Shown: piece after piece, positions 1 to 37,054 of the stretch
How positions within the stretch are numbered: the first letter of the stretch is position 1
Layout of the letters: each line of letters starts with the position of its first letter
NCBI GenBank assembly: GCA_016214995.1
Contig: JACRML010000025.1
Coordinates: 1-37,054 of the forward strand
DNA from: Deltaproteobacteria bacterium
Lineage (GTDB): Bacteria > Desulfobacterota > GWC2-55-46 > UBA9637
DNA length: 37,054 nucleotides
Direction of reading: 5' to 3'
Notes under the pieces: model-generated
Databases searched by the model: none
Told to the model about the DNA's origin: nothing
What the model saw: only the letters and a program-made list of their open reading frames with translations
Made by a program: the position numbers and the translations under genes

Positions 1-812
1 ATCGCTGTTTTTATCAGCTCATCCGGTTTTATATTTATGCGGTATGCCTTTATATCCTCAGGCTCTCCAATCGGCAATTCGCTGTCCCTGTTCAAAATAG
101 AGTTTATCTTTGCCATAACAATATTCTTTTCAGCCTCAAGATATATAAGCTCATTGTTGATCATTGTAAGTTCAACCTGTGCCTTTATAACATCCTGCTG
201 CGAGGCTTGATTTGTTGAGTATCTTATTTCAGCAATCTTTGCCATTTGAGAAAGAATTTCCTTTATCTCCTGTGTTGCCCCTGTTATTTCAATAATATAA
301 CCATAATCAAAGTATGCCTCTTTGAGCATTGTAACAATCTCAACCTCTTTGCTCCTTGCCTCTTGAGAAACCATCAAAGCCTCTTTCATAGCCGCCTTCT
401 GTTTTAAAGACAGCTTGCCAGGAAAAGGCAGCATCTGGCTGAAGGTATATCTAGTCTGCATTGAGTCACCAAGATTAAATGGTTTATCCCCCGGTATATC
501 CTCTATCTCAACCTTTAGCTGCGGATCATCAAGAATACCTTCAATCTTTACTCTCGCCTCCTTTGCCTTTACCCTTTTTTGATATGCCTGAATTTCAGGG
601 TTGTTCTTTTTAGCCTCGTCAATGAGAGAGGAGAGGGTGGCGACTTCTGAAGCAGTGACGAGTGACCAGTGGCCAGTGGCCAGTATGAAGAAAATAAGAC
701 TAAAGGATAAATGGCGAAGGATGAAGAATATCCATTTCTTTTGTCTTTCTTCGTCTTTTGGCCTTCTATTTTCTGACCACTGACCACTGACCACTGACCA
801 CTGTAGTTTCAT
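1..812 (-). CDS. TolC-family outer membrane efflux protein (3' part outside window)
   Basis: Outer membrane factor that would form the exit duct of a tripartite efflux pump. The reading frame is open from the ATG at 812 to the left edge, about 270 codons; the usual family length is 400-470, so the C-terminal part lies outside. After an unusual N-terminus the mature region has the TolC pattern: LIDEAKKNNPEIQA, then DDPQLKVEIEDIPGD and long amphipathic helices. A hydrophobic stretch (about residues 30-45, LSFSLIFFILA) can act as a signal peptide. The ATG overlaps the stop of the upstream ytkA-like gene (TAATG), so translation is probably coupled and both follow the operator at 1263-1279. Codons 5-13 and about 43-49 are made from inverted TCAGTGG/CCACTGG phrases, so the N-terminus appears rebuilt by a repeat insertion. 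Family call is firm; the substrate is unknown, with metal or copper efflux suggested by neighbours. Confidence 0.85.
   Translation of the reverse strand, partial: MKLQWSVVSGQWSENRRPKDEERQKKWIFFILRHLSFSLIFFILATGHWSLVTASEVATLSSLIDEAKKNNPEIQAYQKRVKAKEARVKIEGILDDPQLKVEIEDIPGDKPFNLGDSMQTRYTFSQMLPFPGKLSLKQKAAMKEALMVSQEARSKEVEIVTMLKEAYFDYGYIIEITGATQEIKEILSQMAKIAEIRYSTNQASQQDVIKAQVELTMINNELIYLEAEKNIVMAKINSILNRDSELPIGEPEDIKAYRINIKPDELIKTA
660..803. repeat. Phrase-repeat hairpin inside the tolC signal region
   Basis: Tandem TGACCAC units (about 774-803) lie opposite AGTGACCAGTGGCCAGTGG-type units (660-683). The two ends form an inverted pair around about 90 AT-rich bases, like a small MITE or palindromic element. 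The tolC frame runs through all of it. Confidence 0.6.
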
Positions 813-1243
813 TACTTCACCTCATACACAAAATTGAACTTCACCTTCCCCTGATTGAATCCTTCAGGGGCAAGCTTCTTTTCCACCTCAACAGCAATGG
901 CAAAACTATAGCTGCCTTTCTTTGCTGTGTCCAGCCTATTCATAAAGGAAAATTCCTCTCCCATTTGCATTCCAAGAAGCTCTTTTTCCTGAACCTTGTT
1001 GTCAGGGCCTTTAACCTTCACAGCAACCTTTGCCTCTGTAATAGCCTTGCCGGTTTTAAAATCATACAACAGCAAGTCCACCATGTTTTGGGACGGAGTA
1101 ACCTTTAATACAGCCTTTATGCCGTCTGTTGTCTTGGCTTCGCCGGCACTCCTATGTTCCATCTGTGCAGAGGCTGTCTGCATCCAGAAAAACACAAGAA
1201 CAGCCGCCAATCCAAACACTGCGCTGATTCTTATCATTTTCAT
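812..1243 (-). CDS. YtkA-like exported protein
   Basis: Small exported protein of 143 aa. Residues 1-26 form a classic signal peptide (MKMIRIS, hydrophobic core, cleavage after ASA). The mature part is a single beta-rich domain (about residues 40-143) with the pattern LYDFKTGKAITEAKVAVKVKGP, typical of YtkA/FixH-like immunoglobulin-fold domains often found in copper or cation efflux operons. The start at 1243 is the only ATG before the signal sequence. It has its own operator upstream (1263-1279), separate from the M56 gene, and overlaps the tolC start. It likely serves the same efflux system in the periplasm. The exact function is not known. Confidence 0.7.
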   Translation of the reverse strand: MKMIRISAVFGLAAVLVFFWMQTASAQMEHRSAGEAKTTDGIKAVLKVTPSQNMVDLLLYDFKTGKAITEAKVAVKVKGPDNKVQEKELLGMQMGEEFSFMNRLDTAKKGSYSFAIAVEVEKKLAPEGFNQGKVKFNFVYEVK

Positions 1244-1262
1244 TTTTCACCCTTCCCTTCTT

Positions 1263-1279
1263 TTCTACATGCTGTAGAA
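1263..1279. promoter_or_regulatory. BlaI/CopY-type operator upstream of the ytkA-tolC unit
   Basis: Perfect inverted repeat TTCTACA-TGC-TGTAGAA, 20 bases upstream of the ytkA-like start. It has the same half sites (TTCTAC-N5-GTAGAA) as the operator before the repressor gene at 2712-2728, and resembles the TACA..TGTA core bound by BlaI/MecI/CopY repressors. It probably makes ytkA-tolC part of the same regulon. Confidence 0.75.
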
Positions 1280-1297
1280 TATATCACCAAAAAATTT

Positions 1298-2257
1298 TTA
1301 GTGGCTGTGCTTCTGAGAGGTCTCGCAATGGCTCTGGCAATCTTTTCCCAGTTTATTCATATGAACAGCACAGTGGCTTGTATCGCATTGCCCTATGGCT
1401 GGAAAAGATATAAATAACGGCATGGTGAGGGACATGGCCAAAAATCCTGATATAAGGATACTTACTATGCTTGTCTTTATCGCAGGAAGGTTGACCCTCT
1501 CCTCTGTCTCTTGAATAAGCCTTTTTATCCTTGCCTCTGTAGAGCCAAATCCATTGATTGATGCAGGTTGCAGTATGACATTACTTCTGGCTTCTGACTC
1601 CTGGCTCTCCTGCTTACTGCCTGCAGGGGCGGGCCTGATTTCGTTATTGAATCCGGCAATCTTCAAAAGTGCACCTGCAAGGCTTATCGGCTCTTTCATC
1701 TTAGCAACTACCGCATCATCTGCCGCAGCCTCAGCCTTGCTATGCATAAACTCTGCAAAAAATCTGCTTATGGGAATATATAGAAATGCGTCTCTTAAAA
1801 TTGATAAGATAAAAAGTTTGAGCGGGTCTTTACGATTTTTATGATGCAGTTCATGCAGATAAACTGCCTGAAATTCAGAACTATCAAGAGAATTGATAAG
1901 GCCTCTGGATATATAGATCTTTGGATTAAAAAAGCCGTGGGTAAATGCTGTTTTCAGCTTATCATCCCTGATAATCATGATATCGCCATAATCAGCCAGG
2001 GGAAGATTTTTAATCTGCCTCTGTGTTCGGATTAGCATAAAGGCCGCCTTTAAAAAAGCATACATAAAAGCAGCAGCCACTATACCAAAACCCAGCCACA
2101 GAAAAGATATTTTTACAATCAATAAATACTCAAGGCACTGAAGGAATAGACTCTGGCACCACTCTGCCACAGTTGCTGTAAATACAAGCATCTGAGGAAA
2201 GGCATACATAAGCCATGCAAAAGCCAATGCCACAATGATTGGTATAAATAAAATCAT
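1298..2257 (-). CDS. M56 (BlaR1/MecR1-like) membrane metallopeptidase with Cys/His-rich tail
   Basis: Predicted zinc-dependent membrane peptidase that may inactivate the neighbouring BlaI-type repressor on a signal. N-terminal membrane segments lie at about 2-20 and 52-77, followed by a cytoplasmic peptidase domain with the motif HELHH (135-139), then a last membrane segment near 263-290. Length is 319 aa, shorter than true BlaR1 because the penicillin-sensor domain is absent. Instead it ends in about 30 residues rich in Cys and His (CDTSHCAVH ... CQSHCE ... KHSH), which could bind a metal such as copper, a natural signal for an efflux regulon. Between peptidase and last segment sits KQESQESEARS, encoded by a CAGGAGTCAGAAG-type phrase repeat. 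The repressor gene ends 4 bases upstream, so the two form an operon. Confidence 0.8.
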   Translation of the reverse strand: MILFIPIIVALAFAWLMYAFPQMLVFTATVAEWCQSLFLQCLEYLLIVKISFLWLGFGIVAAAFMYAFLKAAFMLIRTQRQIKNLPLADYGDIMIIRDDKLKTAFTHGFFNPKIYISRGLINSLDSSEFQAVYLHELHHKNRKDPLKLFILSILRDAFLYIPISRFFAEFMHSKAEAAADDAVVAKMKEPISLAGALLKIAGFNNEIRPAPAGSKQESQESEARSNVILQPASINGFGSTEARIKRLIQETEERVNLPAIKTSIVSILISGFLAMSLTMPLFISFPAIGQCDTSHCAVHMNKLGKDCQSHCETSQKHSH

Positions 2258-2261
2258 TACA

Positions 2262-2699
2262 TTATCCTGCCTTCTGCCTTATTTCCTTCTTCTTTTTTTC
2301 TATAAGTTTGGAAAGCCTGTCCAATTCATGCGGGTCTGTATCCGCCAGAATATCCACCAATGATGCAACAGCAGAACTCGCAGATATATCCATAATACCC
2401 TTAATTACCTCTTGAGAAACCATGTCTGTAAACTCTGTCTTGGTAAAAACCGGTGTATAGACATATACACTTTCGCCTTTACTCTTTCTTACAATCCCTT
2501 TCTTGGCAAGCCTCTCAAGAACCGTAAGAACAGTTGTAATGGCAATATTCCTTGACTGCCTGACCTCTGAAAAAATCTCTTTGCCGGTAGCCTCTCTCCT
2601 GAGCCAGAGGACATCCATAACATTCTTCTCAAGGTCGCCAAGCGCCCGACCAAGCCCTGCTTTTCTCAGCCTAAAATTATTTGCCAATACCGTTAACAT
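2262..2699 (-). CDS. BlaI/MecI/CopY-family transcriptional repressor
   Basis: Dimeric winged-helix repressor of 145 aa. The DNA-binding region (about 20-90) shows the family pattern LGDLEKNVMDVLW ... TTVLTVLERLAKKGIV, and the C-terminal helices make the dimer and, in the family, carry the cleavage site for the M56 partner. Its own promoter carries an operator in the spacer (2706-2734), so it is autoregulated. The ATG at 2699 lies only 6 bases after the -10 box and has no Shine-Dalgarno sequence, so the transcript may be leaderless; in-frame TTG codons further in are alternatives. It is in an operon with the M56 gene. Confidence 0.85.
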   Translation of the reverse strand: MLTVLANNFRLRKAGLGRALGDLEKNVMDVLWLRREATGKEIFSEVRQSRNIAITTVLTVLERLAKKGIVRKSKGESVYVYTPVFTKTEFTDMVSQEVIKGIMDISASSAVASLVDILADTDPHELDRLSKLIEKKKKEIRQKAG

Positions 2700-2705
2700 A
2701 GTCCC

Positions 2706-2734
2706 AATATATTCTACTTAGCGTAGAATGTCAA
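2706..2734 (-). promoter_or_regulatory. Sigma-70 promoter with operator filling the spacer
   Basis: On the minus strand TTGACA (2729-2734) and TATATT (2706-2711) are separated by exactly 17 bases, and those 17 bases are the inverted repeat TTCTAC-GCTAA-GTAGAA (2712-2728). A bound repressor would block RNA polymerase directly. The start point predicted from the -10 box falls at or next to the repressor ATG. Confidence 0.85.
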
Positions 2735-3117
2735 GAAAAATTTTTTAGATTATGCCACCTTGATTCGCCGCACTGTTCTTTTTCGTTGTAATGATATTAA
2801 CCCCAAAAAATGCAGTTGCATTTTTTGACAAACGCAATCTTCGGCCAAATACTGTAGTTGCCGATTCATCGGCGATTTTAAAAACGCCCATAAATGGGCA
2901 ACTACTATACCTAAAACAGTATGCTCCGTTTTGTCCAGCCAGCTTTTCCTTGTCTTTGGCTCAAATCTTGCGTTTGCCCCGTTAGAAGTCTACGATTTAA
3001 AGTCAAATCATTGATTGGTTATTTCATTGCTTTTTGTAATTAAACTTCTAATGGAGTTTGCACCCGAAAAATAAAAACCAAATGCATTTTTCGGATTAAA
3101 AAAACAGAATGGATTTA
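2735..3117. repeat. Non-coding stretch with several hairpin repeats
   Basis: No convincing gene. It holds a near-perfect palindrome AAAAAATGCA-GT-TGCATTTTTT (2805-2826); an element with stem GTAGTTGCC (2854-2862) / GGCAACTAC (2897-2905) and inner hairpin GCCCA/TGGGC, whose core recurs at 4150-4194; an inverted pair TTAGAAGT (2982-2989) / ACTTCTAA (3044-3051); and a hairpin CCGAAAAAT/ATTTTTCGG (3064-3094) that sits just after the 3118-3651 gene and could terminate it. Confidence 0.55.
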
Positions 3118-3651
3118 TTAGAGACTTCGCCTATCTAAAAAGACTTTGCATCTTTCCTTATGTCCTTCTTTTGCCGACCAGCGTTTTATCTCTGCTATAT
3201 TCACTTTTTGGTCTTTTGCAACCATAAGGGCTTGTTCCAGCGCCTGAGGGTCGTTCCAGTGGTAATAGGCTGCAAGCCTGTCTTTTACAGTATCGGTAGA
3301 TGTGAGCAGGACAACCTTGCCGGATTTAGTCTTAAGTTTAGTAAGATTCTTAATGGGCTCATCTCCTATTGCCGCAGGCGGAGCAACAAATTCTATAAAA
3401 AAATGACAGTCCTTCCGGATAAAGTGCCGCGAAGTTTTCCTCTTGAAACCAAGGCCGGACATGGCAGCAGCAACTTCCTTGATTGCGGCATGGGTAATAA
3501 AATCAAGGTCGCTGGAAAGGTATTTGTTTTTCGTATAAATGGAGACGCATGCTCCGCCAACGAGAACCGCATCAATACCCTTTTCGTTAAGCTTTTCCGA
3601 GACAATCGCTGCCAGTTCGCGAATATCAATATGTCCCCAGTCAATTTTCAT
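3118..3651 (-). CDS. Nucleotidyltransferase-fold protein (possible toxin of a two-gene module)
   Basis: A 177-aa protein with the minimal nucleotidyltransferase signature VLVGGACVSIY (about 30-40) followed by SSDLDFIT, where the two Asp of DLD would bind metal. This is seen in AbiEii/MNT-type and DUF6036-like proteins. It overlaps the stop of the upstream winged-helix gene by 4 bases, so the two are coupled. Small DNA-binding protein plus nucleotidyltransferase is a common layout of toxin-antitoxin or phage-defence pairs, but many such pairs are uncharacterised. The enzyme family is fairly certain; a toxin role is inference. Confidence 0.65.
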   Translation of the reverse strand: MKIDWGHIDIRELAAIVSEKLNEKGIDAVLVGGACVSIYTKNKYLSSDLDFITHAAIKEVAAAMSGLGFKRKTSRHFIRKDCHFFIEFVAPPAAIGDEPIKNLTKLKTKSGKVVLLTSTDTVKDRLAAYYHWNDPQALEQALMVAKDQKVNIAEIKRWSAKEGHKERCKVFLDRRSL

Positions 3652-3977
3652 AATGGCTTGCCGGCTCTCCTGGGCCTTGTCCGTTTTCTGTAATAGGCTT
3701 CCTTCTCTTTTTCGGGGACAAACTCACATGCCTTGGCGAGAAATGCCTGTAATTCCTTCAAGAAAGGGTACCTCGGATTGAATGTATAAATCCGCACTTT
3801 ACCCATGAGACGGCTTGAAACAATCCCGCCGTTCTCCAGTCTTCTGAGTTGCTGCTGCATCCTGTTTACCGGTACATTGAATGTCTTTGCTATGCCGAGA
3901 GCATACCCTTCGCCGTATACAAAGAGGGTAAAAAGGATTTTTTCTATTGTGCTGTTGCCAAAAAGCGCTTCAAGCAT
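3648..3977 (-). CDS. Winged-helix DNA-binding protein (partner of the nucleotidyltransferase)
   Basis: A 109-aa protein with a winged-helix fold of the ArsR/MarR type: residues 1-75 contain IEKILFTLFVYGEGYALGIA, then a recognition-like helix VNRMQQQLRRLENGGIVSS and a beta wing KVRIYTFN. The C-terminus is basic (RKRTRPRRAGKPL). It lies directly upstream of, and overlaps by ATGA, the nucleotidyltransferase gene. It is probably the regulator or antitoxin of that pair. Upstream 'tttcaccatttaccataatttatggttttg' region has a dyad around CCATAAnTTATGG that could be its operator, though this was only judged by eye. Confidence 0.6.
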   Translation of the reverse strand: MLEALFGNSTIEKILFTLFVYGEGYALGIAKTFNVPVNRMQQQLRRLENGGIVSSRLMGKVRIYTFNPRYPFLKELQAFLAKACEFVPEKEKEAYYRKRTRPRRAGKPL

Positions 3978-4118
3978 ATTTCACCATTTACCATAATTTA
4001 TGGTTTTGTTACCAGCTTAAATGGTATGAGTTTCTTGCCGCAATGTCAATGCAAATATTGCAAGAATGCAATAATGGGGATTTTTGAATAAATAGCAACG
4101 ATCCTCAAAGCATCCCAG

Positions 4119-4278
4119 AATAGACATTGATTTTTGGGGAAACCGGCAGCTTGCCGATTCATCGCGCGTTTTTAAATACGCCCATAAATGGGCAGGCTAC
4201 AAAAATTGGGATAGACCTTTCGCTGATTATGAAATAGCTGGTTTGTAAAATAGCAAGGTTTTTAATCGCTATTTTACG
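4119..4278. repeat. Dispersed MITE-like element, copy 1
   Basis: The left flank GATTTTTGGGGAAACCGGCA (about 4129-4148) and the right hairpin GTAAAATAGC ... GCTATTTTAC (4245-4276) match the copy at 17900-18116. The interior differs: here it carries the TTGCCGATTCATCG / GCCCATAAATGGGCA core that is also at 2858-2900. Confidence 0.65.
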
Positions 4279-4466
4279 GAAAGCAATACATCGTAGGTGT
4301 CATACGGTAGAGGCGATCAACAGGAAGCTCTGGACAGGAAGCGGCGATTGCAAGGGGGAAAGATACCACCCAAAGATAAAGGCAATGATAGAAGAAATTT
4401 TAAATAAGGGCTTAAAACCCTTCTTGCTTTTTCAGTTGACTAGATGGGCAAGGCCTGTCAGGAATT

Positions 4467-4486
4467 TAATTGGGATGTGTTGTCCC
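4467..4486. repeat. 20-bp exact repeat, copy 1 (GGGACAAC motif)
   Basis: TAATTGGGATGTGTTGTCCC occurs here, just after the last peptide gene, and again at 5486-5505. A related GGGACAACTGTCCC motif lies at about 8706-8719 on the other side of the cassette. These resemble short REP-type motifs. Confidence 0.6.
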
Positions 4487-4516
4487 CATTTTAAATTAAA
4501 TTAAAGATCATAAAGA

Positions 4517-4723
4517 TCATTGACAGAAGCACCAAGTCCTGCATGTGCCGTCCGGCGAGCAATACCCACCGCAGTAACACTTAATTTCTATTGTGGGCAC
4601 TCTAATTACTCTGGCTTGCAGTTGAATTTGTGAAGTGCTAATGACACGACTTGTCTTCATGTAAGAGTAACTGCTTGTTCTGTTCAGAGAGCTTTCTGCA
4701 GTAAATGAAGGCATTTTATTCAT
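4517..4723 (-). CDS. Cassette peptide 5: small Cys-rich peptide with conserved leader
   Basis: A 68-aa peptide with the family N-terminus (MNKMPSFTAESSLNRTSS) and a short Cys-rich tail of 20 residues beginning CYCGGYC and ending WCFCQ, with six Cys. The middle is Ser/Thr/Ile-rich. It starts at 4723, 7 bases after GGAGG. It is the last gene of the cassette and 17 bases from peptide 4. The shared leader with divergent core suggests a precursor of a processed peptide. It has no signal peptide and no known domain that I recognise. Confidence 0.7.
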   Translation of the reverse strand: MNKMPSFTAESSLNRTSSYSYMKTSRVISTSQIQLQARVIRVPTIEIKCYCGGYCSPDGTCRTWCFCQ

Positions 4724-4740
4724 AGCATTTCCTCCTCATT

Positions 4741-5010
4741 TTAATCTTTTGCCTTTGAATTTGTTTTCTTGTCTTCGAAATCGCAAGATATGCTGCCATC
4801 CGGGTTGGTAGATAAGCCACCGCCGACTGCATCACACATTGCTTCAAAATACCATCTTATCCACCACGTCAAACACTTACCCCTGCAGGTTGCTCTCCTC
4901 TGCGGTAAAATACCCCCGCCTCCAGCCAGACTAGCGGAATGCCCAGCCGCCTGGTAACACTCGCTCGTCTTATAGATCGAAGCCTCTGCAGTAAATCCTG
5001 GTATCTTCAT
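4741..5010 (-). CDS. Cassette peptide 4: small Cys-containing peptide with conserved leader
   Basis: An 89-aa peptide beginning MKIPGFTAEASIYKTSECYQ. The ATG at 5010 is preferred over the GTG at 5019 because the ribosome site GGAGGTGA overlaps the GTG but sits 7 bases before the ATG. Downstream come a Gly run (AGGGGI), a Cys pair (TCRGKC), a Trp-rich segment (WWIRWYF) and a charged end rich in Asp/Lys. It is a member of the five-gene paralogous set of the cassette. Only the leader is clearly shared with the others; the core is unique, as expected for a diversifying precursor family. Confidence 0.7.
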   Translation of the reverse strand: MKIPGFTAEASIYKTSECYQAAGHSASLAGGGGILPQRRATCRGKCLTWWIRWYFEAMCDAVGGGLSTNPDGSISCDFEDKKTNSKAKD

Positions 5011-5105
5011 TTTTCTCACCTCCTTACTATTTTAAGTTTAAGTGTTTGCCTTACTATCTACCTATCCAACAACGCCAGCAATAATCACAACAAGTGCGCC
5101 ATACT

Positions 5106-5462
5106 TTAATCACAAGGGCAGGAGTCCAAGCAATCTTCTTTCTGCATGGGGTTCTTTAGCTTATTGCAGCGTGCCCGACATTGCCTGCACGCCACGTCAC
5201 CGATCCATGGAGGGACACCCCAGCCGCCTGGATCGTCACCGCCTCCAATACCGGGGCAATATGTGTACTCGCAGTTTGGACCCAAACAATAGCACTGCGG
5301 ACCGAATGGCGAATTTGGGTAAAGAGGAGATGGGACATTAATCTTAATTAGTTGCGTAACAACACCACTACATGCGATAGAGCCAGACCTGTAGACCCCT
5401 CGATAGCAAGTGCGCGACTTGGCATGAAATACCGCTTCTGCAGTGAATTCTGGCATATTCAT
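5106..5462 (-). CDS. Cassette peptide 3: Cys-rich peptide with conserved leader
   Basis: A 118-aa peptide starting MNMPEFTAEAVFHAKSR, with GGAGG 8 bases before the ATG. The C-terminal two thirds hold at least 13 Cys, including CYCLGPNCEYTYC, ACRQCRARC and the end DCLDSCPCD, separated by a Gly/Pro/Trp-rich stretch (GGGDDPGGWGVPPW). The VPPW and Gly-rich linker echoes peptide 1. No signal peptide is visible. It is either a modified-peptide precursor or a small metal- or disulfide-bonded protein; the family context favours a processed precursor. Confidence 0.7.
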   Translation of the reverse strand: MNMPEFTAEAVFHAKSRTCYRGVYRSGSIACSGVVTQLIKINVPSPLYPNSPFGPQCYCLGPNCEYTYCPGIGGGDDPGGWGVPPWIGDVACRQCRARCNKLKNPMQKEDCLDSCPCD

Positions 5463-5485
5463 TTTAGTTACCTCCTATCATCAGA

Positions 5486-5505
5486 TAATTGGGATGTGTT
5501 GTCCC
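5486..5505. repeat. 20-bp exact repeat, copy 2 (GGGACAAC motif)
   Basis: Identical to 4467-4486. It lies between peptide genes 2 and 3, just upstream of peptide 3. Confidence 0.6.
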
Positions 5506-5523
5506 TTTTTTACGCTCACATCC

Positions 5524-5565
5524 GGCGCAATGCGCTTCGCTTATTGACACCCTATTGGGTGCGCC
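5524..5565. repeat. Small inverted-repeat element between peptide genes
   Basis: GGCGCA (5524-5529) pairs with TGCGCC (5560-5565) around AATGCGCTTCGCTTATTG. This AAGCGAAGCGCATTG phrase is, from general knowledge, a widespread dispersed bacterial repeat. It may mark an insertion or an attenuating hairpin inside the operon. Confidence 0.45.
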
Positions 5566-5592
5566 TTACGCGGTAGTCAAACGACGAAGAGC

Positions 5593-5926
5593 CTACCAAC
5601 CGAACTTCGGCGTTTTCGGCGTGGGTGTGTACGCCTGCATACATTGATCATACGACTGTTGTCTTACGGGGCAACGAGCGTCTATGGGAGAGAGTCTGCA
5701 AATAGCGTTCTCATAATCCATTTGCGTCATGCAGGCAAATTTACACAATTCATAGTCCACGTCTATTCCCCCATCTACAGACCACCGATGCCCCGAATAA
5801 CTCCATCGAGCCGGATAAATTGAGTTAGCCTCCCCGAGGCAGCTTCGCAGAGAGAGAGCGTATGTAGGCAGCCGTTTTGCAGAACGATGCCTCTGCAGTA
5901 AATCCTGGCATATTCATATTGTTCAT
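5593..5926 (-). pseudogene. Cassette peptide 2: frameshifted paralogue of peptide 1
   Basis: The leader MNNMNMPGFTAEASFCKTAA starts at 5926 with AAAGGAGG upstream, but the frame stops after 32 codons (TAA near 5829). The C-terminal part continues in another frame to a TAG at 5593: DVDYELCKFAC ... RQQSYDQCMQ, closely parallel to peptide 1 (DPDYELCKMGC ... SQRSYDRCMQ). The break falls at a TC run (TCTCTCTCT, minus strand, about 5851-5860). Adding one TC unit restores a single frame of about 111 codons through AYIRSLSLRSC. So a two-base slippage event, programmed frameshift or sequencing error explains it. It lies within the duplicated block (5885-5983) shared with peptide 1. Confidence 0.8.
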
Positions 5927-5983
5927 CTCATACCTCCTTTCGTTGTTTAGTTTTAACGGTCATAATATGTCGACATCTTCGTG
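5885..5983. repeat. 99-bp direct repeat, copy 1 (duplication scar)
   Basis: Matches 6354-6452 at an offset of 469 bases with 97 of 99 identities by my count. It includes the first codons of peptide 2, its ribosome site, and a useless copy of the last ten codons plus stop of the PatG-like gene. It therefore proves tandem duplication of a unit containing the PatG-like 3' end and a peptide gene. Confidence 0.85.
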
Positions 5984-5999
5984 GGTCATTTACCACACC

Positions 6000-6395
6000 C
6001 TACCGCTTCTGTTTGTCGCAATTCTGCATGCATCTGTCATACGACCGTTGACTTTCGCGCAGGCATCTTGCTGGGTTGCGACTATCTGGGCACCAATCTT
6101 TATCCGTGTGATCCTTTGTAAGTTCGCAGCCCATTTTACACAGTTCGTAATCCGGATCCACCGTTCCCCCGCCTCCGCTTCCACCTCCACCACCTCCACC
6201 ACCTCCACCCCAAGGCGGTGGAACGACCCCCGGCCCCGCAAACAAACTTCGCATGAAGTCTTCCATTTCCGCTTTCCTCGTTTGCGGTGCGACCGCATCG
6301 CTCGGAGCAGGAGCAACAGAGAGAGTGTGATATTGCCCGGCAGCTGGATACAGCGATGCCTCTGCAGTAAATCCCGGCATATTCATATTGTTCAT
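6000..6395 (-). CDS. Cassette peptide 1: Gly-run, Cys-rich peptide with conserved leader
   Basis: A 131-aa peptide. The leader is MNNMNMPGFTAEASLYPAAG (1-20). It is followed by a charged helix-like part (EMEDFMRSLFAG), a PPPW motif and a poly-Gly linker of 10 G, S, 4 G (about 63-77). The Cys-rich tail has C-x3-C spacing: ELCKMGC, DWC, ARC, DRCMQNC. Two C-x3-C pairs flanking the tail suggest a small disulfide or metal fold. The start at 6395 follows AAAGGAGG and lies 27 bases after the PatG-like stop. It is the first precursor-like gene after the processing genes and the parent or sister of frameshifted peptide 2. Confidence 0.75.
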   Translation of the reverse strand: MNNMNMPGFTAEASLYPAAGQYHTLSVAPAPSDAVAPQTRKAEMEDFMRSLFAGPGVVPPPWGGGGGGGGGGSGGGGTVDPDYELCKMGCELTKDHTDKDWCPDSRNPARCLRESQRSYDRCMQNCDKQKR

Positions 6396-6452
6396 TTCAT
6401 ACCTCCTTTCGTTGTTTAGTTTTAACGGTCATAATATGTCGACATCTTCGTG
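6354..6452. repeat. 99-bp direct repeat, copy 2 (functional location)
   Basis: Spans the 3' end of the PatG-like gene (6422-6452), the ribosome site and the first codons of peptide 1. It is repeated at 5885-5983. Confidence 0.85.
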
Positions 6453-7345
6453 ACCAGGAACGGAAACTCCTCGGTCACATCCACACGGACAAAGAACTTT
6501 TCGGTGAAATCCGTGTTCCGGTTGGTGTAGGAAAATATCGCCTCGACGATTTTGCGGGTGGCGCTCAACGGCGAGGGCCGCGTCTCAACCCCGCTCAGCG
6601 AAAAGTTCCGCGCAAATTCTTCGGCTGCCTTGGCATAGATGGCCGGATACCGTACAGACAGATAGTTCAGTGCCCGATGCTCATCCGTCGCGCCAGCGTT
6701 GTCGGTCAGTTGCATGATCCTGTCGAACACTTCCTCAGCCGCTGGGCTAAACTGCTCGGCAGCCGTCTTCTCTGGTTTGGGGATGGCTTTGATGAGCGCA
6801 TTGCGGTCGAAGGAATAAATCTGGTCGAACGCAACAATCGGAACCATGAGCCCGTTGCATAGCTCTGGTGGAGCGATGGGGCCTCTTAACCCAACCACCA
6901 CATCGATGTCATTGGGGCTAGGCGCTGAGCGAATGGCTTCCACTAAACGCTCGAAGTCGACTGGGTCGCGCGGTTGCAGGATATACGTTTCCAGCCCCTG
7001 AATGCTCAGAACCAAGCACATCTGGCGTACTAGATAACGGTTCTCGCGTTTTGACAAGACGGCATGAAATACCTGTTGATCAGTCTTTCCAGCGGTTTCA
7101 GACCGACCCGCAACCTGGGCAAACTCCTTCTCCACCGATAAGCGCGGAAAACGCGCCTCAATTCGGCCTAAGGCATAGACGTAGGACATGGGCATAGAAG
7201 CCGTCCCGCCTGCGCAAGTCGGGCAGGATGCCTCCTCAGCCGGCGGGGACATGGCAACATCCTCTTGAGATGGCGTAATCGCGGTGACATCATGGTCAGA
7301 CGCAGCTTGTTTAGCTAATTGTTGTTTCGCTTCGTTTTGTTCCAT
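6422..7345 (-). CDS. Stand-alone PatG C-terminal-like protein (cyanobactin PatA/PatG family)
   Basis: A 307-aa cytoplasmic protein with no protease domain. Residues 1-50 are a flexible, Pro/Ala/Glu-rich tail with CPTC (41-44). From about 55 to the end it follows the conserved C-terminal region of PatA/PatG-type cyanobactin maturation proteases: SYVYALGRIEARFP, GLETYILQPRDP, GLRGPIAPPELCNGL, VAFDQIYSFD, DNAGATDEHRALNYL, then the ending EEFPFLVTKM near STYYDR. In PatG this region is fused to the protease; here it is a separate gene, with the subtilase two genes upstream. Its biochemical role is unknown even in PatG. Ribosome site AGGAGG precedes the ATG at 7345. Base composition is visibly more GC-rich than the neighbouring housekeeping genes, suggesting transfer. 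Family recognition rests on memory of the conserved motifs. Confidence 0.8.
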   Translation of the reverse strand: MEQNEAKQQLAKQAASDHDVTAITPSQEDVAMSPPAEEASCPTCAGGTASMPMSYVYALGRIEARFPRLSVEKEFAQVAGRSETAGKTDQQVFHAVLSKRENRYLVRQMCLVLSIQGLETYILQPRDPVDFERLVEAIRSAPSPNDIDVVVGLRGPIAPPELCNGLMVPIVAFDQIYSFDRNALIKAIPKPEKTAAEQFSPAAEEVFDRIMQLTDNAGATDEHRALNYLSVRYPAIYAKAAEEFARNFSLSGVETRPSPLSATRKIVEAIFSYTNRNTDFTEKFFVRVDVTEEFPFLVTKMSTYYDR

Positions 7346-7377
7346 AGTTACCTCCTGATAAGTCGGATTCGTGTTGG

Positions 7378-7596
7378 TTATTTTGGGTGCCTACCCGTGA
7401 ACACGAGCCAACGGTTAAGCATGGCGGCGCGTTGTTCGCACCCACTACAAGGTCTGATTCCAAAAGCTGATGTGACTCGTTTGACGACAGTACCAAGACC
7501 CACATCTTCATCAAGGATGAATCCTGGAAGGCGCACTCGGTGTGGCAGAGAGTCCTGACCCCCTGTCTCAACGTCTTTGGCCTCCTCTTCTTTCAT
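7378..7596 (-). CDS. 72-aa CxxC protein of the PatA/PatG-like cassette
   Basis: A short conserved-looking protein: RLPGFILDEDVGLG (22-35), VVKRVTSAFGIRPCSGC (with a CxxC) and EQRAAMLNRWLVFTG at the end. The N-terminus is acidic and variable. I recall similar GF-x-x-DEDVGLG small proteins in other genomes as hypothetical, without a known function. The ribosome site GGAGG lies inside the last codons of the protease gene (AGG AGG TAA), so the genes are coupled; the PatG-like gene follows after 32 bases. It could be a precursor, a metal-binding chaperone or a peptide-recognition partner; nothing in the sequence decides. Confidence 0.65.
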   Translation of the reverse strand: MKEEEAKDVETGGQDSLPHRVRLPGFILDEDVGLGTVVKRVTSAFGIRPCSGCEQRAAMLNRWLVFTGRHPK

Positions 7597-7600
7597 AGAC

Positions 7601-8476
7601 TTACCTCCTTATCTGAGCTGTGCTCATGAATTGATAGGCCGCCCAAGCGTTCAACAACGGCGGCACCACCGTCGTTCGTCTGGGCGCATACGCTTGTGTG
7701 ACGGCAAATTTCACTTGCGCCGCAGTCGCTGCTGGAAATGCTGACCACAACAACGCAATGGCTCCGGTCACAAGAGGGGTTGCCACACTGGTTCCTCCCA
7801 TCGTGAGGGGTTTGCCCACGGCGCCGAGGCTGGTAATGTCCTGACCCGGGGCACTCAAACCTCGCCTCCCAATAGAGCTTCCCAGATTCGACTCGTTCAT
7901 CGGTCTTCCTCGCAGGTCACAAGCAACCACTGGAATGACCCACGAGTGCCGCGTGATGGCAGTACTACCGAGCGTTCCTTGATTGCCTGCTGCTGCGACA
8001 ATAATGACTCCGCGCTTAGTGGCATGATCCAGCACTTGCTCTAACTCACGTTCGCCTTTTGACGAGGGTTGTGCCAGAGCAAGGCTCAAATTGATGCAGC
8101 GCGCACCAGCCTCGATACACTCGATAATCGCCGCTGCCAATTCTTGGGGGGTCGCACTCGGTATCTGCGTATTCTCTACGGTTGTCTCAGTAAAGACAGG
8201 ACGTATCAGCAAAGTGCAATCTGGGCAGATAGCTGGAGCGGAAGAATTCCGCTTTGTGCTTAAAATCCCGGCTATGAATGTTCCATGCAAACAAGCCGTA
8301 CTGTTGGCCTGAGTACAGGCACCGCTCCCGTTTCCAGGGATCTCACGGATATGTTGGCTGGCAAGCTCTGGATGGTTCATAGCCACAGGTCCATCAATGA
8401 GCCCGATTATCACGTCAGGCCTACCGCTAATGCGTTTTATCAACGGCGTGAGTCCAATCAAGTCTAATGGTGTCAT
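7601..8476 (-). CDS. PatA-like cytoplasmic subtilisin-family (S8) protease
   Basis: A 291-aa serine protease made of the S8 domain only, with no signal peptide or propeptide, so it acts in the cytoplasm. The catalytic triad is visible: Asp28 in GLIDGPV, His64 in HGTFIAG, Ser230 in GGTSVATP, with oxyanion Asn165 in AAAGNQG. The GxxDGPV and HPELA pattern, and CPDCTLLIRPVF, match the PatA/PatG protease branch that cleaves cyanobactin leader peptides. It is the first gene of the cassette and the natural candidate for cutting the five M-P-x-F-T-A-E peptides. The ribosome site AAGGAA lies in one arm of a 16-base palindrome (8482-8497), which may limit translation. Its length equals PatA's protease domain without the C-terminal region, which here is encoded separately. 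Confidence 0.88.
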   Translation of the reverse strand: MTPLDLIGLTPLIKRISGRPDVIIGLIDGPVAMNHPELASQHIREIPGNGSGACTQANSTACLHGTFIAGILSTKRNSSAPAICPDCTLLIRPVFTETTVENTQIPSATPQELAAAIIECIEAGARCINLSLALAQPSSKGERELEQVLDHATKRGVIIVAAAGNQGTLGSTAITRHSWVIPVVACDLRGRPMNESNLGSSIGRRGLSAPGQDITSLGAVGKPLTMGGTSVATPLVTGAIALLWSAFPAATAAQVKFAVTQAYAPRRTTVVPPLLNAWAAYQFMSTAQIRR

Positions 8477-8481
8477 AAAGT

Positions 8482-8497
8482 TTCCTTAGCTAAGGAA
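8482..8497. promoter_or_regulatory. Perfect 16-bp palindrome covering the protease ribosome site
   Basis: TTCCTTAGCTAAGGAA reads the same on both strands. On the minus strand its right half (AAGGAA) is the Shine-Dalgarno sequence, 5 bases before the protease ATG. In RNA, TTCCTT can pair with AAGGAA around a 4-base loop, masking the ribosome site; as DNA it could be an operator. Confidence 0.6.
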
Positions 8498-8513
8498 GTG
8501 AGCAGCTTAACGC

Positions 8514-8598
8514 GGGGCTGAGCCGCCGCGAAGCGGTCGGTTTCGTGCCCCTGGTTCTCCCGTAGCATAGCGGAGGGAAGGGGCACCGGCTCAGCCCC
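8514..8598. repeat. Large GC-rich nested hairpin upstream of the cassette
   Basis: GGGGCTGAGCCG (8514-8525) pairs perfectly with CGGCTCAGCCCC (8587-8598); inside, GTGCCCCT (8545-8552) pairs with AGGGGCAC (8579-8586). A further small hairpin CCGC/GCGG lies near 8525-8537. It is a cruciform-like element in the leader of the peptide cassette, possibly REP-type or regulatory. Confidence 0.65.
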
Positions 8599-8762
8599 AG
8601 CGTTCTCACTGAGCGGAGCGAAGGGAAAACCAGTTATTATCTGAACGAGGCTAATCCATTAATACCGAATTAGGAATATTAGTCCCGAATAAAAAAACAA
8701 TAACCGGGACAACTGTCCCCTTACCCCCAACATATTTCTCTTGGATTTCCTTCGCAAAACAA

Positions 8763-8799
8763 AAACGGCTTTTCCGCATCGCTGCAAGAAAAGCCGTTT
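8763..8799 (-). terminator. Rho-independent terminator after cysS
   Basis: Perfect 11-bp stem AAACGGCTTTT (8763-8773) / AAAAGCCGTTT (8789-8799). On the minus strand it is followed by TTGTTTTG, a T-rich tail. It lies downstream of cysS and separates it from the peptide cassette, which therefore needs its own promoter between about 8500 and 8760. Confidence 0.75.
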
Positions 8800-8830
8800 G
8801 ATTAAGACGCTATCAATAATAGCGTTATAG

Positions 8831-8850
8831 TTGAGTTGAGTTGAGTTGAA
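8831..8850. repeat. Short TTGAG tandem repeat
   Basis: Nearly four head-to-tail copies of the 5-mer TTGAG between cysS and the terminator hairpin. The rest of 8800-8965 shows no gene. Confidence 0.6.
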
Positions 8851-8965
8851 GGATTCGTGCCATTTTAGAACGCCTCGCAAACTACTCTCTTAACCCTATA
8901 CTGCTTGGCCTTTTATTATATTATACCGCTTTTGTCAAGGGTTTTTTCAAGGAAAATTTTTTAGA

Positions 8966-10402
8966 CTATATCTTCATCCGCCAAACCGTTCCTTTCGGGG
9001 TATCTTCAAGGAGAACACCCTTCTCCTCTAATTCCTTTCTTATCTCATCAGCTTTTTTAAAGTCTTTGTCCTTTTTTGCCCCACTCCTTTCCAGCACCAA
9101 TCTGGCAATCTCCTCCTCCGATACCTTAAGATTGCCCTTTTTCTCCGCAAAATATTCCTCCGGCCTTCTGTGAAAAACTCCGAGAAAGGAACCCGCTTCC
9201 TTAAAGATGGCTTTAATGACAGGAAGGACTTGTTCTAACTCATTTGTGCCCAGTGTCTTAGCCGAATCCATCAAACGATTGGCTGTATTAACTTCTTCAA
9301 AGATAAAGCCTGCTGCATATGCGGTATTGAAATCATCATCCATAGCATTGATGATGCGCTGCATCCGTTGTTTTTTTCTTTCTTCATTAACCTTTGCATT
9401 CACAATATCAGGCCAGTCTTTTTCCATCCTTTCTAAAGTTCTGTAATATCTTTCAAGGGCAACTTCGGCCTCTCTTAAGGCATCGGGACTATAATCTATG
9501 GGAGATCGGTAGTGGCTTGAAATAAGAAATAATCTCACAGCTTCAAAAGAATAATTGTTTAGCGCATCTCTTATGGCCAGGATATTGCCAAGAGACTTGC
9601 TCATTTTTTCCTTTTCAATATTCACAAAGCCGTTGTGGAGCCAGTATCTTACAAAAGGCTTTCCAGTAGCGCCTTCTGACTGGGCTATCTCATTTTCATG
9701 GTGCGGAAATATTAAATCTTTTCCTCCGCCGTGAATATCTATTGTCTCGCCCAAAAATTTCTGGCTCATGGCAGAGCATTCTATGTGCCAGCCAGGCCTG
9801 CCTTTACCCCATGGGCTTTCCCACCACGGCTCACCGGGTTTGCTTGCCTTCCAGAGGGCAAAATCCAGCGGGTCTTCTTTTCTCTCATCCACCTCAACCC
9901 TTGCCCCTGCCTCAAGCTCCTCTATGTTTTTCCCGGATAGCTTGCCATAGCCGTTGAATTTTCTGACGGAATAATAAACATCACCGTCAAGCACATATGC
10001 AAAGCCCTTATCAATCAATGCCTGTATAACACCTATCATTTCCTGAATTGTCTCTGTTGCCTTCGGCCTGAAATTAGGAAGCTCCACGCCAAGGGCAGCC
10101 ATATCCTCATCAAATGCCTTTATATATCTTTCAGAGATTTCATTCCATGCCACGCCATCTTTATTCGCCCTGTTAATTATTTTGTCATCTATATCTGTAT
10201 AATTTCTTGTGTATTTGACACGAAAACCTTTGTATTTAAGATAGCGATAGACCACATCAAAGGCAACAGCACTCCTTGCATGACCGATATGGCTCAGGTC
10301 ATAAACAGTGGGGCCGCAGACATACATGGCAACCTCATCATCTTTGATTGGTTTAAATTCTTGTTTTTGCCGGGTGAGAGAGTTATAGATTTGTAAAGGC
10401 AT
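8966..10402 (-). CDS. cysS: Cysteinyl-tRNA synthetase
   Basis: Charges tRNA-Cys with cysteine. The 478-aa length is standard. The class I signature HIGH appears in [12 protein letters not shown] (about 34-45) and the KMSKS loop as EKMSKSLGN (about 265-273). Zinc ligands are present: the first Cys in YVCGPTVYD, then ECSAMS and [10 protein letters not shown]. The C-terminal helical anticodon region ends in [18 protein letters not shown]. It stands alone, with a strong terminator downstream at 8763-8799. It is a housekeeping gene with no oddities. Confidence 0.97.
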
Positions 10403-10418
10403 GGTGTATAGTGCGCAT

Positions 10419-10461
10419 GGGTAGATTTAAAAAAGATTGAGATTAAGCATAAAATCTACCC
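10419..10461. terminator. Hairpin between the FKBP gene and cysS
   Basis: Perfect 10-bp stem GGGTAGATTT (10419-10428) / AAATCTACCC (10452-10461) with a 23-base AT-rich loop, 26 bases after the FKBP stop. There is no clear T-tract on the minus strand, so it may be a weak terminator or an element remnant. Confidence 0.5.
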
Positions 10462-10486
10462 ACACGGTTTATGGTTTACAGATGTC

Positions 10487-11203
10487 TTACTTTCCAGACT
10501 CACTTTTTGTTGCAGAATTAATTGATACCAGATCAACCTCAAAAATAAGCGCCATATTGGGGCCAATCTCTCTTCCTGAACCACGTTCGCCGTATGCAAG
10601 GCTGGGCGGTAAGAACAACTGCCATTTTGAGCCGACAGGCATTAACTGCAGCGCTTCTACCCACCCTGGGATAATACCGTTCAGAGGAAATGTTGCAGGC
10701 TCCCCGCGTTTATAAGAATTGTCAAATTCTTTTCCGTCTATTAAAGTGCCACGGTAATTGACTGTCACAGTATCTGTTGTCTTGGGCTTTGCACCGTTAC
10801 CTGCCTTGATAATCTTATATTGCAAGCCGCTGGATGTGGTTTTCACTCCATCTTTTTTCTTGTTTTCCGTAAGAAATGCCTCTCCATCCTTCTTGTTCTT
10901 TTCAGCAAGCACCTTCATCCGTTCAGCCTGCTTGGCTGTCATTTCCTTTTGAAAGGCAGCCATGATCTCCTGAATCTCCTTCTCTGTCATTAAAGGTTTA
11001 CTTCCGGAAAGGGCATCTTTTATACCTCTTAGAAGGACATCAGGATTGATATCCACTGACTGGCCTTTAAAATTGCTTCCAATACTAAGCCCAATACCGT
11101 AGCTTATCTTGTCCTTTTCACTCTTCAGTATTGTGCTGTCACTCGCACTTACCTGGCTTGTCAAAAGCACAACACCTATAACTGCTGCCAATAGTGTTTT
11201 CAT
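10487..11203 (-). CDS. Exported FKBP-type peptidyl-prolyl isomerase (FkpA/Mip-like)
   Basis: Periplasmic folding catalyst that isomerises prolyl bonds. I place the start at the ATG 11203, not the longer frame from 11356, because AAGGAGAT precedes it and it yields a proper signal peptide (MKTLLAAVIGVVLLTS..VSAS). Mature domains are an N-terminal dimerisation helix region typical of FkpA/Mip (DKISYGIGLSIGSNFKGQ, about 30-120), then the FKBP domain (about 130-235) with VTVNYRGTLIDGKEFDNS, FPLNGIIPGW and YGERGSGREIGPN. Length 238 aa fits the family. The 5' region is bordered by the IS remnant at 11350. Confidence 0.92.
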   Translation of the reverse strand: MKTLLAAVIGVVLLTSQVSASDSTILKSEKDKISYGIGLSIGSNFKGQSVDINPDVLLRGIKDALSGSKPLMTEKEIQEIMAAFQKEMTAKQAERMKVLAEKNKKDGEAFLTENKKKDGVKTTSSGLQYKIIKAGNGAKPKTTDTVTVNYRGTLIDGKEFDNSYKRGEPATFPLNGIIPGWVEALQLMPVGSKWQLFLPPSLAYGERGSGREIGPNMALIFEVDLVSINSATKSESGK

Positions 11204-11311
11204 CTTAATATCTCCTTTTTTTAGTGGTGTGTAAAGGTAACCACTATCGGCAAAAGTGTAACAACTCAAATCAGATTTGTCAAAATAAATTACCTTATCG
11301 AATTGCCTCAT

Positions 11312-11336
11312 AAAAAATGTTACCCAAACATTTTTT
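11312..11336. repeat. Short hairpin upstream of FKBP gene
   Basis: AAAAAATGTT (11312-11321) pairs with AACATTTTTT (11327-11336). It contains the TGTTACC motif also found in the IS inverted repeats, so it may be part of an older IS end. Confidence 0.45.
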
Positions 11337-11349
11337 AAAAGGTATCGTT

Positions 11350-12389
11350 GACTCATAAATCATGTTACCGGAATATCTCCCTAAAAGGAGGGGGTATCCG
11401 GTTATGAGTCCTGTATCTAAAAGAGAATATCTGGAGGCTGTTCAAAAAGGCTCAAGGTTATTCTGCCTCTCTGGATGCCGGGTTATGCCCAAATTTACGG
11501 CGAGCTTCCTAAAGAGGTAGTAAATGCCCTGCTGTCCATATCTCCTGCAACTATTGACAGGTTCCTTAAACCGGTTCGTGTCAGATATAAAGGTCGCGGC
11601 AGGGCTACGACTAAGCCCGGGACTCTATTAAGAAAACAGATACCGATTAAAACAAACCAATGGGATGAATCACGACCCGGCTTTCTTGAAGCCGATACCG
11701 TTGCCCATTGCGGCGAGTCCTTATCAGGTATGTTTGTCTATACCGTAGACTGCGTAGACATAGCCACAGGGTGGACTGAACAAAGGGCTGTATGGGGCAA
11801 GGGCGAACATGGTGTGATGGCACAGATACATGACATTGAAAAGAAGCTCCCTTTTCCCTTGCTCGGCTTTGATTCAGATAACGGCTCTGAGTTCTTAAAT
11901 TATCACCTCCTCAGGCATTTTACTGAAAGAAAAAGGCCTGTTCAGTTTACCCGAAGCAGGGCTTACCATAAGGATGATAACGCTCATATAGAGCAGAAAA
12001 ACTGGACTCATGTAAGACAGTGGCTCGGTTATCATCGTCTTGATAATGAAGATGTCGTGCCTCTTCTGAATGAACTCTATACCAATGAATGGAGGCTTTT
12101 TCATAATTTCTTCTGTCCTTCTGTTAAACTTATTGCAAAACAAAGAATTGCTTCAAAGACGATAAAACGCTATGATAATCCAAAAACACCTTTTCAGAGG
12201 GTTATGGAGTCTCCTCATATCCCTGAGAATGTTAAACATAATCTCAAGGAACAATCCCTTTCTCTTAATCCTTTTCTTTTGAGAAAGGCTATGGAAATAA
12301 GACTTAAAAAGGTGTTTGAGCTTTGTTATAAACCTAAATTATGATAACTCTGCATCTCATTATCTCTCGGTAACATTTTCTAATGAGTC
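11350..12389 (+). mobile_element. Insertion sequence remnant with DDE/rve transposase
   Basis: The left end starts GACTCATAAATCATGTTACC (11350-11369) and the right end, read on the minus strand from 12389, starts GACTCATTAGAAAATGTTAC, giving imperfect terminal inverted repeats of about 20 bases. Between them lies a deleted transposase gene. I see no clear target duplication (TCGTT outside the left end, TCGCT outside the right is the nearest). The element is about 1.04 kb and likely non-autonomous. Confidence 0.7.
11404..12344 (+). pseudogene. Integrase-type transposase, internal deletion and frame change
   Basis: The true start MSPVSKREYLEAVQ at 11404 follows AGGAGGGGG but stops within about 25 codons. 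The main frame resumes within the overlapping bases as CSKRLKVILPLWMPGYAQIY and runs to 12344. In related elements, from memory, an HTH segment of roughly 100 codons lies between these two blocks, so a deletion has fused them out of frame. The catalytic rve domain is complete: Asp in FLEADTVAHCG, Asp in GFDSDNGSEF and Glu in NAHIEQKNW. The longest uninterrupted frame starts at an internal ATG (11475) and lacks the DNA-binding part. It is probably inactive. Confidence 0.75.
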
Positions 12390-12390
12390 T

Positions 12391-12480
12391 CGCTCTTTAA
12401 TCTTCAATCTGTATAATGAGAGTCAATAAGATTGCAGATATGTTTAAGAAACAAAAGGAGGTGATTGCAATGAATACACA
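12391..12480 (+). promoter_or_regulatory. Leader of microprotein 1 with TATAAT box (repeat copy 1)
   Basis: A leader starting CGCTCTTTAATCTTCAATC with a perfect TATAAT (12412-12417) and a strong ribosome site AAAGGAGGTGATTGCA. It recurs at 12579-12668 with only a few differences. AATCTT/AAGATT arms (about 12398 and 12428) could form a hairpin. No good -35 box is visible 17 bases upstream of TATAAT. Confidence 0.6.
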
Positions 12481-12562
12481 AGAGTTAACCACAAGCTTAC
12501 TTGAGGTTTATGTGATTCTTGCCCAGATAACAGTAGCAGCCGTGGTCTTCTATATGGTGTGA
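12470..12562 (+). CDS. 30-aa membrane microprotein, copy 1
   Basis: A 30-codon ORF: MNTQELTTSLLEVYVILAQI followed by TVAAVVFYMV. A polar N-terminus of about 8 residues precedes one hydrophobic helix of about 20, so it could be a single-pass inner membrane peptide. AAAGGAGGTGATTGCA sits at ideal spacing. A second copy 188 bases downstream (12658-12750) keeps the N-terminal MNTQEL and the C-terminal VAAVVFYMV while the middle diverges, with many synonymous third-base changes at the ends, which argues for a translated, selected peptide. I do not recognise the family; it begins immediately after the IS right end. Confidence 0.65.
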   Translation: MNTQELTTSLLEVYVILAQITVAAVVFYMV

Positions 12563-12578
12563 ATTAGAACGTTTTAAT

Positions 12579-12668
12579 CGCTCTTTAATCTTCAATCCGT
12601 ATAATGAGAGTCAATAAGATTGCAGATACTTTTAAGAAACAAAAGGAGGTGATTGCAATGAATACACA
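12579..12668 (+). promoter_or_regulatory. Leader of microprotein 2 (repeat copy 2)
   Basis: Near-identical to 12391-12480, including TATAAT (12600-12605) and AAAGGAGGTGATTGCA. Each microprotein gene thus has its own promoter-like leader. Confidence 0.6.
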
Positions 12669-12750
12669 GGAATTAACAGTAGGTTTATTTGAGGCTTGTG
12701 TGGGTCTAAGCAAGATTATAGTAGCAGCCGTGGTTTTCTATATGGTATGA
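12658..12750 (+). CDS. 30-aa membrane microprotein, copy 2
   Basis: MNTQELTVGLFEACVGLSKI then IVAAVVFYMV, 30 aa, same length and layout as copy 1. The conserved ends and changed centre (VYVILAQI versus ACVGLSKI) suggest divergence after tandem duplication rather than a very recent copy. It has one predicted membrane helix and no Cys motif beyond a single Cys. It could be a small regulatory membrane peptide or a type I toxin-like hydrophobic peptide; no antisense RNA could be demonstrated. Confidence 0.65.
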   Translation: MNTQELTVGLFEACVGLSKIIVAAVVFYMV

Positions 12751-12873
12751 ATTAGACCGCTGCTGGCGGCTAGAATTAGTGGAAGCTGTCTTTTTCAGTA
12801 TGCCAAATTAAGGCAGGCTGGGGCAGCTTCCCAATTTTGTATCCCATCTCAATCTACGGTTGAAAGGAGATAT

Positions 12874-13053
12874 ATGGCAAGAAAACTGACTAAAAAAGAA
12901 AAAGATATGCCGTTTGATGAGGTATTATTCTATGCTGACTTGAATACACTTATAAATCTCATAGAAAATAAAAATAAACTGATAGCAAACATAGAAAATA
13001 ACATTATAATAATGGAAGCTATTGGGTTAAAAGAGCGGATTCTCTGGAACTAG
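12874..13053 (+). CDS. Small hypothetical protein, 59 aa
   Basis: ORF starting MARKLTKKEKDMPFDEVLFY with AAGGAG 8 bases before the ATG. A lysine-rich N-terminus is followed by a long Asn/Ile/Leu helix (ADLNTLINLIENKNKLIANI), ending ERILWN. It is probably a small helical, soluble or coiled-coil protein. It lies on the same strand between the microproteins and the two-component system. I do not recognise it. Confidence 0.55.
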   Translation: MARKLTKKEKDMPFDEVLFYADLNTLINLIENKNKLIANIENNIIIMEAIGLKERILWN

Positions 13054-13155
13054 GTAAATTCCTTTTTTAATCCCAAAGATACAACCTCGTTTTTGGTATT
13101 AAAAAGCGGATAGTATCTGCTATGATGGAACAATGATTAAGGAGCATTACAACTG

Positions 13156-13833
13156 ATGCGAATAATCCTGATTGAGGATGAGAAGCAGTTAGCCAGCATT
13201 ATTAAAAAGGGTCTTGAAGAGGAAGGCTACAGTGTGGATGCAGCTCATGATGGCGAGGAAGGGCTTTACATGGTTGAGAATTTTCCTGCAGATGCGGTTG
13301 TGCTTGACATCATGTTGCCAAAATTAGATGGACTTTCGGTCTTGGCCAGGATAAGGAAGAAGGAGATAAAGACTCCTGTGCTGCTCCTTACTGCCAGGGA
13401 CACCACCTCAGATAAGATAAAGGGATTGGATACCGGAGCTGACGATTATCTGACAAAACCCTTTGAATTCGGCGAACTGCTGGCCAGGATAAGGGCGCTA
13501 ATCCGCCGTAAGACTGAGGTGAAAGAAGCGGTAATGCGGATAGCAGATATGGAGATAAATACTGCAAACCATGAAGTCAAACGGGCTGGCAGGATTATTC
13601 CATTGTCAGCAAAAGAATATGCCATACTGGAATATCTGGCATACAAGAAAGATAATCTGGTCAACAGAATTGAGATTACCGAACACATCTACAGCGAAGA
13701 GTTTGATTTGGATTCGAATGTAGTTGATGTATATATCAACTACCTGCGGAATAAAATAGACAAGGGGTTTAAGAAAAAATTGATACATACCGTAAGGGGC
13801 GCTGGCTATATCCTGCAAGAAAAAGAAGAATAG
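13156..13833 (+). CDS. OmpR/PhoB-family response regulator
   Basis: A 225-aa transcription regulator. The receiver domain (1-115) has the acidic pocket (IEDE at 6-9), phospho-acceptor Asp51 in VVLDIMLPKLDG, the conserved Thr in LLLTARD and Lys in LTKPFEF. The C-terminal winged-helix (about 130-222) has the OmpR pattern LSAKEYAILEYLAYKKDNLVNR-type helix and HTVRGAGYIL wing. AAGGAG precedes the ATG. It forms an operon with the histidine kinase 12 bases downstream. The target genes are unknown; the similar CusR/QseB type often controls metal or envelope stress. Confidence 0.93.
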   Translation: MRIILIEDEKQLASIIKKGLEEEGYSVDAAHDGEEGLYMVENFPADAVVLDIMLPKLDGLSVLARIRKKEIKTPVLLLTARDTTSDKIKGLDTGADDYLTKPFEFGELLARIRALIRRKTEVKEAVMRIADMEINTANHEVKRAGRIIPLSAKEYAILEYLAYKKDNLVNRIEITEHIYSEEFDLDSNVVDVYINYLRNKIDKGFKKKLIHTVRGAGYILQEKEE

Positions 13834-13845
13834 GTCTGTCTGTCA

Positions 13846-15252
13846 ATGTTCACATCCATAAAATTCAGGCTAATTGTATGGTTTCTTTCAGCCTTCTCCA
13901 TAGTTTTGGCAGGGCTTGGCTTATTTTTATATTATGAACTGGAAAAGATTGCAATTGGTTCTGTTGACCGCCATCTCCATTCTGAAGTCCAGTTTCTGGC
14001 CAGTTTTCTAAGAGAGGAGGAACAACACGGACACATCGGGGGTGAACTGATTGAGTTATCCAGCGCTGCCACTGGTGAATATGCCTTGCCGCTATCCGGC
14101 CATTATTATCAGGTTCTTTCACAGGACGGCAAGATTATTGCCCGCTCCCCTTCGCTTCCTGTTACAGGCGCGACGTTGCCCTTTGAGGGCGAAACATTAG
14201 AACCATCCTATAAAATCATTACAGGGCCTGAAAATGAACCTCTCCGCATGCTAACCCAAACTTTTAAACTCTCCACCGGCACAATTACGATTCAGGCAGC
14301 AGACACTTTAAAAGAGGCATACCATGTGCTCGGCTCTTTCAGCAATATCTTATTGATTATTTTTCCAATTGTCTTTGCCTTATCGGGAATAGGCATCTTT
14401 ATTATAACGAACAGGGCGCTCAAGGCATTAAATATCTTCTCCGGGAACATCGGGCAGATTACTGAAAAAAATCTGAACAAGCGGATTGAATTGCGGGGCA
14501 TAGAAACAGAACTTAAACCTCTGGCAGATAGTTTCAATATCATGATGGGGCGCATAGAAGACGCATTCACCAAGCAGGGGCAGTTCCTTTCGGATGCATC
14601 GCATGAACTCAGAACACCTACATCCATTATAAAGAGTTATTGTGATGTAACACTAAAAAAGACAAGAAGTGAGGTTGAATATAAAGAGGCATTAACTGTG
14701 ATAAAAGATACCTCTGAAAAAATGACATCGCTTATACAAAAAATACTTGATGTTGCAAGACTTGAGGCTAAAGATGTCTTAATAAAAAGAGAGGTTGTGG
14801 ATATTGGCTCTATCTTAAGTAATGTCTACAAACTGATGCTTCCAATCGCAGAAGAAAATGATATAGAGATTTTATTGGAAGACGGCAAAAAGGTTGATGC
14901 TTCTGGCGATAAGGACAGACTGGCAGAACTCTTTATAAATCTTGTTGATAATGCGATAAAGTATAATAGAAAAGGCGGCAGGGTTGTAATTTCAAGCGAT
15001 ACAAACAATGCTTGTGCTGTTATAACTATTTCTGACACAGGCATTGGTATTCCCGAGAAAGATATGGACAAAATATTTGACAGATTTTATAGGGTTGATA
15101 AATCCAGGGGTGAGGTTGCCGGGACAGGCCTTGGATTAAGTATTGCAAAATCAATTGTTGAAGCACATAGAGGCACAATAGAAGTGAAAAAGGGTTTAGG
15201 GGCAGGAACTGAATTTAAAGTCATTCTTCCCGTATTCAGCCTGAAAAATTAA
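13846..15252 (+). CDS. Sensor histidine kinase, partner of the OmpR-type regulator
   Basis: A 468-aa membrane kinase. Membrane helix 1 (about 9-29) is followed by a periplasmic sensor loop of some 130 residues, helix 2 (about 163-186), a HAMP segment, the HisKA box with His253 in SDASHELRTP, and a HATPase domain with N box (LVDNAIKYN), G1 (DTGIGIP), F box (IFDRFYRVD) and G2 (GTGLGLSIAK). The periplasmic region has no cofactor motif I can name. Its end overlaps the convergent tldE-like gene by 17 bases, so transcription from the two sides collides there. Confidence 0.93.
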   Translation: MFTSIKFRLIVWFLSAFSIVLAGLGLFLYYELEKIAIGSVDRHLHSEVQFLASFLREEEQHGHIGGELIELSSAATGEYALPLSGHYYQVLSQDGKIIARSPSLPVTGATLPFEGETLEPSYKIITGPENEPLRMLTQTFKLSTGTITIQAADTLKEAYHVLGSFSNILLIIFPIVFALSGIGIFIITNRALKALNIFSGNIGQITEKNLNKRIELRGIETELKPLADSFNIMMGRIEDAFTKQGQFLSDASHELRTPTSIIKSYCDVTLKKTRSEVEYKEALTVIKDTSEKMTSLIQKILDVARLEAKDVLIKREVVDIGSILSNVYKLMLPIAEENDIEILLEDGKKVDASGDKDRLAELFINLVDNAIKYNRKGGRVVISSDTNNACAVITISDTGIGIPEKDMDKIFDRFYRVDKSRGEVAGTGLGLSIAKSIVEAHRGTIEVKKGLGAGTEFKVILPVFSLKN

Positions 15253-16600
15253 AATCCTTTATCAATAATGCCGGCACAATACATGCCCCGGCATCGCTCC
15301 ATGATATTGGAAATGCCTGTCTTTCACTCGATATCGCCTCAACCCTTGAAAATGCCTCTATTATTGATTCTGTAAACCTCATATCCTCAACAGGGCACTT
15401 AATCCTTCCATCTTCAATATAAAAGGTTCCATCCCTTGTCATGCCTGTCATTGATGCTGTTTTTGTATCCAGAAGGCCGTTTACATAATGAAATCTTGTA
15501 ACAAGTATGCCTCGCTCAACCATAGATACCATCTCATCAATTGTATGCCCTCCCGCTTTTATAAATACATTTGACGGAAAAGGCCCTTCAACATCTTCCG
15601 GAATAAGAGCATGCCCTGTGGTTTTTCTTCTGTATTTTTTTGCAAGAAGTGTATCAAAGGCAATACCTTTTGCTATGCCGCTTTGTACAATATCCAATCT
15701 TTTTTTAGCCGCACCCTCAAAATCAAATGGCACAGGGAAACCGGATAAATCAGTGCCGTCATCGTATATGGTCATTTTCTTGCTCATAATCTTTTTCCCG
15801 ATACTTCCTGCCATAAAACTTGTGCCATCAATAAACGACTCGGCGCCAAAACCTATATAAATAAGCCATTCAAGGATTTCATTTACCGCAGCAGGCTCAA
15901 GAATAATCGTATATCTTCCTGGCTTTAATTTTTTAGGTTTATTTTTGATAATAGTCTTTTCAAGGGCTATGGATAGGAGTCTTTTTGTATTTATATTCTT
16001 TATATTCCTATCAAACTGGCTTGCAAAACCGGATGCAGAAGCAGATGATGTGATGAGGCTTATATTTGCAGATGTAAATGGCTGATATGCTTCGATGCCG
16101 TTTGAATTTACTATACCTATCTCAGTTTCTAAAGTTGAAAAAGCGCCGCCTGCCTTAAGTTCAGAGTTCGGAGTTCGGAGTTCGGAGTTTGCCTTTTTAA
16201 AAATATTATCCAGAGTTTTTATTCTGTCAGATATTGTAAGGTTTGCAGTTTCAGGAAAGTGGGTTTTAATCTCTGGATATTCAGAGGGCTCTGGCAGACT
16301 GTGAAAGAATTTTAAAGGTTTTATCTGCTTTGCAATGGCAATTGCCTTTTTCAAACATCGCCTCAGGTCATCTATGTGCAGAGAATTTGTAGATGTAATG
16401 CCGATTTTCTTATCCAATAAAACCCTGAAATATATTTGTCTGTCCGATTCCTTTATATTCTGTGTCACTGCCGAATTTGCGAATCTTGTCGCAGACCTGT
16501 GGCTGCCGACATAAAGCGCCTCAGCCTGTCCGGCGCCATGTTCCCTTGCCTCTCGCATCAGACTCTTGAGTAATTCTATTATTTTGTCTCTACCTAACAT
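15236..16600 (-). CDS. TldE/PmbA-type subunit of the TldD/TldE metalloprotease
   Basis: A 454-aa protein of the TldD/PmbA family. In the known complex TldE is the partner lacking the catalytic metal site, while TldD holds HExxxH; together they degrade unfolded peptides and mature some RiPPs such as microcin B17. Family blocks visible are ALYVGSHRSATRFANSAV near the N-terminus, EPAAVNEILEWL, GKKIMSKKMTIYDDG, GHALIPEDVEGPFPSN and the C-terminal GGTFYIEDG-like segment. No HExxxH occurs, as expected. Residues about 136-149 (ANSELRTPNSELK) are encoded by AGTTCGG phrase repeats (16159-16191), an in-frame expansion. It is separated from tldD by three unrelated genes. Confidence 0.88.
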   Translation of the reverse strand: MLGRDKIIELLKSLMREAREHGAGQAEALYVGSHRSATRFANSAVTQNIKESDRQIYFRVLLDKKIGITSTNSLHIDDLRRCLKKAIAIAKQIKPLKFFHSLPEPSEYPEIKTHFPETANLTISDRIKTLDNIFKKANSELRTPNSELKAGGAFSTLETEIGIVNSNGIEAYQPFTSANISLITSSASASGFASQFDRNIKNINTKRLLSIALEKTIIKNKPKKLKPGRYTIILEPAAVNEILEWLIYIGFGAESFIDGTSFMAGSIGKKIMSKKMTIYDDGTDLSGFPVPFDFEGAAKKRLDIVQSGIAKGIAFDTLLAKKYRRKTTGHALIPEDVEGPFPSNVFIKAGGHTIDEMVSMVERGILVTRFHYVNGLLDTKTASMTGMTRDGTFYIEDGRIKCPVEDMRFTESIIEAFSRVEAISSERQAFPISWSDAGACIVPALLIKDFNFSG

Positions 16601-16606
16601 GTTCTG

Positions 16607-17089
16607 CTATCTGTTAAAAAGGTATAAAATCCCGCTGAACAGCAAAACCAGCATCCCAAATCCAAAATTTACTTTAACCAAATTCAGAGATAATTTTTGC
16701 AAACTCGCCTTTTCTGAAGCCGATTCAGTCGTCCCGATCTTGGGTGTGAGTATTAACCCTCTATAAAAATGGATAATAACCATTCCAAAAACCAAAATAC
16801 ACTTCAGTGATAGAACATTTATCCAATTGTTCTCAAACAATCCGATTCCCGAAAACTGCTTATTGAATCCTGCTAATGCAACCCCTGTTATAACCAGAAG
16901 AAATATACTATAGTTTGCCAACGGAGTAAATCTTTTAGAAATCTCTCCCATGAGTTTGCCTGCCTCTGTTCCCAAAACTTGCTTGGATGATGGTATTGCT
17001 ATAAAAAGGATAAAGATAATTCCTCCAATCCATACAACTGTTGCAAGGAGATGCAGCCAATAAAATGTTACCAATATTAACTCACTCAT
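16607..17089 (-). CDS. CopD-family-like integral membrane protein
   Basis: A 160-aa protein with four predicted membrane helices (about 5-28, 48-68, 80-100 and 130-156) and conserved early His/Trp (FYWLHLLATVVWIGG), the pattern of CopD or related haem/copper membrane proteins. I choose the ATG at 17089 rather than 17101 because GGAGG lies 6 bases before it, while the upstream ATG overlaps the ribosome site. It lies 6 bases from the tldE-like gene. Possible roles are copper uptake or electron transport; neighbouring ArsR and CxC genes support metal biology weakly. Confidence 0.75.
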   Translation of the reverse strand: MSELILVTFYWLHLLATVVWIGGIIFILFIAIPSSKQVLGTEAGKLMGEISKRFTPLANYSIFLLVITGVALAGFNKQFSGIGLFENNWINVLSLKCILVFGMVIIHFYRGLILTPKIGTTESASEKASLQKLSLNLVKVNFGFGMLVLLFSGILYLFNR

Positions 17090-17142
17090 TTTTACCTCCA
17101 TACAGTTTTATTGATTTCTGCATAATTAATGTCCGTTATTTC

Positions 17143-17231
17143 GTCATTCCCGCGAAAGCGGGAATCCAGAGTCTTTATAAAAGACAACTTGGAAAGACGC
17201 TGGATTCCGGCTTAAAGACCGCCGGAATGAC
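17143..17231. repeat. REP/MITE-like element of the GTCATTCCCGCGAAAGCGGGAA type
   Basis: GTCATTCCCGCG..CGCGGGAATCCAG-like left end has its own hairpin (TTCCCGC GAAA GCGGGAA, 17147-17164), and the right end CTGGATTCCGG ... CCGGAATGAC reads back inverted. This phrase is a widespread dispersed palindromic repeat. Confidence 0.75.
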
Positions 17232-17351
17232 AAATCATTCTGTTATTCCTGCGAAAAAAACTATGACCATAGGACATTACTCTTACAGGAATCAATAGTT
17301 CGGGAGGGAAGATTTGCTTTGTTAATCCACCCTCCCTCAAATCTTTATCTG

Positions 17352-17468
17352 CTATTTTGTCTTTACAGGCGGAATGCAGCCACAGCCACATATGCCTTTT
17401 GTTTTGCTTTTCGCTTGAGACTTCTTTGTCTGAGGCCGTCCTTTAATTCCCTTCCTACCCTTTGCCAT
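17352..17468 (-). CDS. 38-aa basic peptide with CxCxC motif
   Basis: MAKGRKGIKGRPQTKKSQAK, then SKTKGICGCGCIPPVKTK. The N-terminal 26 residues are strongly basic and lack acidic residues; the C-terminus has a compact Cys motif GICGCGC able to bind a soft metal. The ATG at 17468 is preferred (7 bases after GGAGGTGA) over 17474, which overlaps the ribosome site. The adjacent ArsR regulator (62 bases upstream) ends with a matching Cys motif CTCGC, and an inverted repeat (17488-17515) lies just before this gene. It may be a small metal scavenger or sensor partner. No family recognised. Confidence 0.6.
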   Translation of the reverse strand: MAKGRKGIKGRPQTKKSQAKSKTKGICGCGCIPPVKTK

Positions 17469-17487
17469 TTTCATCACCTCCTCTCTT

Positions 17488-17515
17488 ATATAAGTTTATG
17501 TATATCTACTTATAT
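17488..17515. promoter_or_regulatory. Candidate ArsR operator before the CxCxC peptide gene
   Basis: Inverted repeat ATATAAGT (17488-17495) / ACTTATAT (17508-17515) with a 12-base spacer, between the arsR stop and the small gene's ribosome site. The spacing equals that of the dyad before arsR (17843-17866). Confidence 0.5.
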
Positions 17516-17530
17516 TTATGACAAAAAATT

Positions 17531-17827
17531 TTATCTCAATTTCACCTGCCCGCCTAAACATCCGCAGGTACAGATACGATTAAGCCTCTGTCTGCATTTT
17601 TCCAATACATCTTTATTTAAAGAATAATATATCCAATATCCTTGCCGTTTGTCTTTTACAAAACCGGCTGCTTTAAGCACCCTCAGATGTTGAGAAACTG
17701 CTGACTGTGTTATTCCCAAAGCCTCAGCCATGGCATTAACACTCGTATCTCCTTTTTTAAGAAGTTCAATAATCTCTATTCTCTTATCTACCGAGAGTAT
17801 TTTAAATAACTCTGCTGCTTCCTTCAT
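17531..17827 (-). CDS. ArsR/SmtB-family repressor with C-terminal Cys cluster
   Basis: A 98-aa winged-helix repressor. The HTH region (about 15-70) shows VDKRIEIIELLKKG, NAMAEALGITQSAVSQHLRVL and a wing RQGYWIYYSLN. The family's usual ELCVCDL metal site in helix 3 is absent (TSVNAMAEALG). Instead Cys residues cluster at the C-terminus (KCRQRLNRICTCGCLGG), so metal or redox sensing would be there, as in some CmtR- or redox-type ArsR proteins. It lies directly upstream of the CxCxC peptide, probably regulating it and itself through the dyads at 17488-17515 and 17843-17866. Confidence 0.88.
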   Translation of the reverse strand: MKEAAELFKILSVDKRIEIIELLKKGDTSVNAMAEALGITQSAVSQHLRVLKAAGFVKDKRQGYWIYYSLNKDVLEKCRQRLNRICTCGCLGGQVKLR

Positions 17828-17842
17828 AATTCACCATTTTAA

Positions 17843-17866
17843 GTATATGCACATTGACTAATATAC
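17843..17866. promoter_or_regulatory. Candidate operator before arsR
   Basis: GTATAT (17843-17848) / ATATAC (17861-17866) with a 12-base spacer, 16 bases upstream of the arsR start. Confidence 0.45.
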
Positions 17867-17899
17867 CATTTTAACCAAGCTGTCAAGTACTTTATATTG

Positions 17900-18116
17900 C
17901 CCCAAAAATAGACTTTGATTTTTGGGGAAACCGGCAAGTTGGCTGCCAGACAACACACCCCTAAATCCCCTCTCGAGAGGGGACTAAAGGGGTGTGTTAT
18001 TTACGACGAGCCGTATGTTCACCGATACGGTGAGGAGCGAAAATTGGCCGATAACAAAGTATGGCAGCCAAATCACAGGTTTGTAAAATAGCGAGGTCTT
18101 TAATCGCTATTTTACG
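17900..18116. repeat. Dispersed MITE-like element, copy 2, with nested palindromes
   Basis: Outer ends match copy 1 (GATTTTTGGGGAAACCGGCA and the hairpin GTAAAATAGCGA / TCGCTATTTTAC at 18083-18115). Inside, TTGGCTGCCA (17939-17948) pairs with TGGCAGCCAA (18062-18071), and within that lies a nearly perfect palindrome from AACACACCCCT to AGGGGTGTGTT (17952-17998) centred on CTCGAG. So an element has been inserted inside another. No gene is visible in 17828-18124. Confidence 0.7.
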
Positions 18117-18124
18117 GTATTGCG

Positions 18125-19621
18125 CTAACATTTAACTGCTCCAATTTCCACATTGCTGAACCTTGCAGGCGCTGCCCCATGCCCCACTGATATGCTCTGC
18201 ACAGGATCGCCCTTTCCGCAACTATTTAATCCATACATCTGCCATTCTTCTTTGCCGCATATTGCATTGCACGATTTCCAAAACTGCGGTGTTATGCCTG
18301 AATAAACAAGATTTTTCAGCGGTCTTGCGATTCTGCCTTTTTTTATCTCCCATCCAATCTCCATGCCGAGCTGGAAATTAAGCCTCAATGTATCAATGCT
18401 CCAACTTTTATTTGTCTGAAGGAAGATACCGTCTTTTGTATCTGAGATTAAATCATTCAAAACACCTTGTTGCGGTTCAATATTTATATTGCTCATCCTT
18501 ATAATTGGAATATTATCCCAGCCGTTTGCCCTCACGCTGCCATTAGATTTTTTGCCCAAAGATTTTGCTGTTTCCCTTGATGTGAGAAAATCTACAAACC
18601 TGCCGTTTTTTATAATATCAACCCTTCTTGCCTTTGTCCCTTCGTCATCATAAAGGTAACTTCCTGCGCCACCTTCAATCGTCGGGTCAGCATAAATATT
18701 TACGATTTTAGAGCATATCTGTTTCCCTAATTTATCCGGCGTAAGAAATGTTCCGCCTGCAAGGCTTATCTCCATTCCCATTGCCCTGTCAAGTTCAACT
18801 GCATGTCCTATGGATTCATGAATCTGTAAGGCAACCTGCGAGCCGCCGAGAATGACAGTCTTTTCTCCTGATGGACACTCATCTGCCTTTAAAAGCATAA
18901 GAGCCTCTTCGATTATACGCGGTGCATTCTGTAATATATCCATTTCAATAATCCGCTCATAACCGCCCTGCCTGAAAATGCCGTTATGCGAATCAGGGAA
19001 TGACCTTATTTGAACATCATCACCATCAATTGCAATGGCTTTTATACCTGCGCCGCTTGTAAATATCTCCTGCTCAATAAAACTTCCTTCTGTATTCAAA
19101 AAGATTTTATGCGCCTTCTGAAAATCCATAAAACCTTCAATGGTGTGAATCTTTTTATATTGTCTGGAATTCTTATACAGTGATGTTGCCTTTAAAGTTG
19201 GAAAAAGCCTTTCTTCAATAGGTATTGTAAAAGGATCAATCTGACACGGGGCTTTGTATTTAATTTTAACAGCAGGATTTTTATCTATTATCCCCTTGAC
19301 CCCTTGACCCCTTGACCCCTGTATTCTGGCTATCGCCTTTGCCTGAGATAACGCAGCATCCACCATCTTTTTTGTCTCTGTCTCAGTCAAAAGAGAACTC
19401 GCTGCAAATCCCCATGCACCTTTATATAAAACCCTTATGCCAAAGCCTGTATCAAAATTGTCCCAGAGTTTGTCAATCTCCCCATCCCTTGCCATCACTC
19501 CTTCTGAAATAGACTCCTCAAGACGAATGTCCGCATATTCAACGCCTCTTTTTTTGAGATAAGCGATGGTGTGTTGAAGCACGGAGATAAAATTATGTTT
19601 TGGCAATGGGGAGAGGGTCAT
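18125..19621 (-). CDS. tldD: TldD metalloprotease subunit
   Basis: A 498-aa catalytic partner of TldE. The zinc motif HExxxH is present as HESIGH (about 268-273) in LQIHESIGHAVELDRAMG. Other family blocks are YADIRLEES, DNFDTGFGIRVLYKGAWGFA-type N-terminal segment, DPTIEGGAGSYLYDDEG and the C-terminal GKGDPVQSISVGHGAP-like end. In E. coli the TldD/TldE pair trims unfolded peptides and RiPP precursors. Residues near 102-112 (RIQGSRGQGVKG) come from TTGACCCC phrase repeats (19297-19322). The ATG overlaps the stop of the upstream exported protein gene (TAATG), so they are cotranscribed. Confidence 0.93.
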   Translation of the reverse strand: MTLSPLPKHNFISVLQHTIAYLKKRGVEYADIRLEESISEGVMARDGEIDKLWDNFDTGFGIRVLYKGAWGFAASSLLTETETKKMVDAALSQAKAIARIQGSRGQGVKGIIDKNPAVKIKYKAPCQIDPFTIPIEERLFPTLKATSLYKNSRQYKKIHTIEGFMDFQKAHKIFLNTEGSFIEQEIFTSGAGIKAIAIDGDDVQIRSFPDSHNGIFRQGGYERIIEMDILQNAPRIIEEALMLLKADECPSGEKTVILGGSQVALQIHESIGHAVELDRAMGMEISLAGGTFLTPDKLGKQICSKIVNIYADPTIEGGAGSYLYDDEGTKARRVDIIKNGRFVDFLTSRETAKSLGKKSNGSVRANGWDNIPIIRMSNINIEPQQGVLNDLISDTKDGIFLQTNKSWSIDTLRLNFQLGMEIGWEIKKGRIARPLKNLVYSGITPQFWKSCNAICGKEEWQMYGLNSCGKGDPVQSISVGHGAAPARFSNVEIGAVKC

Positions 19622-20181
19622 TAGTAATTAACTTTATCAGTAATAAAGTAGTATGATTTGGTCAACTCTTCAAATGCTTTTATGTTTGCTCTAAATTCTT
19701 TTTCGTTTCTTGCCGACAGGACAATCAAAACAACAACCTTATCTTCTGGTATATAAGCAACAGCCTCATAATTGTCATGCGAGTCACCAAGAAAATAAAA
19801 AACTCTTGCCTTATTATTTTTCTTGTCAATCTCAATACGCTCTTTTTCTTCAATTCTTAAAGACGGAGCATTTTGCTTAAATCTTTCAATATCGTGCTGG
19901 ATTACATTATCCAAGTTTTTATCATTTGTTGAATTCATATGTACTACATTGGTATACAGAACTGTAACTGCTTTTCCCCAGGATGAAGCAATTGGGTAAA
20001 AAACTGCATGCAATCCTTGGCTTACTCCACTTGAATTGTCAAGGATCCACCCTTTAGGGGCAGTCAAAGTATATACATGATCATCTCCATATATTATCCC
20101 TGAATTAGCATCGTTTTGTCCAAATACTAAAGTTTGATTTAGTATAAAAAAACAAATTATTGTAAAAATTAATTTTTGCAT
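19621..20181 (-). CDS. Exported protein of unknown function
   Basis: A 186-aa protein with a clear signal peptide (MQKLIFTIICFFILN..VFG). The mature part begins as GDDHVYTLTAPKGWILDNSSG, a pattern of small periplasmic beta-sandwich proteins whose N-terminal strand resembles PsbP-like or DUF1795-type domains (AxxGW at the start, then long beta strands). The second half has KNNKARVFYFLGDSHDNYEAVAY and VVLIVLSARNEKEF. Its start follows AGGGAGG-type sequence and its stop overlaps the tldD ATG. Function unknown. Confidence 0.7.
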   Translation of the reverse strand: MQKLIFTIICFFILNQTLVFGQNDANSGIIYGDDHVYTLTAPKGWILDNSSGVSQGLHAVFYPIASSWGKAVTVLYTNVVHMNSTNDKNLDNVIQHDIERFKQNAPSLRIEEKERIEIDKKNNKARVFYFLGDSHDNYEAVAYIPEDKVVVLIVLSARNEKEFRANIKAFEELTKSYYFITDKVNY

Positions 20182-20267
20182 TCCTATACCTCCCTTTTTA
20201 TGCAGCTACAAATAGAAACTCTAAAAGTAACATAGTAGATGGGTATTTTTCAGCATGAACCCTCATG

Positions 20268-20930
20268 CTAATCCCCAACACCCTCCTGCATATCCATAAC
20301 CATCTGCCGCACATTTTTCACAAAAAACTTTTTAATACCCTTCCACTCTGGTTTTTCCCTTCCGCAATATTGCGGGTCAGGGTCTATATCTGCGTCTGTA
20401 AAGTATATGATTGCTTTTCCGATATTAACAGGATTGAGTCTGTCAGCGCCATATCTTTGAATCATGTTTTCGGCAATCTTTCGGAAGGGAGTATCCTTGA
20501 GAATAAAATAGAGGTCAATAAAGCCCCTTTTAGCCCCTCTCTGTGTGATAGCCATTATCTTCATGGCTGCGATATCTATTATTCCGGCAATATCAATGCC
20601 TTTCCAAAGAAGCCTTTTATCAAGAAATGGATAGGGATAATGAAGCATGGAAACCTTCACTTCATTAACCATTGCAGTCAAAGCGCCTTCTGTTTCCTGC
20701 TGGATAATTGGTTTTAATCCTGCTTTTTGAAATTCTCTGTAGAGCGCATCTGTTGAAAATGATTTTTCCGAAAAGAAATCCAAATCAACTGATATTCTGT
20801 GTCCGATTTGCAGCGCAAGCGCAGTGCCACCTGCTAATACAAAATTATATTTATGGGTAATGCCTTTTAAAACACCTAAAAGTTTTTGTCCCTGAGGCAA
20901 TAAGCATTCAGTGTGCATATTTATAGCCAA
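20268..20930 (-). CDS. AbiEii/AbiGii-type nucleotidyltransferase toxin
   Basis: A 220-aa nucleotidyltransferase-fold protein. The motif GGTALALQIGH followed by SVDLDFFSEKSF (about 33-55) is the GG[ST]-x9-DxD core of AbiEii toxins; later LLWKGIDIAGIIDIAAMKIMAI and GAKRGFIDLYFIL are typical family blocks. It overlaps the upstream gene by 23 bases. The TTG at 20930 is supported by GGAG 8 bases before it; the ATG at 20918 is an alternative. Together with the upstream DUF6922-like gene it forms a probable toxin-antitoxin or abortive infection module. Confidence 0.82.
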   Translation of the reverse strand: MAINMHTECLLPQGQKLLGVLKGITHKYNFVLAGGTALALQIGHRISVDLDFFSEKSFSTDALYREFQKAGLKPIIQQETEGALTAMVNEVKVSMLHYPYPFLDKRLLWKGIDIAGIIDIAAMKIMAITQRGAKRGFIDLYFILKDTPFRKIAENMIQRYGADRLNPVNIGKAIIYFTDADIDPDPQYCGREKPEWKGIKKFFVKNVRQMVMDMQEGVGD

Positions 20931-21294
20931 ACCATATTCTCCAAAAGCTCTTAGACCTCTCGGATACTTTTCTGCTGGATTCGCAGACTTCTATGATGAG
21001 CCTTGTCGGATATATCCTCTGTAACCACTGGACAGCATCCATGCCGCCCATCTCCAAAACCTTTTCTATAATATATCGGGCATTTTTTTTAATGCCAATG
21101 CCAGACGGCTCTGCATCCCAGAATAGCGAGAAAAATTTATCAGGAATTTTCTTTTCTGCGGCAAATTCTTGCACCTTTTGCATTACCTGCGTATCAGAGG
21201 CAGGGCCTAAATATTTATGCACCACTTTTCCGCCTTGACGGTATGCATGATACGCATACTCTCTGCCGCTAATCTTTTTAATAAGAATTGCCAT
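20908..21294 (-). CDS. DUF6922-like partner (putative antitoxin) of the AbiEii protein
   Basis: A 128-aa protein. The first 45 residues (MAILIKKISGREYAYHAYRQ, GGKVVHKYLG) look like the short beta domain seen at the start of some transposase or antitoxin proteins. The second part follows the DUF6922 pattern: FFSLFWDAEPSGIGIKKN, YIIEKVLEMGGMDAVQWL and ESSRKVSERSKSFW. Such proteins often precede AbiEii-type genes, supporting an antitoxin role. The two-part layout may be a fusion of a DUF6922 domain to an N-terminal domain. The family name is from memory and the role is inferred. Confidence 0.65.
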   Translation of the reverse strand: MAILIKKISGREYAYHAYRQGGKVVHKYLGPASDTQVMQKVQEFAAEKKIPDKFFSLFWDAEPSGIGIKKNARYIIEKVLEMGGMDAVQWLQRIYPTRLIIEVCESSRKVSERSKSFWRIWFGYKYAH

Positions 21295-21368
21295 CCGAAT
21301 ACCCTTGCAATTATATTACCAAACAATGTTGTATAAGTCAAACCATATAAAACAAATTCTGGATATTT

Positions 21369-22811
21369 TCAACGTAAACCCTCTCTCAGCACCGCCACTA
21401 TCCCGCCCCTCTGCGCCACATTCACAATCTTTCTCTGCGAAGCCCTGCCAAGAATGCCGACACCTTCGGGTGTGCCTGCCAATCCATAGACCGTATAAAA
21501 TTCTTCAAATACAATATCTCCGTTTTCATCAAGGGTTGGGAATGTCTTTGTGGATACCTTTCTGTATTCCTGCGCTATCCATTTTCCATATTCTACACAT
21601 CCCCTGTCTATCATCTCATCCCAGTGCTGTTGGGTTGTGTCTTTCCCTATAACTATGCCGTATCCGCCGTAGCCGCGATTTGGTTTGAGTATAAGGCTCT
21701 CCTTATTCTTTCTTATATAATTCAACAGCTCAACATTTTTGCCGTCAGGACTGTCTGTTCGTATATCTCTTATAATCTTCGTCCACGGGATATGCTTTAA
21801 TATGCCCGCGTCTCTGATGTTTTTAAAAATATTTGCGAATCTTTTATCCCTCAGCGCCTCCCAGCAGCTCTTGTGGTCAATCTCTCCGGCAATGGATGAT
21901 ATGACTTGATTTTTTTTGAATGCGCTTTTTATGGCATTTACGTGTTTACCCTTGCCCATTTTGAACAATTCAACAAGTTCAAAATCCCGGTATATAATAT
22001 CAATCTCATGGTCTTTATAGTAAATTTCGTCTCCCTTTAGATACAATTCTCTGGGATCAACCATATATGTTTTCATCTCGCATCTTTTGCCGAATTTTTT
22101 ATTGTAAAACTCTGCAAGGGATGGAAACTCTGTAATGCCTGATGTGAGGGTCTTGTCTTCTGCAAATGCTATGTTAAGGCTTTTTCTGCCGATTACATCT
22201 GCCTGATGCAGAATTTCGTGACATAAGAGGGTGCGTATATCTTTATTTTTTTCAAGCCTGATATTTTTATTTACCTTTTTCAACCTTGGCAGGATAATAT
22301 TTGCAATCAGATCCTCTGCTGTCGGAACATAATGATTGCCGCCTACCGCAACTGAATTATCTTCAAAAAATGTAATGGTGTCTTTCCAGTTTGGGTGATA
22401 AATATCAAAATGGAAATCAAGCCTGCTCCATATACCTCTGGTTTTTTTATGCTGTCTTGTCCATGTATCTTTTATCCAGGCATCCTCTTCATCTGTAAGC
22501 GGCAAAATCTCTTTTACCTCCGGATGTTCAAGGTAGAGGTCTATGAGCTTTGACATGGCATTTTTTATAATAAGGCAGGCATTGTGAAGGTATTTTATCT
22601 GCTCATGGCTTGCGACAAGCGGAAGGGGGAGGAGATTTATTACATCGTATCTGCCTTCTCGTTCGTATGTAAAATCTCTTTCTTTAGAGGCATGATAGAT
22701 TTGTTTAAAAATGGCTTTGATTTCTTGTTCAGGGATGGAAAGAAAGGCGTGCCTTAATTCACACTCCCAGTGTTTGATATGAGATTTTGGTAATCTTGAT
22801 TTCAAGCTCAA
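21369..22811 (-). CDS. Circularly permuted ATP-grasp-like enzyme
   Basis: A 480-aa protein. Near residue 385 it has [16 protein letters not shown], the ATP-grasp glycine loop as found in circularly permuted ATP-grasp ligases, and the C-terminus has [18 protein letters not shown] and a final basic segment. The N-terminal 350 residues carry [18 protein letters not shown] and [15 protein letters not shown], resembling metal- or substrate-binding parts of amide ligases of the glutathionylspermidine synthase type. The substrate is unknown. Its TTG start (22811) overlaps the stop of the rubredoxin-like gene (TTGA), implying coupling. There is no neighbour that defines a pathway. Confidence 0.65.
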
Positions 22812-22945
22812 TCCTCTTCAACCTCTACAAAGTTTTCTTTAGGCGCCCCGCAATCAGGGCATTTTTCAGGCGGATCGCCGCACTGCCCGTGACACGTGTG
22901 AATATAGCCGCAGGTGAGACATTTATACGTCAGTTCCATTTCCAT
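22808..22945 (-). CDS. Rubredoxin-like small zinc/iron protein (45 aa)
   Basis: [20 protein letters not shown] then [19 protein letters not shown] and an acidic end. Two CxxC pairs (CLTC, CPDC) are set as in rubredoxin or the rubrerythrin C-terminal domain, with CGY and CGAPKENF typical. The insert between pairs has extra Cys and His (HTCHGQC), unlike classic rubredoxin. It lies just upstream of and overlaps the ATP-grasp-like gene. It could donate electrons or act as a zinc ribbon. Confidence 0.75.
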
Positions 22946-23003
22946 TGAGAGCCTCCCTAAAATGTTTTGCAGTTTGACGATTTATCAGCATCTTGAAGCT
23001 TGT

Positions 23004-23024
23004 CCCTGCAATCTTTAAGCAGGG
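23004..23024. terminator. Hairpin upstream of the rubredoxin-like gene
   Basis: CCCTGC (23004-23009) / GCAGGG (23019-23024). On the minus strand it follows the HTH-zinc ribbon gene, so it may end that transcript; no strong T-tract follows. Confidence 0.4.
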
Positions 23025-23066
23025 ATACGCCCATGGGGCGCCCAACTAAATGTTGAGTCGGACATA

Positions 23067-23390
23067 CTACATGATTGAAAAAATCGGTTCGCTTATTGAT
23101 TCGCTACAGCATACAGGGCATTTACTTGGCTTTTTTAATCTATCCCTTTTTTTGAATACAAAACCACATCTATTGCATGCAGAAGGTGTGATGACAAGGT
23201 TATGTCCGCTTTTACTGACTGTCTTTCTGATATGCTCAAGATGTTCATATACTTCTTTCTCAGATATCCTGACATCTGCGGATATCTCTTTTGCAGAAAG
23301 GGATTGGCCGGTAAGAACAGCAATTATTTTATGGCGGACGGTGTCTTCTCTTTCAGCAGGTATAAATGCTTCTTTGGGTTTCGTTCTCAT
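23067..23390 (-). CDS. HTH and zinc-ribbon transcriptional regulator (COG3357-like)
   Basis: A 107-aa protein if started at the ATG 23390 (MRTKPKEAFIPAEREDTVRH). The longer frame from 23504 runs through a palindromic repeat and is not believable. Winged-helix part: RHKIIAVLTGQSLSAKEISA and VRISEKEVYEHLEHIRKTV. The C-terminal zinc ribbon is CNRCGF ... KPSKCPVC with four Cys. This layout is that of a predicted regulator class of uncertain ligand, found in archaea and anaerobic bacteria. It lies just downstream of glcF. Confidence 0.75.
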   Translation of the reverse strand: MRTKPKEAFIPAEREDTVRHKIIAVLTGQSLSAKEISADVRISEKEVYEHLEHIRKTVSKSGHNLVITPSACNRCGFVFKKRDRLKKPSKCPVCCSESISEPIFSIM

Positions 23391-23409
23391 TGTCGAACCA
23401 CCCCTCACC

Positions 23410-24774
23410 TTAATCCTCTCCCCTGAGGGGAGAGGTAAGATGGGAGGCCAGCAACTCCACAACATGAACAACCTTTGTATCAGCGCCCAACTGATGCAGA
23501 CCATCCTTCATCTGAATTATACACCCAGGACAGGCGGTTGCAACAATATCAGCGCCTGTATTTTTAATGTCCTCTGCCTTATCCCTGTTGATTGCCATTG
23601 AAAAATCATAATTGGTGATATTAAAAGTGCCGCCGAGACCGCAGCATCTGCAGGGATGGCTCATCTCTTTTAGTTTTGCACCTGAGATTTCTATAATTTC
23701 CCGCGGTACATCTGCTATGCCTTGCCCTCTCCGCAAATGACAAGGGTCATGGTAGGTGACAATCTCCGATTTACTATTTACGATTTTAGATTTACGATTG
23801 AATTCTGAATTCTGAATTCTCAATTCATTGACAAGTAATTCTGTTATGTCCCTCACCTTGCCTGCAAACCGCTCCACCCTTTTCCGCACATCTTCACCCT
23901 CGTCAGAGAGCAGTTCTTTGAATCTCCTCTTGAGGCCGTCTCCGCAGGTGGCGCAGGCTGTAGTAATATAATCCATGTCATATTGTTCAAATGCCTCAAG
24001 GTTTTTTATGACAAGGGATTTAGCTGTTTCCACATCACCCATACCAAGGGCAGGCATACCGCAGCAGTGCTGGTCATATGGAATTATAACAGATGCGCCT
24101 GCCTTCTCCAAAACCTTTAAAGATGCCTCGCCGATATTGGGGAGCATATAATTTATAAGACAGCCTGCAAAAAAGCCGACACGGGGTTTAGAGTTAAGAG
24201 TTCGGAGTTCAGGGTTAGGAGTAATGTCATTGCGAGGCAGAGCCGAAGCAATCTCACCCTTACCCCTTGCCCTTTGTTCCTCTAAAAAAAACCTGTCTGC
24301 CAGCGGAGGCACAAGGCGTCTTTCATCTATCAACGGCAGAGAAAACCTTCTGTGCAGCCCGCTTTCTTCCGGCACCCCCTTGAACAAAAGCCCCTGAAGC
24401 TTTGAGGCAAACTTCATGGCTGTCGGCATCAACCTCTCCGAATCCAGAATATTCTTGAGTATAAAAGATTTGGCAAATGGCAGGCCCTTTTCTTTGGCAA
24501 TCTTTGCCCTTGCTGCAAGAATTATGTCCGGTACATTTACATCATTGGGACAGGCGGTCCTGCATGCCATGCACTGCACACATTCATTCATCTGTTTTAT
24601 AAAACCATCTGACAATCCTATCTCTTTATTTAAAAATGCACCGCAAAGGGCTACTTTACCCCTGGCGCTGGCAGGCTCTCTGTTTACAACACCAAATGTA
24701 GGGCACACGCTCCTGCATGTTCCACAAAGCACGCACTTGTTTATTTCATCAGTAAATTGTTTTAAGGTTCTCAT
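23410..24774 (-). CDS. glcF: GlcF-like Fe-S oxidoreductase subunit
   Basis: A 454-aa electron-transfer partner of the FAD subunit. The N-terminus holds two 4Fe-4S ferredoxin motifs (CVLCGTCRSVCP and CVQCMACRTACP); the C-terminus has two CCG domains (CCGMPALG and CCGLGG). It is 6 bases downstream of glcD and clearly an operon. It is interrupted by repeat-coded insertions: about 185-200 (ALPRNDITPNPELRTLNSKP), about 320 (LRIQNSEFNRKSKIVNSK), and the C-terminal end TSPLRGED, which runs into the palindrome at 23415-23435. The function matches glycolate or D-lactate oxidation; the exact substrate is uncertain. Confidence 0.87.
   Translation of the reverse strand: MRTLKQFTDEINKCVLCGTCRSVCPTFGVVNREPASARGKVALCGAFLNKEIGLSDGFIKQMNECVQCMACRTACPNDVNVPDIILAARAKIAKEKGLPFAKSFILKNILDSERLMPTAMKFASKLQGLLFKGVPEESGLHRRFSLPLIDERRLVPPLADRFFLEEQRARGKGEIASALPRNDITPNPELRTLNSKPRVGFFAGCLINYMLPNIGEASLKVLEKAGASVIIPYDQHCCGMPALGMGDVETAKSLVIKNLEAFEQYDMDYITTACATCGDGLKRRFKELLSDEGEDVRKRVERFAGKVRDITELLVNELRIQNSEFNRKSKIVNSKSEIVTYHDPCHLRRGQGIADVPREIIEISGAKLKEMSHPCRCCGLGGTFNITNYDFSMAINRDKAEDIKNTGADIVATACPGCIIQMKDGLHQLGADTKVVHVVELLASHLTSPLRGED
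23415..23435. repeat. CCTCTCCCC-TGA-GGGGAGAGG palindrome
   Basis: Perfect 9-bp arms around TGA. The phrase is common as a dispersed repeat. It encodes the last residues of the GlcF-like protein. Confidence 0.7.
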
Positions 24775-24780
24775 ACAAGC

Positions 24781-26163
24781 CTATGACCTTGGAAAAATCT
24801 TTCCCGGATTCAAAACCCCTTTGGGGTCTAAAACCTGTTTTATCTTTTTCATTGCATCTATTGCAGACTGACTCAACTCCATTCCAATATATGGCATCTT
24901 GGAAATGCCAATGCCGTGCTCTCCTGAAATTGTGCCTCCAAGACCAAGAATAAGCTCAAAGATTTCCTTTACGGCTTTTTCTGCCCTCTCAGATTCAGCC
25001 TTATCAGATTTATCAATCATGATATTCACATGAATATTGCCGTCGCCTGCGTGGCCGAAGTTGGCATTAGTCAGATTATATTTCTTTGCAATCTCTCTTA
25101 CGCCGATTATCGCATCGGGGATTTTGCTCCTCGGCACCACAATATCTTCATTTATTTTATTAGGCTTTAGCTTTGCCAGAGCAGGAGATATGGCACGCCG
25201 TATCTGCCAGAGTTTTTTAACTTCTTTCTTGTCTCCGGCAATTCTCACCTCTTTTGCCCTATTATCAAGACATATCTTTTTGATGGTTTCTGCCTGATTT
25301 TCCACAAGCTCTTTAACTCCATCCACTTCTATCAAAAGGAGCGCCTCAACATCTGCCGGAAGCCCCATACTTACATAATCATCAACACAGCTTATGCTGT
25401 TCTTATCCATAAACTCCAATGTTGAAGGGATAATCTTCGAGGATATTATCCGTGAAACAGCCGCTGCCGCATCTCTCATATCTGAAAAAACAGCAAGCAT
25501 TGTCTTTGTTGCCTCCGGCAAAGGCAACAATTTCAAAATTATCTTTGTAACAATGCCTAACGTGCCTTCTGAACCAACCATGAGCCGTGTTAAATCATAT
25601 CCCACAACACCCTTTAGTGTCTGTGCACCTGTATTTATTATCTCTCCTGTTGGCAAGACAATCTCCAACCCTAAAACATAATCTTTTGTGACTCCATATT
25701 TCACAGCCCTTGGCCCGCCCGCACACTCTGCCACATTTCCACCAATGGTGCAGAATTTAAGGCTTGACGGATCGGGCGGATAAAAAAGCCCTAAATCCTC
25801 AACTGCCCACTGAAACTCACCGGTAACAACTCCCGGCTCAACCTCAGCAATAAGATTATCCGTATCGATCCTGAGGATCTTATTCATCCTTTCCAGCGAA
25901 ACAACCACTCCACCCTCAACAGGCAGAGAACCGCCTGAAAAACCGGAGCCAGCGCCGCGCGGCACAACAGAAAAACCTTCATTGTTAGCCATTCTTAAAA
26001 TGAGTGATATTTCAGAGGCATTTTGGGGAAATACTACTGCATCGGGCAGGAACTTTTGATTCGTTGCATCGTAGGAATAACAGATGAGGTCTTCTTTATC
26101 TATCCGGATGTTATCTTTGCCAACAATATGGGTTAATTCTTTAATAATGCTTTTAGAAAACAC
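24781..26163 (-). CDS. glcD: GlcD-like FAD-linked oxidase subunit
   Basis: A 460-aa flavoenzyme that would oxidise a 2-hydroxyacid such as glycolate or D-lactate and pass electrons to GlcF. FAD-binding PCMH domain: VVPRGAGSGFSGGSLP (about 68-84) and GGNVAECAGGPRAVKYG; C-terminal FAD-oxidase domain: NFGHAGDGNIHVNI and LGGTISGEHGIG. The start is GTG at 26163, 5 bases after GGAGGG. It is in an operon with glcF. GlcE is absent, so the pair is more like the two-subunit D-lactate dehydrogenase type. Confidence 0.92.
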   Translation of the reverse strand: MFSKSIIKELTHIVGKDNIRIDKEDLICYSYDATNQKFLPDAVVFPQNASEISLILRMANNEGFSVVPRGAGSGFSGGSLPVEGGVVVSLERMNKILRIDTDNLIAEVEPGVVTGEFQWAVEDLGLFYPPDPSSLKFCTIGGNVAECAGGPRAVKYGVTKDYVLGLEIVLPTGEIINTGAQTLKGVVGYDLTRLMVGSEGTLGIVTKIILKLLPLPEATKTMLAVFSDMRDAAAAVSRIISSKIIPSTLEFMDKNSISCVDDYVSMGLPADVEALLLIEVDGVKELVENQAETIKKICLDNRAKEVRIAGDKKEVKKLWQIRRAISPALAKLKPNKINEDIVVPRSKIPDAIIGVREIAKKYNLTNANFGHAGDGNIHVNIMIDKSDKAESERAEKAVKEIFELILGLGGTISGEHGIGISKMPYIGMELSQSAIDAMKKIKQVLDPKGVLNPGKIFPRS

Positions 26164-26296
26164 AGAGTCCCTCCGAATGTTGTTAGTGTATCATATTGAA
26201 GGGGTGGGATAAAGTCTTATGGGGACACTGTAAAAAATCAAACGCTATTTTGGAGGGGACAGAAGATGAAAAACGATGGGCGGAAAAACAAACTAA

Positions 26297-27322
26297 TTAT
26301 CTCTGCGGCTCAATAATGACCTTGATTGACTCCCGCGCGTCAGCAACAAGTTTAAAACCTTTGCCCGCCTCTGCCAGACTCAATCTGTGGGTAATCATTT
26401 CTTTTAAATTTACCCGTTTGTTTGCCATGAGTTCCATGGTCGCTGTTATGTCTAAACCGCTTGCCGCATAGGATGTTGTTAAGGTAACCTCATTCCGCCA
26501 GATATCCCAGAGAGGGATAGGGACTTTAACATCCGGGTTTGTCGGCGCAAACAAAAGCACTGTGCCACCCCGGTCAACGGACTGCAAGCCCTGCTGAATT
26601 GCTGATTCTGCTGCTGTGCAGATAATGACAAGGTCTGATAGCATTCCTTTATTAAGCTCTTTCAGTTTATTTGGCACATCCTCTCTCGCATTGATTATTG
26701 CATCAGCGCCGAATCTTTTTGCGGCATTCAATCTGTATTCACTTATATCTGTTGCAACGATTTTTCCAGCGCCCAGCGCCTTTGCAAGTTGAATGTGCAA
26801 GAGTCCAGAAATTCCGCTGCCAATTACCAAAACCCTTTGTCCTGCCTTAAAATTTGAAAGACGAAGCCCTCGGAAGCAGCAGGCAAGAGGCTCTATAAAT
26901 GTGCCTTCTTCGTAAGAGATTTCATGGGGCAATAAAAATGTGCCTCTGTCAGTATTGATTCTGGGAACGCGGATATATTCGGCAAAACCGCCGGGCTCAA
27001 AGTTTGTGGTTCTGAGTGTATCACATGCAGAGTGATGTCCGATAAGGCAGTAGTGGCATATGTTGCACGGCACATGGTGGGTAACAAAAACCCTGGCCCC
27101 TTTTTTAAATTTCTCAACATCCTTCCCAATCTCAACAACCTCTCCGCTCAGCTCATGCCCCAGAACAAGCGGCGCCTTTTTTATGCGATACCACTCCATG
27201 ACGTCGCTGCCGCAAATGCCGCTTGCAATGACTTTTACAAGAAGCTCGCCATCGCCGATTTTTGGGACAGGCCTCTCTTCAAGCCGAACATCGTTATTGT
27301 TGTAATAGACTGCGGTACGCAT
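26297..27322 (-). CDS. Zinc-dependent medium-chain alcohol dehydrogenase
   Basis: A 341-aa NAD(P)-dependent dehydrogenase of the sorbitol/threonine dehydrogenase group. Catalytic zinc: GICGSDVMEW and GHELSGEV. Structural zinc loop: CNICHYCLIGHHSAC. Rossmann motif: VLVIGSGISGLLHIQLAKALG. The substrate is probably a polyol or sugar alcohol, unknown. It is 133 bases upstream of glcD on the same strand; in that gap lie two GGGGACA-type motifs (about 26220-26261), resembling REP remnants rather than regulation. Typical length, no defects. Confidence 0.9.
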   Translation of the reverse strand: MRTAVYYNNNDVRLEERPVPKIGDGELLVKVIASGICGSDVMEWYRIKKAPLVLGHELSGEVVEIGKDVEKFKKGARVFVTHHVPCNICHYCLIGHHSACDTLRTTNFEPGGFAEYIRVPRINTDRGTFLLPHEISYEEGTFIEPLACCFRGLRLSNFKAGQRVLVIGSGISGLLHIQLAKALGAGKIVATDISEYRLNAAKRFGADAIINAREDVPNKLKELNKGMLSDLVIICTAAESAIQQGLQSVDRGGTVLLFAPTNPDVKVPIPLWDIWRNEVTLTTSYAASGLDITATMELMANKRVNLKEMITHRLSLAEAGKGFKLVADARESIKVIIEPQR

Positions 27323-27512
27323 AGAATATGGCAGTTAGTTGTTTAATTAGTTAAACGTGGTTAACATCTGGTACGGCTTTAACTTTTATTGTCAATGTTT
27401 GCTTTATACCAAAAATTAAATCAAGTAATCTTAAATCGGTCATACGGTTATTCTGTAATTTATCTTCCGTGTCAAGTTGTTTTATTTTTTGTCTGATGTT
27501 TTTAATCAAAGG

Positions 27513-28058
27513 TTAGTGTTCAGTTGTCCATTCTTTGTATGCTTGGCTTATAACGCAAAGTGAAATAAAAAAACTTTCTTTAGTTAGCCCAAAATAGTTT
27601 TTAACTGGATTGTCAAGTGGACAGAAGTCCTTTGGTTTAAAAGTGTGAACAAACTTGGAGAAAAATGACCCGAGTTCTTTTGTTACTGTCTTGTTTTTAT
27701 GTTTGATTTCAGCCTTGGCAAAATATTTGAAATACAAGTCAACTAAATTTCCATTTTCAAGCAGATTTAAAATAGATTGTTTACCTTTTTCAAGTCGGTC
27801 AAGGTAGTCGTTGTCAATACCTTGAAGGGAATAATTTTTCTTAAATAAACGAAAAAATCTACCTTCCGAACGAAAGTATTCCGTGTTTGAAAGAATTTTA
27901 AAGTAATATTTTTGGAATTCTGCCGAGCCTTTATTCTCGATATTAAATTTCAAGCCCTTACTAACAAGTGCTTCTATCTTTTTGTCGGTTATGGCGTCTG
28001 AAATTTTTTCTTTAATCTTTCTCGTCAGATAGCCAAGATACGGTGTCGTTGTTGTCAT
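27513..28058 (-). CDS. Hypothetical protein, 181 aa
   Basis: No domain recognised. It is Lys/Phe/Tyr-rich and AT-rich compared with its neighbours (LTRKIKEKISDAITDKKIEA, FQKYYFKILSNTEYF, KDFCPLDNPVKNYFGLTKES). Only one Cys-Pro pair near the C-terminus stands out. The ATG at 28058 follows GAGG at a long distance. It lies in a small AT-rich island beside a HigB-type toxin pair, so may be transferred DNA. It could be a defence-island hypothetical; nothing more can be said. Confidence 0.55.
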   Translation of the reverse strand: MTTTTPYLGYLTRKIKEKISDAITDKKIEALVSKGLKFNIENKGSAEFQKYYFKILSNTEYFRSEGRFFRLFKKNYSLQGIDNDYLDRLEKGKQSILNLLENGNLVDLYFKYFAKAEIKHKNKTVTKELGSFFSKFVHTFKPKDFCPLDNPVKNYFGLTKESFFISLCVISQAYKEWTTEH

Positions 28059-28206
28059 TTTTTAGCTTGCCTCTAAGTTGTTCGCATCCTTATTTAATCT
28101 ATACTCCCAATTTGGCATTATAGATGCAATACAAACATACCGTTATATTTTACCCTTTCCTTTTTCCCGCCTCAAAAAAATCCCAGTACCCACGCGACAT
28201 GATTAT

Positions 28207-28401
28207 TCAAACCGACAAGACAAATTGCTCTATAGAGTCAACCTTCTTGATAAGTTCTTCAGGGCTTTTATGTTTCTGAATATCTTTTTTGAGTTCCTCT
28301 AAACGGTACTCAATGTCCAGTTTTATCTTCTCCTCCAGAAATGAGCGCCTGAATTCCTCAGAAGAAACCTGCTTTTTAAAGTATTTCTCTGCAATATTCA
28401 T
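28207..28401 (-). CDS. Putative antitoxin of the HigB-like pair
   Basis: A 64-aa acidic/basic helical protein (MNIAEKYFKKQVSSEEFRRS ... LEEKIKLDIEYRLEELKKDI). The start at 28401 is chosen because GGAGG lies 8 bases upstream; the longer version from 28416 overlaps the ribosome site. It has no clear HTH, and long helices suggest a toxin-wrapping antitoxin. It overlaps the toxin gene end by 4 bases (ATGA). Confidence 0.55.
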   Translation of the reverse strand: MNIAEKYFKKQVSSEEFRRSFLEEKIKLDIEYRLEELKKDIQKHKSPEELIKKVDSIEQFVLSV

Positions 28402-28748
28402 TTTCCACTCCTCCATAATTTTCTAATAGATTTTGCCTTCTCAATTTCATTTTTAGGTGTTTTTTGCTCTTTCTTCACAAATCCATGCGTGAAGATGATT
28501 TGCTTCTCAGCTTCATAAAAATAAAAGCTCCTCGAAATTCTATTTTCAAAACTCACCCTTAGTTCAAAGATACCATCTTCCAGATGTTTGGATAAATTCT
28601 CTTTGGGCTGTATTCCGTTGTTCTTTAACTCCACCAACTTTTCAATATATGCAAATATCTTAGCGCGTTCTTTGATGGATAGGCTATCTAAAAAGTCAAT
28701 CATTGTAACCTTGCCGTTAATTTCGGCAAAATCGTAGGTAAATTTCAT
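28398..28748 (-). CDS. RelE/HigB-superfamily toxin (Gp49-like)
   Basis: A 116-aa protein with the fold pattern of phage Gp49/HigB ribonuclease toxins: VTMIDFLDSLSIKERAKI, a middle LEDGIFELRVSFENRISRSF (the conserved ELR...R...) and IIFTHGFVKKEQKTPKNEI (the family's HxFxKKxxKTPxxEI). It would cleave mRNA at the ribosome. As in HigBA modules the toxin precedes the antitoxin. Confidence 0.85.
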   Translation of the reverse strand: MKFTYDFAEINGKVTMIDFLDSLSIKERAKIFAYIEKLVELKNNGIQPKENLSKHLEDGIFELRVSFENRISRSFYFYEAEKQIIFTHGFVKKEQKTPKNEIEKAKSIRKLWRSGK

Positions 28749-28785
28749 TTATCGCCCCATTTGCTAATCTTGAGCGGAAATATCA

Positions 28786-29574
28786 CTACTTCTTTTTCTT
28801 CCCATCCTCATATATCTTATTCGCCTCTTTTGCCGATGCGTTTTCATGGATGATTGCGCGGATTGCCTTAATCATCGGCACGGGATGCGCATTCTGCCAG
28901 ATATTTCTCCCGAGATTTACGCCTATAGCGCCCCTCTGCATACCGTCAGCGACAAATTCCAGAACCTCAAAATCCGTTTCTGTCTTCGGCCCCCCTGCTA
29001 TGACCACAGGCACGGGACAGCTATTCACTACCTTATCAAAATTCTCGCACCAGTATGTCTTTACCACCTTTGCGCCGAGTTCTGCGGCAATCCTGCAGCA
29101 AAGTGACAGATAGCGGGCATCCCTTTTCTCCAGTTCCTTGCCCACCGCAGTAACTGCCATAACCGGAATACCGTATTCTTCCGCTTCATTCACAAGTGTT
29201 GATAAATTTAATAATGTCTGACGCTCATATTCACTGCCTATAAAAACAGACAGCCCTACTGCTGAGGCATTAAGCCTTATTGCCTCTTTTATGGATGTGG
29301 TGATGCCTTCATTTGCCAAATCTTTTCCCACAATGCTGGTGCCTCCTGATACACGCAGAATAATTGGCACTGTGTTGTCAGGCGGAATGCATGAACGCAA
29401 AACTCCTCGTGTAACAAACAGCGCATCGCTGTAAGGAAGAAGCGGTTTTATGGTTTCACCAGGCTTTTCCAGTTTTGATGTAGGACCAAGGAAATACCCA
29501 TGGTCAATGGGCATAAACAGGCATTTCCCGTTCTTGATTATTTGCGACAAACGATTTTTCATTCCCCAATCCAT
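28786..29574 (-). CDS. LsrF/DhnA-type class I aldolase or thiolase
   Basis: A 262-aa TIM-barrel enzyme of the DeoC/LsrF/DhnA group. N-terminus MDWGMKNRLSQIIKNGKC and FMPIDHGYFLGPTSKLEKPG match LsrF; the Schiff-base Lys is likely in AKVVKTYWCENF, with phosphate loop VPVVIAGGPKTETD and GAIGVNLGRNIWQ. LsrF acts on phosphorylated AI-2 product; archaeal relatives make fructose bisphosphate or aromatic precursors. No lsr genes are nearby, so the substrate is open. A good ribosome site AGGAGG precedes the ATG. Confidence 0.82.
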   Translation of the reverse strand: MDWGMKNRLSQIIKNGKCLFMPIDHGYFLGPTSKLEKPGETIKPLLPYSDALFVTRGVLRSCIPPDNTVPIILRVSGGTSIVGKDLANEGITTSIKEAIRLNASAVGLSVFIGSEYERQTLLNLSTLVNEAEEYGIPVMAVTAVGKELEKRDARYLSLCCRIAAELGAKVVKTYWCENFDKVVNSCPVPVVIAGGPKTETDFEVLEFVADGMQRGAIGVNLGRNIWQNAHPVPMIKAIRAIIHENASAKEANKIYEDGKKKK

Positions 29575-29597
29575 TTTGAAATCCTCCTTTTATGATT

Positions 29598-29682
29598 GAT
29601 TACACAGATTTTGAAATATGATTTCACAGATTTAAGACATATCTTTATCTGTGTAATCTGCTTTTATAATCTGTGCAATCAG
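29598..29682. repeat. Palindromic TTACACAGATT phrase element
   Basis: Direct-and-inverted copies of GATTACACAGATTTTGAAA / AAATCTGTGTAATC. It lies between the YHS-type gene and the aldolase, and the YHS stop codon is inside it. Confidence 0.65.
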
Positions 29683-29924
29683 GTTTTTTTCAAAAACTTT
29701 TCCCTGCACTCTTCACTGCAAAAATATGTTAATTCATTTCCGTTTCTTACGCTTAAGGCTTCGGCTTTAGGAAAATAACTCTGACAGATTGGATCAAGCA
29801 CCGTCTCATCACCATGCAGCATGGGTTCGTTTTTCTGCTGTATAGGAGTCTTTTTTGGAAATAAAACCGCCCTGACAATCCTGTATAGTAAAAAAATGAG
29901 TATGATGTATATTATAAGCCGCAT
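29679..29924 (-). CDS. Membrane-anchored YHS/TRASH-like metal-binding protein
   Basis: An 81-aa protein with an N-terminal membrane anchor (MRLIIYIILIFLLYRIVRAV) and a C-terminal domain with VLDPICQSYFPKAEA and YFCSEECREKFLKK. The Cys spacing DPxC ... YFCSxxCxxxF is that of YHS/TRASH-type metal-binding domains linked to copper or iron handling. The stop lies in a repeat element. Its neighbours do not define a role. Confidence 0.7.
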   Translation of the reverse strand: MRLIIYIILIFLLYRIVRAVLFPKKTPIQQKNEPMLHGDETVLDPICQSYFPKAEALSVRNGNELTYFCSEECREKFLKKT

Positions 29925-29969
29925 ATATACCGTTTTCCGTGGCTGTATTTCGTGTCCGTGTTTTTACGG

Positions 29970-30458
29970 TCACGGACAAGGAGTAACCATCTTATTATCA
30001 TCAGTCTCTTTCAACAAATCCGCCACAGTTTTTTTTAAAACAGGATGAACAAAACCAGGGGCTATCTCATTAAGCGGCATCATGACAAACCTTCTTTTAT
30101 GAAGAAGTGGATGCGGGATAATAAGATTCTCTGTTTTTATTGTCTCGCTATTCAAGAAAAGGATGTCAAAATCTATAACCCTGGGCCCGCCCTTTTTTAC
30201 CCTCTCTCTTCCCAAACCCATCTCTATATTTTGAAGTAATACTAATAATGATTCCGCATCAAACGTTGTTTCTATCTGAACAACACAGTTTATGAACCAG
30301 TCCTGCTCTATATCACCCCATGGTTCTGTCTCATAAAATGAAGATGCCTTAATGAGCTTAATACCTTTACTATGAGCAAGATTATCTATCGCATTTTTAC
30401 AATTCTTTATCCTATCGCCTATATTTGAGCCTATGCTGATAAAGACAGTATGAGACAT
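29970..30458 (-). CDS. folK: 2-amino-4-hydroxy-6-hydroxymethyldihydropteridine pyrophosphokinase
   Basis: Transfers pyrophosphate to the pterin in folate synthesis. A 162-aa protein from the ATG at 30458; a GTG at 30467 gives a longer form without better support. Motifs: FISIGSNIGDRIKN at the N-terminus, SSFYETEPWGDIEQDWFINC, and the signature GGPRVIDFDILFLNSE with the two catalytic Asp. C-terminal HPLLHKRRFVMMPLNEIAP. It lies downstream of dapL, with a phrase-repeat element between. Confidence 0.95.
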   Translation of the reverse strand: MSHTVFISIGSNIGDRIKNCKNAIDNLAHSKGIKLIKASSFYETEPWGDIEQDWFINCVVQIETTFDAESLLVLLQNIEMGLGRERVKKGGPRVIDFDILFLNSETIKTENLIIPHPLLHKRRFVMMPLNEIAPGFVHPVLKKTVADLLKETDDNKMVTPCP

Positions 30459-30485
30459 AAAAAGCACCAGGGTATCAACTTAAAA

Positions 30486-30592
30486 ATGTCTAATTTCTAA
30501 ATCCAAATTTCTAATGCTAAAATATCTAATTTAATCATTTGGCATTAGAAATTTTATTAGGAATTAGAAATTAGGGCTTGGAAATTCCCATC
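30486..30592. repeat. Palindromic TCTAATTTCTAA phrase element
   Basis: TCTAATTTCTAAATCCAAATT-like units and their inverted forms (GGCATTAGAAATTTTATTAGG, GAATTAGAAATTAGG) fill most of the folK-dapL gap. The pattern is like the other intergenic hairpins of this window. Confidence 0.6.
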
Positions 30593-30624
30593 TATGCTTT
30601 CACCCTCTGATACTTTGACACAAT

Positions 30625-31860
30625 CTAAAACTCAAACTCCAGTTCCCTCATCCTCTTTTTCATCTCTCCAATAACCCTTCTCTCGTCCTCTTCATTCTTG
30701 GCAACAAAGGTAGCTGAAAATCTTAAATAATGGCCAACATCATCCCATGGAACAGTTGATATGAGCTTCTCAGTGATAAAGTATTCAGACACATCCTCTG
30801 CTGCCTTGAACCTTACACCGCTCTTAATACCCTTAGGTGCGCCGACATAAAGATAAAACGAACCATTCGGCATCTTTGCAGAAAAACCTACAGAATTAAG
30901 CACCTCTACCATCATCTCAAGCCTTCTCTTATATTTTGCAGAAATCTTTTCTGTCATTTCAGTATGCTCCAGAGCATATACCCCTGCCTTTTGTATGGCT
31001 ATGAACTGGCCTGAATCATAATTGTCCTTTACATGGCCAAACGCACTAATAATATTTTCATTGCCGGCAACAAAGGCAAGCCTCCAGCCTGTCATATTGA
31101 ATGCCTTTGAAAATGAATGTATTTCTACTCCAACATCCTTTGCGCCATCAACCGACAGGAAGCTCAAAAACTTATTATTAAAGCTCAGCGCCGCATAGGC
31201 AGCATCATGCACAACAATAATATTATTCTTCTGCGCAAATTTTACAACATTTTTAAAGAAATCCACGGTCGCTGTTGCGCCAGTCGGATTATTTGGGTAA
31301 TTAATATAGAGGAGTTTTGCCTTTTTTAAATCATCTTTGCTTATCGCATCCAAGTCAGGCAAAAAATTATTTTCCTCTTTCAATGGCAAATGAACCACCC
31401 TTCCGCCATACCACTGTGTATGTGTTGCAAGTATTGGGTAGCCCGGGACAGTAACCAATGCCACATCTCCATGGTTTATAAAGGCAGACGGAAACATTGC
31501 AAGGGCAGGCTTGGAACCTATGGAATGCAACACCTCTTTTACAGGATCTATGCCTTTTACGCCATAAACCTTTTCCATATATTTTGCAGCAGCGTCTTTT
31601 AACTCCTGAATGCCGTTGTCTGCATAACCCTTGTTTTCAGGCTTGGTACATTCAATCTTCAATGCCTCCATAACCATGGGAAATGCCATGTCATCAGGCT
31701 CGCCAACGCCAAAGTCCAGAAGTTCCATATTGGGATGCGCCTTTCTGGCTGCCGCCTTTGCCCTCTTTATCTTTTCAAACTTATATATCTTTGTCTCTTT
31801 GCCAAATTTATTGCCGCCTATCCTATCGGCAAAAAGATCCTGAATGTAACTTTCTGACAC
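30625..31860 (-). CDS. dapL: LL-diaminopimelate aminotransferase
   Basis: PLP-dependent class I/II aminotransferase making LL-diaminopimelate directly from tetrahydrodipicolinate. 411 aa from a GTG at 31860, chosen because AAGGAGGT lies 6 bases before it. Blocks: LLDFGVGEPDD, PENKGYADNGIQELKDAA, VTVPGYPILATHTQWYGG, LLYINYPNNPTGA, VVHDAAYAAL and the PLP Lys in SFSKAFNMTGWR; the C-terminus has STVPWDDVGHYLRFSATF. This variant is usual in Nitrospirota-like and deltaproteobacterial genomes. Exact substrate specificity is inferred from sequence pattern. Confidence 0.8.
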   Translation of the reverse strand: MSESYIQDLFADRIGGNKFGKETKIYKFEKIKRAKAAARKAHPNMELLDFGVGEPDDMAFPMVMEALKIECTKPENKGYADNGIQELKDAAAKYMEKVYGVKGIDPVKEVLHSIGSKPALAMFPSAFINHGDVALVTVPGYPILATHTQWYGGRVVHLPLKEENNFLPDLDAISKDDLKKAKLLYINYPNNPTGATATVDFFKNVVKFAQKNNIIVVHDAAYAALSFNNKFLSFLSVDGAKDVGVEIHSFSKAFNMTGWRLAFVAGNENIISAFGHVKDNYDSGQFIAIQKAGVYALEHTEMTEKISAKYKRRLEMMVEVLNSVGFSAKMPNGSFYLYVGAPKGIKSGVRFKAAEDVSEYFITEKLISTVPWDDVGHYLRFSATFVAKNEEDERRVIGEMKKRMRELEFEF

Positions 31861-31879
31861 TTTGATACCTCCTTTTAAA

Positions 31880-31950
31880 TGCAATTACGAATTAAGAATT
31901 AGGAATCAGGAGTTTTTAATTCTTAATTTATAATTCCTAATTCCTAATTG
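31880..31950. repeat. Palindromic GAATTAGGAATT phrase element
   Basis: AATTACGAATTAAGAATTAGG (left) faces TAATTCCTAATTCCTAATTG (right). It spans the gap between dapL and the FAH gene and codes the last four residues of the FAH protein. Confidence 0.65.
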
Positions 31951-32695
31951 TATTCACAAGACTTCCTATCCCTTCTATTTTTATCTCCACTTTGTCTCCC
32001 GGCTTCATTTTACCGACACCTGATGGCGTCCCTGTTGCAATCACATCGCCAGGTATAAGTGTCATAACATGAGATACAAAACTTAATAAATGATAAACGT
32101 CAAATATCATATCCTTTGTTGAGGTGTCCTGTTTCTTTTCACCATTTAAATATGTCTCTATCCTCACATCCAGAGGGTTCAAATTTGTTTCTATCCACGG
32201 TCCTATGGGGGCAAAGGTATCAAAGCCTTTCGCACGGGTATACTGAATATCCTTGCCTTGTAAATCCCTTGCAGTGACATCGTTAAAACAGGTATAGCCC
32301 AAGATATAATCTTTAGCATCCTCTTTTCTTATCATGTGCGCTCTTTTGCCGACAACAACCCCAAGCTCCCCTTCATAATCCACGCGTCTTGACATGTGAT
32401 GGGGATAAATAATCTCATCACCAGTCCTGATTACTGCGGTAGAAGGCTTCATAAAGAGCATCGGCTCTTCGGGCAGCGGCTTGTTAAACTCTGCGGCATG
32501 GGCTTTGTAATTCAGACCAATGGCAACTATCTTTGACGGCTCACAGGGCGCCAAAAGTTTAACTGAATTGAGTTTATGGGTAATAGAAGTCTTTTGGAAA
32601 TTGCTAAAAATACTACCTTCTATCTCGATAATATCTTCACCTTCGACAATACCAAATTTTCTTAAACCGTCTTTCAAAAACCGTGCAAGTTTCAA
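31937..32695 (-). CDS. Fumarylacetoacetate hydrolase (FAH) family protein
   Basis: A 252-aa metal-dependent C-C hydrolase, isomerase or acylpyruvase-type enzyme. Typical blocks: VAIGLNYKAHAAEFNKPLPE, MLFMKPSTAVI, the metal-binding DYEGELGVVVGKRA, FNDVTARDLQGKDIQY and VIATGTPSGVGKMKPGD. It is a widespread but poorly specific family; oxaloacetate/acylpyruvate-type substrates are common. It follows argG by 15 bases, so is part of the same transcript. The C-terminal end reads into a phrase repeat. Confidence 0.9.
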   Translation of the reverse strand: MKLARFLKDGLRKFGIVEGEDIIEIEGSIFSNFQKTSITHKLNSVKLLAPCEPSKIVAIGLNYKAHAAEFNKPLPEEPMLFMKPSTAVIRTGDEIIYPHHMSRRVDYEGELGVVVGKRAHMIRKEDAKDYILGYTCFNDVTARDLQGKDIQYTRAKGFDTFAPIGPWIETNLNPLDVRIETYLNGEKKQDTSTKDMIFDVYHLLSFVSHVMTLIPGDVIATGTPSGVGKMKPGDKVEIKIEGIGSLVNTIRN

Positions 32696-32709
32696 AAATA
32701 TTCCCCCGC

Positions 32710-33954
32710 CTATTTTTCCCTCTTGACCCCTGATCCTTGACCCCTGACCCCTGTCTTTTCCACCATTGCCTTTATCTTCAAGCGTAAAGCATTTAGCTTG
32801 ATAAACCCCTCTGCGTCCTTCTGGTCATAGACAACATCCTCTTCAAATGTGGCAAAGTCGGGATGATAAAGAGATTTATCCGATTTTCTACCAACTACAT
32901 CGCAGTTGCCTTTATAGAGCTTAACTCTTGCTGTGCCTGTAACACCTTTTAATGCCTCATCTACCATTGTTTGCAACATCTGTCTCTCAGGTGAATACCA
33001 ATAGCCGTAATATACAAGCTCTGCATACCGTGAAATCAGGCTGTCTCTAAGGTGCATTACCTCTCTGTCCATGGTGATGGACTCTACAGCCCTCCTTGCC
33101 GCATGAAGTATTGTGCCTCCCGGCGTTTCATATACGCCCCTGCTCTTCATGCCTACATAGCGATTTTCCACGATATCAACCCTTCCTACACCATTTGCTC
33201 CACCCAGCTTATTCAATTCTGCAAGGAGTTTTGCAGGAGACATATTCTTGCCGTTTACTGTAACTGGATTGCCATCTTTGAAGTTTATTTCAACATATGT
33301 CGGTTTGTTTGGCGCCTTTTCTGGCGAAACGCTCAACACAAACATATCCTCCGGCGGCTCAGCCCACGGGTCTTCCAATATGCCGCCCTCGAAACTTATA
33401 TGAAAAAGATTCCTGTCTGAGCTATACGGCTTTGCCTTTGTTGCAGTAACTGGAATGCCGTGCCTTTCTGCATAATCTATCAGGTCTGTCCGAGACTTCA
33501 TATCCCATTCACGCCACGGCGCAATAACCTTTATATGCGGATTGAAAGCGTAATAGGTAAGTTCAAAGCGAACTTGATCATTCCCTTTGCCGGTTGAACC
33601 ATGACAGACTGCATCTGCCTTTTCTTTTTTTGCAACATTCATCTGCGCCTTAGCAATAAGCGGCCTGGCTATGGATGTGCCGAGGAGATATTTTCCTTCA
33701 TAAACTGCCCCAGCCCGAAGCATGGGAAATATAAAGTCCCTGACAAATTCCTCTTTCAGGTCTTGTATATAAATCTTGCTCGCCCCTGTCTTTATGGCCT
33801 TTTTCTTAAGCGGCGCAAGCTCCTCACCCTGACCGAGGTCAGCGGCAAATGCAACAACCTCGCAGTCATAATTTTCAACAAGCCATTTAATTATAACAGA
33901 GGTGTCAAGACCGCCGGAATAGGCAAGGACAACCTTTTTAATTCTTTCTTTCAT
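32710..33954 (-). CDS. argG: Argininosuccinate synthase
   Basis: Joins citrulline and aspartate in arginine synthesis. A 414-aa protein with the PP-motif ATP loop [17 protein letters not shown] at the N-terminus, then [33 protein letters not shown] and [20 protein letters not shown]. The last dozen residues ([13 protein letters not shown]) are encoded by repeats of CCTTGACCCCTGA (32722-32756), an extension beyond the family's usual end. It is separated from argF by two palindromic repeats. Confidence 0.97.
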
Positions 33955-33981
33955 TATTCACCTCATTGTTTATCTTTTTTT

Positions 33982-34120
33982 GTAGGGGCGACCCTTGTGG
34001 CCGCCCGTTAGAGGGCGGGGACAAGCCCCACCCCTACATTTCAAATAAAATCCAAATGTCAAAATCCAAAATTCAAAGATTATTTCTTATTGTCATTTGA
34101 CATTTGTAATTTGGATTCAG
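33982..34120. repeat. Two adjacent palindromic phrase elements (argG-argF gap)
   Basis: GTAGGGGCGACCCTTGTGG faces CAAGCCCCACCCCTAC (33982-34036), and AATCCAAATGTCAAAATCC faces CATTTGACATTTGTAATTTGG (34048-34115). Both are imperfect hairpins with different sequences. The gap has no gene. Confidence 0.7.
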
Positions 34121-34123
34121 TAT

Positions 34124-35035
34124 TTATGTTAGCAGTTTCTCCAAAATTACCTTCTGCACATGCAGCCGGTTCTCCGCCTGGTCAAAGACAACAGAATTCG
34201 GACCTTCCATAATATCATCCGTTATCTCCTCTCCCCTGTGCGCCGGCAGGCAGTGCATGACAACGGCATCTTTTTTTGCAAGTTTCAACAAATCCGAATT
34301 TATTTGATAGCCCTTGAATGCCTTTTCCCTCTTTTCCGCCTCATCTTCCTGACCCATGCTGGCCCAGACATCGGTATTCAACACATCCGCATCCTTCGCC
34401 GCATCCTTCGGGTTTTTTACAATCTCTATTCTCGACTTGGCATCTTTCTTAGCCCTTTCTAAAATATCTTTATCAGGCAAATATCCGTCAGGGCAGGCAA
34501 GCATCAAATCAAAACTCATCCGCGCAGCCGCTTCAATCCATGAATTGGCCATGTTGTTGCCGTCGCCTATCCATGCAACCTTCAATCCCTTGCAGCCTCC
34601 CTTTTTCTCAACAATCGTGAAAACATCTGTCAAAACCTGACATGGGTGATGCAAATCAGTGAGACCGTTTATAACAGGCACGGATGAGTATCTTGCAAAT
34701 TCCTCCACAATATCGTGACCAAATGTCCGGATGACAATGCCGTCCACATACCGTGACAACACCCGTGCCGTATCTTTAATCGGCTCGCCGCGGCCAATTT
34801 GCGAATCCCTCTGGCTTATGAATATGGCGTTGCCGCCCAGTTGATACATGGCTGTTTCAAAAGAGACACGCGTTCTTGTGGACACCTTTTCAAAGATAAG
34901 CGTAATGGTCTTGCCAAGCAAGGGCTGGTGCGGAATGCCGCTCTTCTGCCGCTCTTTAAATATTTTTGTCTTTTCAAAGACAGCTTCTATTTCGGCCTTT
35001 GTAAGGTCAGAGATTGTTAATAAATGTTTTGCCAT
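34124..35035 (-). CDS. argF: Ornithine carbamoyltransferase
   Basis: Makes citrulline from ornithine and carbamoyl phosphate. A 303-aa protein with carbamoyl-phosphate site VSTRTRVSFETAMYQLGG, HHPCQVLTDVFT, the ornithine loop near AWIGDGNNMANSWIEAA and catalytic HCLPAHRGEEI. Between argD and argG on the same strand, in the classical arginine order. No defects seen. Confidence 0.97.
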   Translation of the reverse strand: MAKHLLTISDLTKAEIEAVFEKTKIFKERQKSGIPHQPLLGKTITLIFEKVSTRTRVSFETAMYQLGGNAIFISQRDSQIGRGEPIKDTARVLSRYVDGIVIRTFGHDIVEEFARYSSVPVINGLTDLHHPCQVLTDVFTIVEKKGGCKGLKVAWIGDGNNMANSWIEAAARMSFDLMLACPDGYLPDKDILERAKKDAKSRIEIVKNPKDAAKDADVLNTDVWASMGQEDEAEKREKAFKGYQINSDLLKLAKKDAVVMHCLPAHRGEEITDDIMEGPNSVVFDQAENRLHVQKVILEKLLT

Positions 35036-35047
35036 GATTTTTTATTT

Positions 35048-35118
35048 GTTGGCTATCAGCAATCAGCGGTCAGTTTTCAGCCGGAACATTTTTTTACTGA
35101 TAGCTGACTGCTGATAGC
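35048..35118. repeat. Palindromic GGCTATCAGCAATCAG phrase element
   Basis: TTGGCTATCAGCAATCAGCGG faces CTGATAGCTGACTGCTGATAG (35096-35117). It fills the argD-argF gap and encodes the last eight residues of ArgD. Confidence 0.65.
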
Positions 35119-36290
35119 TGTTTCCTCAGTATCCCTATCATCTCATCCACATCTTTTTCCATCACAATGAGCGGCGGGATAAATCTTAATATTTTATCAG
35201 CAGTGCAATTTATTAAAAGCCCCTTTTCCATACAGGCCTTCACAATGCCTGCACCGGGGATAGTCAACTCCATGCCGATAATTAAACCCTTTCCCCTGAC
35301 CTCTTTGATGAACGGATATTCTGCTTTTAGTGTATATAATTTTTCAAGGAGATATTTCCCAACCTTCCGGCAATTTTCCAACATGTCTTCTTCCAACACC
35401 GCCTTTATTGCCGCAATGCCTGCTGCTGCTGCAAGAGGATTTCCGCCAAAGGTGGATGCATGGGTTCCTGGTACAAAACTCTTTGCAACCTCATCCGTTG
35501 CCAGCATGGCGCCAATGGCAACGCCGCCGGCAAGTCCCTTTGCCAAAGTCATAATATCCGGCGCTACATCATAATGCTCATAAGCAAATAACTTTCCAGT
35601 GCGTCCCATGCCGACCTGAACCTCGTCAAATATAAGAAGCAGACCCTTTTCCCTGCACAGCGCCTTTAAGTCTTTTAAATAATTATCAGACGGAATATTC
35701 ACACCACCTTCGCCCTGAATCGGCTCCAGCATGATCGCCGCCGTATCCGTTGTAATAGCCCGCGCAACGGCATCCACATCATCGAAAGGCACATAGATGA
35801 ATTTTTCCAGGAGAGGTTCAAAACCCTGCTGAAACTTCTTCTGGCCTGTTGCTGCAAGAGTTGCCATGGTCCTGCCATGAAATGACTTTTCCATGGTAAT
35901 TATCTGGAACCGGCTCTCCCCTTTATCTTTAAAATATTTTCGTGTTAGTTTTATCGCAGCCTCATTTGCCTCTGCGCCTGAGTTGCAGAAAAATGCCTTT
36001 TCCGCAAACGAATTTTTGCAGAGAAGCTCGGCAAGCCTTGCCTGCGGCTCAATGTGATAAAGATTTGATATATGGATAAGCTTTTCTGCCTGCTCCTGAA
36101 TTGCCTTCACAACCTTGGGATGGCAGTGGCCGAGATTGCAGACTGCAAGACCTGCCACAAAATCCAGATATTCCTTTCCATCTGCATCCCAAACCTTGCA
36201 TCCCTTACCTTTTGTGATGGCAATGGGGAAACGGTTATAGGTGTTGGCAATATATTTGCCCGTTAGATTTATGATTTCTTGTGTATTCAA
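35094..36290 (-). CDS. argD: Acetylornithine aminotransferase
   Basis: PLP-dependent class III aminotransferase of arginine synthesis. I prefer a TTG start at 36290 (NTQEIINLTGKYIANTYNRF) since GAGG lies 6 bases before it; the longer frame from 36338 adds an unlikely N-terminus. 398 aa. Blocks: DFVAGLAVCNLGHCHP, FFCNSGAEANEAAIKL, TMEKSFHGRTMATLAAT, LIFDEVQVGMGRTG, PLP Lys in MTLAKGLAGG and STFGGNPLAAAAG. The C-terminal QLSAVSYQ is coded by a TATCAGCAGTCAG repeat. It is the first gene of the argD-argF-argG row. Confidence 0.95.
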   Translation of the reverse strand: MNTQEIINLTGKYIANTYNRFPIAITKGKGCKVWDADGKEYLDFVAGLAVCNLGHCHPKVVKAIQEQAEKLIHISNLYHIEPQARLAELLCKNSFAEKAFFCNSGAEANEAAIKLTRKYFKDKGESRFQIITMEKSFHGRTMATLAATGQKKFQQGFEPLLEKFIYVPFDDVDAVARAITTDTAAIMLEPIQGEGGVNIPSDNYLKDLKALCREKGLLLIFDEVQVGMGRTGKLFAYEHYDVAPDIMTLAKGLAGGVAIGAMLATDEVAKSFVPGTHASTFGGNPLAAAAGIAAIKAVLEEDMLENCRKVGKYLLEKLYTLKAEYPFIKEVRGKGLIIGMELTIPGAGIVKACMEKGLLINCTADKILRFIPPLIVMEKDVDEMIGILRKQLSAVSYQ

Positions 36291-36421
36291 ACTATCCTCA
36301 CTATTGAAAGTATAAAAAGATACCAAATAAAAACTCAAAATTCAAAAGAAAAATGAGGGAAAAAGCTAACCATCTACTATTTTACAATAATAAAACTTTT
36401 TGTTACGTATAATCAGACCAC

Positions 36422-36547
36422 ATGGATAGAGACAAGTTCCTCATTGCTCTTAAAAACGGTTGTATTGAATGGCAGAGACACGCCCTCGAGCAAATGATGG
36501 AAATGGGAATCTCAAGAGAGACAGTCAAAGAGGTTTTGAGGACCTGA
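36422..36547 (+). pseudogene. Truncated DUF4258-type toxin-like protein (41 aa)
   Basis: MDRDKFLIALKNGCIEWQRH then ALEQMMEMGISRETVKEVLR. This matches the first 40 residues of DUF4258 proteins (WxRHALxRMxxRGIS), which normally continue for about 90 aa and precede a YgiT zinc-finger gene. Here TGA follows the first domain half and no continuation is seen in 36548-36594. So the gene looks cut, while the partner next to it is intact. Family identification is from pattern memory. Confidence 0.65.
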
Positions 36548-36594
36548 TTTAGAACATTTTGAATCAGATCAGATTATAAGACAAGGAGGCAAAA

Positions 36595-36840
36595 GTGAAA
36601 ATTACTGCACTACCTGACAGATGCCCATTGTGCGGTAGCGCCAAAAAAAAGGGGGAAACCACAATTACCGTAGATTTGGGATTCGGAGTGGTAGTAGTAA
36701 GAGATGTCCCTGCAACCGTGTGCTCACAGTGCGGCGCAGATTGCATTGAAGACGCTATTGCAGGGAAAGTTGAAGAAATTGTGGATGAGGCCCGCAAGAG
36801 GCATCATCTGGTGGAAGTGACAACGCTATTGGCAAATTGA
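36595..36840 (+). CDS. YgiT-type zinc-finger protein (MqsA-like)
   Basis: An 81-aa protein with a GTG start after AAGGAGG. Two zinc-ligand pairs are seen: CPLCGSAKKKG and CSQCGAD, separated by a beta part GETTITVDLGFGVVVVRDVP, as in YgiT/MqsA N-terminal domains. The C-terminal helix EDAIAGKVEEIVDEARKRHH is also typical. Usually it is the antitoxin or regulator half of a DUF4258/MqsR-type pair. The partner here is truncated. Confidence 0.85.
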   Translation: MKITALPDRCPLCGSAKKKGETTITVDLGFGVVVVRDVPATVCSQCGADCIEDAIAGKVEEIVDEARKRHHLVEVTTLLAN

Positions 36841-36950
36841 CTGTTCTCAATGCACCATAGATTTAACTGAACAACCCACCTCGCCACAGCCCGCACCAAA
36901 GAAAATAGAAAAAGGGAAGTGTTAGAATGTATAAGTAGATGCTTGTAAGA

Positions 36951-37036
36951 GGAAGCCTCCCGGTGGTAAATATGCTTAAAGCAACTGGGACGAGAATAGT
37001 CTCGCCCAGAATTTAACCCCCAAAAAGGAGGCTTCC
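36951..37036 (+). ncRNA. Structured leader of the right-edge transposase (possible bridge-RNA region)
   Basis: GGAAGCCTCC (36951-36960) pairs perfectly with GGAGGCTTCC (37027-37036), which contains the ribosome site of the next gene. Inside is a stem CTGGGACGAGA ... TCTCGCCCAG (about 36999-37022). Long structured leaders just upstream of IS110-type transposases encode the bridge RNA. Identification depends on the transposase family, of which only six codons are visible. Confidence 0.35.
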
Positions 37037-37054
37037 ATGGAAAGAGTATACTAC
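37037..37054 (+). CDS. Start of a probable IS110-type transposase (runs off the window)
   Basis: Only MERVYY is in the window, after AAAAAGGAGG. Transposases of the IS110 family often start M-x-x-V-Y-Y-x-G-x-D, so the family is a guess supported by the structured leader. The rest lies outside. Confidence 0.35.

Follow-up and report, generated by a model that had tools for sequence, protein, structure and literature searches.

The closest described systems are the cyanobactin pathways, in which the protease and the DUF are mostly fused in cyanobacteria and a PatE-type precursor carries a short core and a C-terminal AYDG-type recognition sequence. The PatG/PatA DUF has a novel fold and was part of all cyanobactin pathways that had been characterised by 2014; its role was left open, and in the single published test no binding between the patellamide PatG-DUF and its precursor was apparent (PMC4259220). 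The site at which PatA cleaves cyanobactin precursors follows G(L/V)E(A/P)S, and leaders are also removed by subtilisin-family S8 proteases of lanthipeptide pathways (NisP, ElxP and AmyP), of which ElxP is cytoplasmic (PMC10885120).

The window, which is the whole stretch of DNA analysed (37,054 nucleotides from a Deltaproteobacteria bacterium), contains a cassette that shares with the cyanobactins a putative logic of leader removal, an S8 protease closest to the PatA structures, and a DUF that matches 4uvq in sequence and fold. In contrast to the cyanobactin pathways, the protease and the DUF are separate genes in all loci surveyed, with a clade of their own, the precursors do not show the PatE-type arrangement, the cassette is without YcaO or oxidase and apparently without a macrocyclase, the cores are of a different, Cys-rich and apparently paired kind, and the hosts belong to many phyla. 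Compared with NisP, ElxP and AmyP, there is no lanthipeptide synthetase here, the protease is nearest to PatA, and its usual partners are the DUF and a CxxC protein. Prochlorosin-type ProcA/ProcM systems resemble the cassette in that a single processing set acts on numerous precursors whose leader is conserved and whose cores are hypervariable, and some precursors are encoded remotely; they differ in having a lanthionine synthetase, a transporter C39 domain in place of the S8 protease, and an unrelated leader. A conserved leader and a variable core beside processing genes, one feature of RiPPs in the broad sense, is present here, and the logic is that of RiPPs. A search of the openly accessible literature returned no paper on the leader sequence or the gene set; the separate protein families are already known, and the searchable literature has no description of the system or of its leader and precursors.

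The cassette occupies the minus strand from 8476 to 4517, where all eight parts proposed by the initial annotation are present in an operon order: S8 protease, CxxC protein, stand-alone PatG_D/PatG_C protein and five small genes that carry the leader. The features are as follows.

7601..8476, minus strand: PatA-like S8 subtilase, 291 aa (Peptidase_S8, 1.3e-26)
7378..7596, minus strand: CxxC protein, 72 aa, between the protease and the PatG gene
6422..7345, minus strand: stand-alone PatG_D/PatG_C protein (cyanobactin DUF as its own gene), 307 aa (PF18047 and PF18065)
6000..6395, minus strand: putative precursor 1, 131 aa, Gly-rich linker, 6 Cys in core (leader profile 3.4e-14; Shine-Dalgarno AAAGGAGG)
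5593..5926, minus strand: putative precursor 2, frameshifted, leader and core in different frames (leader profile match)
5106..5462, minus strand: putative precursor 3, 118 aa, 12 Cys (leader profile match; core relative in a Methylococcaceae bin, L044)
4741..5010, minus strand: putative precursor 4, 89 aa, leader end ILPQ, 4 Cys in core (leader profile 5.3e-18)
4517..4723, minus strand: putative precursor 5, 68 aa, 6 Cys in core (leader profile 1.4e-5)
6354..6452, minus strand: 99-nt direct repeat, first copy, covering the PatG gene end and the precursor 1 start
5885..5983, minus strand: 99-nt direct repeat, second copy, covering PatG 3' end, spacer, ribosome site and leader (98% to 6354-6452)
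3329..8939, no strand: segment that holds the cassette, absent from the sister species G173, which has ~140 bp instead

The leader profile matches five sites in the window (E 5e-18 to 1e-5); the rest of the 1.98-Mb genome has none. Five short leader genes had been annotated; the five leader blocks were recovered, but the second gene is not intact. The leader frame of this gene ends after 33 aa (5926-5825), and a VxPQ-like motif (IYPA) and the Cys core follow in another frame ending at 5593, so precursor 2 is either a pseudogene or an assembly error. A strong Shine-Dalgarno sequence (AGGAGG-type) precedes all five small-gene starts and, judged by it, translation of precursor 4 most likely begins at 5010, behind AGGAGG, rather than at 5019. 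The 99-nt repeat indicates that a leader was recently duplicated together with the PatG gene end and the spacer.

The small proteins were collected by profile across related loci, giving 161 genes from 66 loci, a number that places leader genes far beyond chance; 160 of them lie on the same strand as the PatG gene. The shared block had been taken to be 12-16 residues long. The true leader extends over ~35-40 residues, with the consensus (M/I/L)PGFTAEASLY(K/R)(T/S)xxxY, a spacer, and a second motif at its end, VxP(Q/A), ~27 residues past FTAE. This second motif was counted 93 times, where shuffled sequences would give 5.6, and its distance from the leader motif is 25-32 residues in 92 of the 93. 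The division between leader and core is also marked by cysteine: these 93 proteins have 14 Cys before the motif and 722 after it (0.4% versus 11.8% of residues). Within one locus, median identity is 0.45 for leaders and 0.23 for cores, against 0.22 for shuffled cores, and certain cores recur across phyla, such as that of precursor 3 in the window. The number of Cys in the core is even in 135 of 139 proteins (110/114 after removal of similar cores), compared with about half to two thirds for other residues and 70% for background ORFs that have four or more Cys. Of the four cores with an odd number, two seem frameshifted by eye. The even numbers are an indirect pointer to Cys-Cys pairing and thus argue for disulfides. 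The small genes match no known family in Pfam or NCBIfam. Some of the leader-bearing proteins of actinobacteria are Cys-rich and 250-300 aa long, a poor fit to small peptides.

The subtilase residues noticed earlier (D28, H64, N165 and S230) are present, with D, H and S retained in 74/74 homologues and N in 72/74. The catalytic domain begins near the N-terminus (D28), and no signal peptide or prodomain is obvious on inspection. The proposed affinity to PatA holds, as the closest solved relatives in a profile search of the PDB are the PatA proteases 4h6w (6e-50) and 3zxx (1e-47), followed at lower ranks by a canonical subtilase (2e-33) and PatG (6e-25). The match to TIGR03895 scores 105 bits, the cut-off being 421, and in a quick tree the protease clade is separate from the fused cyanobactin proteins. 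The spacing between D and H is 36 in 53 of the 74 homologues (range 30-42), which seems too short for the macrocyclase insertion of PatG.

The third gene encodes both domains of the C-terminal PatG region (PatG_D, 1.4e-32; PatG_C, 1.1e-35), and its profile matches PatG-DUF 4uvq at 6.6e-10. The AlphaFold model (pLDDT 87) has 4uvq as its only confident structural match (Foldseek 4e-14, TM 0.63/0.72), and a quick tree again separates this clade from the fused cyanobactin proteins. The CxxC protein has the consensus RLPGFxxDEEIGLGDVIKRxTxxxGIKPCGGCxxRAAALNRW, and both CxxC cysteines are kept in 59 of 61 sequences. Searches of Pfam, NCBIfam and PADLOC assign it to no family, and it has no PDB match by sequence or by fold. 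Its predicted model, of moderate confidence, places the CxxC at a helix start, as is also typical of thioredoxin-like proteins. A relationship to the leader, with which it has PGF in common, was considered and rejected, the profile comparison being not significant (5.8% probability).

In a scan of 84,980 genomes, 80 loci were recovered (107 relatives altogether). They belong to Pseudomonadota, Acidobacteriota, Actinomycetota, Nitrospirota, Planctomycetota, Chloroflexota, Bacteroidota, Cyanobacteriota, Thermodesulfobacteriota and archaea; genome bins, which may contain stray contigs, are the source of the archaeal loci and of several more. Carriers that exist in culture include Nitrosomonas communis, Nitrosospira multiformis, Methylobacter luteus and Edaphobacter modestus. 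Among 86 loci, the S8 gene is just upstream of the PatG gene in 73, the CxxC gene lies between them in 62, and leader genes follow downstream within 5 kb in 64 and within 150 bp in 56. The full set (S8, CxxC and leader genes) is found in 45 of the 86, some contigs ending before every cassette gene could appear. Three of the ~13 loci without an upstream S8 gene carry it downstream and two carry a broken copy, and the 20 loci without a leader gene recognised by profile are explained in part by leaders that have diverged in actinobacteria and archaea. When the other neighbours were clustered, no additional gene was seen to recur in a constant position, and there was no transporter, secretion or YcaO-like gene among recurring neighbours. 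YcaO is absent from the window genome (82% complete) and from 17 of 26 others, and the nine positive genomes are all actinobacteria.

Several observations bear on how the cassette reached this genome. In the sister species of the same genus, CysRS is 97% identical and the flanks are ~94-95% identical on either side of the missing segment. The PatG_C domain was found in 0 of 296 other genomes sampled from the phylum, the G+C content of the protease and PatG genes is ~0.55 compared with ~0.42 around them, the nearest proteins are from Mesorhizobium, Sinorhizobium and Streptomyces, all on plasmids, and also from Candidatus Brocadia, and the PatG-like tree has the phyla intermixed. On these sequence data, horizontal acquisition is the simplest reading; alternatively, the segment may have been lost in the sister species. 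A phage origin was rejected, relatives being found neither in 50,697 phage records nor in viral contigs, as was a defence system, for which there were generic subtilase/IetS matches only and none for the other genes.

It had been suggested that matches to the leader profile be checked for co-occurrence with PatG_C genes. In 120 genomes from the family of a Nitrosovibrio, the outcome was positive: leader genes are present in 16/16 genomes with PatG_C and in 1/104 without it (Fisher p 5e-19, a value whose true weight is lowered by shared ancestry). Small genes without the protease/PatG pair, named beforehand as evidence against the proposal, are thus nearly absent between genomes, but within several carrier genomes of this family some orphan leader genes sit far from the cassette. 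The neighbours of these orphans (dnaE, a P-type ATPase and others) differ and seem incidental, and a functional link to them was rejected. Of 22 cyanobacteria with PatG_C, none of the 21 without the split form has leader genes, and the single one with it has five leader matches. The initial description of a system outside cyanobacteria has to be corrected: the split system is also found in a few cyanobacteria and in archaeal genome bins.

The idea of a constant leader and a variable, Cys-rich core beside a PatA-type protease, distinct from cyanobactins, passed every sequence test run. We consider it likely, with a probability of roughly 0.72, that the cassette is a mobile, RiPP-like system that processes precursors into disulfide-rich peptides, best regarded as a cousin of cyanobactin PatA in split, stand-alone form. 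The best-surviving alternative, itself unlikely, is that the N-terminal block is a targeting signal for a secretion machine or the surface, and that the protease and DUF act in quality control or release and not as a RiPP maturase. The long Cys-rich proteins of actinobacteria would suit it, as would a distant PatG-like pair amid apparent extracellular contractile injection genes in Photobacterium (L008); against it, no secretion gene recurs at the cassette, the protease falls within the PatA branch of leader proteases, and leader genes are dependent on a PatG gene being present. Targeting and leader removal can coexist.

Slightly less probable again is that the small proteins bind metal in the manner of metallothioneins, with leader and protease governing only turnover or release. 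The Cys-rich cores speak for it, a cation P-type ATPase adjoins orphan leader genes in two loci (L103 and L108), and, in some Nitrosospira, genes recognised by eye as heavy-metal RND-like occur close to the cassette. However, the even Cys parity is expected of Cys-Cys pairs and not of metal sites, the cores share no single metal motif and match no metallothionein family, and the ATPase and RND neighbours occur in only a small number of related genomes. A cyanobactin-type cluster of the ordinary sort, its heterocyclase having been lost, is very improbable, for although the PatA-like protease, the PatG-DUF and the likeness of AEAS to G(L/V)E(A/P)S (PMC10885120) favour it, the split genes form their own clade, the precursors are different and were never found with fused PatA/PatG alone, YcaO is missing from the window genome and from most of the others examined, and the D-H spacing seems to leave little room for a macrocyclase insertion.

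In the favoured reading, that of a split precursor-processing system, the small genes of the operon, and the scattered ones in some genomes, would encode precursors made of a two-part leader and an unrelated core with even Cys. The DUF is the natural candidate to hold the leader, and recognition of the leader would most likely fall to the PatG_D/PatG_C protein. The PatA-like protease would then cut the leader off in the cytoplasm at or near VxPQ, a position made more likely by the fixed distance to this motif and by the Cys boundary there; the first cut may instead fall after AEAS, which resembles the PatA site. The cores would turn into disulfide-rich peptides, possibly with the CxxC protein aiding thiol-disulfide exchange, and we infer that the products are exported and active. 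A single enzyme set would handle many cores, and new cores could arise through duplication of the leader with its upstream DNA. Counted against this reading are the reducing cytoplasm and the lack of a recurring transporter for core oxidation and export, the loci without S8 or leader genes, the patellamide PatG-DUF, for which no precursor binding was apparent (PMC4259220), and the long actinobacterial proteins. More tentatively, and at somewhat less than even odds, the cassette may define a new and widespread peptide class, shared by bacteria and archaea and borne on plasmids, with a two-motif leader recognised by the DUF and removed by the PatA-like protease, and many different paired-Cys cores oxidised by the CxxC protein.

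If the favoured reading is right, soil, nitrifying and methane-oxidising microbes hold natural disulfide-rich peptides of a family that is both large and unmined, and one enzyme set accepts very different cores. The cassette also offers a simpler setting for the role of the PatG/PatA DUF, which stands alone here and usually lies near substrates with a clear leader, and it could help settle what the PatG domain does.

The small-gene array of the cassette is partly bracketed in the window by the two copies of a 27-nt direct repeat. The features considered, those other than the repeat being named by eye, are:

3118-3977, nucleotidyltransferase-like gene pair
4467-4493 and 5486-5512, 27-nt direct repeat TAATTGGGATGTGTTGTCCC (93%)
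11475-12344, transposase/integrase-like gene, ~3 kb from the cassette
20268-21294, nucleotidyltransferase-like gene pair

The two gene pairs resemble AbiE-type toxin-antitoxin modules, and the first spans one boundary of the inserted segment that holds the cassette.

Among the 104 related genomes that lack PatG_C, a leader gene was identified in only one, G342 (locus L116, contig C13:18325-18438). The peptide it encodes appears intact; the gene is perhaps a relic, or its PatG_C partner perhaps lies on a missing contig. Orphan leader genes, distant from any cassette, were also observed at matching positions across related Nitrosospira-type genomes (regions L099-L118), with neighbours such as dnaE (L099, L105 and L107) or a cation P-type ATPase gene (L103 and L108).

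In six actinobacterial loci (L063, L069, L074, L077, L078 and L084) the leader reads xxPTATAEASLYRT or a near variant, and is followed by proteins of 250-300 aa with abundant CCPPGxxCC-type repeats.

On a Photobacterium sp. GJ3 plasmid (L008, 4290-12996), two distant PatG-like genes are found amid putative extracellular contractile injection system genes, with neighbours named by eye as an AAA ATPase, a DUF4157-like core protein and a tail-collar-like protein. What the PatG domain does may not be confined to peptide clusters.

Follow-up and report, generated by a model that had tools for sequence, protein, structure and literature searches.

The second precursor gene of a small-peptide array located on the minus strand of the window (the whole stretch of 37,054 nucleotides that was analysed) is probably a recently inactivated, redundant paralog that lost its reading frame through a non-triplet indel in the length-variable linker of its leader. 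A preliminary description of this DNA had already proposed that leader and core are out of frame with each other in a genuine paralog of peptide 1, and this is borne out by the homology of the core (E 6.4e-7). Decay and sequencing error, which had been offered there among the causes, are both possible, whereas the location of the break at a dinucleotide run and its interpretation as phase variation could not be upheld.

The array is part of a compact cluster that extends on the minus strand from 8476 to 4517 and comprises an S8 protease, a 72-aa protein, a PatG-like protein and five leader-bearing small genes with starts at 6395, 5926, 5462, 5010 and 4723. The protease (7601–8476) is intact, and among solved structures it comes nearest to the N-terminal (PatA-type) proteases of cyanobactin pathways (4h6w, E 6.6e-30); its match to TIGR03895 lies below the curated cut-off (105 vs 421 bits). 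Downstream follow the conserved small protein of 72 aa (RLPGFILDEDVGLG...GIRPCSGC, 7378–7596) and an intact stand-alone PatG_D/PatG_C protein of 307 aa (6422–7345; PF18047 E 1.4e-32, PF18065 E 1.1e-35). The small protein, which sits between the protease and the PatG-like gene, has homologs in the loci L023, L025–L029, L049, L055, L056, L058, L059 and L064–L066. Its conserved start (RLPGFIxDEEIGLGD) resembles the first box of the precursor leaders (MPGFTAEASLG), as if the leader signal were mimicked or shared. Besides peptide 2 the array contains four intact precursors, namely peptide 1 with 131 aa (6000–6395), which is the closest paralog of peptide 2, peptide 3 (5106–5462), peptide 4 (4741–5010, with ILPQ as box 2) and peptide 5 (4517–4723). 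None of the precursor peptides carries a family label in NCBIfam or Pfam. Genes of the PmbA/TldE and TldD types are located at window positions 15236–16600 and 18125–19621, about 7–10 kb from the array; elsewhere proteases of the TldD/PmbA type process some modified peptides.

Peptide 2 is divided into two halves that are read in two frames. Its leader ORF in frame 0 (MNNMNMPGFTAEASFCKTAAYIRSLSAKLPRGG, 5825–5926, minus strand) starts with the ATG at 5926 and comprises 33 codons, and not 32 as originally counted, before the stop at 5827–5825; its box 1 (PGFTAEASFCKTAAYIR) is intact. The Cys-containing core (DVDYELCKFAC...SYDQCMQ, 5593–5763, minus strand) is read in a shifted frame that ends at 5593. 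In a whole-genome search it showed 46% identity to peptide 1 over 48 residues (E 6.4e-7), and the reverse search from peptide 1 returned the peptide 2 core with E 2.1e-6. Box 2 of the leader (NSIYPAR, 5806–5826, minus strand) shares the frame of the core. Since box 1 is found in one frame and box 2 together with the core in another, the break has to lie inside the leader, and the positions of the boxes and of the stop bind it to the interval 5827–5857 on the minus strand, i.e. to about 31 nt that follow the last codon of box 1 (R23, 5860–5858) and precede the frame-0 stop. Roughly one third of this interval is covered by the run CTCTCTCTCT (5849–5858, minus strand; 10 nt, five CT units), the longest dinucleotide run within the window. 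The two boxes of peptide 2 are 88 nt apart, which is within the range of the family and is not a whole number of codons. That NSIYPAR is read in the same frame as the core and stands at family spacing indicates that both halves derive from one former precursor. The original frame arithmetic, according to which one extra TC restores the frame, is consistent with the sequence.

The family to which this leader belongs was delineated by scanning 29 loci (the window, L023–L030 and L047–L066), 25 of which contain leader ORFs, 62 in total. These totals are lower bounds because the motif, start-codon and Shine–Dalgarno filters missed at least three leaders that were otherwise observed (L026 1288, L028 7865 and L028 6471). 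A typical leader consists of box 1, FTAEAS(LY) (P-x-F-T-A-E-A-S), followed about 30 codons on by a [VI]xPQ-like box 2 (e.g., VIPQ). With three named broken precursors set aside, box 2 was recognised in 44 of 59 leader ORFs in the scanned range of 26–34 codons from box 1, and in all 44 members it is in frame with box 1. The spacing amounts to 28–32 codons in 42 of these 44 (mode 30, 17 ORFs), and the length of the linker between the boxes varies from 28 to 34 codons. Judged from the sequences, this two-box leader with its nearly fixed spacing is a probable recognition signal. A scoring matrix for box 2, built from 42 instances (34 distinct) without the rows of the window, was applied to all three frames of peptide 2 and revealed NSIYPAR as the clear best candidate (6.9 vs −0.6 for the next), a score reached in the expected interval by 233 of 20000 shuffles. 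It lies under the training range (10.2–17.8), and the intact peptide 1 scores lower still (3.3).

The same leader is common to precursors beside stand-alone PatG-DUF genes in widely different bacteria, namely ammonia oxidisers, anammox planctomycetes and a Pyrinomonadaceae assembly, and on rhizobial plasmids. It was exposed by asking what broke in peptide 2, and in this respect the frameshift is useful as a marker. A limited literature search yielded no published description of leader or array; FTAEAS gave no match and GFTAE an unrelated match only. One precursor from Brocadiia (L028 8212–8547) contains spaced Cys pairs in its core, similar to peptides 1 and 2, and in a comparison within a small set it matched peptide 1 (window 6000–6395) with E 3e-6, a Gly-rich stretch being present. 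The sequences suggest that this precursor and peptides 1 and 2 share a core fold.

How the inactivation of peptide 2 proceeded can be outlined as follows. In the intact system the S8 protease (PatA type) would act together with the DUF protein (PatG type) in recognising the leaders and releasing the cores. Since the linker between the boxes varies in length among the members, indels can be expected to be frequent there, and peptide 2 would have been broken by one whose length is not divisible by three. Ribosomes would stop after 33 codons and produce a leader stub only, without core. The loss of this copy would be tolerated because four other intact precursors remain and would keep the system running. 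As expected of a pseudogene, an intact homologous sister is found nearby (peptide 1) and the frame is interrupted between conserved parts, with box 1 on one side and box 2 and the core on the other. In the core of peptide 2 no further stop or frame break was seen. Its frame is still open for 84 codons past the CT run, and 83 of 5000 dinucleotide shuffles do likewise; the break thus looks recent. From the codons comes a weak hint that the core may once have been translated: mismatches are distributed over the three codon positions as 23/23/26, and in the 52 codons compared dN/dS is 0.35, with the synonymous sites almost saturated. Against decay it has to be said that an undamaged core is also predicted by an assembly error or by a reversible switch.

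The main rival explanation is a sequencing or assembly error, with peptide 2 being encoded in one frame in the real genome, and this is unlikely. The source assembly comprises 99 contigs and is 82.5% complete, apart from the break no damage is seen in the core or in either leader box, and two related assemblies contain broken copies as well, one of them (G465) together with a split PatG gene. On the other hand, nine of the ten larger genes in the window match NCBIfam unbroken, and for the tenth a match to the TldD/PmbA domains of Pfam was obtained. This speaks against indel noise in general and lowers, without removing, the chance of such an error; moreover, a dinucleotide run of 10 nt is not long. 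Phase variation, in which slippage at the CT run would turn peptide 2 reversibly on and off within the population, is very improbable. Five CT units are indeed present inside both the break interval and the coding region, a shorter CT run occupies the matching place in peptide 1, and the downstream frame is preserved. Nevertheless, in a gapless alignment from the ATG the distance between ATG and run end is equal in peptide 2 and in the intact peptide 1, so that the run itself shows no sign of a change in length, although this comparison assumes homologous runs, and low-complexity sequence cannot prove homology. With five units the tract also falls short of the cut-off of six or more units for phase-variable dinucleotide tracts used in a published catalogue (PMC6321876). 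In the genome of 1.98 Mb there are 12 separate CT tracts with at least five units, including one with ten units elsewhere. Among 61 of the 62 box 1-to-box 2 linkers (L055 5780, which precedes a PatG gene and is without box 2, was omitted) dinucleotide runs longer than 7 nt occur in peptides 1 (8 nt) and 2 only, and a 10-nt run is present in 5.5% of shuffled sets of 61 linkers. With simple sequence repeat (SSR) contingency loci peptide 2 shares a short repeat that lies within a coding region and is followed by a part out of frame; it differs by a tract under the published cut-off, and its relatives show nothing of such a strategy. The ten-unit CT tract mentioned above (G000:C96:18272–18291), the longest found in the genome, is a better variable-repeat candidate than the run in peptide 2.

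Extremely improbable is a ribosomal frame shift at the run or a split precursor whose core would have its own translation start and be served by the leader in trans. By reasoning, a two-base backward slip on a run of period 2 would re-pair exactly; in Ca. Brocadia sp. WS118 the overlap of the ATG of a core ORF with the stop of its leader (ATGA) could couple translation, and a GTG at 5760 could start the core of peptide 2. However, a stable stem downstream of the run was not found (z +0.76 and +1.30 vs shuffles), a coupling start was not detected in the window copy, and box 2, wherever it is recognised (44 members), keeps to the same frame as box 1. A programmed frameshift signal was rejected on account of this RNA folding result. 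The broader proposition is that the peptide 2 precursor can be switched or recoded, so that in some of the cells or ribosomes box 1 becomes connected with box 2 and the core, either by a reversible CT-tract switch or by a two-base backward slip; this is likewise quite unlikely. If it were true, the product mix of the array would be varied at low cost and the split leader and core of strain WS118 would be a second instance.

Inactivation by a linker indel is in line with the broken copies in other loci. In the second precursor of WS118 (L023 5257) the leader and a core homologous to that of the neighbour lie in different frames, and dN/dS is 0.18 over 195 codons. The long Cys-rich core ORF of this precursor (L023 5257–6041) starts at the ATG that overlaps the leader stop. 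The Brocadiia assembly G465 (L028) contains one leader with an in-frame stop nine residues into box 1 and a core-like reading beyond it, and a further leader without ATG start. At L028 8885–9909 and 6295–6821 there are its PatG-like gene, split into two overlapping ORFs, and two damaged precursors, so this cluster is either decayed or poorly assembled. In L026 a short leader (2914) runs into a PatG fragment. All these broken copies may be due to decay or to assembly errors. Together with the variable linker length they still make the loss of copies the plainest reading, and from the cases in anammox relatives (WS118 and G465) such loss seems to be normal in these arrays.

Also the way in which the peptide 2 copy arose has left traces. 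A direct repeat of 99 bp is present at 5885–5983 and at 6354–6452 (both minus strand); the two copies are 98% identical and reach from the end of the PatG-like gene across the intergenic ribosome-binding site into the start of the leader. Upstream of peptide 2 it contains a non-functional remnant of the 3′ end of the PatG-like gene (TKMSTYYDR*, 5953–5982, minus strand). Past the 99-bp tract the identity between peptides 2 and 1 drops sharply, from 98% in the upstream and leader part to 46% in the core. PatG tails precede also the non-first precursors L023 5257, L028 7319 and, in a longer form, L026 2653; hence copying of a unit of PatG tail and leader seems to be a recurring step in such arrays, as far as can be read from these sequences. 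New precursor copies would arise by duplication or conversion of this unit, and copying the tail of the PatG-like gene together with the leader would represent a possible route of array growth. Because leader and core differ so much in their identity to peptide 1, tandem duplication and conversion are both conceivable for peptide 2. The end of the 99-bp tract was considered as position of the frame break and rejected, since the codons that follow (FCKTAAYIR) by eye still resemble box 1.

The peptide 2 core was detected in one of 196 genomes, namely its own, and no close relative carrying peptide 2 in intact form was found among them. Among the relatives of the window the leader pattern occurs in 1 of 395, again its own, and the PatG-like gene in 1 of 196, the window itself, being absent from the other 195. 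In viral contigs no confirmed relative of peptide 1 was found. A scan of the genome collection with the leader DNA pattern returned four records (Ca. Brocadia sp. WS118, Nitrosospira sp. Nsp14, Nitrosovibrio sp. Nv6 and a Pyrinomonadaceae MAG), and all four genomes contain a PatG_D gene. PatG-like genes are present in 5 of 75 genomes from the class of WS118, in 16 of 125 from the family of Nsp14 and in 3 of 119 from the order of the Pyrinomonadaceae MAG. Plasmids gave matches to the PatG-like protein in 5 of 72,556 records, the best ones to the protein encoded at 6422–7345 being from Mesorhizobium (78.7% identity over 90%) and from a conjugative Sinorhizobium plasmid (70.1% over 99%). This high identity to plasmid proteins, in combination with the absence from relatives, suggests that the cluster was probably acquired horizontally and that the PatG-like protein is probably widely transferred.

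With the patellamide-type cyanobactin systems the array shares an S8 protease closest to the solved N-terminal proteases, PatG_D and PatG_C domains over the cut-off (PF18047, PF18065) and short precursors with conserved leader and variable cores. Cyanobactin cores are short repeated cassettes, and a YcaO heterocyclase is found in many, not all, cyanobactin pathways. In contrast with PatG, the DUF in the window is a separate protein of 307 aa in which only PatG_D and PatG_C exceed the cut-off, without a fused protease/macrocyclase; the cores in the window are Cys-rich and long, and YcaO (PF02624) was not found in the single genome searched, its own, which is 82.5% complete. As there is neither a fused macrocyclase nor, in this incomplete genome, YcaO, the array is not filed as a cyanobactin cluster, although on sequence grounds it resembles these systems in protease and DUF. 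This combination of a PatA-like protease and a stand-alone PatG DUF, with YcaO not found, makes the surrounding array more interesting than the frameshift itself.

As a mere frameshift peptide 2 is unremarkable: a redundant array has probably lost one of its copies by decay. It corresponds to pseudogenised paralogs of other multi-precursor arrays in that a single copy is broken while enzymes and sister precursors are intact, and comparable broken copies exist in two Brocadiia assemblies. The sole difference is the sharp mosaic of peptide 2, in which an almost identical upstream and leader part (98%) is joined to a core with 46% identity.
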